A DNA stretch of 64,000 nucleotides. Origin: Kiritimatiellia bacterium. GTDB taxonomy: Bacteria > Verrucomicrobiota > Kiritimatiellia > RFP12 > UBA1067. The stretch covers positions 62,001 to 126,000 of the forward strand of contig JAFTCL010000032.1 of the NCBI GenBank assembly GCA_017454745.1, given 5' to 3'. A program made the position numbers and the translations under genes. Below are positions 1 through 64,000 of this stretch, piece after piece. Position 1 is the first letter of the stretch; every line of letters starts with the position of its first letter. The notes under the pieces were generated by a model that saw nothing but the letters and a program-made list of their open reading frames with translations, was not told the origin of the DNA and did no database searches.

Positions 1-247
1 CGCCGCCGAACTGCTTGATCCGCCGGAAAATCTTTTCAACGTTGCACGGGTTCTCGCCCAGTATCCGGCTCTTCAGCATTGCGGCGTAGGTGCGGCTTGA
101 TGCGTCGCGCACTTCGCCGTATCCGACCAGCCCTTGGTTGGTGTATAGTTTCAAAAGAGTACAGCGTTTTGGCGCCCCGTCGATGTCGGCGAAGCGCATG
201 TCTGTAATCTTCAGCGAAGAGGGATTGACACTATTGATGTTTGCCAT
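1..247 (-). CDS. Enolase-superfamily (mandelate racemase/muconate lactonizing type) protein, 5' part only
   Basis: The first 82 codons are in the window; the rest lies beyond base 1. The start is ATG at 247. Residues about 13-80 match the N-terminal capping domain of the mandelate racemase/muconate cycloisomerase group: a KITDMRF strand, a LLKLYTNQGLVGYGEV strand pair, then a helix with DASSRTYAAML. In the family this lid sits over a barrel that abstracts a proton alpha to a carboxylate of sugar acids or amino acids. Barrel residues are not visible, so the substrate cannot be given. The gene has its own upstream promoter at 322-350 and is divergent from nothing nearby. It could also be a dipeptide epimerase or sugar dehydratase. 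Confidence 0.75.
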   Translation of the reverse strand, partial: MANINSVNPSSLKITDMRFADIDGAPKRCTLLKLYTNQGLVGYGEVRDASSRTYAAMLKSRILGENPCNVEKIFRRIKQFGG

Positions 248-321
248 GTTCCACACAGTCCTTGCCTGATGTTTTGCACCGCTCAAACGGGCATACCACC
301 CACATTAAAAAACATAGGGTC

Positions 322-350
322 ATTCTATCAAAACCGTCAGAATCATGCAA
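322..350 (-). promoter_or_regulatory. Promoter of the enolase-superfamily gene
   Basis: Read on the minus strand, TTGCAT (345-350) lies 17 bp from TAGAAT (322-327). The 5' leader would be about 70 nt. The -35 box shares the TTGC form seen at several other starts in this window. Confidence 0.5.
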
Positions 351-502
351 GGAGCAAATATGCGATCCTAATCTTTAGGGGGTGATGGCCGAGTGGGACT
401 CCCATCTGCAAAATCTGCGCAGCGCCGGGGATTTGCGCACTTTGCCGGCGCGTCTTTGGCCCTTATCGGTCTGGCCTCGCCTTGATCATACAGACATACT
501 GC

Positions 503-1003
503 CTACTTGTTGCCATCGTGCGTGACGTGCATCTTGTAGCTGCCGGGCTTCTCGATCATCAGCGGCTGGTTGCCGTCGAGGTCGTATTGGGGATTGTAGC
601 CGCAAATATCGCAAAGGTCGCAAAGATTGGAGGTCGATGTGTACTGGATTAGGCCGTTTGCGGCATATTCGCGCTCTGCGCCTAGGTCGAGCGACGAAAG
701 CCGGTTGCCGATGTCGTCGTAGGCGTACGCATACTCCGTGATCTCTGCGCTCTCTGCTCTTCTGCGTGAGTAGATTAATTCGTTCCGGTCGTTGTAGCCG
801 TAGGCGTCCGTACGGGTCTCGCTCATCACAGTACCCGAGCGGGCGATCTCAGTCCGGCGCCCGAGCGCGTCGTTCGCGTAGTCGTACTGCGAGATCGTAT
901 CGCCGCCGAAGTCGCCCCTCACCTGCGCGAGGAGGTCGCGGTTACCGTCGTAGGCGTATGTGGCGAAAAGCTGTCCAGTCCATTTTTTCAACATTCTGGC
1001 CAT
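503..1003 (-). pseudogene. RHS/YD-repeat fragment (166 residues)
   Basis: The protein is made of YD-repeat units such as YAYDGNRD, YDYANDALGRR, YAYDDIGNRL and YDLDGNQ. Those units build the beta-cage of RHS proteins, which are normally over 1000 residues and end in a core domain plus a variable toxin tail. This one has no signal peptide and no core domain, and it stops just after a HVTHDGNK segment where an intact protein would run on. A 9-bp tandem repeat near 605-630 adds the Cys-rich stretch NLCDLCDICG. It still has a Shine-Dalgarno-like AAAGGA before its ATG and a promoter at 1087-1115, so it may be expressed. It is best read as a recombined remnant. Confidence 0.7.
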
Positions 1004-1067
1004 TGTGTGTGTTCCTTTCGTCTTTGCGAAGCGATGTTGTTTAAGTGTGTTTTTCGCACCGAAAAAC

Positions 1068-1115
1068 TTTCCCGTCTACGGGAAACAATTTAGCATATTT
1101 CGATTTGGTGTGCAA
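1068..1115 (-). promoter_or_regulatory. Promoter and start-site palindrome before the RHS fragment
   Basis: On the minus strand TTGCAC (1110-1115) is 17 bp from TAAATT (1087-1092). Just downstream, where transcription would begin, is an 8-bp perfect hairpin with a 2-nt loop at 1068-1085 (TTTCCCGT / ACGGGAAA). It could be a 5'-end stabilising hairpin or an operator. Confidence 0.45.
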
Positions 1116-1185
1116 GGATGAATTTTGACGAACTGGGAGTCGATGGCCGTTGGCAATATTATGGGCTTGATCGCCGGGTGTTTAC

Positions 1186-1920
1186 TCAACGTTCGGCCAG
1201 ATAACAGGCGCAGGATCCGAAAGTGTAATAGCGGGTTTGCGGGTCGCGAAAACCGGCGGCGGTCAGGATTTGTTCCATTTCCACGCCTTGCGGGACTTCG
1301 GCCACGGAATGCTGGAGATAGCGGTATTCGGCCGGAAGTCCGGCGATTAACCGCCCGGCCAAGGGTATGCCGCGCCGGAGGTACAACCCGTGCAGTTGCC
1401 GCACCGGGAAACGGCAGGGGCGCGCCAGTTCCAGCACCAGCACGACTCCGCCCGGACGCAACAACCCATGGGTCGCTTTTAGGCCTTGTTGCAGCGACTC
1501 GAAATTCCTTACCCCGAAAGCGATGGTGGCGGCATCGAATTTTTCTTGGAACGCCGGGGGGTGGAGAATGTCCCCCGCCATTAGTTTTATCCGGTTTTCC
1601 AGTCCGCGCCCGCGGACCTTTCCCTCCGCCACCGACAACATTTCGGTCGAAAGGTCTAATCCGGTGATTCTCGCGTCGGGAAGCATCTCCGCCGCCAACA
1701 GCGCAAAGTCGCCGGTGCCGGTGGCGACATCCAGAATCGTTCGCGGCTGGCGTTCCGCCAGCCATCGAAGGGCCTGCCGCCGCCAATTTATGTCCACGCC
1801 GAATGACATGATCCGGTTCATCCGGTCGTAGCGTCCCGCGATGGCGTCGAAAGCGTTCCGGATTTGTTCGGTCTTGGAGTCGGGCGACTCGGGATAAGGT
1901 TTTATGTCTTCTACGCTCAT
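1186..1920 (-). CDS. ubiE: Quinone-biosynthesis C-methyltransferase UbiE/MenG
   Basis: This 244-residue SAM-dependent methyltransferase methylates the demethylmenaquinone or ubiquinone ring at the membrane. Visible marks are the family opening around residues 20-45 (FDAIAGRYDRMNRIMSFGVD, then WRR), the SAM-binding loop LDVATGTGDFA near residue 67, an acidic LDLSTEML strand, and FGVRNF near residue 145. The start ATG at 1920 overlaps the rdgB stop in an ATGA junction; the frame is open further upstream, but only this start gives the family N-terminus. It is the last gene of the ispD-to-ubiE operon. The C-terminus (YYTFGSCACYLAER) is close to normal. Which quinone it serves cannot be told; an anaerobe would favour menaquinone. 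Confidence 0.9.
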   Translation of the reverse strand: MSVEDIKPYPESPDSKTEQIRNAFDAIAGRYDRMNRIMSFGVDINWRRQALRWLAERQPRTILDVATGTGDFALLAAEMLPDARITGLDLSTEMLSVAEGKVRGRGLENRIKLMAGDILHPPAFQEKFDAATIAFGVRNFESLQQGLKATHGLLRPGGVVLVLELARPCRFPVRQLHGLYLRRGIPLAGRLIAGLPAEYRYLQHSVAEVPQGVEMEQILTAAGFRDPQTRYYTFGSCACYLAER

Positions 1921-2516
1921 TTTTCCAACCCCAGCAGTTCCGACCATTCGGCCTCGGCGCGTTTGAGCGCGTTGGCACGGTGCGAGATCCGGTTCTTGGT
2001 CTCCGGGCCGAGTTCGGCGAAGGTTTTGTCGTAACCGTCCGGCACGAAGAGCGGATCGTAGCCGAAACCCGCCGCGCCGCGCGGGGCGGCGATGATGCTG
2101 CCGGCGCAGCTGCCGTCCACCGTCCACTCCCGCCCGTCGGGGGCGCAGAGCGCGATCGCGCAGCGGAAACGCGCGGAACGGTCGGACACCCCGTCCAGTT
2201 CCCGGAGCAGTTTCCGGTTGTTTTCGGCGCTTACGCACTCCGGGCCGGCATAGCGGGCGGAATGGACTCCGGGGGCGTTGTCAAGCGCTGCCACCTCCAG
2301 CCCGGAGTCGTCGGCAAGCGTCCACAACCCGGAGGCCTGGCACAACGTGCGGGCTTTTTTGAGCGCGTTGCCCTCGAAAGTGTCGGCATCCTCGTCGATG
2401 TCCTGCGGCAGCCCCGGCACTTCGGCTGCGCTGATCAGTTCCAGCCTCGGCGACTGGAAAATCTGGCGGATTTCGGTGACTTTGTGCTGGTTGTGGGTGG
2501 CGATTAAAAGTTTCAT
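1917..2516 (-). CDS. rdgB: dITP/XTP pyrophosphatase (RdgB/HAM1)
   Basis: This 199-residue enzyme hydrolyses ITP, dITP and XTP to the monophosphates and so keeps deaminated purines out of nucleic acids. It starts with the family signature KLLIATHNQHKVTEI, has DTFEGNALKKA near residue 60, DDSGLEV near 80, GYDPLFVPDGYDKTFAEL near 160 and a SHRANAL segment near 180. ATG 2516 is preceded by AAAGGA (about 8 nt upstream); an ATG further up has no such support. It overlaps ubiE by 4 bases and follows the exonuclease gene by 16 bases. Length is typical. Confidence 0.95.
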   Translation of the reverse strand: MKLLIATHNQHKVTEIRQIFQSPRLELISAAEVPGLPQDIDEDADTFEGNALKKARTLCQASGLWTLADDSGLEVAALDNAPGVHSARYAGPECVSAENNRKLLRELDGVSDRSARFRCAIALCAPDGREWTVDGSCAGSIIAAPRGAAGFGYDPLFVPDGYDKTFAELGPETKNRISHRANALKRAEAEWSELLGLEK

Positions 2517-2532
2517 GGCGAATCCTTTCCGG

Positions 2533-3120
2533 TTATGCAATGACGGCACGCAGCGGAAGCTGTTCCCAGCCTGGTTGGGAGAGCAGCCATTCCAACAGCA
2601 CCGCGCACGCGAATGCGTCGTAAAGCGCGTCGTGCGGGGCGCGGGGACAAAGCTCGTTCAGCCGGGACTGGAGGTTCAAGGCGGTGACAACGTCATTCAG
2701 GGCTTTGCTGGGCAATCCGGGGCAAACGCCCCGGATCAGCGTCAAGGTGTCGATCCACGGCCCGAATTGGTGCAGCGGCGCGGATTTGGTGAGCATGGTG
2801 CGTTCGGTGCCGATATTGTGGGCGACGATCGGCACCCCGACGCATCTCGGCTCCAGCTCCGGCCAAAGTTCGGCCATGGTGGGCGATTGCGCCAGCGTAT
2901 CGCGGATCTGCGCGTGGCGGCCGGGGGCGCGGCGGTTGAACGGCCGGTCGGGCGCGATCCGGAGCCACGATTCGAAGGCGCTTTCTGGTACGACCCGCCC
3001 GTTGGTTATGGCGACCATACCGACCTGCCAAGGTTCCACCGGGAAACCCGGCACCGTGCCGGTGGTCTCAAAATCCATTGCGCAAAGCGACAGTTCCCTT
3101 ACCGGCGTGGAGAGGTTCAT
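2533..3120 (-). CDS. DnaQ-like 3'-5' exonuclease
   Basis: This 195-residue protein carries the DEDDh exonuclease motifs: DFETTG near residue 16 (Exo I), [13 protein letters not shown] near 100 (Exo II), and HDALYDAFA near 165 (Exo III with the catalytic His). It lacks polymerase, helicase or GIY-YIG domains, so it resembles stand-alone proofreading-type nucleases. Its start overlaps the ruvB stop by 4 bases, so the two are probably translationally coupled. The neighbours RuvB and RdgB suggest a role in DNA repair or nucleotide clean-up, but the substrate is not shown by the sequence. Confidence 0.8.
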
Positions 3121-4139
3121 AGAAAAGTCATCTGCTGGTCTTGCGGTTTGAGCGGTTCAAGACCAAAACGCCGGTAGCACAGCGGGGTCGCGACGCGGCC
3201 CTTCGGGGTTCTTTCCAGATAACCTTCCTGGATCAGGAACGGTTCGTACACCTCTTCCAGCGTGTCGGGTTCCTCGCTCACCGAGACGGCAAGCGTATTC
3301 AGCCCCACCGGCCCGCCGTTGAATTTCTGGATGATGGTGTCGAGAATTCGGATGTCCATTTCGTCCAGTCCGCGCGGGTCGATCTCCAGCAGCGACAGCG
3401 CCTGATCGGCGACTTCCCGTGAAATGTGGTTGCCGGCGCGGACTTGGGCGTAGTCGCGCACCCGCCGGAGCAGGTTGTTGGCGATACGCGGGGTGCCGCG
3501 GGCGCGGGAAGCGATTTCCGTTGCCCCGCTTTCATCAATGCCGACTTCGAGCTTGGCGGCGGAGTTGGTGACGATTGCGGCTAGGTCGGCGGTGGAGTAG
3601 TAGTCCAGACGGTTGATCAGCCCGAACCGCGAACGGAGCGGGGAGGAGATCAAGCCGCTCCGGGTGGTGGCCCCGACGAGCGTAAAGCGCGGCAACTCCA
3701 GCCGGACCGAGCGGGCGTTGGGGCCTTGGTCGATCATGATGTCGATCACGAAATCCTCCATCGCGGAGTATAGGTACTCTTCAACGGTCCGCTGCATCCG
3801 GTGGATTTCATCGATAAACACAATGTCGCCGGGATCAAGCGAGGTGAGCAAACCCGCCAAGTCGCCGGGCTTGTCGATCACCGGCCCGGAGGTGGTCTTC
3901 ACATGCACCCCCATCGCCTCGCCGAGGATAAACGCCAGCGTGGTCTTGCCCAGACCGGGCGGGCCGAAGAGCAGCACGTGGTCAAGCGCCTCTTTGCGCT
4001 GGAGGGCCGCCTCCACCGCCAGCATGAGCCGGTCGCGGATTTTCTGCTGCCCCACGAAATCGGAAAATTTTGTGGGCCGCAACCGGTTGTCGAAAGAGGC
4101 GTTCCGTTGGTTAAGTTGTTCAGAAGGGCGCGTTTCCAT
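3117..4139 (-). CDS. ruvB: Holliday junction branch-migration helicase RuvB
   Basis: This 340-residue AAA+ motor drives branch migration of Holliday junctions with RuvA. Seen are the N-terminal [12 protein letters not shown] segment, Walker [10 protein letters not shown] near residue 60, Walker B FIDEIHR near 110, sensor GATTRSGL near 160, the arginine-finger helix PLRSRFG, and the C-terminal winged helix ([15 protein letters not shown] to the end). The length is typical. RuvA and RuvC are not in the window. It sits 8 bases after the waaA fusion gene and overlaps the exonuclease gene. Confidence 0.97.
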
Positions 4140-4147
4140 GGTAAGAC

Positions 4148-7100
4148 CTATTGCCTTGAGAGTCCTTCTTCCTTAAGCTTGCGCCGAAGCCCCATGCCTT
4201 CGGTCACCCGTCCGGCGTCCATGTACAGGTCGGCCAGCCCGAAGGCGTACTCCGGCATTTTCCAGCGGGTGATTTCGCAGGCCTTTTCGGCCAGTTTTAT
4301 GGCGCGCGGGAAATCCTTTTTGGCGCGGGAACGGCTGGAAAGGTTGACCGCGAACCGGTAAAGCGCTTCTGGGTTGTCGGGTTCAATCCTGAGGATTTCC
4401 TCGTACTGGATGTCGGCTGCCGCGTGCTTGCCCTGAAGGGCCTCGATTTGGGCCAGTTCCAGCCGGTATTCGGGCTGGTTGGGCTGGGCGTTAACGGCCC
4501 GCACGAAGGAGTTTTCCGCGTTTTCGTAATGTTGCAGGGCGCGTTCGCAGTAGCCCTTGCCGTAGTGGGCCAGTGCCATGTTGTCGTCGATTTTCAGCAG
4601 GTTGTCGTAACACTGGATTGCGCCCTGGAAATCGCTCAGCCCCAACCGCCGCCGCGCCTCCAGTTCCAGCGAACCGATGAACCGAACGATAAAGATATCC
4701 CGAGGATTGATGCGGTGGACATCGGCCGCCACCGACAGGGCGTCGAACTGACCGGTCCGCCGCATTGACCGGTTTTCGCCCTCGTTTTTTCCGTCGGCTT
4801 TCTTGCCGTCTTTTTCCGGCACCGGATCCTGCTCTTCCATTTTCTTCATTTCCGCCAGTGCCAGTACCGAAAGCGATCGGGTCCGCATATACTCGTGGGT
4901 ACGTTTGCATACCGCAAGAAACACCGACTCGTCCATGCCGTCGCGGTCAAGCCAGTAGGTGCTGCTTTGGCGGCACTCCTCCACCAGCGAGGGCTGGAAG
5001 AGATCGTCACAGTCGCCGAGGATGCGCTGGGGCAGTTTCAAGGTGCTGCGCCAGGCGGTTTCCACGGAATTCCGGTCGAGCCAACGTCCCAGGGAGGTGC
5101 CGTCGCAAACGAAGGAAGCGAAAAACTCGGGAAGCGACTGGATTCCGGCGCGGGCCAGGTCGCGGGCGACGGCTTTGCGGTCGAACAGTTCAAACGCGGC
5201 CTCGGCCGAAGCGGTCAACCCGCCGCGATAACCGCCCTCATCTTCGCCGGACGGTTTTTGAAGCCCGCCCAGAAACACCCAGTCGTATTGTCCCATGCAC
5301 CAGTAGAGTGAAGACTCGAAAGCCGACCCAAACGCGCGGGCAATGGCGGCGAAGCGGTGGGTGGAGAGGGCGCGGGTGTCCAAATGCAACGCCACCACGC
5401 CGTTGGTGTTCAGCATTTCGGCGGCGGACCGGAAAGCCGCTGCGGTGTAGTCTTTTGCCGTGCCGCGCATCCACGGCGGTTCGGGGGCGAGATATACGAT
5501 GTCGAAGGACCAAGCCAGTTGGTACGGCCTGGGAAGTTTTGACGGCACGGGATCGGTGTTGGTGGCACGGGCGTCAGCGGCCATGGTTAACGCCAGACAC
5601 CGCTGGTCGGCCTCCGCCACGGCCAGCTTTTCAACCCCGGCGCGGTGGAAGAACGGCAGATACAGCCCGGCGTCGTTGCCGATGAAGGCGGCGGTTTTGG
5701 CATCGGGACGGAACACCAGCGGCAGATAGGCGCTGAGGGTTCTGGCGGTGTGGTAGCGGTTTCCGAAAATCATCGGCCGCCCGTCGATGGTGAACACGAA
5801 ACCGTAGTCCGGGTCGGTGAAGGTGTCCATTGTGTGGTGGGCGGTACACAGTTCGGTCTCCGGCTTACCCTTGGCGAATCCGGTGTCGCGATAAATCAAA
5901 CGGCAGGTGGCGCCGTCGCACGGCGAGGGGTGGCGGACTTCGCGGGTGAACGCGATACGGCACATCACCGCGCCCGAAACCACGCACAGCGTCATGACTA
6001 TCCAATGCCTAACTCGCAGGTTCCCTCGGCGGGCTCTGGCGGTGAGGGCCGAAGCGGTGGCCAACACCGCGAACGCGGCGACGAACAGGCGGGACAGCCG
6101 GTCGATTCCGAACAGCGGCAATAGATGCGCCCCGCCGGCCAGCCAACCCAGCCACAGCGGCAACAGTCCGGTAAGCAGGAAGAAGGTCGCCGAGCCTCTC
6201 CGGCGCAACCGGGTTCCGGAAAGGCAAGAGTTTTCGGTCATCACCGCGATGCAGCCGGCGATGAACGCTGGGGCGGTAAAAAGTGCCAGCGCGGTGTTGA
6301 AATTCAACGCCACCACGGTAAACGAGGTGCGGGTGCCGTCTACCAGCAGCCGTTGCCAAAGGTATGCCAGCCGGTCGATGCGGCAAAGCGCGATTAGGGC
6401 GGTTACGGCGGCGAGGGTCAGCGGGATGGGCAGGAATCGCGAGGGGCGGCGGAGCTGGCCGAACAGCCACTCGAAAATCGTAACCCCCAGAATGAAAGCC
6501 GCCGCCATTAGCGCCGCGCCGGTCAGGGAGTTGATAACGGTTCGTCCCGCCAACCCGTCAAACACCCGCAGCCAGGTGGAGCAGAACGCTCCCAGAAAGA
6601 TATTGGCGGCAAACGCCCAGAATGTCCACCAGCCGCGGAATGCGCCGTCGTTGTCCGGGGCGGACAACCGGTCGGGTTTGCGGCGCAACGAGGTGGCAAG
6701 CTGGGCCGCGCACCGGGCGGCGCAGCCCCGGCGGCGTTCGACGGCGGCGGACGCGCGGTCGCCGAGTCCCTTACGGGCCTGGGGATCGCCCAACAGCCGG
6801 TCCAGCTCCCGTTCCAGCGTCTCGGCATCCGGCACCTGGATGATGGCGTCAGACGCCAGCAGGTCGGACATCACCGGACGGAAGTTCTCGGTGTTGGGCC
6901 CGATCAGCGTGGGCACGCCGTAAAGGCAGGGTTCGATCATGTTTTGCCCGCCGTGTTCGCAGAGCGATTTGCCCACGAACGCGATATCCGCGCAGGAGTA
7001 CAGCCCCGTCAGTTCGCCCGTGGTGTCGGCCAGCAGTACCGGCGGTTCCGCGCCGGCGTTGGCCGGGGTGGCGGTTTCGCCGGTTGTCCGGCTTTTGCGG

Positions 7101-7999
7101 AGGCACGGCAGCTTCGCCGCCAGAATGTTCGCCTCCACGGCATCGGCCTTCTCGAAGTGGCGCGGGGCGATGGCCAGCCGCAATCCGGGGTGTTTGGCCG
7201 CCAGCCGACGGTACGCCGCGATGAGTATGGAGTCTTCCCCGGGCCAGGTCGATCCGCCGAGCAGCAGCGTTGAGCCGTTGGCGAGAAATCCGTGCCGTTC
7301 CAGAAAACCGCGGACCGCAGCCTCGGTTTCGGGGTTGCGGTTGGCGACGTCGAACTTAAAGCTGCCGGTGATCTGTATGGAATCCGGGTCGGCTCCGGCG
7401 TCGATTAGCCGGTCGGCGTCCAGCTGGGACTGCGCGAAGATGGTTTGGAAGCAGCGCAGCACGGGCTTGAACCAGAACCGCAGCGCCGCGTAGCGCGGGG
7501 CGGAGCGGTCGGAAATCCGGGCGTTGATGAGATACACCGGGATTTGCCGCTGTTGGCAGGACCGGATCAGGTTCGGCCAGATTTCCGATTCGGTGAGGAT
7601 CAGCGCGCGGGGGCGGATTGCCTGCAACGCCCGTTTGACGCAGGGCAGGAAATCAACGGGATGGTAGATCAGCACGTCGTTGCTTGAGACCTGGCGCTGG
7701 GCCTCGGTCCAACCGGTGGACGAGGTGGTGGAGAGCACGAAACGGATGCCTGGACACTCCTGGCGGAGCGCCCGCATCATTTGCCCAGCAACGTAAACCT
7801 CGCCGACGCTCACCGCGTGAATCCACACCGCGTTGCCGTTTAGGGCGCGGAAAGCGTTACGTATGTCGAGCGGGTAGTGTCCGAGCCGGTCACCGAAACG
7901 GTTGCGGTACCCGCCGCGCCGCCGCATCCGGAGCAAGAAACTCGGCAGCATCAGCAGGTACCCGATGGTGAAGAAAAGATTGTAGAACCACCAGCGCAT
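4148..7999 (-). CDS. waaA: Kdo transferase WaaA fused to a membrane spermidine-synthase-like domain and TPRs
   Basis: One open frame of 1283 residues. Residues 1-430 are a full Kdo transferase, which adds Kdo from CMP-Kdo to lipid A precursor at the inner membrane: N-terminal membrane anchor, HAVSVGEV with catalytic Glu67, LTESEIWPN near 137, GGSTWPGED near 249, and GGQNMIEP near 350. Residues about 455-680 form about seven membrane segments. Residues about 700-910 resemble spermidine synthases in a worn form ([12 protein letters not shown] for the nucleotide loop, then AEAD, then [11 protein letters not shown]). After a charged linker (about 1050-1080), residues 1100-1283 are TPR repeats. 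Normal WaaA stops near 425 residues. No stop or frameshift separates the parts. The gene is in the ispD operon. Confidence 0.85.
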
Positions 8000-8023
8000 A
8001 GGTTGTCGTCCGGTTTGCGGCAG

Positions 8024-8752
8024 TTAACGTCCTTGTGCCAGTCTGGTGGCCAGTCGTTCTGGCAACCCGGCCCGGCGGTTCCGGTCCATCGCGGTTTCGA
8101 TGTCGTACGGCACTCGGAAGAACTCGATTTCGCGGGTTTTCGCGGTGTACACGACGTACGCGGCGCGTGAATCGCCGTCGCGGGGCTGGCCTACGCTGCC
8201 GACGTTTACGAACAGCTTTTCGCCAAACCCGGCCTTGATCTTGCACGGCTCGACGCGCATGATACCGTGCGACCGGCGGTAGATCATCGGCACGTGGGTA
8301 TGGCCGTGGAAACAGATCGGGGTGTTCTGGTAGCTGAAGTTCGATTCGGCGGCCAGCAGATCGAAAACGTATCCCCAGTGTTCGGGCATGTCCAAAGTGG
8401 CGTGTACCAAAGTCAGACCGCAGTGGAGCCGGAAGTAAGGCAGGTCGTGGAGCCATTTCCGGTCGTCCACCGAGAGCTGGCGGCGGGTCCAGTCGATAAC
8501 GCTGGCGGCGAGCGGCTGGAAATCGTCCAGACTTTCGTCGTACGAGCAGTAATGGTCATGGTTGCCGCGCACGGTGACGCAGCCGAGCTCCCGGATGCGC
8601 TTGATGCACTCCGAGGGTGCGGAGTTGTATCCCACCACATCACCGATGGAAATGAAATCGGTCACGCCTTGGTTCCGGGCATCTTCGATCACCGCTTCCA
8701 AAGCGTCAATATTGGCGTGGATGTCTCCCAAGACGGCAAATTTCCGGTCCAT
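8024..8752 (-). CDS. Calcineurin-like metallophosphoesterase
   Basis: This 242-residue protein has the whole two-metal phosphoesterase set: GDIHAN at residue 9, GDVVGY near 37, GNHDHY near 63, HATL near 115, and HGHTHVP near 148. It is close to the family of small cytosolic phosphodiesterases annotated as diadenosine tetraphosphatase-like or YfcE-like. The substrate cannot be deduced. It lies 36 bases after ispD and 24 before the waaA fusion, on the same strand, so it is cotranscribed with lipid and envelope genes. Confidence 0.85.
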   Translation of the reverse strand: MDRKFAVLGDIHANIDALEAVIEDARNQGVTDFISIGDVVGYNSAPSECIKRIRELGCVTVRGNHDHYCSYDESLDDFQPLAASVIDWTRRQLSVDDRKWLHDLPYFRLHCGLTLVHATLDMPEHWGYVFDLLAAESNFSYQNTPICFHGHTHVPMIYRRSHGIMRVEPCKIKAGFGEKLFVNVGSVGQPRDGDSRAAYVVYTAKTREIEFFRVPYDIETAMDRNRRAGLPERLATRLAQGR

Positions 8753-8788
8753 GCTCCGAATCCTTTCCGGCGCGGCTTCCGCAACGGG

Positions 8789-9469
8789 TTAAACCAGACT
8801 GATGAGGGCCGCCGCCACGGGCAGATCCTCCGGGGTGGTGATTTTTATGTTTGGGCGCAGCCACTCTACCAATTTGACCTGCTCACCGATCATCTCCACG
8901 GCGCTGGTGTCGTCGGTGACCACCTGTTTACGCGCTTCGACCTCTTTGTAGGCCCGGATCAGCATGGAAAGCGGAAACGCCTGCGGGGTTTGCACCGTCC
9001 AGAGTTTGGCGCGGTCTTCGGTACGCTCCACCATATTGGCCCGGCCTACGCTTTTCACGGTGTCCCAAATCGGGGCGGCGGCGGCGGACGCGCAGTTGCG
9101 CTTGCAGGCTTTGAGCACGGCGGCGATCAGTTCCGGGGTGACAAACGGGCGCGCGCCGTCGTGGATGACCACGGTGCGCGTGTCGGCATCAACGGCGGCC
9201 AGTCCCGCCCGGACCGAGTCCTGCCGACGGCTTCCGCCCGCCACCACGGCGTGGATTTTGGATATGCCGTACATTCTGCAAACGCTTTTCGCCGCCACCT
9301 GCTGGTCTTTGCGGACCACCAAAACAATCTGGTTGATTTCGGGGCATTGCTCAAACGCGCGCAACGACCATCCGATGACGGGCCTCTCCCCAAGGCTCGC
9401 GAATGCTTTGTCGATATTGGCGCCCATCCGCTCGCTCTTGCCGGCGGCGACAATAATTGCTGTGTTCAT
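8789..9469 (-). CDS. ispD: 2-C-methyl-D-erythritol 4-phosphate cytidylyltransferase
   Basis: IspD makes CDP-methylerythritol from MEP and CTP in the non-mevalonate isoprenoid pathway. The 226 residues begin with the nucleotide-binding AAGKSERMGANIDKAF, followed by VIHDGARPF near residue 107 and TVQTPQAFPL near 164; the late Thr-Asp-Asp (VTDDTSAVE) is also present. Length fits the family. It is the first gene of the operon that runs to ubiE, with a promoter at 9503-9531 and a GGAG Shine-Dalgarno before the ATG. IspA further along the window belongs to the same overall pathway. Confidence 0.95.
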   Translation of the reverse strand: MNTAIIVAAGKSERMGANIDKAFASLGERPVIGWSLRAFEQCPEINQIVLVVRKDQQVAAKSVCRMYGISKIHAVVAGGSRRQDSVRAGLAAVDADTRTVVIHDGARPFVTPELIAAVLKACKRNCASAAAAPIWDTVKSVGRANMVERTEDRAKLWTVQTPQAFPLSMLIRAYKEVEARKQVVTDDTSAVEMIGEQVKLVEWLRPNIKITTPEDLPVAAALISLV

Positions 9470-9502
9470 GGTAATTCTCCTACACTGAAATTGTCAGCGG
9501 TT

Positions 9503-9531
9503 ATGATAGCATGAAGTATGGGCAAGAGCAA
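9503..9531 (-). promoter_or_regulatory. Promoter of the ispD-ubiE operon
   Basis: Minus strand TTGCTC (9526-9531), 17-bp spacer, TATCAT (9503-9508). The leader is about 25-30 nt and includes TAGGAGAA just before the ispD start. Confidence 0.55.
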
Positions 9532-9608
9532 GTGTTTTCACGGCTAACGCCGCGAAAAAATTAGTTTTCCGCCCGTTTTTCCCGGTTAAGCCCCCCTTGC
9601 ACGCGGCA

Positions 9609-10484
9609 TCACTCGCCTGTCGGGGCTTTGGTTAGCAGCGGAACGGAGTAAAAACCGCGCGAGGCGGTGATGTAAAGGATATTGTGCTGCGGTCCGCCGA
9701 TGCACACGTTGCCGCACCACGGTTCGGGCACCGGAATCATCCCCAACAGCTCCCCGCCGGGGGAATACACAAACACGCCTTTTGCGGTCAGATAAACCCG
9801 CCCTTCGCAGTCGATGGCCATGCCGTCTGACCCCTTTTCGCAGAACAGTCGGCGGTTGTCCAATGATCCGTCCGCGGCGATGTCGTAAACGTAGGTCTTG
9901 CCGGCGTTGATGTCCGAGACGTAAAGCTTCCGCCCGTCAGGGGTACCGATAATGCCGTTAGGCTGGACCAGATCGTGAGTGACCCGTCGCGGGCTGCCGC
10001 CTTTGGGCAAGTGGTAAACCTGGCGGGTTACCTGCGGCGGTTCTTTGTGCGTCCACCAGGGGCGGCCGTAAAAGGGGTCGGTCAAATAGCAGTCGCCGTT
10101 GGGCGCCGCCCACACGTCGTTCGGCCCGTTGAAATCCTTTCCGCCGTAGCCTTTGGCGATCACGGTTATCTGTTTGTCGGGCGTGACCGACCACAGTTCC
10201 ATCTTGGTGTCGGCGCAGACTTTGAGCGTCCCGTCTTTCGCGAAGCACATTCCGTTGGCGTGGCCGGCCGGGTACATGAACACGCTGAGCCCGTCTTGTT
10301 CGCTCCAGCGCAGGATCTGGTCGTTCGGCTGGTCAACGAAGAACACCTCTCCGGCGGCGTTGGCGGTGGCGCCTTCGGTGAACTTGAATCCGCCGGAAAT
10401 TTTGCGCACTCCCGTGCCGGGGGCCACTACGCCCGGAATGCCTTCAACCGTCGCGGCGGCGGGGAAAATACTGGTATCGGTCAT
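9609..10484 (-). CDS. SMP-30/gluconolactonase-family protein
   Basis: This 291-residue six-bladed propeller protein belongs to the SMP-30/gluconolactonase/LRE group, whose members hydrolyse sugar lactones with one divalent metal. Metal-site segments visible are FTEGATAN (Glu near residue 36), NGPNDVW near 120, QPNGI near 175 and SDGMAID near 220. There is no signal peptide, so it is probably cytoplasmic. It follows the release-factor-like gene by 13 bases with a good AAAGGA ribosome site. With the XylR-type regulator close by, a sugar-acid role is plausible but unproved. Confidence 0.8.
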   Translation of the reverse strand: MTDTSIFPAAATVEGIPGVVAPGTGVRKISGGFKFTEGATANAAGEVFFVDQPNDQILRWSEQDGLSVFMYPAGHANGMCFAKDGTLKVCADTKMELWSVTPDKQITVIAKGYGGKDFNGPNDVWAAPNGDCYLTDPFYGRPWWTHKEPPQVTRQVYHLPKGGSPRRVTHDLVQPNGIIGTPDGRKLYVSDINAGKTYVYDIAADGSLDNRRLFCEKGSDGMAIDCEGRVYLTAKGVFVYSPGGELLGMIPVPEPWCGNVCIGGPQHNILYITASRGFYSVPLLTKAPTGE

Positions 10485-10497
10485 TTTTCTGTCCTTT

Positions 10498-10902
10498 CTA
10501 TTCTTCTGGGCTTACCGGCCGCCGGGCGGCCTTTTTCTCGCTGTTACGGTGCTTGTCGTCCAGCATCTTGGCCTGTTGGCGGCGGGAGCGGCGGCGTTTC
10601 TGGCGGCGGATTTTTTCCTCGCGTTTGCGCCGTTCCGAAACTTCGGTCTGGTCTCGCTCCAGAATCTTCTCGGCCAGTTCTCGCCGGGCGAGCCAGCGGT
10701 TGTCCTCGCGCGAACGCCCGGAACCGCAGCGCACGGCCAACCCGCTGGGCTGGTGGTGGAGCCGCACGGTGGAGGAGGTTTTGTTGACCTTCTGCCCTCC
10801 CGGACCGGAACCGAGGATGAACGATTCGTCAAGGTCTTCCTCGTAAACGTGGGCCAGGGCCATGCGTTCCTTGATTTTTTCTATGGTCTCCGGGCTGATC
10901 AT
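10498..10902 (-). CDS. Stand-alone RF-1 domain protein (peptide chain release factor-like)
   Basis: This 134-residue protein contains a single RF-1 domain with the peptidyl-tRNA hydrolysing GGQ motif in GSGPGGQKVNKTSS (about residues 32-45), then LAVRC, and a long basic tail rich in Arg and Lys (about residues 85-130). It lacks the codon-recognition domains of RF1/RF2. The build matches ribosome-rescue factors of the ArfB/YaeJ and mtRF-R types, where the basic tail enters the empty mRNA channel. It starts 3 bases after murA and precedes the SMP-30 gene. Whether it is an ArfB orthologue or a separate family cannot be settled here. Confidence 0.85.
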   Translation of the reverse strand: MISPETIEKIKERMALAHVYEEDLDESFILGSGPGGQKVNKTSSTVRLHHQPSGLAVRCGSGRSREDNRWLARRELAEKILERDQTEVSERRKREEKIRRQKRRRSRRQQAKMLDDKHRNSEKKAARRPVSPEE

Positions 10903-10905
10903 GGA

Positions 10906-12198
10906 TTAGTCGTCCATTCTTTCAATTCTGGCCCCTAGCCGGCGCAGCTCGTGTTCAACGCTTTCGTAGCCGCGGTCGATGCTGCCGGCGTTTAAAATCT
11001 CCGTCTCACGCTTGGCGCACAGTGCCGCGACCAGCAGCGCCATCCCGGCGCGGATGTCGGGACTGGCCACCCGCGACCCGAACAGCGTCGCTTTGCCGGA
11101 CACCACCACACGGTGCGGGTCGCACTGCACGATGTGCGCGCCCATCCCGATCAGGTGGTCCACGAAAAACATCCGGCTCTCAAACATCTTCTCGAAAAAC
11201 AGCGTGGTCCCGCTGGTTTGGGTGGCCAGCACGATCAGCACGCTCATCAGATCGGATGGGAACATCGGCCACGGCCCGTCGGCTATGGTGGGTATTGCCC
11301 CCCCAAGATCGTCTGAGACCTTCAGCTTCTGTTTTCCCGGCACGTGCAGCCTCCGGTTTTCCCGGTCGATTGTCCAGCGCGCGCCCAGCCGACGGAACGG
11401 TTTCCCGATCACCTCGAAATCGTCCGGTTCGATGTCCTCAAGGTCAAGTATCCCGCCGGTCACCAGCGCCGCCGAGATGTAACTTCCCGCGTCCATAAAG
11501 TCTGGCCCCACGCGGTGTTCGGTGCCGTGCAGCTCTTCCACGCCCCCGATGGTTAACCGGTTCGTTCCTATGCCCGATATTTTCGCCCCCATCGCGTTCA
11601 GCATCCGGCACAAATCCTGCACGTGCGGTTCGCAGGCGGTGTTGTAAAGAATGGTTTCGCCTTTGGCCAGCACCGCCGCCATGATCAGGTTCTCGGTGGC
11701 GGTCACGCTCGCTTCGTCCAGCAGAAACTGCCGTCCGGACAGCCCTTTGGCCGCCCGGAGTGCGAACTGCCCGTTGGCGTGGACCTCGGCGCCCAGCGCC
11801 TTGAATCCGTCGACATGGGTGTCGAGCCGCCGCCGCCCGATTACGTCGCCGCCGGGCGGGGGCAGAGTGGCGCGTCCGCAACGGCCTAAAAGCGGTCCGG
11901 CAAAGAGGATGGACGAACGAACCCGCTTGCAAAGCGCCTGGTTGAGCCTCGCGCTGCGGACCCGGCGGGCGCAGATCCGTACGGAGTGGGCGGTCTGGTT
12001 TAGCGACACTTCCGCCCCGAGGTCCGAAAGCAACTCCAGCATCGTGCGCACATCCTGAATGAGCGGAAGATTGGTGATTGCGACCGGCTCGGAGGTGAGC
12101 AGGGCGGCGGCCAGCATGGGCAACGCGGCGTTTTTGTTGCCCGGAACGCGATGGGTGCCACTGATGGGGACACCGCCGTTAATGACAAGTCTTGACAT
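10906..12198 (-). CDS. murA: UDP-N-acetylglucosamine 1-carboxyvinyltransferase with Asp in place of catalytic Cys
   Basis: MurA transfers enolpyruvate from PEP to UDP-GlcNAc, the first committed step of peptidoglycan synthesis. The 430 residues show the paired EPSP-synthase-like domains: PGNKNAALPM at residue 19, SSILFAGPLL near 96, LPPPGGDVIGRR near 112, and SDLMSVLIVLATQ near 310. The loop residue that is Cys115 in E. coli is Asp118 here (codon at 11845-11847); the same change occurs naturally in chlamydiae and mycobacteria and makes the enzyme insensitive to fosfomycin. ATG 12198 is chosen because the promoter at 12239-12267 lies upstream of it. First gene of a three-gene operon. Confidence 0.95.
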   Translation of the reverse strand: MSRLVINGGVPISGTHRVPGNKNAALPMLAAALLTSEPVAITNLPLIQDVRTMLELLSDLGAEVSLNQTAHSVRICARRVRSARLNQALCKRVRSSILFAGPLLGRCGRATLPPPGGDVIGRRRLDTHVDGFKALGAEVHANGQFALRAAKGLSGRQFLLDEASVTATENLIMAAVLAKGETILYNTACEPHVQDLCRMLNAMGAKISGIGTNRLTIGGVEELHGTEHRVGPDFMDAGSYISAALVTGGILDLEDIEPDDFEVIGKPFRRLGARWTIDRENRRLHVPGKQKLKVSDDLGGAIPTIADGPWPMFPSDLMSVLIVLATQTSGTTLFFEKMFESRMFFVDHLIGMGAHIVQCDPHRVVVSGKATLFGSRVASPDIRAGMALLVAALCAKRETEILNAGSIDRGYESVEHELRRLGARIERMDD

Positions 12199-12238
12199 GG
12201 CAGAAAACACGAGTGTGGAGAGTGAAAAATCTTTGCGT

Positions 12239-12267
12239 AATATAACTTGAAACCCGCAACGGCGCAA
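12239..12267 (-). promoter_or_regulatory. murA promoter
   Basis: Minus strand TTGCGC (12262-12267), 17-bp spacer, TATATT (12239-12244). The leader would be about 35 nt, without a clear Shine-Dalgarno. Confidence 0.5.
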
Positions 12268-12409
12268 GCCTAAACTTGCATTTTCCCAATTTAATTTTCA
12301 GGTGCGCGGGCGAGGCGGATTTTCCGTCCGCCGACGGACGTTCCGCGGCCCGTTCAGAAGGCGGTTTGCCGATTTTAGCCGCGCGCGCCGGTGCCATGCG
12401 GCACGCTGC
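12268..12409. other. Gap between murA promoter and the XylR-type gene, with a palindrome
   Basis: No gene is supported. A 6-bp inverted repeat (GGCGGA, 7-nt loop, TCCGCC) sits near 12315-12334 and is followed by further GC-rich short inverted pieces. It could be a dispersed palindromic element or an imperfect terminator of the regulator gene; there is no clear T-run. Confidence 0.3.
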
Positions 12410-13582
12410 TCAGGCCCGCTTTTTGCCGCGGAATTCGCGCATCGATATCCCGTGGCGGCGCCGGAAAGCGTTGCGCAGGTGGTTGGGGCTGGAGAATCCT
12501 AGCTCCCGTGCGATGGCGCGTATCGACTGGTTCGTTTTGGCGAGCCGGTGCTCGACCTCTCCCATCCGCACCTCCGCAATCGCTTCCGCCACGGTCTTTC
12601 CCCGATGCTGGCGAAACCGAAGGTCGAGCAGCGCCCGCGACACACCCATACTTCGTGCCACATCCCCGGCCCGGATTTCCCGGCACGCGTTCTCTCCGAT
12701 CCATTTTTCTGCCCGCCGCATCAATTCCGTAACCGGAGCGACGTGCCGCGTCGAATCCCGCTCGACAATCCTTTTTCCGGTGATTAAAAAACGCGGCGGC
12801 AGCTCTCCTGGCCGATGGCTGCCCATCAGCCGTTCCAGCATTCGTACCGCCTCGCGTCCCTCCTCCGCGTGGTCGGGCGCGATGCTCGTGAGCGGCGGCG
12901 CTGAGAAGTCGCAGAGCAGACGGTCATCGTCCACCCCTAGCACGGCGATTTGCGAGGGAACCGCCAAACCCGCCGTAACGCAGGCTTCCAGTACCGACAC
13001 CGCGCAACGGTCGCAGGCGGCGAACACTGCGGCCGGCTTCGGGAGCGAACGCAGCCATGCGGCGAACGGATCGATATCGATGGAAGCTCCGTCCGCATGG
13101 GGCGGGGCATAGAAAACCACGCGCTCCCCGATCCGCGCTTTCACCGCCCGTGAGAAACCGTCCCCGCGCATCCGAGACCAGTCTCCACCGCCTGCACCCA
13201 TTCCCACGTAACCGAAAGAGGCGAACCGTCCCAGCGAAACAAGGTACTCCCCGGCGAATTCACCGATTGCCTCGTTGTCGTTGCGGATCGAAACGGCATA
13301 CGGCGCATCTTCCGGCAACAGTCCGTCATCCATCCCGACGAGGACGAGCGGGATTCCAAAAGCCGCCTGTGCCGCCACATCCGCGCCGACAAACGGTAAG
13401 CCGCACAGGACAATCCCGTCGGTGCAGGCTACGCCGCCGCGCAGCTCGCCGTTGTTCCGCACCAGAATGTTCCAATGTACGTTCTCCTTGGCGTAACCGA
13501 AAAAGCCGGTCGCAAAGTCGCGCCAGGACGCCATCGAGAAGTCAATGGCAAGCAACACGTTTTTGATGGTCTTAGCCTTCAT
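12410..13582 (-). CDS. XylR-type transcriptional regulator (periplasmic-binding-like sensor plus AraC HTH)
   Basis: The protein has 390 residues, the same size as E. coli XylR. Residues 1-280 form a sugar-binding LacI-like sensor (GIVLCGLPF near 57, IPLVLVGMDD near 77, AVFAACDRCA near 185, VLGVDDDRLLCDFS near 216). Residues 285-390 carry two helix-turn-helix motifs of the AraC class, ending in SIRAIARELGFSSPNHLRNA and FRRRHGISMREFR. Such proteins activate pentose or other sugar genes on ligand binding. It faces the secreted protein/glycoside hydrolase/MFS cluster on the other strand and is the obvious candidate regulator. Two 11-bp direct repeats lie in the shared upstream region. Confidence 0.88.
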   Translation of the reverse strand: MKAKTIKNVLLAIDFSMASWRDFATGFFGYAKENVHWNILVRNNGELRGGVACTDGIVLCGLPFVGADVAAQAAFGIPLVLVGMDDGLLPEDAPYAVSIRNDNEAIGEFAGEYLVSLGRFASFGYVGMGAGGGDWSRMRGDGFSRAVKARIGERVVFYAPPHADGASIDIDPFAAWLRSLPKPAAVFAACDRCAVSVLEACVTAGLAVPSQIAVLGVDDDRLLCDFSAPPLTSIAPDHAEEGREAVRMLERLMGSHRPGELPPRFLITGKRIVERDSTRHVAPVTELMRRAEKWIGENACREIRAGDVARSMGVSRALLDLRFRQHRGKTVAEAIAEVRMGEVEHRLAKTNQSIRAIARELGFSSPNHLRNAFRRRHGISMREFRGKKRA

Positions 13583-13591
13583 GCGAGGCAG

Positions 13592-13626
13592 TATAGCAAA
13601 AACGCGGCAAGGGTGTATAGCAAAAA
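13592..13626. promoter_or_regulatory. Paired 11-bp direct repeats, candidate operator
   Basis: TATAGCAAAAA occurs at 13592-13602 and again at 13616-13626, a 24-bp step, directly upstream of the XylR-type gene and facing the divergent cluster. AraC-family dimers commonly bind direct repeats about two helical turns apart. A TATACT -10-like box for the regulator gene overlaps the first copy. Confidence 0.4.
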
Positions 13627-13665
13627 AGTGTGTTTTCTTTTATTAAAATCTATCCCGTCGAGCGG

Positions 13666-13695
13666 TTGATTTGCGTTGAGGATTTTTGTTATTAT
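13666..13695 (+). promoter_or_regulatory. Promoter of the SUMF1-like/glycosidase cluster
   Basis: TTGATT (13666-13671), 18-bp spacer, TATTAT (13690-13695). A leader of about 45 nt ends with AAAGGAG before the ATG at 13745. Confidence 0.4.
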
Positions 13696-13744
13696 ATACA
13701 TACGCGATTATTGTGCGGTATTGCAAAATGAAAGGAGCAACGGC

Positions 13745-14935
13745 ATGAAACGATTGACCGGTAAATTCGTGTTCGCGGTGGGCGTATCAATGTTGGCACC
13801 AATGCTGTCCATGGCCGAGATTACCATTACCATCGACAAGGTGCAGCAACGCTGGCCCTGGAACAACAAGGTCGATGTCACCTACACTATCAGCGACAGC
13901 GACGGCGACCTTGACGGAAGAGTGGGGAAAGTGGTGCTTACCTCGGTTATCGACGGTATCACTTATACTGCCTATGAAAGCGCGCCGAATTTGGATGCGG
14001 ATGTCGGTACGCACACGGTTACGTGGGAAAATCCGCCGTCCGGCGTGAAACGTGAAGATTGTAAGATGATTGCCTCATATTACTCCGTGCCGGTGCGGGC
14101 CGGTAACGATTATATGATTGTCGATCTCGCGTCAGGAGAAGTAACCTATGAGGGTGTGTTCACGGCGGACGACAAACTTGGAAGCTTGAGCGGGCAGGAA
14201 CTCTCCAACGCCCGTTACAATGTCAGGAAGTACAAAACCACACACCTCGTGTTGCGCAAGGTTCCCAAAGGGGAGTACAAGACCGGTGACGGCGGCACGA
14301 AGACCTGGACCACAGACAAGGACTATTACATCGGCGTCTTCCCTTGGACCGACTATCAGTATTGGTATGTGATCGATTTCCCCACCGCCGGCATTGCGGG
14401 AAGGGACAGCATCAAAGAACGGACTACATTAGGTTACAATCGTGATATACGGGGGACGACAGACCCGACCATCACCCCTCCGCAGCAGTGCGTGCAAAAC
14501 CGGTGGATCATCATCGAATGGCTCAACGGCAAGACGCACATGAACTTCGATCTCCCGACGGAGGTCATGCATGAGATCGCCACTCGCGCCGGCACCACTA
14601 CCACTTATTACTGGGGTACTGACGCGAGTCAGGCTTCGAAGTATGCGGTTTTTGGCGTATCCCCCGGACAAGATGTCGGCACAAAACTGCCGAACGCATG
14701 GGGACTCTATGATATGGTCGGTAATAACTGGCAGTGGTGTCTAGACGTTCTCAACGGTACCCGCGAAACGGATGACGCGTTCACGCCGGCGACGGGTACC
14801 CACGCGAACCGGGTCGTCCGCGGTCAGGATGCTAATACGGCGCAAGCGAATCTCAGGTCATCGGCGAGAAGCGACGCTTCCGGTACAGGCGCCACATACA
14901 GTTTCCGCATCGCCTACATTGTCCCCAACGAATAA
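13745..14935 (+). CDS. Secreted SUMF1/formylglycine-generating-enzyme-like protein
   Basis: 396 residues with a clear signal peptide (to about residue 24, MLSMAE) and ATG 13745 behind AAAGGAGCAACGGC. Residues about 30-130 look like a beta-sandwich (VDVTYTISDSDGDLDG). The rest has the FGE-sulfatase fold marks: YYIGVFPWTDYQYW near 200, LPTEVMHEIATRAG near 278, WGLYDMVGNNWQWCLDV near 320, and NRVVRG..RSSARS toward the end. The catalytic Cys pair of true formylglycine-generating enzymes is not evident, so a binding or structural role is as likely as enzyme activity. It is the first gene of the cluster opposite the XylR-type regulator. Confidence 0.75.
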   Translation: MKRLTGKFVFAVGVSMLAPMLSMAEITITIDKVQQRWPWNNKVDVTYTISDSDGDLDGRVGKVVLTSVIDGITYTAYESAPNLDADVGTHTVTWENPPSGVKREDCKMIASYYSVPVRAGNDYMIVDLASGEVTYEGVFTADDKLGSLSGQELSNARYNVRKYKTTHLVLRKVPKGEYKTGDGGTKTWTTDKDYYIGVFPWTDYQYWYVIDFPTAGIAGRDSIKERTTLGYNRDIRGTTDPTITPPQQCVQNRWIIIEWLNGKTHMNFDLPTEVMHEIATRAGTTTTYYWGTDASQASKYAVFGVSPGQDVGTKLPNAWGLYDMVGNNWQWCLDVLNGTRETDDAFTPATGTHANRVVRGQDANTAQANLRSSARSDASGTGATYSFRIAYIVPNE

Positions 14936-14950
14936 GTTGCGAGGTGCGAT

Positions 14951-15829
14951 ATGAGACTGTTATCGATAACAAATCTTGCCGTTTTGGCCGGTGTGTTCGT
15001 TTGCGGTTTTGCGATTGGGGCGGAAACACCGGACGCGACAGCTGAAAGCACCTACGCGCTGGATACGATAGGCCTGCCGTACCCGATCAAGACGCGGGCT
15101 GACCTTGACACGCTTTGGGCGGCGACGTACCGCGCCGGGGAAACGGTGACGTTAACCGCGCCCGACGGTACGGAGTCAACCATGGTTTCGAGCGCGGTAT
15201 CGGACGGTTCCGCTGGGTTGCCGTTCGATGCCGGAGGATTATGGACGCTTGCGAATTCTGAACAGGGAACGGCTCTGTTCACCGTGCGCCACTCAATCTT
15301 CGGGACGCTTGGCGACGGCACGGCGGAGTCGCCGGCGCAGATCGTGGACTCGCTGGAATTGTTCGATCTTATGTTTGACGGTGCGGCGGGTAACGGTTAC
15401 GTTTTTGCGACCGTCGGCGCGGACGACCTTACCGATAATATCATTTTCCCGCCGGGATACGGCAAAGAAGCTGCGGGGGACGGGTTGTGGCGGCTTGTAG
15501 CCGGGGCTGATCCGAACGTGTTTTCTTCGGAAATCGCGTCTTTCCCGTTGGATACGGAGCAGAGCGGGCCAGACCGCGTCACGGACAACCGTCCTCGCAA
15601 GGTTGCCTATTCCGGCGACAACTGGGGGACTGGAACCGGAACGTCGTCAAAGCTCACCGTTATTCCCCCTAGAGAATCCAGTGCGGCGTATGACCTTTAC
15701 GGTACCGGCGAGCAGACGGTTAAATTCCTCAAGGCAGGCGATTGGACTTTGACGCTTGAATCCGCAAGCGGCACCTTGACTTCGATTGTGACGGTGCTGC
15801 CCAGTGGATTGATGATATACTTCCACTAG
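14951..15829 (+). CDS. Secreted protein of unknown function
   Basis: 292 residues with a signal peptide (about 1-24, ending near FAIGAE). No family was recognised. The body is acidic and rich in Gly, Thr and Asp, with strand-like segments (YALDTIGLPYPIKTRADLDTLW near 35, GETVTLTAPDG near 65, WTLTLESASGTLTSIVTVLP at the end), which suggests a beta-sandwich secreted protein. It starts 15 bases after the SUMF1-like gene, so the two are probably cotranscribed and may work together on the cell surface. Confidence 0.7.
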   Translation: MRLLSITNLAVLAGVFVCGFAIGAETPDATAESTYALDTIGLPYPIKTRADLDTLWAATYRAGETVTLTAPDGTESTMVSSAVSDGSAGLPFDAGGLWTLANSEQGTALFTVRHSIFGTLGDGTAESPAQIVDSLELFDLMFDGAAGNGYVFATVGADDLTDNIIFPPGYGKEAAGDGLWRLVAGADPNVFSSEIASFPLDTEQSGPDRVTDNRPRKVAYSGDNWGTGTGTSSKLTVIPPRESSAAYDLYGTGEQTVKFLKAGDWTLTLESASGTLTSIVTVLPSGLMIYFH

Positions 15830-15958
15830 TATTGCTGATAGCGCGGACGGTTTGCCTAGCCGCATTTGGTGGGGCGCGACCGTGCGATTATTCTACTTTT
15901 TTGGGGGATCGCAGTAGCGCCATTTTGTTTGTTTTGTTATTTTCAGGAAGGCGAGAAC

Positions 15959-17542
15959 ATGAGGGACTTTATGTTTGGGAAGAAGTTTTTTTGCATTCCG
16001 GCACTTGCGCTTTTTGCGGTGATGGTCTTCGCGGGTGTGAAGGCGGATGCCACCTCGCCCGCGTTTAACCACGCGATCGACACCACGGTCGAGCCGGTTT
16101 TCGGCGGGCCGATCCCGTCCGCCATGCGCGGGGGAACGTGGAAGGTGATCTACTCGTCGGCGGAGGGTCCGGAGGGACGCGCGCTTGAGGTGCTCACCAA
16201 GCGCGTGGGGACGTATATCTTGCGCGAGGCGCATTTCGCGACACCGTTCGTGCTGCCGCTGGAGAAGGATGGCGGGCCGAGGGTCGATACGAAGCGCGAT
16301 GCGATCGTGATCGGCGTTCCGGAGAGGAACAAGACGGTGAAAGCGCTTCTGGGCGGAAAGAGCGTTCCCGTCGGCGGGTATCTCATCAGGACGATGCACA
16401 AGGAGGGACGGAACGTCGTCCTCATCGCGGGGGACACGCCGTCCGCGGTTCTCTGGGGCGTCTTTGACTTCCTTGACGTGATTGTGCCCGACCTTGAAGT
16501 GCGGATGGCCGGTACGCACGGGGGGTATCCCGGAACGTTCTACAGGGGCGCGAAGATTCCGGACTTCGAGTACGCCACCTCGCCCGAGACGCCGGTCAGG
16601 AGCGCGTGGATGTGGGGACACGTCATCAACGACTACAACGACTCGTTCCGAGAAATGGCGCGTTCGCGCTTCAACCGGGCGATCATCTGGAACGACCGCC
16701 AGATCGTGAACGCGAAGCAGGTGGTCGAGTGCGCCCACAGCTGGGGCATCGAGATCTATTGGGGCTTCCATTGGGGATGGGGCATCGAATTCAACGACAT
16801 CAGCAAGCTCGACCAGCTTTCCGAAGCCATCGTCGAGGAGTGGCGGCAGATCTGGAAGCCGATGGGGGGCGACGGCATCTACTTCCAGAGCTTCACTGAG
16901 ACGAGTAAGCAGGAGATGGGCGGACGGCTGATTGCCGACATCGTGACGGAGCTGGTGAACAAGACGACGAAGAAGATCCGGGCCGAGTCGCCCGAGACGG
17001 AGATCATCTTCGGTCTTCACGCCTCATCCATCCACAAGCCCGGCGCGACGGAGGCGATCGCGCGGACCGATCCCTCGCTTGAAATCCTTTGGGAGGACTG
17101 CGGCGCCTTTCCGTTCCACGACGGTGGACTCTCAACCAACATGATCACGTACTGCGATGAAATTCTCGCGCTCACGCCGTCCGTCGGTTTCTGCTGGAAG
17201 GCGCAGCTGCGGATTGACTGGGGGCACTTCAGACGGCCGCTGGCGGGTCCGTTCATGCTCGGGTGCGCCGGGGAGCGGCTGACGGAGCGCGACCGCGCGA
17301 TCACGCTGCCGCGCCATGCGCCGTTAGATGAATATTGGATCAAAAACGGCAAGTGGGCGTATGACTTTGTGCGGCACGTCCGCGAGGGAAAGCACCAGCC
17401 CAAGGAGTTCAGCGCGGTGGCAGAGTACAATCCACCCTACAGTTTTGCGACGCATTGCCAAGCGGAACTCTTTTGGAGTACAAAGGACTCTTGGGACGAT
17501 ATTACCCGTCGTGCCCGCGCACGGGCCCGTCCGGAGAGATGA
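15959..17542 (+). CDS. Secreted glycoside-hydrolase-like protein
   Basis: 527 residues. ATG 15959 is preceded by GGAAGGCGAG and gives a signal peptide (FFCIPALALFAVMVFAGVKA). Residues about 50-180 form the N-terminal alpha/beta domain common to GH20, GH67 and related glycosidases (DAIVIGVPERNK near 110, VVLIAGDTPSAVLWGVFDFLD near 160). The following barrel has WGHVINDYND near 220, GFHWGWGIEFND near 265, DGIYFQSFTETS near 305 and EILWEDCGAFPF near 385. The acidic candidates are in the last two motifs. The exact family cannot be fixed by eye; GH67-like alpha-glucuronidases are one option. It sits directly before the MFS porter. Confidence 0.7.
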   Translation: MRDFMFGKKFFCIPALALFAVMVFAGVKADATSPAFNHAIDTTVEPVFGGPIPSAMRGGTWKVIYSSAEGPEGRALEVLTKRVGTYILREAHFATPFVLPLEKDGGPRVDTKRDAIVIGVPERNKTVKALLGGKSVPVGGYLIRTMHKEGRNVVLIAGDTPSAVLWGVFDFLDVIVPDLEVRMAGTHGGYPGTFYRGAKIPDFEYATSPETPVRSAWMWGHVINDYNDSFREMARSRFNRAIIWNDRQIVNAKQVVECAHSWGIEIYWGFHWGWGIEFNDISKLDQLSEAIVEEWRQIWKPMGGDGIYFQSFTETSKQEMGGRLIADIVTELVNKTTKKIRAESPETEIIFGLHASSIHKPGATEAIARTDPSLEILWEDCGAFPFHDGGLSTNMITYCDEILALTPSVGFCWKAQLRIDWGHFRRPLAGPFMLGCAGERLTERDRAITLPRHAPLDEYWIKNGKWAYDFVRHVREGKHQPKEFSAVAEYNPPYSFATHCQAELFWSTKDSWDDITRRARARARPER

Positions 17543-17561
17543 TGAAGAGTGGAGGAGACAC

Positions 17562-18812
17562 ATGCAGAATACTGAACGCCGAATCACATCGTCCCGCTTG
17601 ATCTGGATCGTGTGCGCCGTCTCGCTGGGCGGATTGCTTTTCGGGTTTGACTCGGGGGTGATCTCAGGATGCGAGGAGGCGATTCAGGGGGAATTCTCGC
17701 TTTCGCCGTTCTGGCACGGCCTGGTGGTGGCGGGGGCACTTATCGGCACGGTCTTCGGGGCGTTCGCGGCCGGGAAGATGTGTGATCTCTTGGGGCGCAA
17801 GCCGACACTCGTGTGGATGGGGATACTCTTTTTCATTTCGGCGGCGGGATGCGCGCTGACGCCGGGCGGGGAGATGTTGGGACCGCAGGTTTTGGGCTGG
17901 ATGCGCTTTATCGGCGGTATCGGAATCGGGGGCGTTTCGGTGGCGGTGCCGATGTATATCGCGGAGATTGCACCGCCCGGAAGCCGCGGAAGGCTGGTTC
18001 TGGTGAACCAATTCTGTATCGTTCTTGGCATTGTAGTATCGTACATCTCCAACTACTGTGTGGCGCGTTGGCTGCACGCCTCGTCGGGCGTCGTGTGGCG
18101 GGCGATGTTGGGAGCGGAGTGCCTGCCCATCATCCTCTATCTCGCTGCGCTCGCCAAGGTGCCGGAAAGTCCGCACCAGGAGAAGGTCGAGGCCTCCGCG
18201 CCGCTTTTCACGCGCCGCAACCTGCGGCCGATCCTGCTCTGTTTCACGGTGGCGTTCTTCAGCCAGCTCTCCGGTGTGAACGCGGTGAACTACTATGCGC
18301 CGCGCATCTTCAAGATGATCTTCGGGGAGGGGAGCGAGCTGGTTTCGCTTGCCGGGACGATCGGCGTTGGAGCGGTCAATCTCGTTTTCACGGTTCTGGC
18401 CTTCTTCCTGATCGACCGCTTCGGGCGGCGCCCGCTCCTGATTTCAGGCTGCGCGACGATGGCGGCGATGCACGGGCTTGTTGCGTGGCAGATTTCACTC
18501 GGGACCGCCTGTACGCCGTGGCTCGCCCTGTTGGGCGTGTACGGGTTCATCGCTGCCGTGGCTTTTTCGGCGAGCGCCGTCATCTGGGTCTTCATCTCCG
18601 AGATCTTCCCGCCGGACGTGCGGGCGAAGGGGCAGAGTTTCGGCGGCACAGTACACTGGGTCATGTGTATGCTCGTTTCCTGGCTTTTCCCCGTCGCCGT
18701 CGCGCACACTGGAACCTACGCTTTCGCCTTTTTTGCCGCGATGATGCTTCTGGAAATGGTTTGGGCCATCTGTTTCATGCCGGAGACGAAAGGCCGCCCG
18801 ATTACCGGCTGA
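17562..18812 (+). CDS. MFS sugar porter (XylE/GalP-like)
   Basis: 416 residues, 12 predicted membrane segments, slightly shorter than the usual 450-480. ATG 17562 follows GGAGGAG, 20 bases after the glycosidase gene. Family marks: GFDSGVISG in the first helix, GKMCDLLGRKPT after helix 2, PMYIAEIAPPGSRGRL near residue 125, QLSGVNAVNYYAP near 240, DRFGRRPLL near 290 and the C-terminal PETKGRP. It should take up a monosaccharide with protons. Being at the end of the secreted-hydrolase cluster, it probably imports the released sugar. Confidence 0.88.
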   Translation: MQNTERRITSSRLIWIVCAVSLGGLLFGFDSGVISGCEEAIQGEFSLSPFWHGLVVAGALIGTVFGAFAAGKMCDLLGRKPTLVWMGILFFISAAGCALTPGGEMLGPQVLGWMRFIGGIGIGGVSVAVPMYIAEIAPPGSRGRLVLVNQFCIVLGIVVSYISNYCVARWLHASSGVVWRAMLGAECLPIILYLAALAKVPESPHQEKVEASAPLFTRRNLRPILLCFTVAFFSQLSGVNAVNYYAPRIFKMIFGEGSELVSLAGTIGVGAVNLVFTVLAFFLIDRFGRRPLLISGCATMAAMHGLVAWQISLGTACTPWLALLGVYGFIAAVAFSASAVIWVFISEIFPPDVRAKGQSFGGTVHWVMCMLVSWLFPVAVAHTGTYAFAFFAAMMLLEMVWAICFMPETKGRPITG

Positions 18813-18851
18813 GAGTGGGGTGCATCCGCGTTTTACACGGAGATTAAAGGC

Positions 18852-18898
18852 AATCCCGCAGGTCTTCAGCCTCCTATGGTGACGGAGGAGGCGGGATT
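18852..18898 (+). terminator. Terminator-like hairpin after the MFS gene
   Basis: AATCCCGC (18852-18859) pairs with GCGGGATT (18891-18898), with an inner CCTCC/GGAGG pair (18870-18874 and 18884-18888). A TTCTTC stretch follows. It sits 40 bases after the MFS stop. Confidence 0.5.
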
Positions 18899-19274
18899 CT
18901 TCAAGGTTGTGTTTTGGCGACGCAATAATGGCGCAGTAGATGTGGTTGACAATCAAAAAATGAACACTGAAAGTTCAAAAATGAACATTGAAAGTTCAAT
19001 ACGGACTGATGAAAGTTCACGGCGAACAATCATAATTAACCCAGAGGAGATGCAGGAATTCTCAAGTACAACGAGGAAAAACATTGAACAAATTGCTGAA
19101 AAGCTTGGTGTATCGGAGTACTTTTATAGGCAAATGGTAGTAGAAGTCTTGGGACTTAAGCAGGTAGCGGCACATTATCTTCTTAAGAAGATGCTGGTTA
19201 AAGGTATTATAGAGACAGTTCTGGGACATGGCAAAGGCGCTTACCGGTTCGTGTACTCTGGTATGTCGTTGTGA
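18876..19274 (+). pseudogene. Fragment of an AlbA_2-type ATP-binding protein C-terminus (winged-helix)
   Basis: The open frame is 132 codons, but its first ATG lies inside the terminator hairpin, so translation, if any, more likely begins at 18960 (ATG, no clear Shine-Dalgarno). From there the protein has three seven-residue ESS units (TESSKMN, IESSIRT, DESSRRT) and then a winged-helix part (KNIEQIAEKLGVSEYFYRQM, KGIIETVLGHGKGAYRF). Repeated short linkers before a helix-turn-helix are typical of the C-terminal tails of AlbA_2/RecG-like ATP-binding proteins; the ATP-binding part is absent here. Base use is AT-rich compared with the V-ATPase operon beside it. Likely a decayed remnant. Confidence 0.45.
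18968..19019. repeat. Three TGAAAGTTCA copies at exact 21-bp steps
   Basis: Copies at 18968-18977, 18989-18998 and 19010-19019. They encode the ESS heptads of the fragment above. Confidence 0.8.
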
Positions 19275-19328
19275 TTTTCTGTCTCTTTTCCCGGATAAAT
19301 ATTTCCATTTTTTTTGGCAGGTTATCGC

Positions 19329-19358
19329 TTGCAAACCAACTATAAAGTTTGGTATAAT
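19329..19358 (+). promoter_or_regulatory. Promoter of the V-ATPase operon
   Basis: TTGCAA (19329-19334), 18-bp spacer, consensus TATAAT (19353-19358). The leader is about 50 nt; AGGGAG stands before the first ATG. Confidence 0.7.
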
Positions 19359-19417
19359 CTACCCCAGTTTTTCGTGTTTGGACGGAATTTTCCGCGCCTT
19401 TAACCAGGGAGTCCCCG

Positions 19418-20002
19418 ATGAGTGACGAGTTGCAGCAACTTTTGGACAAAATACAGCGTGACGGCGTAGCCAAGGCGAAGTCGCAGGCTGACGAAATTCT
19501 GGCCGCCGCGCAGGCTCAGGCGAAGACCATCGTTGAAAACGCCAAAGCCGAAGCGGAAAAGACCAAAGCCGCCGCCGCCGAGGAGTCGGCCGCTTTTGAG
19601 CACCGGGCGGAAGAGACCATCCGTCAGGCCGCCCGGGACACGGTGCTGAAAGTGGAACAGTCCGTGGGGCAGTATCTGGACGCGCTGTTGCTGAAAGACG
19701 TCAACGCCGCAATGAACGACAGTTCGCTCGTTCCCGCGCTCTGCGCCGAGGCGGTCCGCGCCTATCTGGACGGCAAGGGCGAGATTGAGGTGGCATCCTC
19801 CGCCAAGCTGGCCGACGCGCTGCGGGCGCAACTGGCCGCCCAGGCCGCTTCCGGGGTGACGGTGACCACCGATGCCGACACCGGCGCCGGGTTCAGCGTT
19901 AAGCTGGACAACGGTCGGGTGGAGCACTCCTTCACCGGCGCGGCGGTGGCCGACGCGCTGGCCCGGCAACTGCGTCCCCGGCTGGCCGCCCTGTTGAAAT
20001 AG
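19418..20002 (+). CDS. atpE: V-type ATP synthase subunit E
   Basis: 194 residues: a long Ala/Glu/Lys-rich helix over residues 1-110 (KAKSQADEILAAAQAQAKTI) and a C-terminal globular part ending in ADALARQLRPRLAALL. Subunit E is the peripheral stalk that holds the A3B3 head still against subunit I. It is the first gene of the operon E, DUF2764, A, B, D, I, K. The partner peripheral-stalk subunit (G/H) is not visible in the window; chlamydial operons lack it too. Length is typical. Confidence 0.9.
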   Translation: MSDELQQLLDKIQRDGVAKAKSQADEILAAAQAQAKTIVENAKAEAEKTKAAAAEESAAFEHRAEETIRQAARDTVLKVEQSVGQYLDALLLKDVNAAMNDSSLVPALCAEAVRAYLDGKGEIEVASSAKLADALRAQLAAQAASGVTVTTDADTGAGFSVKLDNGRVEHSFTGAAVADALARQLRPRLAALLK

Positions 20003-20014
20003 CGGGAGCCGTTA

Positions 20015-20548
20015 ATGAGTACGATTTACCTCATCTCGTCCCTTCCGATGCTGCGCGAGGACGCGCCGCCGCCGATATCGCCGGAGCGGTTTTTGGCGAT
20101 GTGCGGGGAACAGCTGACCGCCTCCGAGGCGGTAGCCGTCGCGCAGTTGTTGGCCGGGCCGGCGCAAAAAGACCCGCCGGTCGCGCCGTTTGTGGGCCGT
20201 TGGCGCGACAAGGAGGCCATACTTCGCAACGCCATCGCCGTTGAACGCGCACGCCGGGTCGGGCAGGATCCCGCGAAGTGGCTGCGCCCGACCGCCGATT
20301 GCGACGTGCGGCTTGCCAAAATGGCCGAGGCGGTGCTGCAGGAGCGCGGTCCGCTGGCCAAGGAAAAGGCGGTTGACCACGCGCTTTGGGTTGCGGCGGA
20401 CGAGATGGGCGGGCCGGATCCGATGGCCGTCGAGCGGGTTTACGCCTATGCGGTGCAGCTCGCGATCCTTACCCGTTGGCAGACCCGTTCCCCGGAGCGC
20501 GGGCGCGAGACCTTTGCCGCTCTCACAGAAGTACCGATCACCCTTTGA
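20015..20548 (+). CDS. DUF2764 protein of the V-ATPase operon
   Basis: 177 residues beginning STIYLISSLPMLREDAPPPIS, a start typical of the DUF2764 family found between the E and A genes in chlamydial-type V-ATPase operons. The rest is mostly helical (VAQLLAGPAQ, AILRNAIAVERARRVG, VERVYAYAVQLAILTRW). Its place in the operon and helical make-up suggest that it stands in for subunit C/d, which links the central stalk to the membrane ring; that is an inference. It sits 12 bases after E and 16 before A. Confidence 0.75.
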   Translation: MSTIYLISSLPMLREDAPPPISPERFLAMCGEQLTASEAVAVAQLLAGPAQKDPPVAPFVGRWRDKEAILRNAIAVERARRVGQDPAKWLRPTADCDVRLAKMAEAVLQERGPLAKEKAVDHALWVAADEMGGPDPMAVERVYAYAVQLAILTRWQTRSPERGRETFAALTEVPITL

Positions 20549-20564
20549 GTTAGGAACAAGCATT

Positions 20565-22301
20565 ATGGAAACAACTGGAAAAATCGCCGGCGTAAACGGT
20601 AACATGATCACCGTGGCGTTCGACCGCGCCGTGGCCCAGAACGAGGTGGGCTACGCCTGCATAGAGCAGGACGGAAAGACTTTGCGGCTGATGAGCGAGG
20701 TAGTGCGAATCCGCGGCCGGGTGGCGGACATGCAGGTGTTCGAGGATACCCGCGATCTGGAAATCGGGGGGCAGGTGGTCTTCACGGGCAACCTGCTGGC
20801 GGCCGAGCTGGGGCCCGGACTGCTCAAGCAGATTTACGACGGGTTGCAGAACCCGCTGCCGCAGCTTGCGGAGCAGTGCGGGTTCTTCCTTCAGCGCGGC
20901 ACTTACCTGAACGCGCTCGACCGCAAAACCAAGTGGAGCTTCACCCCGGTCGCCAAACCCGGCGACCGCCTGACCGCGGCCGAGACGATTGGAACTGTTC
21001 CGGAGGGAATCTTCAAACACCGCATCATGGTTCCGTTCGCGTTCCGCGGCGTATATACCGTGAAAGAGGTCGCCCCCGCCGGCGAATACACGGTGGATCA
21101 GGATATCGCCACCCTGACCGATGCCAACGGCAAGGATTTCAAGGTACAGATGATGCAGCGCTGGCCGGTAAAGTTGCCGATTACCTGTTTCGCCGAACGG
21201 TTGAAACCGGTGGACACCATGACCACCCGCGTACGCCCGGTGGACACCTTCTTCCCGGTCGCGCTGGGCGGTACCTACTGCATTCCCGGTCCCTTCGGCG
21301 CGGGCAAAACCGTGCTGCAGCAGATCATGTCGCGCTACTCTGATGTGGACATCGTGGTGCTGGCCGCCTGCGGCGAACGCGCCGGCGAGGTGGTCGAAAC
21401 GCTTCGCGAGTTCCCGGAGCTTGAGGATCCCCGCACCGGGAAGACCTTGATGGACCGTACGGTAATCATTTGCAACACCTCGTCGATGCCGGTTGCGGCC
21501 CGCGAGGCTTCGGTTTATACCGCTGTGACCATCGCCAGCTACTATCGCCAGATGGGGCTGCACGTGCTGATGCTCGCCGACTCCACCTCCCGTTGGGCGC
21601 AGGCGTTGCGCGAACTTTCCGGTCGGTTGGAGGAAATTCCGGGCGAAGAGGCGTTCCCGGCCTATTTGGAATCGCTGATCGCCAACTTCTACGAGCGCGC
21701 CGGATTGGTGCGGCTGAAAGACGGCACTACCGGGTCGGTGACCATCGGCGGGACCGTTTCCCCGGCCGGCGGCAACTTCGACGAGCCGGTCACCCAGGCC
21801 ACGCTGAAGGTGGTGGGGGCGTTCCACGGGCTCTCCCGCGCCCGTTCCGACGCCCGGCGTTTCCCGGCCATCGATCCGCTCGACAGCTGGAGCAAATACA
21901 AAAGCGTGATCGAGCACGATCGCGTGGAGCGGCTGCGCGGTATCCTGCGCCACGGCAACGATGTGGCGCAGATGATGAAGGTGGTGGGCGAGGAAGGCAC
22001 CAGCAACCAGGATTTCATGACTTACCTCAAGGGTGAGCTGCTGGATGCGGTTTACCTGCAGCAGAACGCCTTCAACGACGTTGACGCCGCCACCCCGGCC
22101 GACCGGCAACGGGATATGTTCGCCGTGGTTGAAAAAGCCATGCTCGCCGAGTACCCGTTCGACGACAAGGCCGTCGCCCGCAAATTCTTCCAAGGCGTTA
22201 CCCAAGCTTTCATCGACTGGAACCAGACCCCCGCCGATGGCGAAGAATACGGCAAACGGCGCGATGAGATTCTCAAGCTGGTCGAGGATGCCGCAATCTA
22301 A
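20565..22301 (+). CDS. atpA: V-type ATP synthase catalytic subunit A
   Basis: 578 residues. ATG 20565 follows TTAGGAACAAGC. The catalytic subunit of the A3B3 head: Walker A GPFGAGKTVLQQ near residue 240, the non-homologous insert between residues about 115 and 185 typical of A/V-type A subunits, VLAACGERAGEV near 262, LADSTSRWAQALRELSGRLEE near 335 and a C-terminal helical domain. It binds and hydrolyses, or makes, ATP. Length matches the A/V family (about 580). Confidence 0.97.
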   Translation: METTGKIAGVNGNMITVAFDRAVAQNEVGYACIEQDGKTLRLMSEVVRIRGRVADMQVFEDTRDLEIGGQVVFTGNLLAAELGPGLLKQIYDGLQNPLPQLAEQCGFFLQRGTYLNALDRKTKWSFTPVAKPGDRLTAAETIGTVPEGIFKHRIMVPFAFRGVYTVKEVAPAGEYTVDQDIATLTDANGKDFKVQMMQRWPVKLPITCFAERLKPVDTMTTRVRPVDTFFPVALGGTYCIPGPFGAGKTVLQQIMSRYSDVDIVVLAACGERAGEVVETLREFPELEDPRTGKTLMDRTVIICNTSSMPVAAREASVYTAVTIASYYRQMGLHVLMLADSTSRWAQALRELSGRLEEIPGEEAFPAYLESLIANFYERAGLVRLKDGTTGSVTIGGTVSPAGGNFDEPVTQATLKVVGAFHGLSRARSDARRFPAIDPLDSWSKYKSVIEHDRVERLRGILRHGNDVAQMMKVVGEEGTSNQDFMTYLKGELLDAVYLQQNAFNDVDAATPADRQRDMFAVVEKAMLAEYPFDDKAVARKFFQGVTQAFIDWNQTPADGEEYGKRRDEILKLVEDAAI

Positions 22302-22313
22302 GGAGTTTCAACC

Positions 22314-23609
22314 ATGCAAAAGCTTTACCACTCAATCGACAACATCGCCGGCAGCGTGATAACACTTCGCGCCGATGGGGTGAAATACCGCGAGCTGGCC
22401 GAGGTCGCCTCGCGCAACGGCTCCTCCCTCGCCCAGGTCATCAAGCTGGACGGCGATAAGGTGACGCTTCAGGTCTTCGCCGGCGCCAAGGGTATCGCGA
22501 CCGACGCGCAGGTGCGCTTTCTGGGCCGCCCGATGCGGGTTCCGTTTTCCGACGCACTGCTGGGGCGCTCCTTCACCGGATCCGCTCAGCCGCGCGACAA
22601 AGGCCCCGCCCTTACCGACAATTTGATCGACATCGGTACGCCGTCGGTCAACCCCGCCAAGCGTATCATGCCGCGCAATATGGTCCGGACCAACATCCCG
22701 ATGATCGACGTGTTCAACTCGCTGGTGGAATCGCAGAAGCTGCCGATTTTCGCCCGCGCCGGCGAACCGTACAATGCCTTGCTGGCCCGCATCGCGCTCC
22801 AGGCCGAGGTGGACATCATTATCCTCGGCGGCATGGGGCTGAAGTATGACGACTATCTGACTTTCCGCGACACGCTGGACGAGTCCGGGGCGCTTTCGCG
22901 TACCGTGATGTTCGTGCACACCGCTTCCGACCCGATTGTGGAGTGCACGCTGGTGCCGGACATTTCGCTTGCCACCGCCGAGCAGTTCGCGCTCAAGGGC
23001 AAGAAGGTGCTGGTGCTGCTTACCGACATGACCTCCTTCGCGGACGCGATGAAGGAAATCGCCATCACGATGGAGCAGATCCCCTCCAACCGCGGCTACC
23101 CCGGCGATCTTTATTCGCAGCTTGCCTCCCGTTACGAAAAGGCGGTTGACTTCGAGGGCGCCGGTTCGATCACCATTTTGGCGGTAACCACCATGCCGGG
23201 CGATGACGTGACTCACCCGGTTCCGGACAACACCGGCTACATCACCGAGGGGCAGTTCTACCTTCGCAACGGGCGCATTGAACCGTTCGGGTCGCTCTCC
23301 CGACTGAAGCAGCAGGTCAACAAGAACACCCGCGAAGACCACCGTACCATCATGGACGCCATGATCAAGCTTTACGCCTCCTACAAGGAGACGTTGGAAA
23401 AGCAGTCGATGGGTTTCCGCATGAGCGAGTGGGACAACAAGCTGCTCAAGTACGGCGACCGTTTCGAGAAGGAGATGATGGACCTGTCGGTCAACATTCC
23501 GTTGGAAAAGGCGCTCGACCTCGGCTGGCAGATTCTGGCCGACTGTTTCAACCCGGACGAGGCCGGCATTCCGTCCAAACTTACCGCAAAGTTCTGGCCA
23601 AAGGCCTAA
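22314..23609 (+). CDS. atpB: V-type ATP synthase regulatory subunit B
   Basis: 431 residues, alternating with subunit A in the head and carrying the non-catalytic nucleotide site. It lacks a P-loop Gly-Lys-Thr, as expected for B. Marks: [19 protein letters not shown] near residue 118, [12 protein letters not shown] near 142, [16 protein letters not shown] near 235, [19 protein letters not shown] near 258. The gene begins 12 bases after A. Length is slightly shorter than usual (about 435-460). Confidence 0.95.
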
Positions 23610-23612
23610 ACA

Positions 23613-24221
23613 ATGGCAAAGATCAAACTAACCAAAACCGAACTCAAGGCGCAATCCGACGCCCTGAAGCGATTCCAGCGGTTCCTGCCGATGCTGCAGC
23701 TCAAAAAACAGCAGCTCCAGGCGGAAATCGCCGCGATTGTCGCCCGGCTGGAGGAGGTGTCCGCCCGCGAGCAGGATGCTTTGCGGGAGTTGGACGGCTG
23801 GGTGGCGTTGTTCGCCGATGCCGGCGACGAGATGCGTTCGCTGGTATCGGTGGAGCGGGTGGAAACGGATACCGCCAACATTGCCGGCATCACCATCCCG
23901 GTGTTCAAGCGGCTCGACACCGCAGTGTCGGAGTATGACCTGTTCGCCGCCCCGGTGTGGTACGACGATGCTGTGGAGATGGTCACCAAGATGCTTTCGC
24001 TCAAGGCGGAACGGGTGGTGTTGGCCCGCCAGCGCGACCTGATTACTCAGGAATTGACCACCACTTCGCAGCGGGTGAACCTTTTCGAGAAGGTGAAAAT
24101 CCCAGAATGCCGGGAAAATATCCGCGTCATAAAAATCGCGATCGGCGATGAGCAGACCGCTTCCGTAACCCGCGGCAAAATCGCCAAGGGCCGCAGCAAA
24201 GGGGAGGGAGACGCCGCATGA
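23613..24221 (+). CDS. atpD: V-type ATP synthase subunit D
   Basis: 202 residues that form the rotating central shaft: a long N-terminal helix (LTKTELKAQSDALKRFQRFLPMLQLKKQQL) and a C-terminal helix (QRVNLFEKVKIPECRENIRVIKIAIGDEQTASVTRGKIAK), the latter segment being the family signature. It starts 3 bases after B and overlaps the start of I by 4 bases (ATGA). Subunit F, which normally binds D, has no gene here. Confidence 0.95.
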   Translation: MAKIKLTKTELKAQSDALKRFQRFLPMLQLKKQQLQAEIAAIVARLEEVSAREQDALRELDGWVALFADAGDEMRSLVSVERVETDTANIAGITIPVFKRLDTAVSEYDLFAAPVWYDDAVEMVTKMLSLKAERVVLARQRDLITQELTTTSQRVNLFEKVKIPECRENIRVIKIAIGDEQTASVTRGKIAKGRSKGEGDAA

Positions 24222-25969
24222 TCGTCAAAATGAAACACCTCACCCTGCTTTGCCTTGAGAACGAGAAGGCGGAGACGCTGGAACGGCTGGAGAAAATCGG
24301 GTGCGTGCATCTGGAGTCGCAGCCGGCCGATACCGAGGCGTTGCGTTGCGCCACCGCCAAGCGTGATTCCCTGGTCGCGGCGATTGCCGTCTTGGAGAAG
24401 TTTTCCGACCGGAAAACGCCGGACGATGTCCAATGTCCCGCCGCCGAGCAAGTGTTGGCGGCGGCGGATGAACGCCGTCGTGCGCTTGAGGAGGCCGCCG
24501 CCATGCAAAAGGCGGTCGCCGCCTACCGTCCTTTTGGATCGTTCGATCCCGAACAGGCCCGGCAACTCGGTGCCATACTCTTTACTGTTCCAGCCGCAGA
24601 GCCGCTGCCGTCCGTTGACGGTGGATTGGTTCAGGAAGTGGCCAACGACGGCCGCCGCCGCTACGGCGTGGTTATCGGAGCGGCGGAACTGCCCGAAGGG
24701 TGCGATCCGGTGTCGTTGCCATCCTGTTCGCTGGCGGAGAGCGACGCTCGGATTAACGACCAATTGCGCCACGCCGACGAGTTGGGGCTCAAGCTTTCGT
24801 CATGGTCGGCGGCGATTCCCGATCTTACCATGCAGCTTGACGAGTGCAAAGAAACCGTGAACTTTGTGGCGGCAGCCGCCACGATGGGACGGCAGGATTC
24901 GGTCTGCTGGATTACCGGCTGGATTCCGGAAGACCAGACCGGCAGCTTGCAGCGGGAGCAATCCGGCGATGGCCCGGCCTGGGGCATTAGTTTACGCGAC
25001 CCGGAACCCGGCGAAACCCCGCCCACGCTGCTGCGCCCGCCCAAACCGTTCCGTCCGGTGCTGGCGTTATTTGAGGGTTTAAGCATCTCCCCGGCTTACG
25101 AGGAAACCGACATTTCGGTGCCGTTCTTCGCGTTCTTCAGCATCTTTTTCGCGATGTTGGTGGGAGACGGCGGTTACGGGGCGATTGTGCTGGCGCTCAC
25201 CATTTGGGCGCGTTCCAAAATGCGCAAGGCCCCGAGCGCACCGTTCACGCTGCTGACCGTTTTTTCGCTGGCAACCATCGCGTGGGGATTCCTTTCCAAC
25301 ACTTGGTTCGGCTGTTCTCTGGAATGCCTGAACCATCCGGTGGCGCAGTGGCTGGGCGACCCGTCGTACAACAACATGATGTTGCTCTGTTTCACGCTCG
25401 GTGTGACGCATCTGGCGTTTGCCCGAATCTGGAACGCGGTCATGATATTCCCAGACAGCAAATTCCTGGCGCAGCTCGGCTGGGCGGGGATATTGGGATT
25501 CATGTACTGCATGACCTGCAACATTGTCGGCATCTTCACCTGCCCGAAGTTCATGTACTGGGTATTCGGGGTGGCGGTGGTGCTGGTGTTCGGCTTCTCG
25601 CTCAAAAAGTCCGAGCTTAAGGAACACGGAATTGAACTGGGGTTGTTGCCGCTGAACATCGTTAGCACTTTGGGCGACATTATCTCTTACGTCCGGTTGT
25701 TCGCGGTCGGTTTGGCGTCGGTCAAGGTCGCGCAGAACTTCAACGACATGGCTGTCGGGCTGGGGTTGCCGCTGTGGGCGAAAATCATCCCGATGGTGTT
25801 GATTCTGTTGCTCGGCCACGGACTGAATCTGGCAATGGCCGCGTTGAGCATTCTGGTTCACGCGGTGCGGCTTAACACGCTCGAATTTTCCAACCACAAG
25901 GGGATTTCGTGGGCCGGGTATGCCTACAAACCCTTTAAACGCAAGTCCGCGGATGCGGCCAACGCGTAG
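24218..25969 (+). CDS. atpI: V-type ATP synthase membrane subunit I
   Basis: 583 residues. The first 300 are cytoplasmic with coiled-coil arms (KMKHLTLLCLENEKAETLERL at the start), and the last 280 hold about seven membrane helices (FFAFFSIFFAMLVGDGGYG near 305, then LGDIISYVRLFAVGLASVKVA near 485). The conserved Arg in SYVRLFAVG is the residue that moves ions across the rotor interface. It is shorter than most family members (about 620-660). Overlap with D suggests coupled translation. Confidence 0.93.
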   Translation: MIVKMKHLTLLCLENEKAETLERLEKIGCVHLESQPADTEALRCATAKRDSLVAAIAVLEKFSDRKTPDDVQCPAAEQVLAAADERRRALEEAAAMQKAVAAYRPFGSFDPEQARQLGAILFTVPAAEPLPSVDGGLVQEVANDGRRRYGVVIGAAELPEGCDPVSLPSCSLAESDARINDQLRHADELGLKLSSWSAAIPDLTMQLDECKETVNFVAAAATMGRQDSVCWITGWIPEDQTGSLQREQSGDGPAWGISLRDPEPGETPPTLLRPPKPFRPVLALFEGLSISPAYEETDISVPFFAFFSIFFAMLVGDGGYGAIVLALTIWARSKMRKAPSAPFTLLTVFSLATIAWGFLSNTWFGCSLECLNHPVAQWLGDPSYNNMMLLCFTLGVTHLAFARIWNAVMIFPDSKFLAQLGWAGILGFMYCMTCNIVGIFTCPKFMYWVFGVAVVLVFGFSLKKSELKEHGIELGLLPLNIVSTLGDIISYVRLFAVGLASVKVAQNFNDMAVGLGLPLWAKIIPMVLILLLGHGLNLAMAALSILVHAVRLNTLEFSNHKGISWAGYAYKPFKRKSADAANA

Positions 25970-26009
25970 AAACAACCTAAAACCATCACAACAAAACGGA
26001 GAAAACACC

Positions 26010-26468
26010 ATGACACCTGAACAGATCAACGCAGCAATTGGCATCGCGGGCGCAGTCGCCTGTCTCGGTTTAAGCGCACTCGGGTCGGCGCTCGGCACCG
26101 GTTCGGCCGCTCTGGCGGCGGTAGGCGCCTGGAAGAAATGTTACGCGCAGGGCAAGCCGGCGCCGTTCATTTTGCTTGGCCTGGTTGGTGCCCCGATTAC
26201 TCAAACGCTTTACGGCATGGTCTTGATGTTCATCATGTTCGGCAAAGCCGCCGCCGGTTGGCCGATGCTGGTTCTCGGCATTTTCGCTGGCATCGGAATC
26301 GGCTCCTCGGCCTTCTTCCAGGGCAAGGCCGCCGCCGCCGCTTGCGACGCTCAGGCGGAAACCGGGCAGGGGCTCGTCAACTATTTCGGTGCGCTCGGCA
26401 TTGTCGAGACCGTGGCAATCTTTACCATGGTTTTGTCGTTGCTCGCCGTTTTCAAGATCGGCGCATAA
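26010..26468 (+). CDS. atpK: V-type ATP synthase rotor subunit K with Na+-type site
   Basis: 152 residues, four membrane helices in two hairpins; the first lacks the acidic residue and the second has Glu133 in GIVETVAIF. Three further residues known to coordinate Na+ in the Enterococcus NtpK ring are present: Thr64 and Gln65 (PITQTLYG) and Gln104 (FFQGKAAA), besides Glu133. The ATPase is therefore probably Na+-coupled; this is inferred from residues, not measured. ATG 26010 follows ACGGAGAAAACACC. Last gene of the operon; a strong terminator follows. Confidence 0.93.
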   Translation: MTPEQINAAIGIAGAVACLGLSALGSALGTGSAALAAVGAWKKCYAQGKPAPFILLGLVGAPITQTLYGMVLMFIMFGKAAAGWPMLVLGIFAGIGIGSSAFFQGKAAAAACDAQAETGQGLVNYFGALGIVETVAIFTMVLSLLAVFKIGA

Positions 26469-26495
26469 ACTGTATTGTCTTTAACAAAAACAACG

Positions 26496-26527
26496 ACAAG
26501 CACCGTCATGGTTCTGATGGTGCTTGT
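26496..26527 (+). terminator. V-ATPase operon terminator
   Basis: A 13-bp stem with one G-U pair (26496-26508 with 26515-26527) and a 6-nt loop lies 28 bases after atpK. The run after it is TGTCATGTTT, so the T-tract is weak. It also stands in front of the convergent pilB stop. Confidence 0.65.
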
Positions 26528-26568
26528 TGTCATGTTTAAATGCTGCGGTCACCGCCGTTTGCGGCAGG

Positions 26569-28266
26569 CTAGGCGTTCTCTTCCGTTACGCGCATCACCT
26601 CTGAAACCGAGGTTACGCCCATAAAGGTTTTGTCCCAGCCGTCTTCGCGCAGGGTTTTCATGCCCTTTGCCAAGGATAGTTCGCGGATTTGGGTGGCGTT
26701 CTGGCGTTTGACGATTGCGGATTCGATGTCGTCATCCACCTCCAGAACTTCGAAGAGCGCCCGGCGTCCCTTGTAGCCGGTCTGGTTGCAGGTTTCGCAT
26801 CCGTGGGGTTCGAAAACCGTCTCGCGGGCCGGAGGGTAGGGGAGATCGTAGTATTTCCTGTCCAGCGGCACTTCATGTTTGCAATTCGGGCAAAGCCGGC
26901 GGCAAAGGCGCTGGCCCATCACCCCGGCTACGGCGGAGGCAATCAGGAACGGCTCCACCCCCATATCGGTGAGTCGCGGGAATGCGCCGGCGGCATCGTT
27001 GGTGTGCAGAGTGGAGAACACCATGTGGCCGGTGAGCGAGGCGTTGATGGCGATTTCGGCGGTCTCGCGGTCACGGATTTCGCCCACCATGATCTTGTCC
27101 GGGTCCTGACGCAGGAAGGCGCGGAGCGCGCGGGCGAAGTTCAGCCCGATGTCGGAATTCATCTGCACTTGGATAATTCCGTCCATCTGGTATTCGATCG
27201 GGTCTTCGGCGGTCAGGATTCGCACGTCCATGGTGTTGACCTCGTGCAGGAAGCTGTAGAGCGAGGTCGATTTGCCGGATCCGGTCGGACCGGTGACCAG
27301 AAAGATGCCGTTGGGGCGGTGGATGATTTTGTTGACCACGGAGAAGTCGCGTTCGCTGAACCCCAAATCGGCCATTTTCACGAAGTTTCCGCTTTTAGCC
27401 AACAGACGCAGAGAAATCGACTCGCCCCATGCGCCGGGCATGGTGGAAACACGGATGTCGATGTCTTCGCCGCCGATTCTGATGCCGATACGTCCGTCCA
27501 TCGGCAGACGTTTTTCGGCGATATCGAGGTTGGCCATGACCTTGACGCGGGAAATGATGGCGGCTTTCAGTTTGTTCAATTGCGGCGGCACATCGACTTT
27601 GTGTAGCATGCCGTCGATACGGTAGCGGATGCGCAGCTCGTCTTCCATCGGCTCGATGTGGATATCGGTCGCGCCTTGGCGGTCGGCTTCGGCGATAATC
27701 TGGTTCACAAATTTAACGATGGATGCTTCGGTCCCGATTTCGTTTACGTCGATCTTTGAGATTTGCGAAAGCAAATCATCGTCCACCGAGTAGCGACCGT
27801 CATCGATTAGCGATTCGATCGCGTCTGCGCCGACGCCGTAGTACTTCTTGATGGCTTTGTCGATATCCTCGCGGGCGCAAAGCGCCAATTGGATGCCGCA
27901 ACCCGCCGCCAGCCGTAGCCCGTCCACCATCGCCATGTTGAACGGGTCGCTGGTTACCACGGTGAGGATATTGCCGCTGAATGCTACCGGCAGCACGTTG
28001 TACTGGTAAACCGCCTTGGCGGGCAATTTGGTGAGAATGTCGTTGGAGGGCTTGGCGTTGTTGACCTCGATGTAGGAAAACCCCAGAATCTCGGCGATTT
28101 TCTTCAGGAATTCGTCTTCTCTCGCCACGCCGAGCCGCACCACGGTGCCGACCAGACTGGAACCGTCGGAACGGTCTGCCGCCAGCACCTGTTTAAGCTG
28201 GAACTCATTTTTAAAAAAACCGGTACGCTTTAAAATCAGCGCCGCAAATGCTTCTTGGTTTGCCAT
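26569..28266 (-). CDS. pilB: Type IV pilus assembly / type II secretion ATPase (PilB/GspE)
   Basis: 565 residues. Residues 1-150 are the GspE N-terminal domain; the ATPase core has Walker A GPTGSGKSTS near residue 325, the Asp box ILTAEDPIEYQ, Walker B KIMVGEIRDRETAE and the His box FSTLHTNDA. A zinc loop CPNCKH ... CETCNQTG lies near residues 455-490, as in true assembly ATPases. It powers pilus or pseudopilus extension from the inner membrane. No pilin or platform gene is adjacent; PilT is at 45062. The gene stands alone, convergent with the V-ATPase operon, with AGAGG before its ATG. Confidence 0.93.
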   Translation of the reverse strand: MANQEAFAALILKRTGFFKNEFQLKQVLAADRSDGSSLVGTVVRLGVAREDEFLKKIAEILGFSYIEVNNAKPSNDILTKLPAKAVYQYNVLPVAFSGNILTVVTSDPFNMAMVDGLRLAAGCGIQLALCAREDIDKAIKKYYGVGADAIESLIDDGRYSVDDDLLSQISKIDVNEIGTEASIVKFVNQIIAEADRQGATDIHIEPMEDELRIRYRIDGMLHKVDVPPQLNKLKAAIISRVKVMANLDIAEKRLPMDGRIGIRIGGEDIDIRVSTMPGAWGESISLRLLAKSGNFVKMADLGFSERDFSVVNKIIHRPNGIFLVTGPTGSGKSTSLYSFLHEVNTMDVRILTAEDPIEYQMDGIIQVQMNSDIGLNFARALRAFLRQDPDKIMVGEIRDRETAEIAINASLTGHMVFSTLHTNDAAGAFPRLTDMGVEPFLIASAVAGVMGQRLCRRLCPNCKHEVPLDRKYYDLPYPPARETVFEPHGCETCNQTGYKGRRALFEVLEVDDDIESAIVKRQNATQIRELSLAKGMKTLREDGWDKTFMGVTSVSEVMRVTEENA

Positions 28267-28441
28267 GGGTAAAAACCTCTTGAAAATACAACGCCAAAAA
28301 GGTTACCAAAAAACCGTGCCGCATTCAAGACGAAACAAATGATATGCGGTAAAATCCGGAAATAGAGGGGCTGCGATTGTTAAAAAACAAAGTGGCGAAT
28401 ATTACGGAGTTCGCGATTTCTTTGCCGTAGCATAGCGCATC
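28267..28441. other. Intergenic stretch upstream of pilB
   Basis: AT-rich, with no gene and no promoter I would defend on either strand. Confidence 0.4.
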
Positions 28442-30028
28442 CTATTTTTGCTCGACTAACGGGTCGTCGATGGTGCGCGTTTCGGGGTTGTAGTTCACCC
28501 CGACGAGGAATACCGGAGGGTTGCCGGACAGCCACGGTCCGGTGTAGTCTTTCGATTGCGCCTGCCGTAAGGCTTCGGCAGCCGACTTGCCGTATTTAAA
28601 TTCGAATACGTAGACGCCACTCTTGTCTTTCAACACCGCGTCCGCTCGGCCGAGTGCGCTTTGTCGTTCACCGGAGATGTCTGCTCCGCAGAGCTTGAGG
28701 AAGAGCAGGAAGTAACGTTTTGCCTCGCGTTCGCAGGTTATTTTCCACTCATACGGCACTGCGGAAAATGCGGCCTTGAGATTCCTGCGTAGAAAAACCT
28801 CTACTCCGTTGGCCCGCAAATCGCGCCGGGAATGGATTAGCCTGTCATTCCAATCGGTAAATGAAGCTTTGAAAAGCGACGCGGCAAAGCCCTCGTGCAA
28901 TGATGACGAGATTTCTTTATTGGGGATGCCGAGAGTCATGTCACCATTCTCGTCAACCTCCTTGATGGTCAGATACCCGCCTTGGTACATTAACGCGACG
29001 AGCGGCATCGTTTCCGCATCGCAAATGTCCAGTTGTGTGGCGGTCGCGGTTAGCCCATTCAGATCGGCCGGGATCTCTTCGGCGGCCTTAAGCCGGTTGG
29101 TGATAATGGATGTCTGGCCAGTGGATTCCCAGTAGTTGCGCAGTTCGCCTGCGTCAAACGCCATTCCCAACGATACTGGATTACAGACTTTCGCCTCCGA
29201 TGCGGGCGAAAAACGGTATCCATCGTACCAAGACAACAACGCTACCTTTGCATTTTCGAAATCCGTGCCGGTCTTTTCTGCGAATGCTTCGACGTTTTCG
29301 CGGAGTGAGCCGTCAAGTTCTTCGGGAGTGTAGCCAAGCAAAGTGGCGTATTCTGGCGACATTGTGCGGTCTTTTAAATGGTTAAGGCCAGAAAAAACGG
29401 ACAGTTTCGTGAGTTTAGTAACGCCGGTCATCATTAGGAAACGGATTATACCGGCATTGTTCTTCAACCTTTCGTAGAAATCGTGAAGAATGCGTCTAAC
29501 CAGATTTAGTGATGGGAGATCATCTAGAAAATTGGCGACGGGTTCGTCATACTCATCAATCAATACTACAACCTGTCCGGTGGGAGACTTCTCTGCTACC
29601 GCTTTAAGAACCCGGTCAAAGTTTTTTGCAGACGAGGAATTGGGTGACAGCTCGATCTCGTTCGCATTCGCGAGATCTATTACCGTGTCTTCTAGGTTTT
29701 GCTGAAACTCCGGAAGCGTAGTCCCGTTAGCATCCGACATCGTGAAATGCAACACCGGAACCGGTTGTTTCCACCCTTCCCAAGGGAGTGTGTCTATTGC
29801 AAGGCCTTTGAAAAGTTCGCGCCGTCCCTCGAACATTGCTTTGAGCGTGGAAAGCATGAGCGACTTGCCGAACCTCCTCGGGCGTGAGATGAAGAACTGT
29901 GAATCTTCTTCGGTCGCAAGACGGTACAATAGAGCTGTCTTGTCAACATACTTGCATCCGTCCCTGATCAGTCGCGGGAAATCGTGCATTCCCGTGGTAG
30001 GAACTCTGATCTTCTTCGTCTCATTCAT
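28442..30028 (-). CDS. AAA-ATPase-like protein with C-terminal PD-(D/E)XK nuclease-like domain
   Basis: 528 residues of the accessory family with an AAA-ATPase-like N-terminus and PDDEXK_9-type C-terminus, abundant in gut anaerobes and of unknown function. Marks: FPRLIRDGCKYVDKTALLYRL near residue 17, P-loop RPRRFGKSLMLSTL near 47, Walker B VVVLIDEYDEP near 150, and near the end GRADAVLKDKSGVYVFEFKYGKSA, where Asp and Glu-x-Lys form the nuclease-like core. ATG 30028 gives the family start (MNETKK); a TTG 24 bases upstream is possible. It has its own promoter. Less GC-rich than its neighbours, so probably acquired. Confidence 0.85.
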   Translation of the reverse strand: MNETKKIRVPTTGMHDFPRLIRDGCKYVDKTALLYRLATEEDSQFFISRPRRFGKSLMLSTLKAMFEGRRELFKGLAIDTLPWEGWKQPVPVLHFTMSDANGTTLPEFQQNLEDTVIDLANANEIELSPNSSSAKNFDRVLKAVAEKSPTGQVVVLIDEYDEPVANFLDDLPSLNLVRRILHDFYERLKNNAGIIRFLMMTGVTKLTKLSVFSGLNHLKDRTMSPEYATLLGYTPEELDGSLRENVEAFAEKTGTDFENAKVALLSWYDGYRFSPASEAKVCNPVSLGMAFDAGELRNYWESTGQTSIITNRLKAAEEIPADLNGLTATATQLDICDAETMPLVALMYQGGYLTIKEVDENGDMTLGIPNKEISSSLHEGFAASLFKASFTDWNDRLIHSRRDLRANGVEVFLRRNLKAAFSAVPYEWKITCEREAKRYFLLFLKLCGADISGERQSALGRADAVLKDKSGVYVFEFKYGKSAAEALRQAQSKDYTGPWLSGNPPVFLVGVNYNPETRTIDDPLVEQK

Positions 30029-30077
30029 ACGCCAGAAACACCCATTGAACAACTATCCCATCGCATAAACTGGGAAT

Positions 30078-30107
30078 ATAATAACACAAAACAAATGGAC
30101 TTGTAAA
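30078..30107 (-). promoter_or_regulatory. Promoter of the AAA/PD-(D/E)XK gene
   Basis: Minus strand TTTACA (30102-30107), 18-bp spacer, TATTAT (30078-30083). The leader is about 45 nt. Confidence 0.5.
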
Positions 30108-30182
30108 GTGGCGGTTGGGGCTATCAGCGTAATTGGCGCAAATTCGCCAGTATTGCCGGCATTAAGCAGCCGGTTTGCCTCG

Positions 30183-31043
30183 TTAGATTTTTCGGGACAT
30201 CAGCCGGACTGCTATCGCCGCCATGGCGCGCGTGTCGCCGGGGAGTTCTGACAGCGCGGCCACTGCGGCGTCGGTGTGTTGCTGCGCCCAGTCGTATGCC
30301 TGTCCGGCGGACATGATGTCCAGACAGGAAAGTTCGGGTTTGGTGTCGTCTTTCGCCTGTTGGGCGTCGAGCAGATCGTCTTGAATCTGGAAAGCGAACC
30401 CCAAACGGTTGGCGTATTCGGACAGGGCGCTTAGCTGTGCCGCGTCCGCCCCGGCGGCGATGCCGCCGATGCGGCAGGCGGCGCGGAAGAGGTCGGCGCA
30501 CTTATGCTGGAAAACGTATTCCACCAGCGGACGCGAGGGGGAGCCGGCGTAGCGGATGTCTTCTACCTGCCCGCCGATCACGCCGCCGGATCCGGCGGCC
30601 GCCGCCAACTCCTTCGCCAGCGCGGCGGCGGTTCCGGGACGAATCTCCGGTTGTTCCGCCAGCACGCCGAACGCCAAAGTCAGGAGCGCGTCGCCGGCCA
30701 GCACGGCGACGGTTTCGCCGTACTGTTTCCAGACCGTGGGCTGGCCGCGGCGGAGCGTGTCATTGTCCATGCAAGGAAGATCGTCGTGCACCAGGGTATA
30801 GTTGTGCAACAACTCCACCGCGGCGGCGGCGGTCAACACGGAACGCGGCTCCGCGCCGACACTTTCGGCGGCGGCCATACATAGTATCGGGCGCAGACGC
30901 TTGCCGCCGGCCTTGAGTGCATGGGCCATCGCGGCTGCCAGCACATCCGGCGTGGCGCCGTCGGCCTTCGGGAGTACGGACTCCAGTTTTTCTTCTACCC
31001 AGGCTTTGCGTTCAGCGAGATATTGCGGCAGATCAAAGTCCAT
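30183..31043 (-). CDS. ispA: Short-chain polyprenyl diphosphate synthase (farnesyl/geranyl type)
   Basis: 286 residues. It condenses IPP with allylic diphosphates. The first aspartate-rich motif is HDDLPCMDNDTLRRGQ near residue 83, the second is QIQDDLLDAQ near 222, with GGKRLRP near 47 and FQHKCADLFRAAC near 178. The residues before the first motif fit the short-chain bacterial FPP synthase type. It is the last gene of the greA-fusion operon, 46 bases after the DUF2723 gene. With IspD elsewhere in the window it supports the MEP isoprenoid pathway. Confidence 0.93.
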   Translation of the reverse strand: MDFDLPQYLAERKAWVEEKLESVLPKADGATPDVLAAAMAHALKAGGKRLRPILCMAAAESVGAEPRSVLTAAAAVELLHNYTLVHDDLPCMDNDTLRRGQPTVWKQYGETVAVLAGDALLTLAFGVLAEQPEIRPGTAAALAKELAAAAGSGGVIGGQVEDIRYAGSPSRPLVEYVFQHKCADLFRAACRIGGIAAGADAAQLSALSEYANRLGFAFQIQDDLLDAQQAKDDTKPELSCLDIMSAGQAYDWAQQHTDAAVAALSELPGDTRAMAAIAVRLMSRKI

Positions 31044-31089
31044 TTTCTTTCGGTCGTGTTGAGGAGTCCGTAGTTTTGCCTGTTTGCGG

Positions 31090-34000
31090 TTACCGGCGCG
31101 GCCCGAAGACGTTGTTCAGCCCTCCGGCTCCATCCAGTCCGCCGCTTTGGCGCAATTGCTGCAGAATCGGGGCGGCGATCTGCCGCAACACCTGGTTGCC
31201 CTGAATGGCGTTGATCGCCGCCGCGCCGCCGTGTTCCAGCGCCTTTTGGATGGCGTACTGGGTTTGCGCGTTCTGCTGCCGCATTGCGGTTAGGGTGGAC
31301 ATATTGAGCCACGCCTGCCAATCGTTCGGCACCAGCTGCAGATAACGGTTCAGCGGCGCGTACATCCGGTCGGGGTCTTGCGCTTCGCCGTAAATGCGCA
31401 CCGCCTCCAACAGGTGTTTGGGCGGCAGCGTCGCCATGATGGATGGCAGGCATTCGTTCAGGATTTTGGCCGCTTCACCGTTCCGTTTCAGGGCGCTGAG
31501 GCGTATCGCCACGTCGAACTTCGCGGCGGGCGCCAAGTCGGAACGGCCCGCCACCTGCAACATGTATTTGACGGCCGGCTCGATTTGCCCCAGATGCTGG
31601 TAGCAGGAGGCGATGTCATACAACTCCTGCGCGGTCATGGCCCGTTCGCCGGACGCTTCGAGGCGGAGCAGGTTGGCCAGCCGGAATTGGGTGTCCTGAA
31701 TGTCGCGCAGAACATTGGCGAACTCTTTCCCCTTTTCATTGTTGACATCGATTGAGTTGTAGGTGTCCAACACGTCCAAGGCTTCGCTGTTGCGGTTTTG
31801 GGGCATGTAAACCTCTTGAACCAAACGGAAGTTGGCTTCTGGGCTGACCGGGTAGATGGCGCAAGCCTCGCGGAACGCCCGTTCCGCAAGCAGGTTCATC
31901 CCGCGGGCGGCGTAAAGCCCGGCGATTGCGCTGCGGAGTTTGGAGAACGACTTCTGCGCCGGAAGGTCGCGGCGGAACATCGGGTTGCTCAACAACCGGC
32001 GCATGTACCAGTCCCAGAAGTCCATGTCGTAATCAGAGTTATCCTGGGTGATCGGGCTGCGTTCGCGGTTGATTTTCATAATCAGACCGTTCGGGGTGAG
32101 ATACGCGAACATCCAGTTGATTACGTAGCTCTCCTCGACATAGAAATCGTGGCGGGCTTTGTTTTTGTTGAAAATCATGTCGCACAGAATGCCGTTGATT
32201 TCCATCACGCTCAAAGCTCCGCTTACCTGCACCCTGCCGCCTTCGATCGACATTTCCCCGTTTTTGCGGCGCTTGCCGGAGTTTACGTCGTCAACGTAGA
32301 TTTTGAAAGCGTCGGCGCTGTCGTCAACCGACGGGATCCAGATATCATCGCCATACAAGTCGCGCATGGTTGACATGTAGGTGTTGTCGGCCAGCGCGTT
32401 CTGGGTAATCAGAAATACGTCGGGACGGACTTTCGCGGAATAAATCATGTAGGTCGGGACGAAACGCCCGGGGTCGGTTCCGCCGAAGAAAATGGCGTTG
32501 GTGGTCATGGCCGGCGGATAAAGCGGGTTTGGCAGCGGCTCCTCGTCGGCATCCAGTTCCTCGGTAATCGCCGCCGCGCCGCGCAACTGGTAGTTACCGA
32601 ACTGCCATCCGAAATCGTGGCGGTTCTGCTCCGCGCCGCTCATGGAAAACACCAGCCATTCGTTGTTGTAGTTTTCGTAAACCGGGATCAGCGCCGCGCA
32701 CAGCGCCGCCGCCAGCAGCAGCACCCTAATCGGCTTACGGAGGGCGGCCGACAGTTTCCCGTTGGCGATGCACCATTCCACCGCCCGGCAGGCCACCAGC
32801 AAACCGAAGACCAGCCCGTAGCCTATCCACAAAGCGAACAGCCCGTGCGAACTGATGAATTTCACCTTTTGGATGAACGCGTCCTGAAGGTCGCCTTTGA
32901 TGTTGGCGAGCGCCACCAGCAGCACGCTCATTACCATAAACCCGGCGGCGGTGGCGATGATCCACTGCTGCGAGACGGTGTCCATGTCCACCTTGAAATC
33001 CAGCCGCTCTTCCGCTTTCCGGTAAACCCACCACGCGCCGAAACACAGCCCGGCGATCAGCAGCAGCGACAATCCGAGCGAACCCAACTTGATCATTAAT
33101 GTCGGGTCGATCGTGGCGAGATTCTGCCCCGTTACGGCGTTGATTCTCTTTGCCGCCATCGCGCAGAAATAATGGACGAACCCCTTGGTGAGGAACAGGC
33201 ACGAAACCGCAGCGATGCCCGCCAGCGACACGCCGACGGTCATGCTTTCGGAGTAAGAGTGGTTCTCGCGGGTGGTGTTGACGAATGCGATGACCTGTTT
33301 AAGCGCGATCGCCCCGGCGCCGACCAGCAACAACACCCCGATGCTGGCGATCAGATATTTGTCCAGCCGCCACAGCGGTTCGCCGTGCTGGATTTCGGAC
33401 ACGATAACCAGCGCGCTGACCGCCAGGTAAATGGCACTGGCTACATACAATGCGCGGAACCGCTGTTTTGGGCCGCCTTTGGCGCTCCAGAGGGTGAACG
33501 GCAGCAGACCTAGAGTGGCGTTGATCAAGGTGAACTGCACCCGGAGGTCGGTGAAGTACGATGCCAGCTGGAATTTGAATTTGGAATCGAAAATGTCCGC
33601 CGGGGAGATTTTTTCATACTGGCCGCGGGTGATGGCGTGCTTGAAACCTTCCCAGGTGCGCGGGTATCCCCAGTTCATCGGGGGGTTGCGCAGGTCGGAG
33701 ACGATCGGCATATAGACGTAGAACGACACGCCCAATTCCGAGAAGAGCATGGTGAGCGCCACGTTTCGCCCGTTGGGGAGGACCAGCCAAGCCAGAGCCA
33801 TTACCGCAAAGTTCCAGGCCGCCGGCCACCAGAACCACCAGGTGGTGGGGTGTACCAGACCGTTCATGGCACCCTTGCGCAACAGCACGAATGCCGCCAG
33901 TTGCACCGCCACCACGGGAAGCGCGTAGAACAGCCCGCGGGGAATCGACCATGCCAGCATTACCAGCACCGCCAAGCCGCCGACCAGTACCAGTGACGGG

Positions 34001-35301
34001 AGCGACCAGTCAAAGGGCAGCCCGGTATAGCCATACGGGAGTTTCGCCGACTTTACGGCGCCCAGCATTATGAACAGCACCAGCATCAGTCCGCCGGCGG
34101 CGGACAGCCACGGAATCGCCGTCCGGTCGTTCCAGCGTCCGGTGGCGGAGTATGCCCCGACCGCGCACACCACGATAATGGCGGCGACCACCGCAGTGAT
34201 CCCAAGATAGACCGTCGGCTGGATTAACGGAGCCTCGGTGTCGACAAAGGTCCTTGCGGTGCCGACCACGATGGAGAGGAACATTAAAATCGTTCCGAGG
34301 AGGCCAGTGCTTAGGGCGATGGCCTGCGTCTGGCCGCGCAACGCCTGTAGCGGGCTCAACCACGCCGGGCACTTTTTGCCGTCGCGCAGGCGCGACATCG
34401 CCAGCAGGAATGCTATTGACAACAGCACCAACACCGCGCCGATCGCCAATACTGCGGGTTGCGGGGTGGAGCAGGAATTGATCGGGGCGAGTTTGGCGTA
34501 TGCCGGGCCGCGCATTCCGGGCTGGGCGGGAATCTCGGCCCCGATCTGCAGCACGTGCGCGGTCAACGCCACCGGCACGCCGACCATGATAAAATCGCGG
34601 AACAGCGAGACGTTGCGGAGGAAAATCACCACCGCCAGCGGCAGCGCGGCCAGCAGCAGCACCTGATAGTTGGTCAACCCCAAACCGAAGACAAACGCGG
34701 TAAGCCACAGTATTTTGTCGCTGGGCTGGCGCATCCAGCGGTAGGTCAGCAGGAAAATCCACATCAGGAAAAATGCGTTGAGGGTGTAAACCTCGACAAT
34801 GGTGGCTTGCGACCACATGACCGGGCTGAAGGCGAAAATCAGGCTGCCGCCCACGCCGCCGGCCCAGCAGAGCAGCGGATAGTGCGAAGTGGAAGAAGCG
34901 TCGCCGGCGACGGAGTCGTCGTTTTGGGTCTGGTGGAGCATATCCGAGGCCGACCGGGAGATCAGCATGGCGGTCACGCCCGCCGCGAGGGCGGCGAAGA
35001 CCGCGGACAGCAGGGAGATGCTCCATGCCGGGGTGGGTTGGCCGCGGAAGGTCACCCAGCTGAAGATCCGGGAAAAAAGATAGGCGCAGATCGTCCAAAT
35101 CGGGTAACCCGGCGGATGCGGCACGCCCAGATGGTCGCCCGCCACCGCCAGCTCTCCGGAATCCTCCAGCGTCACCGAGGGGCCTAGGGTGAAGAAATAG
35201 ACCAGGAAGGAGATAATGGTAGCCGACCAGAAAGCGTTCCAGTCGATGGGGCGGAAGAAGGCGTTACGGGACGGTTCGGTGGAAAAAAGTTTTTTAATCA
35301 T
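31090..35301 (-). CDS. Large DUF2723 (TMEM260-like) membrane protein with TPR tail
   Basis: 1403 residues. The N-terminal domain carries the DUF2723 signature (VTLEDSGELAVAGDHLG then PHPPGYPIWT, residues about 43-70), the acidic site of a GT-C-type glycosyltransferase fold; human TMEM260 of the same family is a protein O-mannosyltransferase. More than a dozen membrane helices run to about residue 900. A soluble domain follows (VPTYMIYSAKVRPDVFLIT near 970), then TPR-like helices to the end, finishing in a Gly-rich tail (SGGLDGAGGLNN). It likely glycosylates proteins at the outer face of the inner membrane. The start overlaps lspA by 4 bases. Donor and target are unknown. Confidence 0.82.
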   Translation of the reverse strand: MIKKLFSTEPSRNAFFRPIDWNAFWSATIISFLVYFFTLGPSVTLEDSGELAVAGDHLGVPHPPGYPIWTICAYLFSRIFSWVTFRGQPTPAWSISLLSAVFAALAAGVTAMLISRSASDMLHQTQNDDSVAGDASSTSHYPLLCWAGGVGGSLIFAFSPVMWSQATIVEVYTLNAFFLMWIFLLTYRWMRQPSDKILWLTAFVFGLGLTNYQVLLLAALPLAVVIFLRNVSLFRDFIMVGVPVALTAHVLQIGAEIPAQPGMRGPAYAKLAPINSCSTPQPAVLAIGAVLVLLSIAFLLAMSRLRDGKKCPAWLSPLQALRGQTQAIALSTGLLGTILMFLSIVVGTARTFVDTEAPLIQPTVYLGITAVVAAIIVVCAVGAYSATGRWNDRTAIPWLSAAGGLMLVLFIMLGAVKSAKLPYGYTGLPFDWSLPSLVLVGGLAVLVMLAWSIPRGLFYALPVVAVQLAAFVLLRKGAMNGLVHPTTWWFWWPAAWNFAVMALAWLVLPNGRNVALTMLFSELGVSFYVYMPIVSDLRNPPMNWGYPRTWEGFKHAITRGQYEKISPADIFDSKFKFQLASYFTDLRVQFTLINATLGLLPFTLWSAKGGPKQRFRALYVASAIYLAVSALVIVSEIQHGEPLWRLDKYLIASIGVLLLVGAGAIALKQVIAFVNTTRENHSYSESMTVGVSLAGIAAVSCLFLTKGFVHYFCAMAAKRINAVTGQNLATIDPTLMIKLGSLGLSLLLIAGLCFGAWWVYRKAEERLDFKVDMDTVSQQWIIATAAGFMVMSVLLVALANIKGDLQDAFIQKVKFISSHGLFALWIGYGLVFGLLVACRAVEWCIANGKLSAALRKPIRVLLLAAALCAALIPVYENYNNEWLVFSMSGAEQNRHDFGWQFGNYQLRGAAAITEELDADEEPLPNPLYPPAMTTNAIFFGGTDPGRFVPTYMIYSAKVRPDVFLITQNALADNTYMSTMRDLYGDDIWIPSVDDSADAFKIYVDDVNSGKRRKNGEMSIEGGRVQVSGALSVMEINGILCDMIFNKNKARHDFYVEESYVINWMFAYLTPNGLIMKINRERSPITQDNSDYDMDFWDWYMRRLLSNPMFRRDLPAQKSFSKLRSAIAGLYAARGMNLLAERAFREACAIYPVSPEANFRLVQEVYMPQNRNSEALDVLDTYNSIDVNNEKGKEFANVLRDIQDTQFRLANLLRLEASGERAMTAQELYDIASCYQHLGQIEPAVKYMLQVAGRSDLAPAAKFDVAIRLSALKRNGEAAKILNECLPSIMATLPPKHLLEAVRIYGEAQDPDRMYAPLNRYLQLVPNDWQAWLNMSTLTAMRQQNAQTQYAIQKALEHGGAAAINAIQGNQVLRQIAAPILQQLRQSGGLDGAGGLNNVFGPRR

Positions 35302-35777
35302 GACACAACCTTTCCCTTGTCATACATGGCCCTTGGTTTGCAGAACCACTGCACGGCCAAATACAGGAACGCTCCGCAGCAGATCGCGGAGTCGGCAATG
35401 TTGAAAGCGGGGAAATGCGAGGCTCCCCAATGAAAATCCAGAAAGTCGATTACCCGTCCGGACACGATGCGGTCGATGGAGTTGCCCAGAATCCCGCCGT
35501 AAAGCAGCGACTGGATTGCGGTCGAGCATCGAAATGGGGCGAACAATTGGCCGCGTTTCCAAAACATGAACCCGACGGTCAGCAAGGCGAACCCGATCAG
35601 CATCCACCGCTGGCCGGCCAGCATTCCCCACGCCGCGCCGATATTCTCGACATAGCTCAAATTAAAAAAATCAGGAATGAGCGTCACCGAGCCCAACGGA
35701 CGCAAACGGGTGACCGCCAGCCATTTGGTAAACTGGTCGGTCGCGACAATCAATAATGAAAAAAACAGAACGCGCAT
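35298..35777 (-). CDS. lspA: Lipoprotein signal peptidase II
   Basis: 159 residues, four membrane helices. It cleaves signal peptides of prolipoproteins. Marks: VATDQFTKW near residue 11, LSYVENIGAAWGM near 40 (family Asn), YGGILGNSIDR near 92 and RVIDFLDFHWGASHFPAFNIADSAI near 107-131, which hold the two catalytic Asp residues. ATG 35777 gives a standard length. It sits between the DksA-like gene (25 bases) and the DUF2723 gene (4-base overlap). A likely substrate in the window is the lipoprotein aldose epimerase. Confidence 0.95.
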   Translation of the reverse strand: MRVLFFSLLIVATDQFTKWLAVTRLRPLGSVTLIPDFFNLSYVENIGAAWGMLAGQRWMLIGFALLTVGFMFWKRGQLFAPFRCSTAIQSLLYGGILGNSIDRIVSGRVIDFLDFHWGASHFPAFNIADSAICCGAFLYLAVQWFCKPRAMYDKGKVVS

Positions 35778-35802
35778 GGGGCGGCCTCTTGGCAGAACCG
35801 CC

Positions 35803-36786
35803 CTATCTCTTACGACCAAACCGCTGTTTTTCCAGTTCGGACTGGCAATTGATGCAATGCTTGGCGAACGGCAGCTCTTTAAGCCGCGCCGGGCGGATAA
35901 GTTCGCCGCAGTTGCAGCAGATGCCGTAAGTGCCGTCATTGATTGCGCGCAAAGCGGTGTCGATCTTGGCGATCTGTTCGTGCTGGTCGCGCACTTGGTC
36001 TAAAGTCTGCAACCGCAGAAACGCGTCGGTGCCGTCTTCTTCAGGGTTGATGTCGTCCATGCCCTGAAGAGCGTCGTTGCGCATCGCCTTTGACCGCGCG
36101 GTGATTTCTGCGCGCCGCGCCAACAGGTCGGCGCGGAACTGCTCAAGCTCCTGGGGACTGAACCGCTGCTTTTCCCTGGCCGCCCGCTGGGTTTGCGCCA
36201 GAGTCGGGACGGGCTGGAAAGGCGGACGTTGCACCGGGATGGGGCGTTCTGAATTTTTGCCGGTCCCTTCCGCAACGGGGGCCGGTTCTGGCTTTTTGCC
36301 GGCCTTGTACGAAATTCTTTTAGTTTTGGCCGCGGTTTTCTTTACCGGTTCTGGCTTTTTGGCGACCGGAGTCTTGGCGACTACCGCTTTCTTGTTCGCG
36401 GCGGCGCTTGCCGTTTTGACCGTCTTTGCGGCAGATTTCTTGGCGGCTGCCACCGGTTTCTTTTCCGGCGCCGGTTTTTTGGTGCCGGCAACTTTTTTCA
36501 CTTCGGCTTTGGCAGTCTTTTTTGTTTCCGTCGCTTTGGTCGGATTAACGGACTTTTTCTTTTGGGCGGCGGGCTTTTGCGGCGCGGCTTTCGGCACCAC
36601 CGCCGTCTTTTTGGCCATTACGTACTTTTTGTTGGCAGCAACGGTTTTGGTTTGGGCGCTTTTAGCCGCCGCCACTTTAGCCGCGCTTTTGGCAATGTTT
36701 TTTTTCGTGTTTGCCACGGCGGCCTTTTTAGGGGTGGCCTTGATTTGTCTGGCTTTAGGGGCGGTTCTAATTCTGATATTCGCCAT
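35803..36786 (-). CDS. DksA/TraR-family protein with a long histone-H1-like basic tail
   Basis: 327 residues. About 1-170 are almost wholly Lys, Ala, Pro, Val and Thr (KKAAVANTKK, KKTAKAEVKK, AAKKSAAKTVK), like eukaryotic histone H1 tails or bacterial Hc1/Hc2 and AlgP proteins. From about 205 there is a normal DksA/TraR part: coiled coil (FRADLLARRAEITARSKAMR), an acidic tip DDINPEEDGTDA, and the zinc finger CCNCGELI..HCINCQ near 290-310. DksA binds RNA polymerase through its secondary channel; the tail should bind DNA or RNA. ATG 36786 follows a perfect GGAGGT. It lies 28 bases after the GreA fusion gene. Confidence 0.88.
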   Translation of the reverse strand: MANIRIRTAPKARQIKATPKKAAVANTKKNIAKSAAKVAAAKSAQTKTVAANKKYVMAKKTAVVPKAAPQKPAAQKKKSVNPTKATETKKTAKAEVKKVAGTKKPAPEKKPVAAAKKSAAKTVKTASAAANKKAVVAKTPVAKKPEPVKKTAAKTKRISYKAGKKPEPAPVAEGTGKNSERPIPVQRPPFQPVPTLAQTQRAAREKQRFSPQELEQFRADLLARRAEITARSKAMRNDALQGMDDINPEEDGTDAFLRLQTLDQVRDQHEQIAKIDTALRAINDGTYGICCNCGELIRPARLKELPFAKHCINCQSELEKQRFGRKR

Positions 36787-36814
36787 AATGCACCTCCAGT
36801 TGAAACTTTGCTCG

Positions 36815-39073
36815 TTATTCCGGATCCGAAACGATCCAATTTCTGATCTCGTCGCTGAGCGGCTCGATTTTCTCAATCACGGCGGTGGTGTCGCCGTCGG
36901 CGCAAGGCACCTTAACCGTGTCGCCGGTTTTATGGCCTTCCAGCGATTTTGCCATGTGGGTCAGGTTCGAGATGATGCCGAGAGCTTCGTCGTTGTCCCA
37001 CTCGCCCAGCACCGAGTACTTCGCCGTCGAACCGTCCGCCATGCGGATCGAAACCGTTACGCCGCAGCCGACGGCGTCAGTGTTGGCGTTGGCGAAATCC
37101 GTGCCTTTGACGTAGCCGAGCTCTTTTTGAAGCGTGTTCTGCCTCTGCAGCAGCACACTCTGCAAATCTTTCGCCGACTGGTATTCGAAGTTTTCGCGCA
37201 AGTCGCCCAGGCCGCGGGCAAACTCGATGTCTTTGGCGTTCTGCGGGATGTCCTTCTCAACCAGCTTTTTGTATTCCAGCTGCCGTTTTTTGTAGGAATG
37301 CCAAGAGGTGTAAGGGGTGTATGCCTTGACGGCGGCTTCTTCTTTGCGGTGTTTCTTGAGTTCGTCCGGGAATTTCGCTTCCATGCGCTTGAGGAGGGAA
37401 CGGTTTGCTCCCGGATCCCAGGCTTTGGATGCCTGGATCCGCTCGAACAGCAGCGGACGATACCCTTTGGGGAGTTTTTCAAGCACCATCTCGATCCAGC
37501 CTTCGGAGCTGAACATCTCTTTAAGCTGGTTTTGCATCCTCAACTCTTCCCCGGCCATGGTGGTCTCGATAATCGCGATGGCCTGGTTGAGCAGGTCGAT
37601 CAGGCTGGGCAGGTTTTTCCAGTTGCCGAGCCGCTCGTCATCCGGGCTTTGAGTCCCTTGCGCTTGCGTCTGCTGCTTGGCGGCTTTGGATTTGGCGGGA
37701 CGCGGATATTTGTTGCGGAACACCCACACCACCAGCGTGGCCGGCGCTTCCGGATCCTTTAGCATGTCCGAACATTTCTGGGCGCAGGCGTCGGTGTCCT
37801 TGAGCAGGTTCAACACATTGTCCAGCAGCCCGTAAGGCATCAAACTTAGATTATCCAGCAGGATCCGGTCATAATCTTCGCCGCCCTCGTGCACCAGTTT
37901 CGCCAGATCGGTCACATCGCGCACCGCCAGCTTCCGGGAGGCTTTGATGAAGTTCATTTCCCGCACATCGTCGTCCTTAACGCTGGGGGATTCTTGGCAC
38001 AGGTACTCCCGAAGCCCGTCGATGTCGAACCCGTAACGGCAGGACATGGTCGCCAGCCTGGAGAAAAGCGCGGCGTCCTCGTCATCCACCGCCATCTTCT
38101 TTGTGCCTTTGATGGCGAACTCCAGACGATCTTTCACGATTGCGGTGTCGGTTTCATCGAGGTCTTTGATGGTTTTCTTTTCAGACGCCAGAAAAGCCTC
38201 CAGCGCTTTGATGGACTCGATGATGGATTTGGTGTTGCGGTCTTTCTGGAACCGCTTGAACCAATTGTCGTCAAAGGTTTCTGCCGCCAACAGGAGCTGG
38301 ATGCAATCGGCGCGGAGCGCCGGAATCTTTACCCGCTTGTCCTGACGGAGCTCGGCGCGGGCTTTCTCCCAGAAAGTTTTCCAGCCCGGGGTGTCGGATC
38401 CGATCAACCCGAGGTCGGTGAGCGTTTCCTCCAGCCGCTGCACCGGCATATTGCCAAAACAGCGCAACACTTCCTTTACCAGTTCGCCGGGCATTTCACG
38501 TGCCATCGCCATCACTTCGGCGCGCTGTTCCTTGTCGTTCAACTTGGAGTAGATGTGGTCCGGCGCGGCGGAGGAGATGGTTTTGCAGACGGTGTCGAAG
38601 GATAGCTGGTGGTCGGGGTGTCCGGTGAAATCGATTGTTACGCGGGAATAGAAGGAGTCGATGTCTTTAACCACACCAAAGCCCCACGCTTTGTCGATCA
38701 CCTGTTTGCCTTTGTGCAGCGAGCGGAGCAGGTCAAACCGGCGGAATGACTCCTGCGGTTTTACCCTGCCGCCAAAGTCGGCTGCCTTTAGGAACGCCTT
38801 GTCCATCCGGTCGCGGCAGGCGCGGGTTAAAAGGTCGCGTATCGACACCATCGTGAAATTGTTTCCGGAGAACACGGTTTGGCGCTCTTTCAGTACCCGG
38901 TAGAGACCGTTGAAGTCGGGGACCTCGGACAAACGGCCGGCCAGTTTCGCGACCAATTCGTTCTTTTTTCGCTCGTCCGTTAACGAGTCAACGTATGCCA
39001 GGGCGGCGGTGACATCCACCTGGTCTGCCTTTAAAATCGCCGCAAACGCTTCGTCTTTTTGATTAAGATCCAT
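36815..39073 (-). CDS. GreA transcript-cleavage factor with giant N-terminal extension
   Basis: 752 residues. The last 170 are GreA/GreB: coiled coil with the acidic tip LGDLRENFEYQSAKD near residue 620 (Asp and Glu that position Mg2+ in the polymerase active site), then the C-terminal domain (TVSIRMADGSTAKYSVLGEWD, GHKTGDTVKV). Residues 1-570 are helical, with ten or more repeating helix pairs and no recognised domain. Chlamydiae carry a GreA of the same unusual size. It rescues backtracked RNA polymerase; the extension probably adds an interaction surface. First gene of the operon greA, dksA, lspA, DUF2723, ispA. Confidence 0.85.
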   Translation of the reverse strand: MDLNQKDEAFAAILKADQVDVTAALAYVDSLTDERKKNELVAKLAGRLSEVPDFNGLYRVLKERQTVFSGNNFTMVSIRDLLTRACRDRMDKAFLKAADFGGRVKPQESFRRFDLLRSLHKGKQVIDKAWGFGVVKDIDSFYSRVTIDFTGHPDHQLSFDTVCKTISSAAPDHIYSKLNDKEQRAEVMAMAREMPGELVKEVLRCFGNMPVQRLEETLTDLGLIGSDTPGWKTFWEKARAELRQDKRVKIPALRADCIQLLLAAETFDDNWFKRFQKDRNTKSIIESIKALEAFLASEKKTIKDLDETDTAIVKDRLEFAIKGTKKMAVDDEDAALFSRLATMSCRYGFDIDGLREYLCQESPSVKDDDVREMNFIKASRKLAVRDVTDLAKLVHEGGEDYDRILLDNLSLMPYGLLDNVLNLLKDTDACAQKCSDMLKDPEAPATLVVWVFRNKYPRPAKSKAAKQQTQAQGTQSPDDERLGNWKNLPSLIDLLNQAIAIIETTMAGEELRMQNQLKEMFSSEGWIEMVLEKLPKGYRPLLFERIQASKAWDPGANRSLLKRMEAKFPDELKKHRKEEAAVKAYTPYTSWHSYKKRQLEYKKLVEKDIPQNAKDIEFARGLGDLRENFEYQSAKDLQSVLLQRQNTLQKELGYVKGTDFANANTDAVGCGVTVSIRMADGSTAKYSVLGEWDNDEALGIISNLTHMAKSLEGHKTGDTVKVPCADGDTTAVIEKIEPLSDEIRNWIVSDPE

Positions 39074-39265
39074 GGATAAATCCCTTCAATGGCCAAAAGT
39101 GAACTAGCAATATATCAAAAAAACTGTCAAAAGGGAAGCACAGAGTAAAAAAAATGTGAGTTTGGTTTCCGGTGCCGGCGGAGGTCGCATTTTTCGTCTC
39201 TGGGGAATGGTTCTCGGTATGCTCGTATTACCCGTTTTTTCTTGCCGTTTTACCCTATTTTCACC

Positions 39266-39294
39266 TTGCTTATTAACCCGGTGCGGTATAAAAT
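39266..39294 (+). promoter_or_regulatory. Promoter that would give a leaderless mRNA
   Basis: TTGCTT (39266-39271), 17-bp spacer, TAAAAT (39289-39294). The ATG at 39301 is only 6 bases after the -10 box, so transcription should start at or next to the start codon. No Shine-Dalgarno is present. Confidence 0.5.
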
Positions 39295-39300
39295 ACAGGC

Positions 39301-40293
39301 ATGAAAAATTTTAATTACACGTGTAGAAAATCAGACGGCGCATTAGAACGGGGAACGGTGCAAGCCGAAGACCGTTCTGACGCGGTGTCGCAGTTGAAGC
39401 AACGCGGTTTGATTGTGGTGTCGGTGGTCGAGGGCGGAAAGGTGGCCGCGAAGCAGACTTCGGCTGGCGGAGGGTCGTTGTCGCCCAAAGCCCAACGCGT
39501 CGTCCTTGCCGTCTTGCTGGCGGTATTGGCGGCGGTGGTAGGGATTCGCTATCTTCCCGGCCTGTTGAACCGAAAGCCGGCGCTGAAGCCCAAGACCGTG
39601 CAGAAGCCGCAGGCGGCAAAACCGGAACCGGAACCGAAAACCGAGGTCGCCGAAAAGACCGAGATCGCCACCCCGTCAACCAATGCCGCCCCGGTTGAGG
39701 CCAAAAAGCCCGCGCGGCCGGGTATCGGCAAGTTCACCATGCCGAACGGCCGGGAGCTGACCTACCGGCTGCCGGAACCCGGAAAGACCGTTACGCTGCA
39801 TGTGCAGGGTAAGATGTATGAGGCCGATTCGGAGGGCAACGTGGTGGAGACCACCCCGAAGAAACTCTTCGACAATCCGATTGAAAACCAGCTGGTCGGA
39901 ATGGCGGTGGACGGCGGGATGTTCATTCCCGGATTCCTCAAGGGGCTGGACCAGAATGCCGTCATTCAGATTATGCAGAAGCCGGTTGAGGCCCAGCCCG
40001 ACGACACCGAGGAGGATTTGGCCAAAAGGCAGGCCGTGGCCCAGCTCAAAGAGGCGGTGCTGGCTTATATCGAGAACGGCGGCACGTTTGACGATTTTGT
40101 CGACCAGATGTACGCCTCGATCAAAGAGGAGCGTTCCTTCAAGGTGGAGGGGATTCGCAACATTTCCCAGTTGCTGAAGCAGGGGAAGCTCGCCGAGGCA
40201 AAGGAGTATCGCGATTTGGTAAACAAGGATTTGGCGGAGAAGGGTTTCAGTCCGTTGCGGCTGCCCCCGCGTTTTCAAGAGCAGATGAAATAG
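39301..40293 (+). CDS. Single-pass membrane protein with a GspF/PilC-type N-terminal arm
   Basis: 330 residues. Residues 3-45 (FNYTCRKSDGALERGTVQA, then QLKQRGLIVVSV) match the short N-terminal segment of GspF/PilC platform proteins of type II secretion and type IV pili. Instead of the two GspF domains there is one membrane helix (about 63-82), a Pro/Lys/Glu-rich linker (85-140) and an outer domain of about 190 residues (YRLPEPGKTVTLHVQGKMY, LVGMAVDGGMFIPGFLKG). The cytoplasmic arm could dock to PilB or another pilus ATPase. The start is fixed by the GspF arm. It is followed at 9 bases by a secreted protein gene. Confidence 0.7.
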   Translation: MKNFNYTCRKSDGALERGTVQAEDRSDAVSQLKQRGLIVVSVVEGGKVAAKQTSAGGGSLSPKAQRVVLAVLLAVLAAVVGIRYLPGLLNRKPALKPKTVQKPQAAKPEPEPKTEVAEKTEIATPSTNAAPVEAKKPARPGIGKFTMPNGRELTYRLPEPGKTVTLHVQGKMYEADSEGNVVETTPKKLFDNPIENQLVGMAVDGGMFIPGFLKGLDQNAVIQIMQKPVEAQPDDTEEDLAKRQAVAQLKEAVLAYIENGGTFDDFVDQMYASIKEERSFKVEGIRNISQLLKQGKLAEAKEYRDLVNKDLAEKGFSPLRLPPRFQEQMK

Positions 40294-40302
40294 GAGAATA
40301 AT

Positions 40303-41160
40303 ATGAGAAGCATGGTGTTTGCGTTTGCGGTGGCGGGGATGTGCGCGTCGGTGGCGTTGGCGCAGGGGCCAGCTCCCACGGTACCGAATCTTCCCGCCGG
40401 GGAGAAGCCCAAGGTGATCGTTCCGCCCAAACCGGAGGCCAAGCCGGTGACTTTGCCGATTCCCACCAAAAAGGAGTGGACCCCGGAGCAGATTCGGGAG
40501 CGCGACGAGCGGGTGATGAAGAAGACCGGCGGGTTGCTGGATGTCGCGCCGAGCGGTCCGGAAGTGCTGTTGGTGGATACGCGGACGATGCCGGGTACTG
40601 CGGCCGGACAGGTGGCGGAGGTATTTGGACGGGCCGCCAAAATGCGGGTGCGCGCGACCAATGTGGCCCGCAGCCCGGATACGGCGCTGGCTTTGGCGCA
40701 AAAACTGTTAAATGATAACCGGGCCTTGATGGTGCTGCTGGTCGCGGAGGAAAAAACCGCCCCGGCGTTGGCGGTTTACCCGGAAGAGCGGGTGGCGGTG
40801 GTGAACGCCGACCGGCTGGGCGAGGGTGTCGAAGCCCCGGCCAAAGAGATCCGTATTATTAAAGAGTTGTGGCGTGGCTTGGGTATGATCGGCGGTGCCG
40901 GATATTCCGCGCAGGACAACTGCGTGATGCAGCCGGTGTTTTCGCTGAAGGAGCTTGACGAGACGAAGTTTCAGGTGATGCAGCCGATCAACTACCCGAA
41001 GATGTACAAGATGTTCAACAAATTCGGGGTGAAGCGGTCCCGCCGCATCCCTTACCGCTTGGCGGTGCGCGAGGGTTGGGCTAACGCTCCCACCAACGAT
41101 TACCAGAAGGCAATCTGGGAAGAGGAAAAGGCGAAAATGAAGGATGCTGCCAACAAATAA
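40303..41160 (+). CDS. Secreted protein, possibly an inactive metzincin-like protein
   Basis: 285 residues with a signal peptide (residues 1-20, ending VALAQ) behind an AGGAG site, and a Pro-rich stretch to about residue 60. The middle has the alternating strand-helix look of a compact domain (VLLVDTRTMPGTAAG, ALMVLLVAEE). Near residue 190 the sequence IIKELWRGLGMIGGAGYSA..CVMQP recalls archaemetzincins (HExxH..G..HC then CVM), but the zinc-binding His residues are missing. Without those, no protease activity is claimed. Cotranscribed with the GspF-arm protein, so the two may act together outside the membrane. Confidence 0.6.
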   Translation: MRSMVFAFAVAGMCASVALAQGPAPTVPNLPAGEKPKVIVPPKPEAKPVTLPIPTKKEWTPEQIRERDERVMKKTGGLLDVAPSGPEVLLVDTRTMPGTAAGQVAEVFGRAAKMRVRATNVARSPDTALALAQKLLNDNRALMVLLVAEEKTAPALAVYPEERVAVVNADRLGEGVEAPAKEIRIIKELWRGLGMIGGAGYSAQDNCVMQPVFSLKELDETKFQVMQPINYPKMYKMFNKFGVKRSRRIPYRLAVREGWANAPTNDYQKAIWEEEKAKMKDAANK

Positions 41161-41181
41161 CCCCGTCGGGCGATTTTCGGC

Positions 41182-41210
41182 TTGTTATCCGGGGCGTTAT
41201 TAGGTAAACT
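41182..41210 (+). promoter_or_regulatory. Possible promoter before the aldose epimerase gene
   Basis: TTGTTA (41182-41187), 17-bp spacer, TAAACT (41205-41210). The leader would be about 45 nt with TTAGGAG before the ATG. Confidence 0.35.
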
Positions 41211-41258
41211 CTTGGCTTGTAAGTGGATTTCGTTAATCATTAGTGTTAGGAGTAATCA

Positions 41259-42446
41259 ATGAACAGCGTTGTGCGTGATTTGGCGTTAGCGTGTGTAACG
41301 GTAGCGACCCTTGCGGGTTGCACCACCAATAAGGGGAGGTGTTGCAAAATGTCGGAGTGCGGTAAATCAAAGGCATCGGTGACGGTTTCGCCGTTCGGTA
41401 AAACCAAGACCGGGTTGGAGGTCAAACAGTTCCATCTGGTCGGCGCCGGCGGCGTCGCAATGGACGTGATTGACTACGGTGCCCGCGTGGTTCGCCTTTG
41501 GACTCCGGACCGTGACGGCAAACTGGCCGATATTACGCTCGGTTTCAACCAAGTGTCCGGTTATGAGGATATCGACCTCTACTTTGGCTCCACCATCGGC
41601 CGGTTCGGCAACCGTATCCGTGACGGTAAGTTCACGCTTGACGGCGTGACCTACACCATTCCGTGCAATAACGATCCGGGCGGGATTCCCTGCACCCTGC
41701 ACGGCGGCACCTCTGGGTTCAACGACCGCGTCTGGGATTCCAGAACGTTGACCAACGGCGATGATGTCGGCGTGGAGTTCACCATGACCAGCCCCGACGG
41801 CGACCAGGGATATCCCGGCAAATTGGATGTCAAGGTCACGTATTGGTTGACCGCGAAGAACGTGTGGCGGTTGGAGTACGAGGCGAAGACCGACAAGGCC
41901 ACCCCGGTGAATCTGACCAACCACGTTTACTTCAATTTCCACGGCGAGGGCAACGGAACGATTCTCGACCACGAGCTGACCCTTTTCGCGGATTACATGA
42001 CCCCGGTCAATGCTGGCTTGATTCCGACCGGCGATCTGGCCCCGGTCAAGGGCACGCCGTTTGATTTCACCAGCCCGTGGAAGATCGGCGATCGCGTGAA
42101 CACCAAGGATAACGAGCAGATTAAGTTCGGCGGCGGTTACGACCACAACTGGGTCCTCCGCAACCAGTCGGGCAAGTTGGCGGCTGCCGCCGCCCTCTAC
42201 GAAAAGACTTCCGGGCGTTACATGGAAGTCTGGACCGAAGAGCCGGGCATCCAGTTCTACTGCGGTAACTTCCTTACCGATTCGGTCCCCAGCAAGAGCG
42301 GCGGGCACCTTACCTTCCGCGGCGGTTTGGCGCTGGAAACCCAGCACTATCCCGATTCCCCGAATAAGTCTTCGTTCCCTTCGGTCATCCTTCGTCCCGG
42401 CCAGCTTTACAAGACCTCGACCGAGTACCGTTTCAGCACTCGATAG
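41259..42446 (+). CDS. galM: Aldose 1-epimerase, predicted lipoprotein
   Basis: 395 residues. Residues 1-21 form a lipoprotein signal with lipobox LAGC (Cys21), so the enzyme should be lipid-anchored outside the cytoplasm; most GalM proteins are cytosolic. A Cys-rich stretch follows (GRCCKMSECGKSK). Catalytic marks: STIGRFGNRIRDGKF near 112, LHGG near 148, and VNLTNHVYFNFHGEG near 225 (His). Near the C-terminus LALETQHYPDSPN has the catalytic Glu. It interconverts alpha and beta anomers of sugars such as galactose or glucose. Fifteen bases downstream is the SSS symporter gene. Confidence 0.92.
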   Translation: MNSVVRDLALACVTVATLAGCTTNKGRCCKMSECGKSKASVTVSPFGKTKTGLEVKQFHLVGAGGVAMDVIDYGARVVRLWTPDRDGKLADITLGFNQVSGYEDIDLYFGSTIGRFGNRIRDGKFTLDGVTYTIPCNNDPGGIPCTLHGGTSGFNDRVWDSRTLTNGDDVGVEFTMTSPDGDQGYPGKLDVKVTYWLTAKNVWRLEYEAKTDKATPVNLTNHVYFNFHGEGNGTILDHELTLFADYMTPVNAGLIPTGDLAPVKGTPFDFTSPWKIGDRVNTKDNEQIKFGGGYDHNWVLRNQSGKLAAAAALYEKTSGRYMEVWTEEPGIQFYCGNFLTDSVPSKSGGHLTFRGGLALETQHYPDSPNKSSFPSVILRPGQLYKTSTEYRFSTR

Positions 42447-42461
42447 TGGGAGCTTGCCGTT

Positions 42462-44162
42462 ATGGGATTTCTTGACATTATCGTGTTTTTCGGCTTTATC
42501 GCCGCCGTGCTGTGCGTCGGCATGATAAAGTCCAAGGGCGCCGGATCTTCCGACTCGGATAAAGGCGCTGACGATTACTTCTTGGCCGGCCGCGGTTTGA
42601 AGTGGTGGTTGATCGGTTTCTCGCTGATCGCCGCTAACATCTCTGCCGAGCAGTTCGTCGGTATGTCGGGGCAGGGGGCCGGGTTGGAAGGCCTCTCCTG
42701 CGCCAGCTGGGAGTGGATCGCCGCCATCGCCCTCGTGGTCGTGGCGTTCGCCCTGTTGCCTTATTTCCTGAAAACGGGGATCACTACGATCCCCGAATTT
42801 CTGGAGGTCCGGTACAACCATTGGGCCCGGACGATCATGACCATCTCGATGATGGGCATTTTGATCGTCGCCAGCCTGATCGGCGTGACTTACGCGGGAT
42901 CGCTCGTGATGCACCAGCTCTTCGTGAAGATTGGGTGGAATGTCCCGTTCTGGGGCTGTTGCCTGCTGATGGGGCTTATGGCCGGCGGTTATGTGCTTTT
43001 CGGCGGGTTGAAGGCCTGCGCGTGGGCCGACCTGCTTCAGGGGTCTGCCCTGATCGTTGGCGGCGCTATCATCGCCTACTTCGCGATTAAAGCGCTCGGC
43101 AGCGCCGAGAGTGTCATGGGTTGGACTCGTGATACGGCTGGTGTCCTGCATAGCGCGCCGCAGGCGGCATCGGGAGACGGTTGGCTCGCCACCTTCAAGG
43201 CGGCGAACGCCGTCAAATTGGAGATGGGACGTCCCGCTTCCGATACCGCAATGCCCTGGACCATCCTGATGATTGGTATCTGGATTCCGAACTTCTATTA
43301 TTGGGGGTTGAACCAGTACATCACCCAGCGCATACTGGGGTCGGGTTCGCTGGCGGAAGGACAGAAGGGCCTGGTTCTCGCAGCCGGGCTTAAACTTCTG
43401 ATTCCGTTCATCATCGTGATTCCCGGCATCATCGCCTTCAACCTTTTCGCCAAAGATTTGGCGATCGCAGACGGTTACAAATATGATGGCGCACTGGGCG
43501 TGTTGATCACCAAGCTGATCCCGCACAATGTGGGTATCCTCGGTTTTGTTTTGGCGGCCTTGCTCGGCGCAATCGTCAGTTCGCTGGCGGCGGTGCTGAA
43601 CGCGACTTCCACGTTATTGACGATGGATATCTACCAGCGCTATGTCAATCGGGAGGCCTCCTCGAAACAGTTGGTTTCCTTCGGGCGTTTGACGATTGTG
43701 GTCTTGATGATTGTCGGCATCGTGGTGGCTAGCATCCTGAACACTGAATCAATTTTCACCTACATTCAGCAGGTGCAGCTGTACATTTCCGGCGGTGTGG
43801 TGGCGGTCTTCATCTTCGGCTTGATTAACCGGCGCGGCGAACGTTGGATTGGCGTGGTTGGTTTGCTGGCCTATCCGCTCATCTTCGCGTTCTTCAACAA
43901 CTGGATGCCGGAATCGCTGTTGAAATCTATTCCGCTAGTGATTGGCGGAAGCGTTGAAAAGATGCATTATCTTTGGGCGGCAAGTTACGCGCTGGTAATC
44001 ACGCTGGTGCTGATGTTTGCGCTCGGAGCGGTGTTCAAACAGCCGAAGCCGGTCAGTTTCGATTCCAACACTAAGCTGGATCTGACCACATCCAAGGGTG
44101 CGTTGGTCGCCGGTTTGGTAGTGGCGGCGATAACGGTTGCCCTTTACGTTATCTTCTGGTAA
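42462..44162 (+). CDS. Sodium/sugar symporter (SSS family, SGLT-like)
   Basis: 566 residues, about 14 membrane helices. Marks: DYFLAGRGLKWWLIGFSLIAANISAEQFVGMSGQ near residues 42-75 (family signature, Na+/sugar site), TIPEFLEVRYN near 108, and GLNQYITQRILGS near 280. It should use a Na+ gradient to bring in a sugar. Encoded right after the lipoprotein aldose epimerase, so the transported sugar is probably an aldohexose whose anomer is adjusted outside first. It fits a Na+-coupled membrane economy together with the ATPase rotor residues. Confidence 0.9.
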   Translation: MGFLDIIVFFGFIAAVLCVGMIKSKGAGSSDSDKGADDYFLAGRGLKWWLIGFSLIAANISAEQFVGMSGQGAGLEGLSCASWEWIAAIALVVVAFALLPYFLKTGITTIPEFLEVRYNHWARTIMTISMMGILIVASLIGVTYAGSLVMHQLFVKIGWNVPFWGCCLLMGLMAGGYVLFGGLKACAWADLLQGSALIVGGAIIAYFAIKALGSAESVMGWTRDTAGVLHSAPQAASGDGWLATFKAANAVKLEMGRPASDTAMPWTILMIGIWIPNFYYWGLNQYITQRILGSGSLAEGQKGLVLAAGLKLLIPFIIVIPGIIAFNLFAKDLAIADGYKYDGALGVLITKLIPHNVGILGFVLAALLGAIVSSLAAVLNATSTLLTMDIYQRYVNREASSKQLVSFGRLTIVVLMIVGIVVASILNTESIFTYIQQVQLYISGGVVAVFIFGLINRRGERWIGVVGLLAYPLIFAFFNNWMPESLLKSIPLVIGGSVEKMHYLWAASYALVITLVLMFALGAVFKQPKPVSFDSNTKLDLTTSKGALVAGLVVAAITVALYVIFW

Positions 44163-44187
44163 CGTCAAACGGTTTTAGTCTAAATCT

Positions 44188-44218
44188 GGCCGGCGCTTTT
44201 CCCGCGCCGGCCTTTTTT
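44188..44218 (+). terminator. Rho-independent terminator of galM-SSS
   Basis: A 9-bp GC stem (44188-44196 with 44204-44212), a 7-nt loop, and six T (44213-44218). Confidence 0.9.
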
Positions 44219-44255
44219 GTTCCGGTCCGGACTTTTTTTCCGGCAGGGGGTAGGC

Positions 44256-44999
44256 ATGGATGATTTACAGCGGTTGGTTGATTTGATCTTCGATTCCCGC
44301 CGGATTGCGGTGTTCACCGGCGCCGGAGTTTCCACATTGTGCGGCATACCCGATTTCCGTGGGCCGCAGGGGTTGTACAAGCAGCCCGACGCGGAACGGA
44401 TTTTCGATATCGATTGGTTCGTGCGCGATCCGTCGATTTATTACCGTGGCTGCCGTGAGCTGGTTTACGGTTTGCGCAATTACCAGCCCGGACCGGTACA
44501 TCAGGCGATTGTGGCGTTGGAGCGGTTGGGCAAGGTGCCAGGGGTGATTACCCAGAATATCGATATGCTCCACCAAAAGGCCGGATCTAAGGTGGTGTAT
44601 GAGGTCCACGGTTCTCCTATTCTGCACCATTGCTACCGTTGCGGCAACGAGAAGAGTTTTGATGAGATTTGCGCCATGCTGGAGACTTCCGAGGTTGCCC
44701 GTTGCGAAAAGTGCGGCGGTCCCTACAAGCCGGATATTACGTTCTTCGGCGAAATGCTTCCAGAATTGGCGTTCAGCGGCGCGTCGCGGTTGGCCGAGAC
44801 TGCGGATTTGATGCTGGTTTTGGGGTCGTCGCTGACTGTGTATCCGGCGGCGTCGATTCCCCTGATCACTCTGCGGCAGGGTGGAAAGCTGGCGATTGTG
44901 AATGCCCAGCCCACGGGTTTGGACGATAAGGCAGCGGCTTCTTTCGGCGATTTGAGGGCTTTTGCCGAAGCGGTTTTGAAACGTGCCAGTGAACTGTGA
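44256..44999 (+). CDS. cobB: NAD-dependent protein deacylase (sirtuin)
   Basis: 247 residues. Sirtuins remove acetyl or other acyl groups from Lys, using NAD+. Marks: FTGAGVSTLCGIPDFRGPQG near residue 23, TQNIDMLHQKAG near 101, catalytic His in YEVHGSP near 118, zinc Cys pairs CYRCG and CEKCGG (about 127 and 153), and VLGSSLTVYPA near 192. ATG 44256 follows AGGGGG. The FRGP segment is followed by QG rather than the usual longer loop. It stands between a terminator and pilT with no operon partner seen. Confidence 0.92.
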   Translation: MDDLQRLVDLIFDSRRIAVFTGAGVSTLCGIPDFRGPQGLYKQPDAERIFDIDWFVRDPSIYYRGCRELVYGLRNYQPGPVHQAIVALERLGKVPGVITQNIDMLHQKAGSKVVYEVHGSPILHHCYRCGNEKSFDEICAMLETSEVARCEKCGGPYKPDITFFGEMLPELAFSGASRLAETADLMLVLGSSLTVYPAASIPLITLRQGGKLAIVNAQPTGLDDKAAASFGDLRAFAEAVLKRASEL

Positions 45000-45061
45000 C
45001 CTGACGCGAAACGTTTTATTCGGTTGATGGTTGCCTGAACTTTCGTTAAAGGGGCGTGTGC

Positions 45062-46201
45062 ATGGCATTTTTGGATGTTTTGTTCTCCGGGTGTGAGGAA
45101 AGAACGGCGTCGGATATTCATCTGGCTCCGGGACTGCCGCCTTTTTTTCGTGTGCGCGGGATGTTGTCGCCTGACCTGAAACTGGGTTTGCTGAACCGCC
45201 AGATGCTGTTTGACATTGCTTCCGACCTGCTCTTTCGAATGAGCGGGCGCGGCCGGGAGTCGCTGTTGACGCTGTTGTCTCGGCGGGGGTCTTTTGACGG
45301 GGCTTGCACTTCTGCGTCCGGCGGGCGTTACCGCTTCAACATTTTCCAATGCCAGTCTATGTCCGCTTTCGGTGAAAACGACAAAGCCGACGGAAATGTC
45401 CCTTCGCTGGGTATCGCAATCCGGTTGCTGGAGTCGCGTTTCCGTTCGCTGGAAGAGTTGGGCCTTCCGGCAAGGTTGGCGGATTTTTGCAAGCTTAAGG
45501 ATGGGCTGGTGATTGTCTCCGGAGCGACGGGGTCCGGAAAATCAACCACTCTGGCAACGTTGATTGACCGGATTAACCAAACCCGCGAAGGGCACATTAT
45601 AACCATTGAGGATCCGGTGGAGTATGTCCACGCCTCTATCCGGTCGTTGGTGCATCAGCGGCAGATAGGTATCGACGCGATGAGCTTTAACGAGGCGCTG
45701 GTGGATTCTTTGCGCGAAGACCCCGACATAATTCTGGTCGGGGAAATCCGAGAGCAGGAAACCATCCGTACCGCCATCACCGCCGCCGAAACCGGCCATC
45801 TGGTGTTCACCACTCTGCACGCCGGCGACTGCGTCGGTGCGGTGGAGCGGCTGGTGTCAGTGTTTTCTTCCGGAGAGCAGGACGCGATTCGCCGCCAGGT
45901 TTCGCTGGTGCTTAAAGGAATCGTGGCTCAACGGTTGTTGACTTCGGAACGGACCGATCTGCCCCGCCGCCGGATACCGGTGTGCGAGATCTTGATCAAC
46001 ACCCCTGCGGTGGCAAATTTGATTGCCACTGGGAAGTCGGCCCAAATCTATTCGGCGATTGAAACCGGCAATGCGTTGGGGATGCAGACTTTGGAGCAGG
46101 ATTTGGTCCGGCTTTGCCAAGCCAGAGAGATCTCCCGCACCACCGCGTTGGCAATGGCCCGCAATCCGGATGTGATCCGCAGTCAGATCCGAGCGCGATA
46201 A
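45062..46201 (+). CDS. pilT: Type IV pilus retraction ATPase (PilT-like)
   Basis: 379 residues. An N-terminal PAS-like domain (ASDIHLAPGLPPFFRVRG) precedes the RecA core: Walker A GATGSGKSTT near residue 160, Asp box ITIEDPVEYV near 188, Walker B IILVGEIREQET near 227 and His box LVFTTLHAGD near 253. It lacks a zinc loop, which separates it from PilB at 26569. PilT depolymerises the pilus and drives twitching. ATG 45062 is chosen over an in-frame GTG at 45056 because of its spacing from AAAGGGG. No pilin gene is nearby. Confidence 0.85.
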   Translation: MAFLDVLFSGCEERTASDIHLAPGLPPFFRVRGMLSPDLKLGLLNRQMLFDIASDLLFRMSGRGRESLLTLLSRRGSFDGACTSASGGRYRFNIFQCQSMSAFGENDKADGNVPSLGIAIRLLESRFRSLEELGLPARLADFCKLKDGLVIVSGATGSGKSTTLATLIDRINQTREGHIITIEDPVEYVHASIRSLVHQRQIGIDAMSFNEALVDSLREDPDIILVGEIREQETIRTAITAAETGHLVFTTLHAGDCVGAVERLVSVFSSGEQDAIRRQVSLVLKGIVAQRLLTSERTDLPRRRIPVCEILINTPAVANLIATGKSAQIYSAIETGNALGMQTLEQDLVRLCQAREISRTTALAMARNPDVIRSQIRAR

Positions 46202-46226
46202 TCAGCGAGTAAAGCGGAACAAACGC

Positions 46227-47003
46227 TTACCAGTGTAGTCGGGTCGGGATTCCGGCTCGGCGCATTTCGTCTTTGATTTGGGCGATGGCCCATTCTTTGG
46301 AATGTACCATACCGGCGACAATCGCGGCATCCGCGCGGGCGAGATTAAAGGCATCGATCAAATGTTTCGGAACCCCGGCGCCGCCGGAGGCTACCACCGG
46401 GACCGGAACGGCGTCCGCGATTAGCCGGGTGATGGTTAGTTCAAAGCCCTGCCTGGTTCCGTCCGCGTCAACCGAATTAACCACAATTTCCCCCGCGCCG
46501 AGGTCAACCGCGCGTTTTGCCCACTCCACCGCATCCATACCGGTAAGTTCGCGATAGCCGCGGGTAGTGACCTCGTATCCGCTGGGACAGCCGGGGTTGT
46601 CGGATTTTACCGGATCCATTCCCAGCACCACGCATTGACGCCCAAACTCTCTGGCTCCGTCGGCGATGATTACCGGGTTGCGAACCGCAAGGGAGTTGAC
46701 GGAGATCTTCTCTGCGCCGGCCAGTATCACCCGCTCCATGTCCGCCACCGAGGATATGCCGCCCCCGACCGCGAACGGGATGTGTACGGCCTTCGCGACC
46801 GATTCCACCATGCCGATGTCAATCGGCCGCTGTTCCGCCGAAGCGGTGATATCGTAAAACACCAGTTCGTCCGCTCCGCCATCGGAATATTCCACCGCCA
46901 TTTCCACCGGATCGCCGAGGTCGATGTTGTTTTTGAATTTAACGCCTTTGGTTACCCGTCCGTTCCGCACGTCAAGGCAGGGAATAATCCGTTTGGTTAA
47001 CAT
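46227..47003 (-). CDS. hisF: Imidazole glycerol phosphate synthase subunit HisF
   Basis: 258 residues, a half-barrel duplicated TIM fold. It takes ammonia from HisH to convert PRFAR to imidazole glycerol phosphate and AICAR. Marks: IIPCLDVRNGRVTKG with catalytic Asp near residue 11, VGGGIS near 80, GMDPVK near 130 with the second catalytic Asp, TGMDAVEWAKRA, and ASGGAGVPKHLIDA near 222. It overlaps the hisH stop by one base. The other his genes are not in the window. Confidence 0.95.
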   Translation of the reverse strand: MLTKRIIPCLDVRNGRVTKGVKFKNNIDLGDPVEMAVEYSDGGADELVFYDITASAEQRPIDIGMVESVAKAVHIPFAVGGGISSVADMERVILAGAEKISVNSLAVRNPVIIADGAREFGRQCVVLGMDPVKSDNPGCPSGYEVTTRGYRELTGMDAVEWAKRAVDLGAGEIVVNSVDADGTRQGFELTITRLIADAVPVPVVASGGAGVPKHLIDAFNLARADAAIVAGMVHSKEWAIAQIKDEMRRAGIPTRLHW

Positions 47004-47620
47004 TACGGACGCTCCTGTTTCTCGGTTGTCGGCATGTTCAGAAACGCCCGCAGCAAAGCCAACCCGATTCGGCCGGATTTTTCGGGGTGGAACTGGGTGG
47101 CAAACAGCTGCCAGCGCCGGACGGCGGAGGCGAACTCTACCCCGGCGTATGAAGTACGGCCTACGGCGAACGGGTTTAGCTCAACGTAATAGGAATGAAC
47201 GAAGTAGAACTCTTCGCCGTCGTTAAGAAAACCGTGCGGGTCGTTTGCGGATACGCTGTTCCAGCCGATTTCAGGCACTTTACAGCCGGTAACGTTGGGA
47301 AAACGCCGTACCTGTCCGGGGAGAATCCCCAGGCAGTCAACTCCGCCGTCCTCCTCAGTCCGGTCGAAAAGGATTTGCATTCCGAGGCAGATCCCGAGGA
47401 AAGGCTTGCTGCGGGCGGCATCGCGCACCACGTCAATCAAACCCAACTCACGCAGGTTCTCCATCGCGCTCTTTGCCGCCCCCACTCCCGGAAAAACCAC
47501 CCGGTCGGCAGCGGCGACGGTGCTGGGATCGGAACTGACCTGTACCGTACCGCCCACCGCTTCAATGGCCAGCCTGACGCTGGTCAGGTTGCCGGCGCGA
47601 TAATCCACGATTACCGTCAT
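47003..47620 (-). CDS. hisH: Imidazole glycerol phosphate synthase glutaminase HisH
   Basis: 205 residues of the class I glutamine amidotransferase type: PGVGAAKSAM near 48, nucleophile in FLGICLGMQILF (Cys near 77), and QFHPEKSG near 183 (His and Glu of the triad). It supplies ammonia to HisF, the next gene. The start lies one base after the guaA stop, so it is cotranscribed with guaA. Both pathways meet at AICAR, which histidine synthesis returns to purine synthesis. Confidence 0.95.
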   Translation of the reverse strand: MTVIVDYRAGNLTSVRLAIEAVGGTVQVSSDPSTVAAADRVVFPGVGAAKSAMENLRELGLIDVVRDAARSKPFLGICLGMQILFDRTEEDGGVDCLGILPGQVRRFPNVTGCKVPEIGWNSVSANDPHGFLNDGEEFYFVHSYYVELNPFAVGRTSYAGVEFASAVRRWQLFATQFHPEKSGRIGLALLRAFLNMPTTEKQERP

Positions 47621-47621
47621 G

Positions 47622-49175
47622 CTATTCCCATTCGATGGTGGCCGGCGGTTTGGACGAGATGTCGTAAACCACGCGGTTGATACCCCTTACCTCGTTGATG
47701 ATGCGGTTGGAGATCGTAGCCAGTGTTTCGTATGGGAGCCGCGTCCAGTCCGCGGTCATCGCGTCGATCGAATCCACGCTGCGGATTACGCAGGTGTATT
47801 CATAGGTGCGGTGGTCGCCCATCACGCCCACGCTGCGGCAGGGCAGCAGCACCGCGAAGGTTTGCCAGATGTTTTTGTAGGTGGGGAGTTTTTTGATCTC
47901 CTCCTGAACCCGCAAATCCGCCTGTTGTAACAGTTGCACCTTGTCCGGCGTGACTTCGCCCAACACCCGAACGCCCAGACCGGGGCCGGGGAAAGGCTGG
48001 CGGTCGAGCAGTTTGCTGTCAATTCCCAGCACATGGCCGACAGTGCGGACTTCATCCTTGAACAGGTCGCGCAACGGCTCCACCAGCTCAAACTTCAGGT
48101 CGGGCGGCAACCCGCCGACATTGTGGTGGCTCTTGATGGTCTCGCTGGGTCCGTGCAACGCGGAGGAGGATTCGATTACGTCGGGGTAAATAGTGCCCTG
48201 ACCAAGGAAATGGCATCTTTTGAACCGGCGGGCCTCTTCGGCAAATACGTCAATGAAGGTTTTCCCGATTGCCTTGCGTTTGGCCTCGGGATCGGAGATT
48301 CCCTTGAGCGCGTCGTAAAAGCGCTGCTCGGCATGTACCACCGTCAAATCCAGCCCCATCTTGGCGCGGAACTCCGTCTCAACCTGATCGGCTTCGCCGT
48401 AGCGGAGCAACCCGTTGTCCACGAAGATGCAGTGCAGGCGTTCGCCGATCGCCCGGTGGAGCAGCACCGCCGCCACGCTGGAGTCAACGCCTCCGGAAAG
48501 TCCCAGCACCACCTCTTCGCTTTCGCCGATCTGTTCCTTCAGTTTGGTTATCGTCGCATCCACCCAGTCGGCCAGTTTCCACTGCCCGCGGCAATGGCAG
48601 ATGCCGAAGAGGAAGTTGCGGATGATTTCGTTGCCGAATTGCGTGTGGACTACTTCGGGGTGGAATTGGATGGCGTAGAAGCTCTTCTCCTCGTTCCGCA
48701 TCGCGGCGATGGGGCAGGAGAGGGAACGCGCGGATGCCTTGAAGCCGGGCGGCATGGTCTCCACCTGGTCTCCGTGGCTCATCCACACGTCGAATTCGGT
48801 GGGCAACCCTTTGAACAGCCGGGTGCCGCCCATAATCGCAATCCGGGTGTGGCCATATTCGCGGGAATCTACGGGCTTGACCCTCCCGTTGAGCGCCTGC
48901 GCGGTCAACTGCATTCCGTAGCAGATTCCAAGCACCGGGATCCCAAGTTCGAAAATGCCGGGGTCGCATTTCGGCGCGTCGGCGTCGAAAACGCTGTTCG
49001 GTCCGCCGGAAAGAATGATGCCGCTAGGCTTACATTCGCGCAGGGTGTCGGCGGAGGTATTGAAACTGATGATCTCCGAAAAAACCCGCTGTTCGCGGAT
49101 GCGGCGGGCGATCAGTTGGGTGTATTGGCTGCCGTAGTCGAGAATTGCGATCCACTCGCTGGGGCGTTCTTTCAT
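47622..49175 (-). CDS. guaA: GMP synthase (glutamine-hydrolysing)
   Basis: 517 residues. It makes GMP from XMP, ATP and glutamine. Glutaminase domain: LGICYGMQLTAQAL (Cys near 85) and QFHPEVVHT (His near 172). ATP-pyrophosphatase domain: GLSGGVDSSVAAVLLHRAIG near 230. The dimerisation domain ends with the expected KPPATIEWE. It follows the pnp terminator and is the first gene of guaA, hisH, hisF. Confidence 0.97.
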   Translation of the reverse strand: MKERPSEWIAILDYGSQYTQLIARRIREQRVFSEIISFNTSADTLRECKPSGIILSGGPNSVFDADAPKCDPGIFELGIPVLGICYGMQLTAQALNGRVKPVDSREYGHTRIAIMGGTRLFKGLPTEFDVWMSHGDQVETMPPGFKASARSLSCPIAAMRNEEKSFYAIQFHPEVVHTQFGNEIIRNFLFGICHCRGQWKLADWVDATITKLKEQIGESEEVVLGLSGGVDSSVAAVLLHRAIGERLHCIFVDNGLLRYGEADQVETEFRAKMGLDLTVVHAEQRFYDALKGISDPEAKRKAIGKTFIDVFAEEARRFKRCHFLGQGTIYPDVIESSSALHGPSETIKSHHNVGGLPPDLKFELVEPLRDLFKDEVRTVGHVLGIDSKLLDRQPFPGPGLGVRVLGEVTPDKVQLLQQADLRVQEEIKKLPTYKNIWQTFAVLLPCRSVGVMGDHRTYEYTCVIRSVDSIDAMTADWTRLPYETLATISNRIINEVRGINRVVYDISSKPPATIEWE

Positions 49176-49222
49176 GGCTGGCTCCGGGTTGTTTGCTGTT
49201 GCGGTTTACGCTTTAATTGAAG

Positions 49223-49248
49223 AAGGCGGGTCTGTCCCGACCCGCCTT
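49223..49248 (-). terminator. pnp terminator
   Basis: A 9-bp stem (49223-49231 with 49240-49248), followed on the minus strand by a T-rich CTTCTTCAATT. It lies 11 bases after the pnp stop. Confidence 0.7.
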
Positions 49249-49259
49249 GATGTAGAACG

Positions 49260-51398
49260 TTAGCTGTTTTGCTGCTGGGCGTCAAGATCGCGCATCGCGT
49301 CGCGGCGGCTGAGCTTGATGCGGCCGCGATCGTCAATGCCGATGCACTTGACCCACATTTTGTCGCCGACTTTGCAGATGTCTTCGACCTTGCCGATCCG
49401 CCGGTCAGCCATTTCGCTGATGTGGCAGAGGCCGTCCTTGCCGGGCAGGATCTGGACGAACGCCCCGAACTCCTTGATTCCGGTCACGGTGCCTTCGTAG
49501 ATCTTGCCCTCCTCGGCCTCGGCGGAAATCGCCGCCACCTCGTCTTGGGCCGCTTTCATCGAAGCCTCGTTGTTGGAATAGATGTTCACGGTGCCGTCTT
49601 CTTCGATGTCAATCTGGGTGCCGGTGACCTCTTGGATTCGGCGGATGTTGGCGCCGCCGGGACCGATCAGCGCGCCGATCTTGTCCGTCGGGATGGTCAT
49701 GGTGGCGATCCGCGGGGCGAACGGCGATAGGTTGTCGCGCGGCGCCGGGATTACGGACTCCATGAAATCGAGAATCTTCATGCGGGCGGCGCGGGTTTCC
49801 TCCAAGGCCCCTTCCACCAGATCCCAGGTGAGGCCGCGGATCTTGAGGTCAACCTGGAACCCGGTGATGCCCTTGCGGGACCCGGCCACCTTGAAGTCCA
49901 TGTCGCCGCAATGGTCTTCCGCACCGAGAATGTCGGTCACCAGAATGCGTTTGGACATGTCTTTGGTGGTGAACAGCCCGGCGGAGATACCCGCCACCGG
50001 GGTCTTGATCGGGATGCCGGCGTCCATTAGGGCGAGACAGCCGCAGCAGATGGAAGCCATCGAGCTGGAGCCGTTGGACCCCATGATTTCGGAGACTACG
50101 CGCACCGCGTATGGGAAATCTTGCGGAATGACTTCCGCCAGCGAACGCTCGGCAAGCGCCCCGTGGCCGATTTCGCGGCGGCCCAGCGATCCCACGCGGC
50201 CGACTTCGCCGGTGCAGTAGGGCGGGAAGTTGTAATGGAGCATGAACTGTTTGCAGGCTTCGCCACCGGTTACCGAATCCAAATCCTGCGAGTCTTTCTT
50301 CGCGCCCAGTGTCACCGTCGCCAGCGACTGGGTTTCGCCGCGGTTGAAGATGGCCGAACCGTGGGTGCGCGGAAGCACACCGACCTGCGCCGACAGCGGA
50401 CGGATTTCGTGCTGGCCGCGCCCGTCGATGCGCTTGCCCTTCTCCAGGAAGTTGCGGCGGACGGTCTCGATTTCCAGCGCGTCAAACAGATGGACGAACT
50501 TTACCGCGTCAACCACCCAGTGTCCGTCCTCGTCTTTGCCGTATTTCTCTTGGCAGGCGGCCAGCAGCTCGTCCTTAATAGCGGATACCGCGTCTTGGCG
50601 GGTCAGCTTGTCTGCGATCAACAACGCATCGGCCAGCCGGTCGCCGGCGAGACCACGGATAAAACCGAGTTTTTCGGGATCCTCTTCCTGGTCATCGATT
50701 ACCTTGTCGGGCTTGCCGAGTTTGCGGCGTAGCTCGATCTGCAGATCGATAATCTTCTCGACCTCTTCGTGTGCCCGCTTCATTGCGGCCAGAAAATCGG
50801 CTTCCGGAATCTGGTCTGCGGAACCTTCCATCATCAGGAATTTGCCGCGAAGACCGGCGTACAACAGGTCGAGGTCCGACTGCTTGCGCTGCTCGTGGGT
50901 GGGATTAATGACCCACTCGCCGTTGATGCGGCCGATGCGGACGCAACCGATCGGGCCCATGAAGGGGACGTCGGAAATATGCAACGCCGCCGATGCCGCG
51001 TTGACGGCCAGGAAGTCCGCCTCGCGCTCACAGTCCGAAGAAATCAGCATCGAGTTGATCTGGACGTCGTTGTAGTAGCCATCAGGGAAGAGCGGGCGTA
51101 TCGGACGGTCGCACATGCGGGCGATCAGGATTTCCTTCTCGGAGGGACGTTGCTCGCGCTTGAAGAAACCGCCGGGGAAGCGTCCGGCCGCGTAGAATTT
51201 TTCCCGGTATTCGACCTGAAGCGGGAAAAAGTCGATGCCCTCGCGGGGCTTGTCGGTGTTGGTAACCGCTGAAAACACCACGGAATCGCCAAAGCGAACC
51301 GTAACCGCACCGGCGGCCTGCTTGGCCAAGAGACCGGTTTCAATCGTCAACTGGGTTCCGCAGACATCAACGGAAACCGAGGTTGTTCCATTCATCAT
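49260..51398 (-). CDS. pnp: Polynucleotide phosphorylase
   Basis: 712 residues. This phosphorolytic 3'-5' exoribonuclease of the degradosome has two RNase PH domains ([21 protein letters not shown] near 75; [18 protein letters not shown] near 400), a helical linker, a KH domain ([19 protein letters not shown] near 567) and an S1 domain ([19 protein letters not shown] near 635). Two adjacent ATGs (51398, 51395) follow AAAGGA; the first is used here. It lies downstream of rpsO, the same order as in E. coli, with tandem hairpins between. Confidence 0.97.
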
Positions 51399-51493
51399 TT
51401 TTTCCTTTCTCGCGGACAAGGACCAGAAAGCTTTTTCGCCAAAAGACAGCCCGTTCCACTCGGAAAAGGCAAAAAGTCCGGTAAAAAGGAAAG

Positions 51494-51546
51494 CCCCGCG
51501 GCTGGTGCGGGGAAATTAAAACGCCACGCGGTTTCGCGTGGCGTTT
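51494..51546 (-). terminator. Tandem hairpins between rpsO and pnp
   Basis: First on the minus strand is a 12-bp stem (51519-51530 with 51535-51546) followed by TTTTAATTT; then a 6-bp GC stem (51494-51499 with 51507-51512) followed by CTTTCCTTTTT. Either can end transcription after rpsO, and the second could act as a pnp leader processing site. Confidence 0.7.
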
Positions 51547-51554
51547 GCCCGCCG

Positions 51555-51818
51555 CTAACGGCGGAGACCCAACTCTTTGATGAGATTCTTGTAAGATTCC
51601 TCGTTTTCGCGCTTGAGGTAGTCAAGCAGGCTGCGGCGGGTGTTAACCTTGCGGATCAGCCCGTAACGGGAACTCTTATCCTTCTTGAAGGTTTTCAAGT
51701 GCTGGGTAAGCGCCTCGATCTCTTTCGTGAGAACGGCGATCTGCACTTCGCTAGAACCGGTGTCCCGGTCATGGCGCTGAAACTGTTTCCGAATCGATGC
51801 TCTGTCAATCTGGCTCAT
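51555..51818 (-). CDS. rpsO: 30S ribosomal protein S15
   Basis: 87 residues, close to the usual 88. It binds the central domain of 16S rRNA. Marks: DTGSSEVQIAVLTKEI near residue 20, LTQHLKTFKKD near 37, and RRSLLDYLKRENEESYKNLIKELGLR to the end. The ATG is behind CAGAGAGCAGACACT. Transcription likely begins at the promoter at 51882-51910. Confidence 0.98.
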   Translation of the reverse strand: MSQIDRASIRKQFQRHDRDTGSSEVQIAVLTKEIEALTQHLKTFKKDKSSRYGLIRKVNTRRSLLDYLKRENEESYKNLIKELGLRR

Positions 51819-51881
51819 AGTGTCTGCTCTCTGCGGTCCTTAATCCGCTGCTTTCTTTTCTTGTTAACTGTCCGGCGGGGT

Positions 51882-51910
51882 ATTGTAGGATATTGCCCCG
51901 CCAAAAGCAA
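51882..51910 (-). promoter_or_regulatory. rpsO promoter embedded in an inverted repeat
   Basis: Minus strand TTGCTT (51905-51910), 17-bp spacer, TACAAT (51882-51887). A GGCGGGG / CCCCGCC inverted repeat brackets the -10 box (about 51873-51901), a position where a bound repressor would block polymerase. Confidence 0.6.
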
Positions 51911-52011
51911 GCGAAAAGCGCGAAAAAAACTTCGCGTAGGCCCATCGCCAGACCCGCAGCGGGGAACGTATCCTAAGACACGCCGCAGGAACAAGGCGCA
52001 CATATTAGCTA

Positions 52012-52042
52012 ATCGGCTTGCGAAAGTCAACGGCAAACCGAT
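52012..52042. terminator. Hairpin after the DUF4143 fragment gene
   Basis: A 10-bp stem with one G-U pair (52012-52021 with 52033-52042) sits 9 bases downstream of the minus-strand stop. The T-run is on the other side (AAAAATTTT), so it may act mainly as a 3' end. Confidence 0.4.
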
Positions 52043-52050
52043 AAAAATTT

Positions 52051-52989
52051 TCAAAGCTTTTCTGCCATCCTATTAAGTGACCCTGCGTAATACAGCGGCA
52101 GAAACTTCAATCGTTGGTCGCGAATTTCACCGAAAGGCGCGGACGAAAACACCACGGCGTCCAAAACCGACGGATTTTCCTTCAGGAGCTGATGCACGCT
52201 TTTTAAGCGTCCAGATGCCACGCTTTTCACTTCTATTGGTTGAACGCACCCGTTCAATGCGACTAAAAAGTCAACCTCGGCTTGCGCGTTTTTTGCATTG
52301 CGTTTCCACCAGTGCGGTTCGCTCCCGCCAAGCGACGCGGCCAGTTCCTGCGCCACGAACTGCTCGGCAAGCGCTCCGTTGAAGGTGTTGAGCAGATCCC
52401 GTTCTCGTAACACCTCGTCCGCAGGACGTCCGGACATTGTCTGGTAGAGTCCTATATCCCCGGCATAAGGTTTTATTCTCGGAACAGAGTCAAGGTCGAA
52501 AGGTAAGGCGGTCGCCGAAACCGCCCGTGACAACTTTATCAGTCTAGCCTTTGCTAGCAGTTCCAACGCTTTTTTGTTGGTTGTCCCGGTATGCTCACGG
52601 GAAAGTGCCGCGTATGAAATCTGGCGTCCAACGGAAGCGTTTGCACTGCGCCATATCTCACGGAGCGTGAACGCATCCATACGTTCGGGATATTTTGCGA
52701 AGTCTTGTTCAAAGGCGGTGATTAGGTCTTTTTGAATTTCCCTCACGTCTAGAAGGCTGCCTCCGTCGACTCTGGTTTTGACGCATTCCGGGAGCCCGCC
52801 AACGAGCGAATAGGTTCTAACTTCATCCAGTAACTTTCGGTGAACGGATTCAGATACCGCCCTTGGCTCCATTTTCAACAATTCCGCCAATTGGGCTTTG
52901 TTTTTAAAAGGTGATTTATCAATGGTATTTGCACTTTGACGGTCGATTTGCATCCCCATTCGAGGTTCGGGCGACGGGTTATCCGCCAA
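52051..52989 (-). pseudogene. DUF4143 protein that has lost its AAA ATPase domain
   Basis: 312 residues. From about residue 60 it matches the C-terminal part of AAA_14/DUF4143 proteins: YSLVGGLPECVKTRV (the family LVGGMP motif), then LREIWRSANASVGRQISYAAL, YAGDIGLYQTMSG and NGALAEQFVAQEL. AEVDFLVALN..IEVKSVASG at the end is the PD-(D/E)XK-like core. Intact relatives (for example at 59170) carry about 150 more N-terminal residues with Walker A and B; here the first 50 residues look unrelated (MADNPSPEPRMGM). Probably a decayed gene, though the remaining frame is intact. Divergent from an intact homologue at 53164. Confidence 0.7.
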
Positions 52990-53010
52990 ATCAAAAAACT
53001 GCTAAAAATG

Positions 53011-53090
53011 GCGAATCCCTTGAAAACGTGTATTTTTTTGGCTTCGCGAATCCCTTGAAAAGGTGTGATTTTTTACTTCACGAATCTTTT
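53011..53090. repeat. Imperfect 35-bp tandem repeat
   Basis: GCGAATCCCTTGAAAA at 53011 recurs at 53046, and CGAATCTTTTGA at 53081; the units are 35 and 34 bp apart and each ends in a T-run. It lies between two divergent DUF4143 genes. Confidence 0.7.
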
Positions 53091-53109
53091 GATTTCGACC
53101 ATTGGGTAC

Positions 53110-53138
53110 TTGCGCCGATGAGATGAATATGATATTAT
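53110..53138 (+). promoter_or_regulatory. Promoter of the DUF4143 ATPase gene
   Basis: TTGCGC (53110-53115), 17-bp spacer, TATTAT (53133-53138). The leader is about 20 nt with GAGGAG before ATG 53164. Confidence 0.55.
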
Positions 53139-53163
53139 TTATGTGTTTTTCTGAGGAGTGGAA

Positions 53164-54528
53164 ATGAAACGCAAGACATACGAAACCCTGCTTGAATGGA
53201 AGAGAACGAGTAACGGCAAGTCCGCAGTCATGTTGGACGGTGCACGGCGCGTAGGCAAGAGCTACATTGCTGAAGAGTTCGCCAAAAATGAATATGCCGC
53301 CTACCTTGTTGTTGATTTCGCCACGGCACCGCGAAAGGTGAAGCGCTATTTTGAAGAATATCTCGACAATCTCGATATATTCTTCATGTATCTTTGCTCG
53401 GCTTATCGGACAACCCTTGTTCCCGGGAACAGTGTCATCATATTTGATGAAGTCCAGCGTTTCCCACGCGCCCGCGAGGCCATCAAGTACCTTGTCAAGG
53501 ATGGGCGCTTCCACTATATCGAAACCGGGTCGCTCATATCCATCCGCAAAAACGTCAAGAACATTGTAATCCCCTCTGAGGAATACCACGTGAAGATGTT
53601 TCCGATGGATTTTGAGGAATTCGCATGGGCGACCGGCAACGGGGCCATGCTCCCCTTGATTGAACGGCGATTTAAGGAACGACTTCCCTTGGGCGCTGAT
53701 ACGCACCGTCAGATAATGGACGTGTTCAGGCAGTATCTTGTTGTCGGCGGCATGCCTCAGGTTGTCGATACGTTTGTGACAACCCACGACTTGCACAAGG
53801 TCGAGTTTGAGAAGCGTAATATTCTTAGCCTCTATCGCGCCGACATACACAAGTTTGCTGGTGCGCTCAAGGAGAAAGTTGTGTCAATATTCAGCGAGAT
53901 ACCGGCTCAACTCTCCAAGCATGAAAAGAAGTTCTCGGTGTCGGTTCTTAAGGAAGGCGCGCGCGTCCGCGATTACCACGGCGCGTTCGAATGGCTTAAG
54001 GGCGCGATGACTGTCAACCTCTGCTACGGGGCGAGCGAACCAAATATCGGGCTGCGACTCAATATGGACAGGACGACGTTCAAGTGCTATCTTGGCGATA
54101 CGGGGTTACTCGTCAGTCTCGCGTTCGACGAAAACGAACTCGCTTCGGCAGATATCCACAACAGGATTCTTAATGACGACATTGAGCTAAACCAGGGAAT
54201 GATCGTCGAGAATGTTGTGGCGCAGATGCTTCGCGCCGCCGGGCACAAGCTCTACTTCTACTCCTGTTCTGACAGAACGGACACGGAAAATCGCATGGAA
54301 ATCGACTTCCTTGTTTCCAAGTCGCGTACCATGCCGCAGCAAAACATTTCTCCCATCGAGGTTAAGAGTGGGCGCAAGTACTCCACCGTTTCTCTCGCCA
54401 AATACTGTTCAAAGTACGCGGCGTTCCTCGATACGCCATTCGTGTTGCACAAAAAGGACGTTATGACAAAGGACGGCGTTGTGTATCTACCGCTCTATAT
54501 GACCTATTTGCTCTCGCGCAGGGTATGA
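53164..54528 (+). CDS. AAA_14/DUF4143 ATPase
   Basis: 454 residues. N-terminal AAA: Walker A DGARRVGKSYIAEEFA near residue 22, Walker B VIIFDEVQRFPRAREAIKYL near 92, sensor-like YIETGSLISI near 117. C-terminal DUF4143 with YLVVGGMPQVVDTF near 193, YLGDTGLLVSLAF near 303 and the PD-(D/E)XK-like MEIDFLVSKSRTM..PIEVKSG near 380-405. ATG 53164 follows GAGGAG; an in-frame GTG two codons earlier is possible. The family is common and variable among gut anaerobes, and its role is not known; defence or mobile-element functions have been proposed for related ATPases. Confidence 0.88.
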   Translation: MKRKTYETLLEWKRTSNGKSAVMLDGARRVGKSYIAEEFAKNEYAAYLVVDFATAPRKVKRYFEEYLDNLDIFFMYLCSAYRTTLVPGNSVIIFDEVQRFPRAREAIKYLVKDGRFHYIETGSLISIRKNVKNIVIPSEEYHVKMFPMDFEEFAWATGNGAMLPLIERRFKERLPLGADTHRQIMDVFRQYLVVGGMPQVVDTFVTTHDLHKVEFEKRNILSLYRADIHKFAGALKEKVVSIFSEIPAQLSKHEKKFSVSVLKEGARVRDYHGAFEWLKGAMTVNLCYGASEPNIGLRLNMDRTTFKCYLGDTGLLVSLAFDENELASADIHNRILNDDIELNQGMIVENVVAQMLRAAGHKLYFYSCSDRTDTENRMEIDFLVSKSRTMPQQNISPIEVKSGRKYSTVSLAKYCSKYAAFLDTPFVLHKKDVMTKDGVVYLPLYMTYLLSRRV

Positions 54529-54642
54529 TGTTAATCGTATGACACTCTTATATGCCCGTATTTACATTGGTGGCGTACTAACCGATATTAATATTCGAAG
54601 CGTTTCAACAGCGCCATTTGCCGCTACCGCATAAAAAATATC

Positions 54643-54672
54643 GGCGGGGAGCATTTTGCAATACTCCCCGCC
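54643..54672 (-). terminator. Terminator of the LamG/BACON gene
   Basis: A 9-bp GC stem (54643-54651 with 54664-54672), then GATATTTTTT on the minus strand, 22 bases after the stop. Confidence 0.85.
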
Positions 54673-54694
54673 TGTTTAGTAGTTTCTTAAAATG

Positions 54695-57289
54695 TTATTT
54701 CCCTGGTACAATGACTTTGAAAAACTTAGTGTTTCCTGTTGCTTTTACATTCAAACCGACTGAACCATCCTCGCTAATGTCTAGGTTTTCTGGCGTTATT
54801 CCGGCAGGCCGCCAGCTGTTCGGATTGGTAAGGTCGCTGGTTTCCATCAACTTCACTCCCACGCGGGTCGTGCCGGAAGCCGCATCGACATCTAGAACGA
54901 GATTACCCAGCTCAAGTGCGTGTATCTGGTCACGCGTATAGAACCCACCTTGCGCCATCTTTAACGCCGCCAACTGTTCCGCTGCCGATTCCGGGATGAA
55001 TGTTGCGGTAACATTTTTTGACGTGTCAGCAATGAATGTCACGTTGGTCGAGACTCCTACGGCATCTCCGCTCCAGTGTGAGAACACGTATCCCGTAGCC
55101 GGTTTGGCAGTCAAGGTCACAGACGCGCCTTGGTTGTAGTTCCCAGCGCCAATAATCGTGCCAGAACCTATCGTTTTCACCGTAATCGGTAAAGTTGTCT
55201 TTTGCGTGATCGTATACGCCTTACCCGCGATGACGATGCGTCCCGTGCGCGTTTCGCCCGTCAGGTTGTCGGCAATCGTGTACTGGATCACGCCATCGCC
55301 GATGCCAGTCCGTGCACTGATGATGGTAATCCAGTCACAATCTGCGATCGCTTCCCATACGGCGTCAATCGGTGCGGAAACGCCGAATTGTCCCGCTCCC
55401 GCATTACTGCCGACCTCCGCAACCTGCGGATCAATGCTCAGTTCATATCCTTGTTGCGTAATGACGACCTTCTTGCCGGCAACCGTAATGATTCCACTGC
55501 GAGAGGCCGTCGTCGTTGTGTAATCATCGACAACAAACATGACCGGAGACGTGCCCGTGCCGGCCGTATCCAGCAAATGTATCCAATCGACATTGGCTGA
55601 TGCTGTCCATGTGCCGCCGCCCTCCGTCTCGACCCAAATCGTGCCGGAATCGCTCTCCACACCAAAGCTCGTATCGTCACATTCAACCGACGCTCGCAAA
55701 CCATTCTGCACGACAGTCACATTCTTGCCCGCAACGGTAATCGATCCAGTGCGACTTGTGACGGCGGGGTTTGCGCCAACGGTAAACGAGATGTTCGCCG
55801 ATCCCGCGCCCGCCGTGTCACTCGTAATCTGAATCCAGCTGTTGTTGGACTGCGCCGTCCATTGGACACTCTGTGCGAGCGTCAGCGCAACGGACTCCGT
55901 ACTGCCCTCGGCTGGCGCCGTCACCTTGCTCTTGTTCAGTTGCGGACTCTGTACCCCCTGTGTCACGGTATGGATTACCTTCTGTTCCCTTTGCCTCTCG
56001 TAAAGTTCCCGTACCTGCGCCGATGTCAACGCCGAATGGAAGAACGTCAACCCGTCTGCCGCCCCATTCCATCCACCGAGAGTGAATGTAGGATAATAGC
56101 TCGAATTGTAAACCCAATAGCCCATTGTCAATCCAGAAGCGACATTTCCGATTTCAGCACCATCAACGAACATCTGAATAGACTTCCCCGACTTCCCTAC
56201 AACGGTGACCAAGTGCCATTCGTTTGTCGGCAGAGTAGAACTATTGAATGTAGTTGTTGTTGTACCGGCACCGGTGAACTTCCGGTTTCCTGTAGAAGTA
56301 AGCGACATAAGGAAATTCCCATAACCCGTTAAACTTGAACTGTTATAACAGGTCCTTTTCATGATAGGCGCATCGCTTGAAGGCAATTGCGCGACATTGA
56401 TCCAAAACGAATACGTCGCGTCAAGCTCCGATGTTCCAAACATGTTATGGAAATTGGAAATCGTCATCAGACCATTCCCCGTACTCGTTATCGCGCTTTT
56501 CTCCGCTCTATATCTGTCAGCAGCATCCACCCAATTCGTCAAAGTCGTGTTTTGTGCCAATGCCGCCATGCTTGTGCTCTTCGTGCGGTAGGCATTACCA
56601 TCAAGAGGAAAGTAATCCCATTTCACGCCATCTGGTGCACCGAACGGCATATCATCCTCGGACATAGTAACAGAGTGATTTAAATCGACAAGTTCGCATT
56701 CCATATCTGTCAACTCTCGATTCCAGAAGCGGACATTCCCAATCTGCCCACTTGTTAGATAACCTTCCGCCGGCCAAGGACAGTAACCAAATTTTTCGTT
56801 AGCAAGGTCTTTTATCGACGAATATATGTTATTAACACGCCATGTAACACTTAACTTAAGTTCGGTATCTTTTATACCAATAAAAACTTTATGTGCACGT
56901 TGTTCGCTCCCATATCTGATAACCATAGTATACCATTTGTTTGGATCTTCAACTTGTAAAGCCCCTACAGTTTGAGGTACCGTCTCACCCTTAAAGTTGC
57001 AGCATAACCTATTCTCTTCATTAAAATAATAAACGCGAGCCCCCAATTGCAACAGTCTATTCATTCTATTCAATTCCCCAAATTTGAATGAGAATGCCAT
57101 TGTAAATGAATTATCCGACTTCGTCGGCAAGCTCCCCACCAACTGATTGTAGAAACTCCCATCAAACGTTTTACTCATAGCTTGTGAGTCCTGATTCATT
57201 CCCTTCAATGTTATACTGGCTCGTAATCCAAAACAGCAGCCCACGATATAAATACGGTTCAATAACTTTGTGTGGCGGCGTAACAACAA
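54695..57289 (-). pseudogene. 3' piece of a broken surface-protein gene: two LamG-like and three BACON domains
   Basis: The frame is open for 864 codons, but the first ~35 are out of frame with the protein they came from; the supported part begins near 57180 (SKTFDGSFYNQ). There are two LamG/concanavalin-like units (SFTMAFSFKFGELN.., then DATYSFWINVAQLPSSDAP with NEWHLVTVVGKSGKSIQMFVDG), three BACON units (WTAQSNNSWIQITS; WTASANVDWIHLLD; WEAIADCDWITIIS, each ending in a TGxIxVAGK strand), an InlB-B-like repeat (GYVFSHWSGD) and a C-terminal domain. No signal peptide. BACON domains bind carbohydrates or mucin in Bacteroidetes. Same transcript as the 5' piece upstream. Confidence 0.75.
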
Positions 57290-57368
57290 TCTGCCCTGTG
57301 CGGTTGCTCAATGTCGGATTGGCAGAAGCAACATACTTGATGTTGCCATTACCCGCGCCAACAGTTCC

Positions 57369-58313
57369 CTACGAAATCGTGAGCCAAGAGGCTGTCGATT
57401 CTGCCGTCCATGCGGCATCGGGTGTAGCATAGACGGCAACATTACCATAGGCCCCGCTCGCCGCCGCCGTAGCCGTTTCAGGTGTGATGGAAAGTGAGGC
57501 AGTCTTTGTCCCCTCCTGCACAATCGTGAATGTTGCCGTGCCGATGGAGACCGTTCCCGTGCGACGCGCGAAACTCGGATTGGCATTGATGGCAAGCGTT
57601 AGCACATAGTCGCCATAGCCCGTTGCCTTGTCAATGACTGAAATCCATGAGGCGTTGGGCGTAACCGTCCATTGCGTCGTTGAAAGTGCATTGATAGTCA
57701 CGGCAATGACGTCAGCGTTCTCGTCCTTGGTAATGGATTCTGGCGAAAGACTGACATCCACACCCGTTTGATTCACGGTGAATGTCTTGCCGCCAATAGT
57801 GAGTGAGCCGATGCGCGAGACAACTCCAGAATATTCCGCAACGGTATAGTTCACCGTTCCAACGCTCATGCCCGATGCAGGCGAGACTGTAATCCAGTTG
57901 TTGTTGGCAACGGCAGACCACGAAACACCAGCATCCACCGTAACAGAGATCGAACCGTTTCCGCCATAACGGTCAAAGGTTGCGGATGTCGGGGATATTG
58001 TCGCGTCATAACCATACTGCGTGACGGTGTACGTGTTGCCGCCAATGTTGATATGCCCGATGCGAGTATCCGCAGTTGCGTTGGCGTTCACGATATAGAC
58101 CACCGAACCGGCTCCCGTCCCCGAGGAACCAGAATTGATGACAATCCAGCTTGAGTCGCTTGTCGCCGTCCATGAGCCATCGCCCTGCACGACAACCGAT
58201 GCGGCACCACCCGCCTTCTGGAATGTCTTGGCGGATGTGGTGATCGTCACTGCCGCCATCGTATACATTGCCGCGCCCATCGCGACAAGCATTGCTATGA
58301 GTTTCTTTTTCAT
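57369..58313 (-). CDS. 5' piece of the broken surface-protein gene: signal peptide and BACON domains
   Basis: 314 residues. A signal peptide (MKKKLIAMLVAMGAAMYTMA) is followed by three complete BACON units and part of a fourth (WTATSDSSWIVIN; WSAVANNNWITVS; WTVTPNASWISVI; WTAESTASWLTIS). The last stops at TAG (57369-57371) in the middle of the domain. In the same frame, the missing rest is still there after the TAG (GTVGAGNGNIKYVASANPTLSNRTGQIVV in sense, down to a TAA at 57171), so one base change, for example CAG to TAG, would explain the stop; a frameshift then separates it from the LamG piece. ATG 58313 has AAAGGA before it. Confidence 0.75.
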   Translation of the reverse strand: MKKKLIAMLVAMGAAMYTMAAVTITTSAKTFQKAGGAASVVVQGDGSWTATSDSSWIVINSGSSGTGAGSVVYIVNANATADTRIGHINIGGNTYTVTQYGYDATISPTSATFDRYGGNGSISVTVDAGVSWSAVANNNWITVSPASGMSVGTVNYTVAEYSGVVSRIGSLTIGGKTFTVNQTGVDVSLSPESITKDENADVIAVTINALSTTQWTVTPNASWISVIDKATGYGDYVLTLAINANPSFARRTGTVSIGTATFTIVQEGTKTASLSITPETATAAASGAYGNVAVYATPDAAWTAESTASWLTIS

Positions 58314-58326
58314 TGTTGTCTTTCCT

Positions 58327-58614
58327 TTAACAAATTGGTATCAACAACACCGAATAGTATTCGTGGGATTTTGCGTTTCCTCCCGCAATTGCCCAAACCC
58401 AGTCACTTCCACAGAAAAAAGGGACAACTATTAATTTGTCTGAATATGGGCATTTTGCATCTTGCCCAATCAATGATGCAATCATCCTCTTTACAGCATC
58501 TTTGTCATTGAAAGAATCGATGTTGAAATTCACATCACGTTCCTGATGAACTAATTCACGTCCATCATCAAGAGTGGGCGAGACTCGCCAGATATACTCA
58601 TCAAATTTAACCAT
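58327..58614 (-). CDS. Small protein of unknown function upstream of the BACON gene
   Basis: 95 residues, ATG 58614 behind AAAGGAACGAAAAG, 13 bases before the BACON gene on the same strand. No family was recognised. Features: an acidic N-terminus (MVKFDEYIWRVSPTLDDGRE), a helix NDKDAVKRMIASLIG near residue 42, and a Trp/Phe-rich end (VVPFFCGSDWVWAIAGG). No signal peptide, so it should stay in the cytoplasm. It is the first gene after the structured leader at 58615-58910 and so the first target of any control there. Confidence 0.65.
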   Translation of the reverse strand: MVKFDEYIWRVSPTLDDGRELVHQERDVNFNIDSFNDKDAVKRMIASLIGQDAKCPYSDKLIVVPFFCGSDWVWAIAGGNAKSHEYYSVLLIPIC

Positions 58615-58910
58615 CTTTTCGTTCCTTTCTGTTGTGGGGTTCGTCGTTTTGCTGCCGCAAGGCAATCGGAACGAAAAGAAAACCTCTCTTCGTGTCCCAG
58701 TAGAGGTCTTAGGAAACCATGAGGAAACACAAAGAGAGGTAAGCGCATAACACGCTTCCTCTGCAAGGTGTCGTCCTCGTTGAAAGTTCCTAAGTTTCTA
58801 CTGGCGACTGCTTTGCAGCGGTTTGCAAAAATGGGTGTCCGGAGGGTGGAAGAGGATGTCGGCCCCCATACGTGGCTTGACGCTCCTAATCAGTTCCCCG
58901 AACTGAAAAC
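58615..58910 (-). ncRNA. Structured 5' leader RNA with mutually exclusive stems
   Basis: About 300 nt between a promoter and the 95-residue protein gene, with no long frame. Stems on the minus strand, in order of transcription: a CAGTTC-GGG-GAACTG hairpin near 58890-58904; arm A (58786-58804) pairs over about 18 bp with A' (58697-58717); inside it a 10-bp hairpin B (58753-58762 with 58735-58745); arm C (58727-58740) pairs 14 bp with C' (58682-58695), followed by TTTTCTTTT. C overlaps B and C' lies beyond A', so A-A' and C-C' cannot both form fully. This is the arrangement of an attenuator or riboswitch. I recognise no known class. Confidence 0.6.
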
Positions 58911-58916
58911 GGCGTG

Positions 58917-58945
58917 AGATTATCATATCCCGCTGGCAAAGTCAA
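58917..58945 (-). promoter_or_regulatory. Promoter of the leader RNA and BACON operon
   Basis: Minus strand TTGACT (58940-58945), 17-bp spacer, TAATCT (58917-58922). A GATAAT box lies at 58919-58924 with a 15-bp spacer. Confidence 0.55.
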
Positions 58946-58991
58946 GACGATGGAGTCGCAATACTCTCTCGGCTACCGATTTGTGTTTAGC

Positions 58992-59058
58992 CACAAAGGT
59001 CACAAAGGACACAAAGAGGCTGATCCCTAACCCCTGGCCCCTAATCCCTAACTACTAA
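58992..59058. repeat. Short degenerate tandem repeats
   Basis: CACAAAGGT/CACAAAGGA/CACAAAGAG at 58992-59018, followed by CCCTAA-type units at 59024-59058 (CCCTAAC, CCCTGGC, CCCTAAT, CCCTAAC). Too short and irregular for a CRISPR array. Nothing else is seen between 58946 and 59095. Confidence 0.7.
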
Positions 59059-59095
59059 CGGCGTTCATTCTAAAATCAGAAAGTCCGTATGTTTT

Positions 59096-59111
59096 TGTGA
59101 TAAAAATCACA
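59096..59111. promoter_or_regulatory. Perfect CRP/FNR-family-type palindrome
   Basis: TGTGA-TAAAAA-TCACA is an exact match to the TGTGA-N6-TCACA form bound by CRP-type regulators. It lies 59 bases before the ATG of the DUF4143 ATPase at 59170, with TTGACT at 59120-59125 just after it, a normal activator position. Confidence 0.45.
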
Positions 59112-59169
59112 GAAGTGGATTGACTTTTGTGAATCAATAATGTTGCACTTTTGCGGTGAAGGGATAACT

Positions 59170-60534
59170 ATGAAAAGAAAAGTTTTATCGCAAATGGTGG
59201 CGTGGAATCAGCGTAAGGTACGAAAACCGCTCGTGCTGATGGGCGCAAGACAGGTCGGAAAAACCTGGCTTTTGAATGAATTCGCAAAAACGGTTTACGG
59301 AGAAAACGCCGTTTATGTAAATCTAATGAAGATGAGGGCGTTGCGTGGTCAATTGGAAGTCGGCGACATCACCCCGAAGTCTGTGCTTGAGAAAATCGGC
59401 ATTGCGCTTGATGTCGATATTGTTCCCGGTAAGACCTTGCTGCTGTTGGACGAAATACAGGAATCGTCTAACGTTTTGACATCGCTAAAGTTCTTTAACG
59501 AAGATATGCCGGAGTTGGCGATAGTTGCCGCCGGTTCGCTCTTGGGGCTTGCGGTTGGCCGTGCGGCGGAAAACCGTTCGACAACGAATGGGGAAAATCC
59601 CAATGAATCGCGCGGATCATTTCCTGTCGGTAAAGTCAATCTTCTCAATGTTTTTCCTTTGGATTTCCCGGAATTTGTCAGGGCTATCGGGAAAAATCGG
59701 CTCGCGGATATTCTTGAAAGCGGGGTGCCGTCGGCTTCTGTGCCATATGCAGCTGAACTCGCGGAGATTCTCAAGCGTTATTTTTTGGTTGGCGGGATGC
59801 CGGAGGCTGTAAACACGTATGCAGATACTAACAGCATGCGTGTTGTTAGGGACGTGCAGACCGAGATATTGTCCGCTTACGATACCGATTTCGTCAAGCA
59901 TGCACCCCTTTCGATGCTTCCGAAAATCCGCCTACTGTGGAATTCAATCCCATCGCAACTTGCAAAGGAAAACAAGAAATTCATCTATTCCGCGTTGAAG
60001 TCAGGTGCGCGAGCCCGCGAGTACGAGTCGGCTCTCCAGTGGCTTGATGACGCGGGAATGGTTAGGCAGGTGTATCGTACGAGAACGCCGCGTTTGCCGC
60101 TAAAATCGTATCGGGATTTTTCCGCCTTTCGTCTCTACATGCATGACGTGGGGCTTCTCGGCGCGATGAGTGACTTGCCGGCTTCTGCCGTCCTTGAGGG
60201 CAACGAAATGTTCACGAACTTCAAAGGGGCGATGGCGGAGCAATATGTCTTGCAGGAGCTGACGGCAAATGGATTCGAGCCTTGCTATTGGACGAACGAT
60301 GCAGGCAACGCCGAGGTGGAGTTTGTGATACAGGGCGAAAGAGGTGTTTTCCCGGTTGAAGTTAAAGCCAGAATCAACACTCAGGCAAAGAGTCTCAAGG
60401 TATTTCGCAAGCTTTTCTCCCCGCCGTTCTCGTTTCGGACTTCGTTGGCGGTAGCGCGCGATGGCGCAGAGGTCAAAGATGTCCCGCTCTACGCATTCGG
60501 CCCCGCCGTAGGGAAATTAGTGAATATGGGTTAG
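59170..60534 (+). CDS. AAA_14/DUF4143 ATPase (second intact copy)
   Basis: 454 residues, the same length as the 53164 protein but diverged. Walker A MGARQVGKTWLLNEFAKTVYG near residue 25, Walker B LLLLDEIQESSNVLTSLKFF near 85, IVAAGSLLGLAVG near 120, FPLDFPEFVRAIG near 163, YFLVGGMPEAVNTYA near 210, YMHDVGLLGAMSD near 325, and the PD-(D/E)XK-like AEVEFVIQGERG..FPVEVKA near 390-410. ATG 59170 follows GAAGGGATAACT. It ends the accessory island; its base composition is less GC-rich than the flanking core genes. Confidence 0.88.
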   Translation: MKRKVLSQMVAWNQRKVRKPLVLMGARQVGKTWLLNEFAKTVYGENAVYVNLMKMRALRGQLEVGDITPKSVLEKIGIALDVDIVPGKTLLLLDEIQESSNVLTSLKFFNEDMPELAIVAAGSLLGLAVGRAAENRSTTNGENPNESRGSFPVGKVNLLNVFPLDFPEFVRAIGKNRLADILESGVPSASVPYAAELAEILKRYFLVGGMPEAVNTYADTNSMRVVRDVQTEILSAYDTDFVKHAPLSMLPKIRLLWNSIPSQLAKENKKFIYSALKSGARAREYESALQWLDDAGMVRQVYRTRTPRLPLKSYRDFSAFRLYMHDVGLLGAMSDLPASAVLEGNEMFTNFKGAMAEQYVLQELTANGFEPCYWTNDAGNAEVEFVIQGERGVFPVEVKARINTQAKSLKVFRKLFSPPFSFRTSLAVARDGAEVKDVPLYAFGPAVGKLVNMG

Positions 60535-60606
60535 ACTGCCGCCCGCGCTTGTTCGGGATAACCGCCCAACTTGACAATCAAAAAAACGTCTCCTGTCTCT
60601 TGTCTC

Positions 60607-60636
60607 TTGACACGGCGTATCGCCGGAGAGTATAAT
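60607..60636 (+). promoter_or_regulatory. Consensus promoter with a dyad in the spacer
   Basis: Perfect TTGACA (60607-60612), 18-bp spacer, perfect TATAAT (60631-60636). The spacer holds CGGCG-TAT-CGCCG (60613-60625). It drives the permease and hydF. Confidence 0.8.
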
Positions 60637-60708
60637 CCGCGTCCGTGGATTAGAGCATACCAGAAATCAATTGGAGAGTCTATCGAAAGTGAGTTGGCGA
60701 GGCAAACC

Positions 60709-61707
60709 ATGGAAATCTTGAGAGCGCTTTGGCGGGTGTTCGCGATGATGTCGCCTTGGTTGACCGTTGGGTTTCTCATTGCCGGGATTATCGCGGTGTG
60801 GATTCCCCGGACTTGGGTTAACAAGGTGATGGGTGGAAGTTCCGGCTGGAAGGGAATCGTCCGGGCGGTGTTGGTCGGGGTGCCGCTGCCGATCTGTTCC
60901 TGCGGGGTGCTGCCGCTGGCGACCGGTCTGCGCAAGCACGGTGCCGGTAAAGGCCCGACGGCGGCTTTCCTGATTTCCACCCCGCAGACCGGGGTGGACT
61001 CCATTCTGGCGACCTATGCGCTCTTGGGGCCGGTTTTCGCGGTTGCCCGCCCGGTCGCCGCCGCAATAACCGGTTTGGCTGGCGGCGGGATTGTCGCGCT
61101 GACCGGCGGCGAAGACGCCACCGCCGCAGAAGTTGAGGACGCGCCCGGCGCGTCCAAGGGATTTCGCGCGGTTTGGTTCCAGGCTTACCGCCGGTTGCTC
61201 GGCTCGGTGGTAAAACCTTTGGCCATCGGATTGGCCATTTCCGCGCTGGTTACCGTACTGGTACCGGACAATTTCTTCGCGGACTTTTTCCAGGGACGGG
61301 ATTGGCTGGCCATGCCGGCGATGGCGCTGATCGGTTTCCCGATGTACGTTTGCTCAACGGCTTCAATCCCGATTGCCGCCTCGCTGGTGGCTAAGGGACT
61401 GTCGCCCGGCGCCGCGTTCGTGTTCCTGATGGTCGGTCCGGCGATGAACGCTATGTCCATCACCACGGTGTCGTCGCTGATCGGCAAAAGAGCCACAATC
61501 GCGTACATTGCGGTGATTGCCGTCGGGGCGATACTTTTCGGTGTGGCCATCAATTTAATCCCCGATCCGATCCCGTCAGGTCTGGTCGGTTCCTGTTGCG
61601 GCCATCACCAGCTTTCGGTATTGCAGCAGTTGACCGCGGTGTTTCTGGCCGTGATGATGGTTTACAACCTCATTAGACCCATCGGGATGGGTTCTAAGAA
61701 AAAATGA
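60709..61707 (+). CDS. SO_0444-type Cu/Zn efflux permease
   Basis: 332 residues, about ten membrane helices. The start at 60709 is used because the frame is open further up but passes through the promoter. Marks of the DUF318/SO_0444 permeases: PICSCGVLPLATGLRKHGA near 62, FLISTPQTGVDSI near 88, MYVCSTASIPIAASLVAKG near 215 and PGAAFVFLMVGPAMN near 240. A late loop SCCGHHQ near 300 could bind metal. The family exports Cu, Zn or related metals or organoarsenicals. The 3' end overlaps hydF by 4 bases. Confidence 0.82.
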   Translation: MEILRALWRVFAMMSPWLTVGFLIAGIIAVWIPRTWVNKVMGGSSGWKGIVRAVLVGVPLPICSCGVLPLATGLRKHGAGKGPTAAFLISTPQTGVDSILATYALLGPVFAVARPVAAAITGLAGGGIVALTGGEDATAAEVEDAPGASKGFRAVWFQAYRRLLGSVVKPLAIGLAISALVTVLVPDNFFADFFQGRDWLAMPAMALIGFPMYVCSTASIPIAASLVAKGLSPGAAFVFLMVGPAMNAMSITTVSSLIGKRATIAYIAVIAVGAILFGVAINLIPDPIPSGLVGSCCGHHQLSVLQQLTAVFLAVMMVYNLIRPIGMGSKKK

Positions 61708-62966
61708 CCCGCAGTTGCAGAATTGTTATGAATGATAAACCCGGAAATACCGTAATCGATTCTTCCCTCTCTTCAACACCGGTTGCGGAGCGGATCAGGA
61801 TCTCCTTTTTCGGCCGACGGAACGCGGGGAAATCCAGTTTGGTAAACGCCATTACCGGACAGCCGGTGGCGATTGTCTCCGAAGTGAAGGGCACCACCAC
61901 CGATCCGGTGCAAAAAACCATGGAGCTTCTGCCGCTCGGCCCGGTGGTGATAACCGACACGCCCGGTCTGGATGATGAGGGCGAATTGGGCGCGTTGCGC
62001 GTGGAACGGACGCTTGCGGTGTTGGAGCGGACGGATTTGGCGGTGGTGGTGGTTGCCGCCACGGAGGCGGATTCCGCCGAGGTGCTGGAGCAGTACGCTA
62101 AACTGGCGGCGCAGTTGCGCGAGCGGAAAATCCCCTTTGTGGTGGCGCTGAACCAGCATGATTTGGTGCCGGCGGATGCCGAATTCGCGGCTTTGGCCAA
62201 GCTTGCTACACCGGCGGCGGTGCTTCCGGTTTCCGCCGCCACCGGCGAGGGCGTCGGCGCTCTGTTCGCGGCGCTTATAAAGCTCGCGCCCGAAGAGACC
62301 CGCGCCAGACTGGTGGGCGATATGCTGCGGCCCGGTGATTTGGTGGTGCTGGTCACCCCGATTGACACCGCCGCGCCCAAGGGGCGTTTAATCCTTCCCC
62401 AGCAACAGGTTCTGCGGGACATTTTGGATTCCCATGCCGTGGCGCTCGTCACCCAAGTGCCGGAGTTGCGCGGCGTAATGGAACGTTTCGCTGGACAGGT
62501 TTCGCTGGTGGTTACCGATTCGCAGGCTTTTGCCCAAGTTGCGGCGATTGTTCCGGCGTCGGTGCGGTTAACCTCCTTCTCCATCCTTTTCGCCCGTTAC
62601 AAAGGCGATCTTCGCGCGTTGATGGAAGGTGCCGCCGCTGTCGAAAGGTTGAGGGACGGCGACCGCGTCTTGATTGCCGAAGGTTGCACCCACCATCGGC
62701 AGGAGGATGACATCGGGACGGTAAAAATCCCCCGTTGGCTTCGTGAGCGCACCGGCAAAGAGTTGGTGTTCGAGCATACGCGGGGCATCGATTACCGCAA
62801 GGACCTTTCCAGCTACGCGCTGGTGGTGCATTGCGGCGGATGCATGCTTAACCGCCGGGAAATGATGTGGCGCATTGCCCAGGCCCAAAAGGCAGGCGTC
62901 CCGATTGTCAACTACGGGGTTTTGATCGCCTACCTTAAGGGAATTTTGGACCGAGTGAAGATTTGA
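61704..62966 (+). CDS. hydF: [FeFe]-hydrogenase maturation GTPase HydF
   Basis: 420 residues. HydF is the scaffold on which the 2Fe subcluster of the hydrogenase H-cluster is assembled by HydE and HydG. GTPase domain: FFGRRNAGKSSLVNAITGQ near 36, KGTTTDPV near 61, DTPGLDDEGELG near 85 and LNQHDL near 150. C-terminal iron-sulfur site: CTHHRQEDD near 315 and VHCGGCM near 367, the CxH...HCxxC set. The start is taken at 61704 because of the ATGA overlap; an ATG at 61728 is also possible. HydE, HydG and hydrogenase genes are not in the window. Confidence 0.93.
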   Translation: MTRSCRIVMNDKPGNTVIDSSLSSTPVAERIRISFFGRRNAGKSSLVNAITGQPVAIVSEVKGTTTDPVQKTMELLPLGPVVITDTPGLDDEGELGALRVERTLAVLERTDLAVVVVAATEADSAEVLEQYAKLAAQLRERKIPFVVALNQHDLVPADAEFAALAKLATPAAVLPVSAATGEGVGALFAALIKLAPEETRARLVGDMLRPGDLVVLVTPIDTAAPKGRLILPQQQVLRDILDSHAVALVTQVPELRGVMERFAGQVSLVVTDSQAFAQVAAIVPASVRLTSFSILFARYKGDLRALMEGAAAVERLRDGDRVLIAEGCTHHRQEDDIGTVKIPRWLRERTGKELVFEHTRGIDYRKDLSSYALVVHCGGCMLNRREMMWRIAQAQKAGVPIVNYGVLIAYLKGILDRVKI

Positions 62967-62974
62967 CGCCCGGA

Positions 62975-64000
62975 TTAAACGTAGCGGCGTTCGACCCGGT
63001 TGCCGAACGAGCAGATGATTTCGTAAGGGTGGGTGTTTTTGAGCATCGCCCAGTCCTCAACCGCGATGGCGTTGATGCCGCTTCCGCCTAGGCAAATCAC
63101 TTCGTCGCCGACTTGGGCGTCCGGCACGCAATCCAGTGCCACGGTGGTGTAGTCCATGGAAAGACGCCCGATGATCGGGCATGGGGTGTCATGGATCAAC
63201 ACCGAGCCGCGGTTGGAAAGCGCCAGCGGCAGACCATCGGCATAACCCGCGGAGATGGTGGCAACGTTCATCGTGCGCGGCAGCCGGTAGGTGTGGCCGT
63301 AGCCGATGCCGGTGCCGGCCGGCAACCTCCTGATTGCGGTTATGCGCGTCTTGAGGGTGAGGATGGATTTCACCTTGAGGGTGCGTTTCCCGGCGGTGTC
63401 GAACGAACCGTGGAGGTTGATGCCGGTGCGGACATAGTTGAACGGTGCCCGGCAGGCGCGCGGGAAGTTGTTGATGGCATCGCTGTTGGCCATGTGGCGT
63501 TTGGCAAAGGTGATGCCGTCTCTAGCCACATCGTCCAGCACCGCGCAAAACCGGTCCATCTGCAGGTTGGTCAGCTCGGAGCCGCTTTCGTAGGCATAGG
63601 GGAAATGCGAGAAAATCCCTTCGCAATCCAACCCCGGTAACCGCTTTACCTCGCGGATTACGGCTGGCGCGTCCGCCGCCAGAATGCCCAGCCGGCCCAT
63701 TCCCGTGTCGAGTTTGATATGGACGGTGGCTGTTCTCTCTTGGTCGACCGCCGCTTCGCTGATCAGCCGGGCGGTGTCCAGGTCGGTCACCGGCAACGTA
63801 ACCCCGGCCTCAACCATTGCGGGGATTTCTTCCGGTAATACGCTGCTTAAGATTTGCACCGGCTTGCCAAGTTCGAGCAATGGCAGAGCCTCGTAGGGTT
63901 CCGCCACGCCGAAACCGTCGGCTCCCGCGTCAGCCAAAGCGGTGGCGATCGGCATTTCACCCAACCCGTAAGCGTTGGCCTTCATTACGGCAATCACCTT
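62975..64000 (-). CDS. alr: Alanine racemase, C-terminal 342 codons (gene runs off the window)
   Basis: The N-terminal 30-40 residues lie beyond base 64000. The enzyme makes D-alanine for peptidoglycan with pyridoxal phosphate. Visible are the PLP lysine in VMKANAYGLG, HIKLDTGMGRLG near 100, RTGINLHG near 190, the catalytic Tyr region YGHTYRLP and SAGYADGLPLALSNRG near 240-260, and PIIGRLSMDYTTVALD near 270. It ends 8 bases after the convergent hydF stop, with no space for a separate terminator. Confidence 0.95.
   Translation of the reverse strand, partial: KVIAVMKANAYGLGEMPIATALADAGADGFGVAEPYEALPLLELGKPVQILSSVLPEEIPAMVEAGVTLPVTDLDTARLISEAAVDQERTATVHIKLDTGMGRLGILAADAPAVIREVKRLPGLDCEGIFSHFPYAYESGSELTNLQMDRFCAVLDDVARDGITFAKRHMANSDAINNFPRACRAPFNYVRTGINLHGSFDTAGKRTLKVKSILTLKTRITAIRRLPAGTGIGYGHTYRLPRTMNVATISAGYADGLPLALSNRGSVLIHDTPCPIIGRLSMDYTTVALDCVPDAQVGDEVICLGGSGINAIAVEDWAMLKNTHPYEIICSFGNRVERRYV

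Follow-up and report, generated by a model that had tools for sequence, protein, structure and literature searches.

What is the role of a leader RNA that can fold in several incompatible ways, in a lineage where regulatory RNA has hardly been looked at? The question is raised by the window considered here, a stretch of 64,000 nucleotides from a Kiritimatiellia bacterium, where the minus-strand segment 58901-58615 separates a gene for a DUF4143 ATPase from an operon coding for an orphan protein and a BACON-domain protein. The original prediction, made from the letters alone, had seen there two long interlocking stems, A-A' and C-C', a hairpin B, and in their competition the hallmark of an attenuator or riboswitch of no recognized class. 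The regulatory RNA of uncultured gut Kiritimatiellae appears almost unstudied, and our search of the literature retrieved no paper combining 'Kiritimatiellae' and 'riboswitch'. We argue here that the leader is probably an RNA switch acting in cis, with two states and of a class so far undescribed, organized by the pairing of six strands, each with its neighbours only.

The leader and its surroundings

The predicted fold of the 321-nt leader reaches -113.7 kcal/mol, where dinucleotide shuffles give -87.6 +/- 6.3 (z -4.15, with none of 100 shuffles as good). All three predicted elements are found on the minus strand, within a base or two of where they had been placed. A-A' consists of two stacked helices: an outer one, P1 (CCAGTAGA, 58804-58797, with TCTACTGG, 58704-58697), and an inner one, K (CTTAGGAA, 58794-58787, with TTCCTAAG, 58715-58708). 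C (CCTCTCTTTGTGT, 58739-58727) faces C' (ACACGAAGAGAGG, 58695-58683), which runs directly into TTTTCTTTT (58682-58674). Hairpin B spans 58762-58735, and its 3' arm is common to B and C.

Upstream, a candidate promoter had been proposed at 58917..58945 on the minus strand. Its hexamers, TTGACT (-35) and GATAAT (-10), can indeed be read there, but they are separated by a 15-nt spacer and a strict scan for spacers of 16-18 nt does not list them; the promoter of this copy is plausible, not optimal, and probably weak. In two other copies of the leader (L054 and L073) the motif TTGAYW-17-TATTAT stands upstream of the core. Between promoter and core lies an optional 5' domain (58836..58901, minus strand; TTCGGGGAACTGATTAGGAGCGTCAAGC...GCCGACATCC...CCGGAC), kept in a subset of copies, some 23 of which were aligned by eye, and missing in others. 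This domain is conserved and looks structured. A shorter form of it occurs alone, with no core, at locus L058 (4700-5000, minus strand), downstream of a TTGACT-TATAGT-like promoter and before a gene resembling those of nucleotidyltransferases; the domain may represent an RNA motif in its own right. Several copies that do not have the 5' domain (L048, L049, L050, L051 and L065) display, just upstream of the core, a purine run resembling a ribosome site followed by ATG ATT TAA, a two-codon frame. With regard to attenuators of the leader-peptide type, no conserved open reading frame is seen across the core alignment. It may be added that two genes for AAA_14/DUF4143 ATPases (53158-54528 and 59140-60534) flank the BACON operon.

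A family of leaders in the Kiritimatiellae

Does this RNA belong to a known class? Rfam 15 returned no match to the window leader up to an E-value of 5, nor to eight representative loci up to an E-value of 1, the sole exception being a viroid motif (E 0.28) that falls short of its own cut-off. No riboswitch or leader class known to Rfam is thus matched by its covariance model, T-boxes included, and we found no description of the RNA in the literature searched.

The leader is by no means isolated. A nucleotide search retrieved four copies from the window's genome, and 31 of 60 relatives gave matches. A covariance model (R1) built from 39 copies then matched 106 of the 162 genomes in the order to which the window belongs, as many as 18 times in a single genome, as well as 103 of 338 genomes sampled across the class, among them one more family outside the order; a single genome outside the class matched among 388 sampled from the phylum. 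These genome and copy counts are minima, since scoring was confined to the best candidates of each genome. A sequence pattern was further scanned against 84,980 species, and its matches fall almost only in metagenome-assembled genomes that are nameless or labelled Kiritimatiellae, Verrucomicrobia or Lentisphaerae, mostly from ruminant guts; those bearing a name are almost all Kiritimatiellae. The one match labelled Clostridia that fits the model lies at the end of a contig and could result from faulty binning. A match on a viral contig (L182) fails the covariance model. The leader is one member of a multi-copy class with hundreds of relatives, which neither Rfam 15 nor the literature searched includes. 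We regard it as a new class of cis-regulatory RNA, a putative riboswitch-type attenuator with a translational arm.

A fold supported by covariation

Compensatory change is plentiful in the homologues for both of the stems said to compete, A-A' and C-C'. Together with the failure of Rfam to place the RNA, this sustains the attenuator-like or riboswitch-like reading of the original prediction. In the alignment of 39 copies, the nested helices P0, P1, K, P2 and P3, which make up what we call the ON fold, are paired in 96% of cells. Changes on both sides of a pair are seen in 22 of the 38 pairs, amounting to 251 cells, where shuffling gives 73 +/- 6 and sliding the partners no more than 36, and several pairs of P1 and P2 take all four Watson-Crick types. 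Stem A splits into P1 and K. In P1, whose strands are the outer halves of A and A', 97% of cells are paired, six of the seven pairs show two-sided changes and the 3' strand covaries accordingly in the alignment. In K, formed by the inner halves, six of seven pairs do so as well, with covariation both in the alignment and in an alignment-free test (z -26). P2 is 99.7% paired, with two-sided changes in six of ten pairs. What precedes these genes is, in short, a structured domain of a 5' leader conserved by covariation, as in riboswitches.

Conservation extends to nucleotides that the ON fold leaves unpaired, namely GAAA and UUUC around K, GGC/GCC, and UUGCAG (alignment A1), and these recur in divergent copies. 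In K, two hairpin loops may be in contact. The hairpins that would carry these loops, H1 and H3, each reach significance in one set of copies, H1 in the divergent ones only (z 5.5) and H3 in the main subtype only (z 6.7), in a test where one negative control was also raised (z 2.8).

Six strands complementary to their neighbours

The core of the argument is that the strands of the conserved domain have more than one partner. Read in the direction of transcription on the minus strand, strand V (58805..58818, CTGCAAAGCAGTCG) can fold on itself (P0) or pair with W (58753..58778), the 5' half of helices P2/P3, which would act as an antiterminator. Strand X (58721..58745), which holds C, is either the 3' half of P2/P3 or the 5' half of a predicted intrinsic terminator, whose 3' half is Y (58683..58696, corresponding to C') and whose U-run is TTTTCTTTT (58674..58682). 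Y may instead pair with D (58668..58678, CTTTTCGTTCC), and D is in turn a perfect 11-bp complement of the ribosome-binding region SD (58615..58625, GGAACGAAAAG). In the same 39 copies that support the ON fold the X-Y helix is 94.5% paired, and in every one of the 39, column 101 finds a partner both in column 55 (in W) and in column 139 (in Y). The U-run shows as a T fraction of about 0.5-0.73 at positions 16-24 after P1 in 113 copies.

These alternatives were also examined with no alignment at all. The six strands were cut from 78 dissimilar loci, and the complementarity of partners from the same locus was compared with that of partners taken from other loci, over 3000 permutations. All five neighbour pairs exceed chance (V:W, z -6.8; W:X, -26.7; X:Y, -16.0; Y:D, -5.6; D:SD, -5.4), none of the 3000 permutations doing as well in any of them, whereas nine of the ten non-neighbour pairs (V:X, V:Y, V:SD, W:Y, W:D, W:SD, X:D, X:SD and Y:SD) are not significant across the same 78 loci. 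The permutations ignore phylogeny, and the non-neighbour nulls are drawn from the very same sequences; as these pairs stay at chance level, relatedness should not by itself create the neighbour signal. The tenth non-neighbour pair, V:D, also exceeds chance (z -4.2), for which the relay offers no explanation. Earlier versions of the test, with other strand cuts, agree, D:SD ranging from z -5.4 to -7.0 over 77-96 loci. V:W owes its signal to the divergent copies (z -12.0), since the main subtype shows almost no variation in either strand; when the subtypes are split, Y:D drops to a marginal value within the main subtype (z -1.9), and D:SD does so within the divergent copies (z -1.5).

The expression platform therefore overlaps the conserved domain, X being specific for both W and Y. 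The two ingredients of an attenuator, a terminator with its U-run and an antiterminator exclusive of it, are visible at the level of sequence, in the covariation of X:Y and W:X and in the U-run. P1 and K cross the X-Y helix, with almost no linker between the 3' strand of P1 and Y, so that the two arrangements should be mutually exclusive. The chain of alternative stems leads as far as the ribosome-binding site, so that control probably extends to translation. In about 12 copies, mainly from another family, the ribosome site lies within Y and the ATG comes directly after the U-run, so that X-Y would there block translation outright. When 141 copies are forced into either state both form, ON being predicted to be lower by 9.2 kcal/mol on average, and lower in 128 of the 141; with kinetics left aside, this counts against the formation of OFF. 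ON may be the default, or folding kinetics and a signal may decide together.

Genes placed downstream

A start codon with its ribosome site follows the leader within 160 nt at 118 of 144 loci, against 17 of 144 on the mirror side, counting genes of at least 80 codons with a plausible ribosome site. In the window, the first gene predicted to be regulated (58327..58614, minus strand, with its ATG at 58614) codes for a 95-aa orphan protein with no Pfam match and no homologue among 59 relatives, and the second (57369..58313, minus strand) for an exported BACON-domain protein (PF19190, 3e-21; PF13004, 4e-17). The leader does stand ahead of a small-protein/BACON operon here, as first described, but this is one of many copies and the RNA is not specific to such operons: other copies in the same genome precede genes for a papain/lectin protein, a leucine-rich repeat protein, an NYN protein and a lipoprotein-like protein. 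The downstream genes are mutually unrelated and enriched in exported or surface proteins. Among 125 downstream proteins scanned, 18 have BspA-type leucine-rich repeats and 12 a PEP-CTERM signal; the others include papain-like peptidases, lectins, formylglycine-enzyme-like proteins, ankyrin proteins, acyltransferases, GtrA, NYN proteins, protein kinases and DNA methyltransferases, with restriction-modification also represented. No pathway shared by these 125 genes was found.

In four pairs of loci (L001/L037, L222/L223, L206/L215 and L233/L236), from different genomes or from the same one, the leaders are 86-97% alike in the midst of unrelated flanks, and similarity stops at the U-run or at the start codon; the leader seems to spread, or to be kept, as a unit. 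In two species of one genus the leaders (L244:1444-1804, and L189 on the minus strand, with its end near 1793 of the reverse complement) are 97.5% identical over 361 bp. From the ATG onwards, however, the lipoprotein-like gene differs: the two proteins share only 27% of their amino acids, except at a nearly identical C-terminal end (99 bp, 89%). It is as if the gene body had been exchanged, or had diverged very fast, between two fixed ends.

A proposed two-state switch

The computations show selection on each of the neighbour pairings, and they show the U-run and the placement of the RNA before a gene. What we infer beyond this is mutual exclusion of the folds in the cell, activity of the terminator, the direction of control, and the existence and nature of a signal. 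The mechanism that we propose would operate as follows. During transcription, V, W, X, Y, D and SD would each pair only with their neighbours. In the ON state, W-X (P2/P3) would be locked by P1 and K, Y would pair with D, and both V and the ribosome site would be free. In the OFF state, V would capture W, X-Y would form the intrinsic terminator before the U-run, and D would hide the ribosome-binding region. A signal would set which state prevails by determining whether the compact P1/K/P2/P3 domain holds; most likely this domain is the sensor, and stabilizing it would turn the gene ON. Extended to its full scope, the proposal is that of a new riboswitch class restricted to Kiritimatiellae and close relatives, where one global signal would set the repertoire of cell-surface and accessory functions, the six-strand relay coupling termination to ribosome access; we put this forward tentatively, at somewhat less than even chances.

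What might the signal be?

A sharper form of this explanation, which comes close to an even bet, is that of a riboswitch in the strict sense, with the P1/K/P2/P3 domain directly binding a small molecule or an ion that selects the ON fold. Unpaired nucleotides conserved even in divergent copies, a junction with a possible loop-loop contact in K, and many copies per genome ahead of different genes are what one would expect of it. Against it, no ligand is known, and the downstream genes share no pathway, unlike those of most metabolite riboswitches. Cyclic di-GMP is an unlikely ligand, as GGDEF proteins are encoded by 8 of the 162 genomes of the order, all of them devoid of the RNA. The gene for the c-di-AMP synthase (DAC) is present in 146 of these genomes, so nearly universal that its profile is uninformative; c-di-AMP is a possible ligand, but an unsupported one.

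It is rather unlikely that the antiterminator is held or broken by a protein, either a dedicated RNA-binding protein or a specialized NusG of the LoaP/RfaH kind, acting on surface and accessory genes. The regulated genes do resemble the targets of such factors (surface proteins, acyltransferases, GtrA, restriction-modification), and a second gene of the NusG family is present in many genomes, many of them of family f1. However, family f3 and the f4-g22 lineage, rich in the RNA with up to 18 copies, show a single NusG match, which leaves a NusG paralogue unsupported as an obligatory partner in these two lineages. No recurring regulator gene is seen at the loci, and the elements known to respond to NusG-type factors are far simpler RNAs than this one.

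Another unlikely scheme, and one we credit still less, does away with any partner: the leader would switch through kinetics, ions or temperature, or act as a fixed insulator with partial readthrough. Both folds are intrinsically stable and the relay could work as a co-transcriptional timer with no ligand, but a bare timer would not require conserved unpaired nucleotides. Finally, it is very improbable that we are dealing with a recombination site or with the extremity of a mobile DNA element, whose palindromes would merely resemble RNA structure: leaders up to 98% alike do stand before unrelated sequences, their similarity ending at the U-run or the ATG, but their orientation is fixed relative to the gene, G-U pairs and the U-run sit on one strand, D covaries with SD, and collections of phages and plasmids yielded no match, which also speaks against a plasmid or phage origin.

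Comparison with known systems

With six strands complementary in order, this RNA is an unusually clean case, where evolution by itself reveals both conformations of a switch and their link to translation. The class is widespread and richly supported; as its two-state logic is defined and natural copies are many, a direct search for its signal is within reach. How does it compare with systems already described? With terminator riboswitches it shares its place in a 5' leader, a domain that has a strand in common with an intrinsic terminator, an antiterminator as the alternative, and multiple copies per genome; it differs from them in having no known ligand, no Rfam match and unrelated downstream genes, and in the extra relay step that reaches the ribosome-binding site. 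Riboswitches for c-di-GMP (GEMM) likewise occur many times in a genome and precede surface and exopolysaccharide genes, but the present RNA has no match to them in Rfam, and the genomes that carry it have no GGDEF proteins. The kissing-loop riboswitches for purines and guanidine (guanidine-II) may have a counterpart in K, if, as the data partly support, it joins two hairpin loops; the sequence and layout of this RNA are different. With the leaders of LoaP/RfaH antitermination it has in common accessory and surface operons, a leader RNA and a bypass of the terminator, here a predicted one; it is by contrast far larger and more constrained, and no specialized NusG is seen in two lineages rich in it.
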